Shown piece by piece: positions 1-10,000 of a stretch of DNA of 10,000 nucleotides (positions within the stretch are counted from its first letter, which is position 1; every line of letters begins with the position of its first letter). Location: contig DFKM01000178.1 in assembly GCA_002373555.1 (NCBI GenBank), positions 1 to 10,000 on the forward strand, written 5' to 3'. Under the pieces are notes generated by a model that was given only the letters and a program-made list of their open reading frames with translations, was not told the origin of the DNA and searched no databases. The position numbers and the translations under genes were made by a program. The stretch comes from Lachnospiraceae bacterium UBA3645 (lineage in GTDB: Bacteria; Bacillota; Clostridia; Lachnospirales; Lachnospiraceae).

Positions 1-1155
1 TTTGTGGAAATGTTCGTCGGCGTCGGCGCATCCAGAGTGCGCGATCTGTTTAATGACGCCAAAAACAATGCGCCCTGCATCGTCTTTATCGATGAGATCG
101 ATGCAGTCGCGAGAAAGCGCGGCTCCGGTATGGGCGGCGGACATGATGAGAGAGAGCAGACGCTGAACCAACTCCTGGTCGAGATGGACGGCTTCGGCGT
201 CAATTCCGGCATCATCGTTCTGGCAGCCACGAACCGCGTGGATATCCTGGATCCCGCCATCATGCGTCCGGGACGTTTTGACCGGAAGATCATGATCGGC
301 CGGCCGGATGTCCGGGGACGGGAAGAGATCCTGCTTGTGCATGCGAAGAACAAGCCTCTTTCGGATAATGTTGATCTGAAGCGTGTGGCCCAGACGACCG
401 CCGGTTTCTCCGGCGCGGATCTGGAGAATCTGATGAATGAATCCGCCATTCTGGCGGCGAAGGACGGACGCCGGTTCATTACACAGGAAGATATCGATGC
501 TTCCTTTGTGAAGGTCGGCATCGGCGTGGAAAAGAAGAGCCGGATCATTTCCGAGAAGGAAAAACGGATCACGGCGTATCATGAATCCGGACATGCGATC
601 CTGTTCCATGTGCTGCCGGATGTCGGACCGGTGCATACCGTGTCCATCATTCCGACCGGACTCGGGGCGGCCGGCTATACGATGCCGCTTCCGGAGAAGG
701 ACGAAATGTTCATGACCCGCGGTCATATGCTGCAGGATATCTGCGTCTCGCTGGGCGGCCGGATCGCCGAAGAACTGATCTTTGATGACTATACCACCGG
801 CGCCTCGCAGGATATCAAGCAGGCAACGGAGATGGCCCGCAACATGGTCACCCGTTACGGCATGTCCGAGACCGTCGGCATGATCAATTACGGCAGCGAT
901 GAGGAAGTCTTTATCGGAAGAGACTTTGGACACACAAGGGGCTATTCCGAACAGATGGCATCGGTGATCGATAATGAAGTGAAGAAGATCATCGACGAAT
1001 GCTATGCCAAAGCCAGAAAGATCATTGAAGAGCATATGGATGTTCTTCATGCGTCCGCGAAGCTTCTCCTGGAAAAAGAAAAGATCGATCAGCAGGAGTT
1101 CGAAGCGCTTTTTGCGGACAATACTACTGAGGAGATGAATAAAGCTGTTTTATGA
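1..1155 (+). CDS. ftsH: ATP-dependent zinc metalloprotease FtsH, 3' part (5' end outside window)
   Basis: Membrane-anchored AAA+ protease that unfolds and degrades membrane and short-lived cytoplasmic proteins as a hexamer. The reading frame is open from base 1 ([17 protein letters not shown]), so the N-terminal membrane segments and Walker A lie upstream. Visible in order are the pore-loop FVG motif (about nt 13-21), Walker B with [10 protein letters not shown], the second region of homology ending in RPGRFDR, the lid domain, and the M41 peptidase domain with the zinc site HESGH at nt 580-594. The third metal ligand is expected in the [12 protein letters not shown] segment. The protein ends with a short coiled, Glu/Lys-rich tail, as usual for FtsH. 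Its TGA stop (1153-1155) overlaps the ATG of the following amylase gene, implying co-transcription. Identity rests on motif recognition and is very secure. Confidence 0.97.
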
Positions 1156-3209
1156 AGATCTCGTCATTATATACGGATGAATCCGCGGAATTTGTGATTC
1201 GGGACGCGGAAAAGGGGACGAGAGTGCGTTTTCAGATCGATGCGCACGATCATCCCAATACTTCTGTCATACTCCATACAGAAGGAAAATGTTATGAGCT
1301 CTCTCCGGTCAGATCGCTGGGAGAGCTTTTAATACTGGAAACGATCCTGCCCTTCCAGGAAGAGGATATCTACTATTTCTTCGAGATCTCTGTCCGGGAA
1401 AACGGCTCTTCCTACAGCCTTGTTTTCACCAAGGAAGGCATCTCGAACTATGCCGACGGGAAGATCTGGTTCCGCATCAGAGCGAACGAAGATATCCCGG
1501 AATGGAGCATCGGCGCAGTCGTCTACCAGATCTTTACGGACCGTTTCAAAAACGGCAATCCGGCGAACAATGTCACAGACAGAGAGTATATCTACAACGG
1601 CCGGCCGGTACAGGAAGTCCGCAAATGGAGCGATCTGCCCGAAATCACTGACGTTGGGAGAATGTACGGCGGCGATCTGGTCGGCGTGCGGGAGAAGCTG
1701 GATTATCTGAAGAAGCTCGGCGTAGAGGTGCTTTATCTGAATCCGATCTTTGTCTCCCCGTCTTCCCATAAGTATGATGTGCAGGACTATGATCATATCG
1801 ATCCGCATCTGACGGTCATCAAAAAGGACGGCGGAAAGGCGATCCCGGTCTATTCCTTCTCAAACGCGAAAGCCGAACGCTACAGGATCCGGACGACCGA
1901 TCCGGAGAACCTGGCTGCATCCAATGCATGGTTCGCGGAATTTGTGGCGGACTGTCATAAAAAAGGGATTCGTGTGATCATCGACGGCGTCTTCAATCAC
2001 TGCGGATCGTTCAATAAATGGATGGATATGGAAGGCTTCTATGACAGAAAGGATCTTCCGGAGACCGAAAAAGGCGCCTCCAGATCCGAAAAGAGCCGTT
2101 ACAGATCCTATTTCAATTATGATAAAAAAGGCGACTATGAAGCCTGGTGGGACGTTCCCACGCTCCCAAAGCTGAATTACGAAGGTTCGGAGGAACTGCA
2201 GGAAGAGATCATCCGGATCGGGAAGAAATGGGTGTCTCCGCCGTACAATGTGGACGGCTGGCGGCTGGATGTGGCAGCCGACCTGGGCCACTCCGAAGAG
2301 TTCAACCACAAATTCTGGAAACGGTTCCGGAAAGCGATCCGCGAAGCGAATCCGGAGGCGATCGTACTGGCAGAGCATTACGGCGATCCGGCGTCCTGGA
2401 TCTCGGCCGGTGAGTGGGACACCGTCATGAACTATGACGCGTTCATGGATCCGGTCAGCTATTTCCTGACAGGAGTCGACAAACATTCGGAGATCCTGCG
2501 GCCGGATCTGTACGGAAATGCGGAAGCGTTTATGGCGACGATCCGGAAAGCCATGCTTTCCCTGGATGAAGCATCGCTGTTCGCGGCGCTAAACCAGCTG
2601 GACAATCATGATCATTCCCGTTTCCTGACAAGGACGAACAAGCGCGCCGGAAAGCTCGCCGAGGTCGGGCCGGAATCGGCTTTCTTCGGCACGGATATGC
2701 GGATCATGCACCAGGGAATCGTCATGCTGATGACGTGGCCGGGTGCACCGGGACTGTATTACGGCGATGAAGCAGGCGTATGCGGCTGGACAGATCCTGA
2801 TGACAGAAGAACCTATCCGTGGGGAAATGAGGACTGGGAACTTCTGGAATTCGTCCGGGAGATGACTTGGATCCACAAGAACCATCCGGCACTGCGGACC
2901 GGCGCCTGGATCCCGCTGTTCGCCGGGAACGGCATGATCGCTTATGCGAGAAGATATGACAGTGATATCGTGATCACGATCATCAATACTGCGGACGACT
3001 TCCGGCGCGAGGTGATCGATGTGTCCGCCTGCGGCATCACGGATCATGAATGCCGGAGGCTGATGCTTACCGGAAGCAATGGATACAATACAGGCCATGC
3101 GGTCTATAAGGCGCTGTTCGGGATGCTCAGCATCGAGATCCCGCCGGTGTCTTCGATCGTAATCTCTGCAAAAGCACATGACAGGAAGCTGAGAGGATGG
3201 AGACGATGA
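1152..3209 (+). CDS. GH13 alpha-amylase-family glycoside hydrolase (neopullulanase/cyclomaltodextrinase-like)
   Basis: Predicted hydrolase of alpha-1,4-glucans such as maltodextrins, cyclodextrins or glycogen fragments. It has 685 residues and no signal peptide, so it should act in the cytoplasm. An N-terminal beta-rich domain (about residues 1-110) precedes a TIM barrel that begins near [10 protein letters not shown] (124-132). The GH13 regions are intact: region I DGVFNH (278-283), region [11 protein letters not shown] with nucleophile D373, region [10 protein letters not shown] with acid/base E408, and region [10 protein letters not shown] with stabiliser D487. A C-terminal beta domain follows from about residue 585. 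The architecture fits the neopullulanase/maltogenic amylase group; the exact substrate cannot be read from sequence. The start ATG overlaps the ftsH stop by 4 nt. The nearest purine-rich site (GAGGAG, 1129-1134) is too far away, and an in-frame stop lies just upstream, so translation probably depends on coupling to ftsH. Confidence 0.93.
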
Positions 3210-3484
3210 AGAATGTACTGTATTTCTATTTGAACGGATGTCCTTACTGCCGGAATGCGAACAAGGCGATCGATACGCTGCTCGCAGAAGAACCGAAATA
3301 TGCGGATGTACAGATCGATCGCGTGGAAGAGAATGCACATCCCGAGATCGCGGACAGATATGATTACTACAGAGTGCCGACGATGTACATCGACGGTGAG
3401 AAACTCTACGAAGCGAAGCCCGGACAGGGATATGAAGAGATCAAAGCAAATGTAAAGCGCGTGCTGGACGCCGCGCTGGTCTGA
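3206..3484 (+). CDS. Glutaredoxin/thioredoxin-fold protein with CPYC motif
   Basis: Small cytoplasmic thiol-disulfide oxidoreductase of about 92 residues. The CPYC active site (C12-C15, counted from ATG 3206) is the classic glutaredoxin motif. It follows a short first strand (VLYFYLNG), and the cis-proline loop VPTMYIDG (P58) is where a thioredoxin fold needs it. A C-terminal helix with KANVKRVLDAAL-type charge pattern closes the fold. I prefer ATG 3206 to ATG 3197: 3206 overlaps the amylase TGA (3207-3209) and has AGAGG about 9 nt upstream, while 3197 would lie too close to that site. It is the last gene of the ftsH-amylase cluster, before the terminator at 3523. Its electron donor and client are unknown. 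A NrdH-type role is possible, because glutaredoxin-like proteins can feed ribonucleotide reductase, but nothing local supports it. Confidence 0.85.
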   Translation: MKNVLYFYLNGCPYCRNANKAIDTLLAEEPKYADVQIDRVEENAHPEIADRYDYYRVPTMYIDGEKLYEAKPGQGYEEIKANVKRVLDAALV

Positions 3485-3522
3485 AAGGGACAGGCGGCAG
3501 TTTCCTGCATCGCCCTGCAGAT

Positions 3523-3556
3523 AAAAAAATACCGGATCACTTTCCGGTATTTTTTT
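3523..3556. terminator. Bidirectional intrinsic terminator between convergent redoxin gene and coaX
   Basis: Perfect 14-bp inverted repeat: 3523-3536 (A7 TACCGGA) and 3543-3556 (TCCGGTA T7), with loop TCACTT. It gives a GC core followed by a U tract on both strands, so it can end both the plus-strand ftsH cluster and minus-strand coaX. On the minus strand the coaX stop codon (3539-3537) is in the loop and its last codons form one arm. A second imperfect hairpin (CAGGCG 3491-3496 with CGCCCTG 3511-3517, inner GCAG/CTGC) lies just upstream on the plus strand. Confidence 0.9.
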
Positions 3557-4307
3557 TGTATATGATATACAGTCCCTTCAGCAGAAGGAAATCATCATAG
3601 ATGATCTCTTTTTTGCAGTGCGGAATGATGAAGGGCGCCAGACCGCCGGTGGCGATGACTGTCGCCGGCCCGCCGAGTTCTTCCTCCATCCGTTCGATCA
3701 TGCCGTCCATCATGGATGCCGTGCCGAGCACAGAGCCGCTCTTCATGCATTCGACCGTATTCTTGCCGATCGCTTTTTTCGGCGCTTCAAAGCTGATGTG
3801 CGGCAGCTGGGATGCCCTGTCGGAGAGCGCGTCCAGCGCGACTCTGGCCCCGGGAATGATCACGCCGCCGAGATAGGTGCCGTTCTTATCGATCGCGGAG
3901 ATCGTAGTGGCGGTTCCCATGTCGATGATCAGCATCGGTGCAGGATATTCGGCAAGTCCCGCGACCGCGTCGACGACCAGGTCGCTTCCGAGTGCCTGCG
4001 GATTCTCGATCTTGATATTCAGTCCGGTCTTTACGCCCGGGCCGACGACGAGCGCGGGCTTTCCGGTCAGTTTCTCAATGGCCCGGTTCAGCGTGGTCGT
4101 GACGGCCGGAACAACGGATGAAATGATGCTTCCCGTGACCTGCGGCCAGGAAAAATCATGCAGCTCCAGGATCGTGTTGAGCATGACGGCGTATTCCAGA
4201 TCGGTCTTGTTCCGGTCTGTAGAGATCCGCTCGACGAAGCGGGGTTTTCCTTTTTCGATCACGCCCGCAACAATGTTTGTGTTACCTACGTCAACTGTGA
4301 AGATCAT
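3537..4307 (-). CDS. coaX: Type III pantothenate kinase CoaX
   Basis: Catalyses ATP-dependent phosphorylation of pantothenate, the first step of coenzyme A synthesis, in the cytoplasm. The 256-residue length is normal for CoaX. Motifs of this acetate/sugar-kinase-fold (ASKHA) enzyme are visible: the N-terminal phosphate loop FTVDVGNTN with D6, the substrate segment GPGVKTGLNIK (89-99) followed by LGSDLVVDAVAG with D109, then IIDMGTATT (127-135) and GGVIIPG (147-153). The segment is often G-x-D-R in relatives; here the residue after D109 is Leu, a small deviation with no known consequence. The start ATG has a strong GGAGG (4317-4313) 6 nt upstream. The gene is divergent from coaBC, which acts two steps further on, and convergent with the redoxin gene. 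Its leader carries a promoter, a hairpin and a possible small ORF. Type III kinases are generally not feedback-inhibited by CoA (family knowledge), so control at the leader would be plausible. Confidence 0.95.
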   Translation of the reverse strand: MIFTVDVGNTNIVAGVIEKGKPRFVERISTDRNKTDLEYAVMLNTILELHDFSWPQVTGSIISSVVPAVTTTLNRAIEKLTGKPALVVGPGVKTGLNIKIENPQALGSDLVVDAVAGLAEYPAPMLIIDMGTATTISAIDKNGTYLGGVIIPGARVALDALSDRASQLPHISFEAPKKAIGKNTVECMKSGSVLGTASMMDGMIERMEEELGGPATVIATGGLAPFIIPHCKKEIIYDDFLLLKGLYIIYKKNTGK

Positions 4308-4371
4308 TTCTTTCCTCCATCCCTCCGGAGCCGTTATCGCCCTGAGATTCCTGCCCGTCTTTGCTGGACAT
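4291..4371 (-). CDS. Possible 26-codon leader ORF overlapping the coaX start
   Basis: ATG at 4371-4369 is preceded by AGAAGG (4383-4378) with a 6-nt gap. The frame starts MSSKDGQESQ, is Gly/Ser/Asp/Glu-rich, and ends at TGA 4293-4291, 17 nt inside coaX in a different frame. It lies entirely within the transcript expected from the promoter at 4499-4471. Translation through it would carry ribosomes over the coaX Shine-Dalgarno and start, so it could couple or tune coaX translation. No homolog is recognised and the ORF is short enough to be chance; the low-complexity composition argues for caution. Confidence 0.25.
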   Translation of the reverse strand: MSSKDGQESQGDNGSGGMEERNDLHS

Positions 4372-4406
4372 TAAGTTCCTTCTATGATATAGTCTTTACA
4401 CTAAAT

Positions 4407-4447
4407 CTTGTGGTATCGGTTCATGCAGTGCATAGAACAGCCACAAG
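4407..4447. other. Two-part hairpin in the coaX 5' leader
   Basis: Outer stem CTTGTGG (4407-4413) pairs with CCACAAG (4441-4447). After a small internal loop, GTTC (4419-4422) pairs with GAAC (4435-4438), and ATGC (4423-4426) with GCAT (4430-4433), leaving a 3-nt loop and one bulged A. On the minus strand it begins about 17 nt after the predicted start of coaX transcription. No U tract follows it on either strand, so it is not a simple terminator. It could be a leader RNA element or a protein site. Confidence 0.55.
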
Positions 4448-4470
4448 AATTCGAAGTATTTACGAGCTTA

Positions 4471-4499
4471 AATATACCATCTGAATCGCCGGGTGTAAA
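4471..4499 (-). promoter_or_regulatory. Sigma-A-type promoter for coaX
   Basis: Read on the minus strand: -35 TTTACA (4499-4494), a 17-nt spacer, and -10 TATATT (4476-4471), with an extended -10 TG one base upstream. Each hexamer matches consensus at 5 of 6 positions. Transcription would start near 4464, giving a leader of about 157 nt before the coaX ATG. It is the best promoter match in this gap. A weaker plus-strand match (TTGCTG 4361, TATGAT 4383, 16-nt spacer) points the other way and is less convincing. Confidence 0.6.
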
Positions 4500-4597
4500 G
4501 CAGAGCTGATAAAGGTAATTCCCACTGGTCTTTTCCAGGAAAACAGAGAAAGACCGCCGGATTGGAAGCAGCGGATATTTCGAAAAGCGATTCATTT

Positions 4598-4626
4598 CTG
4601 ACCTTCGTGGAAATTGGGCGTATAAA
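4598..4626 (+). promoter_or_regulatory. Candidate promoter for coaBC
   Basis: CTGACC (4598-4603), a 17-nt spacer and TATAAA (4621-4626). The -35 matches at 4 of 6 and the -10 at 5 of 6. Transcription from about 4633 would give coaBC a leader of roughly 280 nt containing all four GATACCC(C) repeats. No better plus-strand promoter was seen closer to coaBC. Confidence 0.4.
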
Positions 4627-4640
4627 TGATTGATTTTAGA

Positions 4641-4842
4641 GAAGATACCCCAAAATAACCCGGAGTTCCGGAAATATTCAACAAAACGGGCGTGGATTGC
4701 TTGTCTCAGGGAAGAAGATACCCCAATCAGAGATTTAAGTCAGATGTGCAGTTTAAAAAAAGGGTATCGTCTTTGTAGAATACCGCATTTTTCACCCATG
4801 ACAGACGGAAGAGAACTTTTGTTATTGGTTTCATGGGGTATC
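4641..4842. repeat. Symmetric GATACCC(C) repeat set upstream of coaBC
   Basis: GAAGATACCCCA occurs at 4641-4652 and 4714-4725 (73 nt apart). The reverse complement appears as GGGTATC at 4762-4768 and TGGGGTATC at 4834-4842 (72 nt apart). Outer and inner pairs share one centre near 4743, so this is either an old inverted duplication of an ~80-bp unit bounded by GATACCC, or paired binding sites. Aligning the segments that end in each inner copy shows about 20 of 36 matching positions, which suggests diverged copies of one unit. Its function is unknown. Confidence 0.55.
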
Positions 4843-4912
4843 GGAATAACAAATACAAGCTTGTTTTGCCCAAAAGATCCTGCGGTCTGACAGATATTAC
4901 AAGGAGAAAAGG

Positions 4913-6112
4913 ATGCTGAACGGAAAACATATATTGCTCGGCGTATCGAGCTCGATCGCATGCTTTAAAAGCGCGGAACTGGTAAGACGGTATATCAAAG
5001 CCGGCGCGGAAGTGCAGGTCGTGATGACGGAAAATGCGGCAAAACTCATTTCTCCGCTCCTGTTCGAACAGCTCTCAAAGCATCACTGCATCACGGATAC
5101 GTTTGAACGCCCTGCGGAGGTGAAAGTCGCGCATGTTTCGCTGGCCGACTGGGCGGATGTTTTTGTAGTCGCGCCGGCGGATGCGAATGTGATCGCCAAG
5201 TTCGCGCACGGCATCGCGGATGACATGCTCTCCACGACCATGCTTGCCTGTGACTGTGAAAAGATCATCGCTCCCGCGATGAATACAAAAATGTATGAAA
5301 ATCCTGCCACACAGGATAATCTGGCGCTGCTGGCAAAGCGCGGATTCCATATCATGGATACGGCTTTCGGAGATCTGGCATGCGGCGTGACCGGTGTGGG
5401 AAGAATGCCGGAGCCGGCACAGATCGAGGAATATACCGAGCTGATAATCGGATATGAGAAGGATCTTGCAGGAAAGAAGATCGTGATCACTTCCGGCCCC
5501 ACACGGGAAGCGATGGATCCGGTCCGCTTCATCACGAATCATTCGACCGGAAAGATGGGCACCGCGATTGCGAGAGCTGCGGCGGCAAGAGGTGCCGAGA
5601 CGGTGATCGTGCACGGACATATGGAGGCTGCGGTGCCGGCCGGTGTCCGGGCGGTTCCCGTGACGTCCGCAGAGGAGATGTTCCAGGGCGTTATGGCCGA
5701 AGCCGATGATACGGATATCTTTATTATGGCAGCCGCAGTGGCCGATTACCGGCCGAAGACGACGGCTGATCAGAAAATGAAGAAGAAGGACGGCGAGCTG
5801 ACGATCGAGCTTTCGCGCACAAAGGATATTCTGGGGACGCTCGGTGCGGATAAGAAGGACCGCTGGTTCCTGTGCGGTTTTTCGATGGAGACAGAAAATG
5901 TGCTCGCGAATTCCAGGAAGAAGCTGGAGAAGAAAAATCTCGACCTGATCGTTGCGAACAGCATCCGGCAGGCCGGGGCGGGCTTCGGTACGGATACGAA
6001 TATCGTGACCATGATCTCGAAGGACGCGGAAGAAGAACTGCCGATCATGAGCAAGGACGAGGTCGCTCATAAGATCCTCGATCGGATTCTTGCCATGTCT
6101 GGCCCGCATTAA
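4913..6112 (+). CDS. coaBC: Bifunctional phosphopantothenoylcysteine decarboxylase / phosphopantothenate-cysteine ligase
   Basis: Joins 4'-phosphopantothenate to cysteine (CoaB, CTP-dependent in bacteria) and decarboxylates the product to 4'-phosphopantetheine (CoaC, FMN-dependent), the middle steps of CoA synthesis. The 399-residue length is standard for the fusion. The CoaC half (about 1-182) has the flavoprotein start ILLGVSSSIACFKS, catalytic H74 in KVAHVSLADW, the PAMNTKM motif (121-127) and the flap ACGVTGVGRMPEP with C157. The CoaB half (from about 187) has KIVITSGPTREAMDPVR, the STGKMG nucleotide-binding turn (211-216) and AAAVADYRPK (273-282). The start ATG has AAGGAG (4901-4906) 6 nt upstream. 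The gene is divergent from coaX, so two parts of one pathway share this locus. Nothing resembling a terminator follows except the repeat element at 6143. Confidence 0.97.
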   Translation: MLNGKHILLGVSSSIACFKSAELVRRYIKAGAEVQVVMTENAAKLISPLLFEQLSKHHCITDTFERPAEVKVAHVSLADWADVFVVAPADANVIAKFAHGIADDMLSTTMLACDCEKIIAPAMNTKMYENPATQDNLALLAKRGFHIMDTAFGDLACGVTGVGRMPEPAQIEEYTELIIGYEKDLAGKKIVITSGPTREAMDPVRFITNHSTGKMGTAIARAAAARGAETVIVHGHMEAAVPAGVRAVPVTSAEEMFQGVMAEADDTDIFIMAAAVADYRPKTTADQKMKKKDGELTIELSRTKDILGTLGADKKDRWFLCGFSMETENVLANSRKKLEKKNLDLIVANSIRQAGAGFGTDTNIVTMISKDAEEELPIMSKDEVAHKILDRILAMSGPH

Positions 6113-6142
6113 GAGAGAGCTATCAGTCAAGTTGCAGACAGA

Positions 6143-6413
6143 AGTGACGCTGTGCCGGTATATTTTTGCTGGAAACAGGAGTCGCTCCGATTGCTTCGGA
6201 TACGGGACAAAACATATGCACTCCTTCCAGCCAACGAATAAAGCGTGTTGGCCTCCAGTCGGCAGTTTTGCCCGATCCTGTCGCTCTACACTTCACAGTT
6301 CCCGGCAAAAATATACCGGCACAGCTGTCTGGTGATGGCTGCAAAATGAATGACGGCTGTCATTCTGAGGAGCTTGCGACGAAGAATCCTCGCCGTAAAA
6401 ACTGCGGTTTTAG
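6143..6413 (+). repeat. Interspersed palindromic element, copy 1 (long form with 129-nt interior)
   Basis: Begins with AGTGACGCT. The left arm 6149-6172 (GCTGTGCCGG...GCTGG) pairs with the right arm 6302-6325 at 23 of 24 positions plus one G-U. The interior 6173-6301 starts AAACAGG and ends ACAGTTC, like the other two copies. Inside are TCCGA/TCGGA (6186-6200), CCAAC/GTTGG (around 6231-6251) and GGCA/TGCC (6261-6272). All three are enclosed by CAGGA (6176-6180) and TCCTG (6276-6280), giving a cloverleaf-like fold. Thirty-two nt after the right arm comes the tail module, 6358-6413: TGTCATTCTGAG, then GAAGAATCC, ending in GCGGTTTTAG. The element fills most of the gap between coaBC and prfC. No coding content is recognised. 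Confidence 0.85.
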
Positions 6414-6467
6414 AAGAACCAAAACGGATTCACAAACGATTGATTACATTCATAAGGAATCATATAT

Positions 6468-8057
6468 ATGTCAACATTATCAGAACAGATCAACAGAAGG
6501 CGAACCTTCGCCATCATTTCACACCCCGATGCCGGTAAGACTACCCTCACCGAGAAGCTGCTTCTCTACGGAGGGGCCATCAATCTCGCCGGATCGGTCA
6601 AGGGAAAGAAGACACAGAAGCATGCCGTCTCGGACTGGATGGAAATCGAGAAGGAGAGAGGAATCTCCGTCACATCTTCCGTCCTGCAGTTCGAGTACAA
6701 TAACATGTGCATTAACATCCTGGATACGCCCGGCCATCAGGATTTCTCCGAGGATACTTACAGAACGCTGATGGCAGCCGATTCCGCGGTGATGGTCATC
6801 GACGGATCCAAGGGCGTGGAGGCGCAGACGATCAAGCTCTTTAAGGTCTGCGTCATGCGGCACATTCCCATTTTTACTTTCATCAACAAGATGGACCGTG
6901 AAGCAAGAGATCCGTTTGAACTGATGGATGAGATCGAAGATGTTCTCGGCATCGCGACCTGCCCGATCAACTGGCCGATCGGCTCGGGAAAGAGCTTCAA
7001 GGGCGTTTACGACCGGAACGAGAAGAAGATCACGGCTTTCTTCGCGGAAGGAGCCGGTCAGCACGAGATCGCATCGGAAACATTCTCGCCGGAGGATCCC
7101 GAAGCGGATAAGATCATCGGTTCGCTGGCACTCGACCAGCTGAACGAGGACATTGAACTGCTGGACGGCGCCGGACAGGAACTCGACATGGACATGGTCA
7201 CCGGCGGTGAGCTCAGTCCGGTGTTCTTCGGATCCGCGCTTACAAATTTCGGCGTGGAGACTTTCCTCACGCATTTCCTGGACATGACACTGCCGCCGGC
7301 CGCCAGAAAGTCGGATGCGGGCGTGATCGATCCGGTCGAAGAGCCTTTTTCGGCCTTTGTCTTCAAGATCCAGGCAAATATGAACAAAGCGCACCGTGAC
7401 AGGATCGCGTTTATGCGCATCTGCTCCGGCAAGTATGAAGCCGGTATGGAAGCGTATCATATGCAGGGCGGCCGGAATATCAAGATCGCGCAGTCCACGC
7501 AGATGATGGCAAGCGAGCGGACGCTTGTGAAGGAAGCCTATGCCGGAGATATCATCGGTGTATTCGATCCGGGCATCTTCTCGATCGGGGATACGCTGAC
7601 GGCCGGGAAGAAGTTCTCCTATGAAGGAATACCGACCTTCGCGCCGGAGCATTTCGCCCGTCTCCGTCAGGCCGACACGATGAAACGGAAACAGTTCATC
7701 AAGGGCGTGGATCAGATCGCCAAGGAAGGCGCGATCCAGATCTTCCAGGAGTTCAATACCGGCATGGAGGAGATCATTGTGGGCGTCGTCGGCGTGCTGC
7801 AGTTCGATGTGCTTATGTTCCGGCTGAAGAACGAGTACAATGTGGAAGCCGCGCTGGAGCCGCTGCCTTACGAATACATCCGCTGGATCGACAATAAGGA
7901 CGAGGTGGATGTGGACGCGATCTCCGGCACATCGGATATGAAGAGGATCAAGGATCTGAAGGGTGATCCGCTGCTGCTGTTTATCAACAGCTGGAGCGTC
8001 GGCATGGTAGAGGAGCGGAATCCGGGACTGAAGCTCTCGGAGTTCGGACGAGCATAG
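6468..8057 (+). CDS. prfC: Peptide chain release factor 3 (RF3)
   Basis: Translational GTPase that recycles RF1/RF2 from the ribosome after peptide release. The 529 residues equal the usual RF3 length. The GTPase motifs are G1 SHPDAGKT (18-25), switch I RGISVTSS (64-71), G3 DTPGH (86-90) and G4 NKMD (140-143). The RF3-typical INWPIGSGKSFKGVYDR segment follows at about 167-183, then beta-barrel domains II and III. ATG 6468 has AAGGAA (6454-6459) 8 nt upstream. The gene is separated from coaBC by the palindromic repeat, so its own promoter is uncertain; no convincing -35/-10 pair was seen between 6414 and 6467. nrdR starts 11 nt after the stop, and its ribosome-binding site overlaps the prfC stop codon, so the two are co-transcribed. 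Confidence 0.97.
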   Translation: MSTLSEQINRRRTFAIISHPDAGKTTLTEKLLLYGGAINLAGSVKGKKTQKHAVSDWMEIEKERGISVTSSVLQFEYNNMCINILDTPGHQDFSEDTYRTLMAADSAVMVIDGSKGVEAQTIKLFKVCVMRHIPIFTFINKMDREARDPFELMDEIEDVLGIATCPINWPIGSGKSFKGVYDRNEKKITAFFAEGAGQHEIASETFSPEDPEADKIIGSLALDQLNEDIELLDGAGQELDMDMVTGGELSPVFFGSALTNFGVETFLTHFLDMTLPPAARKSDAGVIDPVEEPFSAFVFKIQANMNKAHRDRIAFMRICSGKYEAGMEAYHMQGGRNIKIAQSTQMMASERTLVKEAYAGDIIGVFDPGIFSIGDTLTAGKKFSYEGIPTFAPEHFARLRQADTMKRKQFIKGVDQIAKEGAIQIFQEFNTGMEEIIVGVVGVLQFDVLMFRLKNEYNVEAALEPLPYEYIRWIDNKDEVDVDAISGTSDMKRIKDLKGDPLLLFINSWSVGMVEERNPGLKLSEFGRA

Positions 8058-8068
8058 GAGGAAATGCA

Positions 8069-8518
8069 ATGAAATGCCCGTATTGCGGTGATGAGGATAC
8101 CAGAGTAATCGATTCCAGACCGGCTGAAAATTCCATCCGCAGGAGACGCCAGTGCGCAGCCTGCGGGAAACGGTTCACCACCTATGAAAAGATCGAGACG
8201 ATCCCGATGATGGTCGTGAAAAGAGACAGTACGAGAGAGCTCTTTGACCGCTCCAAGATCGAAGCGGGGCTTGTGCGCGCGTGTCACAAACGTCCGATCT
8301 CGGCAAATGAGATTACGGAAGTGGTCGACCGAATCGAAAATGAGATCATGCAGCGTGACTCGCGGGAGATCCCGAGCACGGAGGTCGGCGAGCTTGTGCT
8401 GAAGCATTTGCGCCAGCTGGATGATGTCGCCTATGTGCGTTTTGCGTCTGTCTACAGGGAGTTCCAGGATGTGGATACGTTCCTGGAGGAGATCCTGAAG
8501 CTCGCGAAGAAGTCGTAA
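8069..8518 (+). CDS. nrdR: Transcriptional repressor NrdR
   Basis: Nucleotide-sensing repressor of ribonucleotide reductase genes. The N-terminal zinc ribbon is complete, with C3-P-Y-C6 and C29-A-A-C32, and includes the basic run RRRR (24-27) used in DNA contact. It is followed by the ATP-cone domain (about 46-136), which begins MMVVKRDSTRELFDRSKIEAG. The 149-residue length is typical. The Shine-Dalgarno AGGAGG (8056-8061) overlaps the prfC TAG stop, with 7 nt to the ATG, indicating a prfC-nrdR operon. No ribonucleotide reductase gene or NrdR-box pair was recognised in the window, so its targets lie elsewhere. Two palindromic repeat copies follow directly downstream. Confidence 0.97.
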   Translation: MKCPYCGDEDTRVIDSRPAENSIRRRRQCAACGKRFTTYEKIETIPMMVVKRDSTRELFDRSKIEAGLVRACHKRPISANEITEVVDRIENEIMQRDSREIPSTEVGELVLKHLRQLDDVAYVRFASVYREFQDVDTFLEEILKLAKKS

Positions 8519-8535
8519 AGGGTGATTGTGGCCCG

Positions 8536-8664
8536 AGTGACGCTGCAAGAGGAAACATCTCCCGGAAACAGGGCACGGGGTGAACAGTTCCCGGGAGATG
8601 TTTCCTCTTGCAGCTGTCATCCTGAGCCTGCGAAGGATCCACCGCTGACAGTCCGCGGTTTTAC
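8536..8664 (+). repeat. Interspersed palindromic element, copy 2 (short form)
   Basis: Starts AGTGACGCT. The left arm 8542-8565 (GCTGCAAGAGG...CCCGG) and right arm 8591-8614 are perfectly complementary over 24 nt. The 25-nt interior 8566-8590 (AAACAGGGCACGGGG then TGAACAGTTC) allows a further AAC/GTT pairing beyond one mismatch. TGAC (8538-8541) also pairs with GTCA (8616-8619) at the foot of the stem. The tail module 8615-8664 runs directly on: TGTCATCCTGAGCC, GAAGGATCC, then CCGC (8642-8645), GCGG (8655-8658) and TTTTAC. It starts 17 nt after the nrdR stop and so is probably at the 3' end of that transcript. Confidence 0.9.
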
Positions 8665-8675
8665 CGGAAAAAGAA

Positions 8676-8840
8676 AGTGACGCTCCGACAGAAAAATCCT
8701 GCCGGAAACAGGGCACGGGGTGAACAGTTCCCGGCAGGAATTTTCTGCCGAAGCTGAAAGCTGCTGTCCGGGAAGAGGACAAGTGAAGTCTGTCATCCTG
8801 AGCCTGCGAAGGATCCACCGCTGAAAGCCCGCGGTTTTAC
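8676..8840 (+). repeat. Interspersed palindromic element, copy 3 (short form)
   Basis: Starts AGTGACGCT, 11 nt after copy 2. The left arm 8682-8705 (GCTCCGACAG...GCCGG) pairs with the right arm 8731-8754 at 21 of 24 positions. The 25-nt interior 8706-8730 is identical to copy 2, while the left arms of the two copies agree at only 16 of 24 positions. A 36-nt spacer with a small GTCC/GGAC hairpin separates the right arm from the tail module 8791-8840, which matches the copy 2 tail at 48 of 50 positions. yqeG begins 27 nt after the element. Confidence 0.9.
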
Positions 8841-8867
8841 TATAGTCACAGATGAGAGTAACTGCCC

Positions 8868-9386
8868 ATGTTTAAAATGCTGTACCCGAATGAGGAATGT
8901 CCCTCATCCTACAAAATCAAATACCATGAGCTTATTGCCGCCGGCTACAAAGGCATCATTTTCGATATAGACAACACCCTTGTCCCGCACGGTGCCCCGG
9001 CCACGGAAGAGAGCATAGCCCTGTTCGGCTACATTCATTCGCTCGGCCTGCGCACCTGTCTGGTGTCCAACAACAAGGAACCGCGTGTGGCACCATTCGC
9101 GGAAGCTGTCGGTTCCGATTACGTGACGCTGGCGCATAAGCCCATGCCGTCCGGCTACCGGAAAGCCTGCCGGCTCATGCACACGGATCCCGCGGAAACG
9201 ATCGTCGTCGGCGATCAGCTTTTCACGGATATTCTGGGCGCAAACAATGCCGGCATGAAAAGTATTCTGGTGCACCCGATCGATAAAAAAGAGGAGATCC
9301 AGATTGTACTGAAGCGCTATCTGGAAGCGCCGGTCCTGTTTTTGTACAGGATCTCGGGAAGAAAGCGGGTCGCGCCGATCCTTTGA
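8868..9386 (+). CDS. yqeG: YqeG family HAD IIIA-type phosphatase
   Basis: Cytoplasmic HAD-superfamily phosphatase of 172 residues, the usual YqeG length; the physiological substrate is not established. All four HAD motifs are present: motif I FDIDNTL with D33 and D35, motif II VSNN with S67, motif III lysine K91 in AHKPMPSGY, and motif IV VVGDQLFTD with D116 and D121. There is no large cap domain, as expected for subclass IIIA. The start ATG has only a weak AGAG-type site about 9 nt upstream, and Met4 is a possible alternative start. In many Firmicutes YqeG lies beside yqeH and ribosome-assembly genes; here the neighbours are nrdR and efp, so context gives little help. No terminator was seen after it. 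Confidence 0.93.
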   Translation: MFKMLYPNEECPSSYKIKYHELIAAGYKGIIFDIDNTLVPHGAPATEESIALFGYIHSLGLRTCLVSNNKEPRVAPFAEAVGSDYVTLAHKPMPSGYRKACRLMHTDPAETIVVGDQLFTDILGANNAGMKSILVHPIDKKEEIQIVLKRYLEAPVLFLYRISGRKRVAPIL

Positions 9387-9480
9387 GTCCGGCCGGCACG
9401 TAAAGATGACTGTCTGACAGTGAAATTGATTACAGAAATATTACAACTACGCATGACGATATTACAATTTGGGAAAAAGG

Positions 9481-9509
9481 TTGCAAAATATGTCTCCATG
9501 CGGTAAAAT
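9481..9509 (+). promoter_or_regulatory. Sigma-A-type promoter for efp
   Basis: TTGCAA (9481-9486), an exact 17-nt spacer and TAAAAT (9504-9509). Transcription should start near 9516, giving a leader of about 60 nt. Upstream, ATTACA occurs three times at 11- and 21-nt intervals (9429, 9440, 9461), within two ATATTACAA copies at 9438 and 9459. The phasing is close to one and two helical turns, so this may be an UP-like or regulator-binding region. Confidence 0.7.
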
Positions 9510-9542
9510 TTACAGGATAAAGAACGTATTATACAAGCGGAA

Positions 9543-9557
9543 GCCGTAAAAGACGGC
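9543..9557 (+). other. Small hairpin in efp 5' leader
   Basis: GCCGT (9543-9547) pairs with ACGGC (9553-9557) around loop AAAAG, ending 5 nt before the extended Shine-Dalgarno AAGGAGGT (9563-9570). It may stabilise the leader or keep the ribosome site open. The stem is only 5 bp, so it could be incidental. Confidence 0.4.
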
Positions 9558-9575
9558 CCGCGAAGGAGGTTTTTT

Positions 9576-10000
9576 ATGGTAGATGCAGGCTCATTCAGAA
9601 ACGGAGTCACGATTGAATATGAGAACAATATCTGGCAGATCATTGAGTTCCAGCATGTAAAACCCGGAAAAGGTGCTGCCTTTGTGCGTACAAAGCTGAA
9701 GAACATCAAGACCGGCGGCGTGATTGAAAAGTCCTTCCGTCCCACTGAGAAGTTTGAGGAAGCCAGGATCGACAGAAAAGATATGCAGTATCTGTACAAT
9801 GACGGAGATCTGTATTACTTCATGGATCAGGATACCTATGATCAGATCGCTCTTTCCGCTGACCAGATCGGCACTGCGCTGAAGTTCGTGAAAGAGAATG
9901 AGCTTGTCAAGATCTGCTCTCACAAGGGAGAAGTCTTCTCCGTAGAGCCTCCGCTCTTCGTAGAGCTTGAGATCACCGAGACCGAGCCCGGCTTCAAGGG
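9576..10000 (+). CDS. efp: Translation elongation factor P, 5' part (3' end outside window)
   Basis: EF-P binds ribosomes stalled at polyproline stretches and promotes peptide bond formation. In view are 141 complete codons of an expected ~185. The N-terminal KOW-like domain carries the loop [15 protein letters not shown]. Its K32 is at the position that is post-translationally modified in many bacteria, so a modification system may exist elsewhere; the sequence alone does not show which. The first OB domain follows with [33 protein letters not shown], and the second begins with [12 protein letters not shown]. The start is clear: AAGGAGGT lies 5 nt upstream of ATG 9576. The gene has its own promoter at 9481 and is separated from yqeG by 189 nt. 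Confidence 0.97.

Follow-up and report, generated by a model that had tools for sequence, protein, structure and literature searches.

The two adjacent hairpins found in the window, the 10,000-nucleotide stretch of Lachnospiraceae DNA analyzed here, belong to a dispersed family of elements. These hairpins are probably lineage-specific, non-autonomous, REPIN-like mobile DNA elements that are often perfect when made and whose arms are equalized at the DNA level. Dispersal of the family, empty sites in sister genomes, Watson-Crick arms specific to each copy, and conserved cores were all observed. The window comes from contig C131 of a 1.96-Mb, 244-contig assembly that is 63% complete (G000, the source genome).

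Results

Hairpins of the window

The original prediction described two adjacent palindromic elements with identical loops and different, compensated stems. The arm length of 24 nt and the identical 25-nt interiors (8566-8590 and 8706-8730) were confirmed by reading of the sequence and by an independent repeat finding. By eye, the left arms of copies 1 and 2 differed at 8 of 24 positions (4, 6, 8, 11, 15, 16, 17, and 20), and at six of these (6, 8, 11, 16, 17, and 20) the opposite arm carried the matching change, as had been claimed. The arms of copy 1 (8542-8565 and 8591-8614) were paired at all 24 positions, and those of copy 2 (8682-8705 and 8731-8754) were unpaired at positions 4, 7, and 15. 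The unpaired position 7 had not been mentioned in the original prediction. When folded as single-stranded DNA (ssDNA), copy 1 reached −33.1 kcal/mol (z, −9.6) and copy 2 reached −20.5 kcal/mol (z, −4.3). None of 200 shuffles was as good in either case, and the hairpins are therefore not a product of chance.

The ranges initially given for the two elements, 8536-8664 and 8676-8840, do contain the hairpins, but their ends at 8664 and 8840 include a separate dispersed repeat. A third family member, at 6143-6328, had not been listed. The features are as follows.

6143..6148, plus strand, left end AGTGAC of copy 3 (long form)
6149..6172, plus strand, left arm of copy 3, unlike the arms of copies 1 and 2
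6173..6301, plus strand, long interior (core) of copy 3, about 129 nt
6302..6325, plus strand, right arm of copy 3, with one G-U against its own left arm
6326..6328, plus strand, right end TGT of copy 3
8536..8541, plus strand, conserved left end AGTGAC of copy 1 (sequence; AGTGAC in 8 of 9 rows of alignment A1, AGAGAT in C239)
8542..8565, plus strand, left arm of copy 1, 24 nt (sequence, repeat finding)
8566..8590, plus strand, interior (loop) of copy 1, identical to 8706-8730 (sequence, repeat finding, alignment A1)
8591..8614, plus strand, right arm of copy 1, fully complementary to 8542-8565 (sequence, repeat finding, arm comparison)
8615..8617, plus strand, right end TGT of copy 1, AGC-TGT (sequence; TGT in 8 of 9 rows of A1)
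8676..8681, plus strand, left end AGTGAC of copy 2 (sequence, alignment A1)
8682..8705, plus strand, left arm of copy 2 (sequence, repeat finding)
8706..8730, plus strand, interior of copy 2 (sequence, repeat finding, alignment A1)
8731..8754, plus strand, right arm of copy 2, 3 of 24 positions unpaired against its own left arm (sequence, arm comparison)
8755..8757, plus strand, right end of copy 2, TGA instead of TGT (sequence, alignment A1)

Copy 3 represents a long form, in which a core of about 130 nt is flanked by the same kind of arms as in the short form. The long form was present in the source genome and in two sister species (G003 and G004). Two long cores, L049 (G000:C9) and L052 (G000:C177), each contained about 85 additional nt that carry two hairpins and lie at the same point within the core.

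The second dispersed repeat (TGTCATCCTGAG...GAAGGATC...GCGGTTTTA) was found at 8614-8664, 8790-8840, and 6358-6419 of the window and at other loci. It lies just downstream of hairpins and, by eye, has a terminator-like end. Elsewhere in the window, at 4641-4726, two occurrences of GAAGATACCCCAA, spaced 73 bases apart, precede the gene at 4913-6112, which we take to be dfp-like.

Size and distribution of the family

Nine intact short-form copies were present in the source genome (aligned as A1), and two more, on C58 and C23, were interrupted by runs of N. In the short copies, AGTGACGC is followed by a variable arm, then by GGAAACAGGGCACGGGGTGAACAGTTCC, by the complement of the arm, and by GCTGT; GGAAACAGGGCACGGGGTGAACAGTTCC carried single changes in two copies. 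A maintained structure had been considered unlikely should other copies show no arm pairing or should the loop be found only in the tandem pair. The dispersed copies keep paired arms, which defeats this proposed refutation. A tandem artifact of the window locus was rejected, since the family is dispersed.

With a model of the core, at least 13 matches were found in G000, at least 15 in G003, and at least 14 in G004, these counts being lower bounds because 150 of the 756 to 1,134 first-look candidates were scored per genome. Among 98 genomes, including the source genome, the short-form model matched at least 2 (with stricter filters and up to 47 candidates scored per genome) and a long-form DNA query matched at least 3 (up to 8 candidates scored per genome). 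The short-form match in G004 was single and weak (E = 7e-5). One exact long-core pattern was found in seven stretches of genome contigs, all from two Lachnospiraceae metagenome-assembled genomes. Neither the long form nor copy 1 matched phage and plasmid records, and two exact patterns were unmatched in viral contigs; these collections may omit records from the source genome itself. In the literature searched, four core words occurred in two papers, unrelated by title, and taxon and stem terms retrieved one irrelevant passage from a REP survey (PMC12306157). As far as searched, the family is narrow; it occurs in an uncultured Lachnospiraceae genus.

Arm pairing and two-sided changes

Across the nine short copies, 273 of 281 cells were paired (97.2%), with two-sided changes at 18 pairs (41 cells in total) and no G-U on the plus strand among the 281 cells. 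The values for pairing and two-sided change were reached by none of 500 shuffles and by no slid version. The 41 two-sided changes were divided into 20 of the transition type and 21 of the transversion type. We then counted arm positions in 32 copies of both forms, out of 37 collected (three orthologues, one copy cut at a contig end, and one left half were dropped). The arms had 720 Watson-Crick pairs, 6 G-U, 10 A-C, 28 other mismatches, and 8 gap positions; mismatches are undercounted because local alignment trims the ends. Ten of the 32 copies lacked any mismatch in the local alignment, one of them (L078) being aligned over 7 bp only.

The short-form arms were on average 71% alike (54 to 92%), and the captured 24 nt of the loop were 99% alike. 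Among the 253 pairs of long copies, core similarity was 90% or more in 13, and for 7 of these 13 pairs both arms fell below the 95th percentile of shuffled arms. Cores that are at least 90% alike can carry arms no more alike than chance. The arms of the 32 copies were also self-palindromic beyond shuffles, with a mean RNA-parameter fold of −6.4 versus −3.5 kcal/mol (p = 6e-7) and a longest stem of 4.5 versus 3.4 (p = 2e-4). This is a property of the set and not of every copy. Given such palindromes, many copies could adopt a clover fold as an alternative to a single long hairpin.

Empty sites in sister genomes

All eight short-form loci, which hold nine copies, were empty in the sister genomes with which they were compared, and the element was absent from 14 of 14 orthologous intergenic regions. 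The loci C222, C139, C2a, C2b, C65, and C220 were compared with both sisters, the nrdR locus with G004 only, and C239 with G003 only. The family is therefore mobile. At the C139 locus of both G003 and G004, the stop codon reads straight into the right flank and neither arm is present, which indicates that the arms came with the insert. In G005, the nrdR region was found twice on one contig (L109 and L114, at C198:8780 and 52518) in opposite orientation, 99% identical over 3,444 bases, the result of either an inverted duplication or an assembly artifact.

Genes for Y1 transposases (PF01797) numbered two in G000, three in G004, and zero in G003 (genomes 63, 96, and 75% complete, respectively). 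Neither the left end of the element nor its core motif was found at any of the five fetched Y1 loci, where isolated 9-mers like GGAAACAGG were present. A Y1 transposase adjoining the element was rejected on these grounds. At L204 and L206 (G004:C88 and C78), the Y1 gene is followed by a reading frame, presumably TnpB-like, and is not associated with hairpins.

Changes at resident sites

One element was orthologous by its flanks in three species (G003:C3, G004:C56, and G000:C158/C3, the last split over two contigs). Between G000 and G004, it differed by two double transversions, both matched, and by no one-sided change; between G000 and G003, it differed by two two-sided changes and one one-sided change. 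In seven orthologous G003-G004 pairs, seven one-sided arm changes and no two-sided change were found (pairs were defined by flanks, and L138/L159 was left out as L159 stops before the core). Rewriting in place is therefore slow. At sites shared between G000 (C107, C55, and C94) and G003, the arms differed widely, which may reflect turnover or independent insertion. From these few cases, we infer that copies are often well matched when made, later decay, and are only sometimes corrected in place.

The same comparisons bear on a rather doubtful alternative, in which selection for a mobile ssDNA hairpin is all that preserves the pairing, each arm mutating separately without template switching. 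It agrees with the absence of two-sided changes between the closest species, which counts against arm rewriting. It also has a precedent in REPINs, whose compensatory spacer changes are called common and read as selection for length and hairpin in the cited sections of PMC3116915. However, the three-species element stayed put and yet changed twice on both sides by double transversions, and no selection for mobility is to be expected in a copy that stays in place. Our preferred reading of mobile hairpins with arms equalized at the DNA level is in turn weakened here in that this case is a single element with its G000 form split over two contigs and in that the arms at C107, C55, and C94 differ so widely from those in G003. 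Both explanations have the mobile hairpin in common, and their likelihoods overlap.

Strand preference and the case for an RNA

A structured noncoding RNA, most likely from the minus strand, could also be kept by selection, the variation of the arms being ordinary RNA covariation. We consider this unlikely, although several results speak for it. In each of the three alignments, the consensus fold was better for the minus strand (−63.4 versus −60.2, −94.3 versus −82.8, and −36.6 versus −25.7 kcal/mol for the minus and plus strands, respectively), and in the long form, 31 of the 65 predicted pairs showed a two-sided change in one sequence or more. An RNA stem under selection is expected to tolerate G-U on its own strand. 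On the minus strand, alignment A1 had 12 G-U and 0 A-C. In addition, a junction position just inside the arm, with A opposite C (GGAAAC/GTTCCC), remained uncorrected in 8 of the 9 short copies and in 4 of the 23 long ones. This junction, which lies outside the arm counts for the 32 copies, becomes G-U on the minus strand (12 of 32 copies), and with it included the minus strand would have 22 G-U versus 6 A-C. The junction also speaks against the equalization of arms by rewriting, since a tract rewritten from the opposite arm might be expected to correct it too. Together with the minus-strand fold, it is the best argument for an RNA or for a strand-specific ssDNA hairpin.

Without the junction, however, the variable arms of the 32 copies had 10 G-U versus 6 A-C on the minus strand, together with the 28 other mismatches, and the G-U excess was not clear on either strand. 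Transversion-type changes accounted for about half (21 of 41) of the two-sided changes seen among the short copies. The upstream neighbor was co-oriented with the element in 22 of 28 rows with both neighbors called, a count that relies on crude gene calls (nrdR was missed) and includes one duplicate row (window copy 2 looked up as the C222 copy). A minus-strand RNA would therefore mostly be antisense. By a rough measure, the co-oriented upstream gene ended 6 to 60 nt before the element in 14 of 24 rows. At the gathering score, Rfam had no match in the window. Under looser settings, positions 6100-8900 yielded 12 matches, none of which reached the gathering score; the strongest was to a microRNA precursor family, mir-30 (E = 5.5e-8; 44.3 versus 50.2 bits), on the perfect hairpin. 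The empty sister sites of all tested short-form loci also argue against an RNA kept by selection. The original prediction had offered either a maintained fold, as RNA or ssDNA, or template switching; it was supported in part, in that the RNA version is weakened and DNA-level rewriting or a constraint on the DNA hairpin fits better.

Half copies

At C222, C2b, C65, and G003:C3, a full copy is preceded by a left half that shares its orientation, and by eye a left-half-like stretch also precedes the C139 and G003:C4 copies. No right half was found downstream in the same orientation in 31 rows (one a duplicate), apart from the neighboring full copy in the window; L143 had one 17-nt right-end match downstream, in inverted orientation. 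The G004 counterpart of the full G003:C9 element consists of a left half only, ending in GGAAAC. As this end has the first bases of the core, the G004 half is more likely a deletion remnant. The half copies suggest that replication runs into trouble at the hairpin, possibly with a polarity. Arms derived from the target, by entry of the core into existing palindromes or by copying of the target flank into an inverted arm, are very improbable: unrelated arms do flank nearly identical cores, and one locus is full in G003 with only a left half in G004 and G000, but the C139 sister sites lack both arms and the G004 half at the second locus looks like the deletion remnant just described.

Discussion

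The matched arms probably reflect rewriting of one arm from the other at the DNA level rather than a selected RNA. For mobile hairpins of this kind, we propose that a folded single DNA strand may be recognized through the core and the conserved ends (AGTGAC... and ...TGT(C)); because recognition would run through these parts, the arms would be free in sequence but would have to pair. Pairing would be renewed when one arm served as the template for the other, by template switching or by snap-back synthesis; this would happen during the making of a new copy or, less often, in a copy already inserted. Once inserted, a copy would gather one-sided mutations and decay. Hairpin stems are reported to arise and to be maintained through template switching (PMC8794818), which is also reported to homogenize the arms of inverted repeats (PMC8604942) and is proposed for co-evolving inverted-repeat arms (PMC6649704). 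Against this proposal, no mobilizing enzyme was identified, Y1 transposases being found in G000 and G004 but not in G003. More tentatively, each copying event might rebuild one arm by snap-back from the core. The stem would then be a structure only, with no fixed sequence, resident one-sided mutations would become two-sided in the next copy, and the left halves would be aborted products.

Among known elements, REPINs (Bertels and Rainey 2011, PMC3116915) come closest to the family. In the sections cited here, they are described as non-autonomous inverted doublets of palindromic units with a hairpin or clover fold, in which compensatory changes on both sides of the hairpin are called common and singlets are remnants. 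Like REPINs, the present family has inverted palindromic arms able to form one hairpin, and it is mobile, as the empty sister sites indicate. REPINs have conserved 16-mer ends that overlap the REPs and a variable spacer, whereas here the arms vary and the inner core and short ends are conserved. REPINs have a linked REP-associated tyrosine transposase, whereas no Y1 gene was found beside an element of this family. It looks like a REPIN variant, with variable matched arms around a conserved core.

GTAG- and CGTC-tagged REPs are, according to the cited part of Di Nocera 2013 (PMC3733652), palindromic, located mostly downstream of coding regions, and often dimeric, and those of the CGTC type have no dedicated transposase. 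The hairpin family shares with them the palindromes, the location mostly 3′ of genes, the dimers, and (for CGTC) the apparent lack of a dedicated transposase. Their stems are 5 to 13 or 8 to 9 bp with loops of 2 to 20 or 4 to 5 (PMC3733652), in contrast to arms of about 24 bp and interiors of 25 or about 130 nt here. No clear tag was seen here; the left end GTGACG includes the complement of CGTC and might correspond to such a tag.

The hairpins also resemble those that Monttinen and Loytynoja (2022, PMC8794818) attribute to template switching, in that two-sided stem changes are explained by switching at the DNA level. Those hairpins are described, in the sections cited, for RNA genes, with 61.0% of instantaneous compensatory changes reachable through G-U, compared with 20 of 41 here. 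Matched stem changes usually count as the strongest sign of a functional RNA, as stated in the same sections (PMC8794818). In the hairpin family, two-sided change is strong and mobility is clear, but the variable arms have no clear excess of G-U, and a covariation test could therefore be misled by it. The family is thus a natural warning case for such tests, and its recent insertions with empty sites provide a set for measuring the rewriting of arms at the DNA level.
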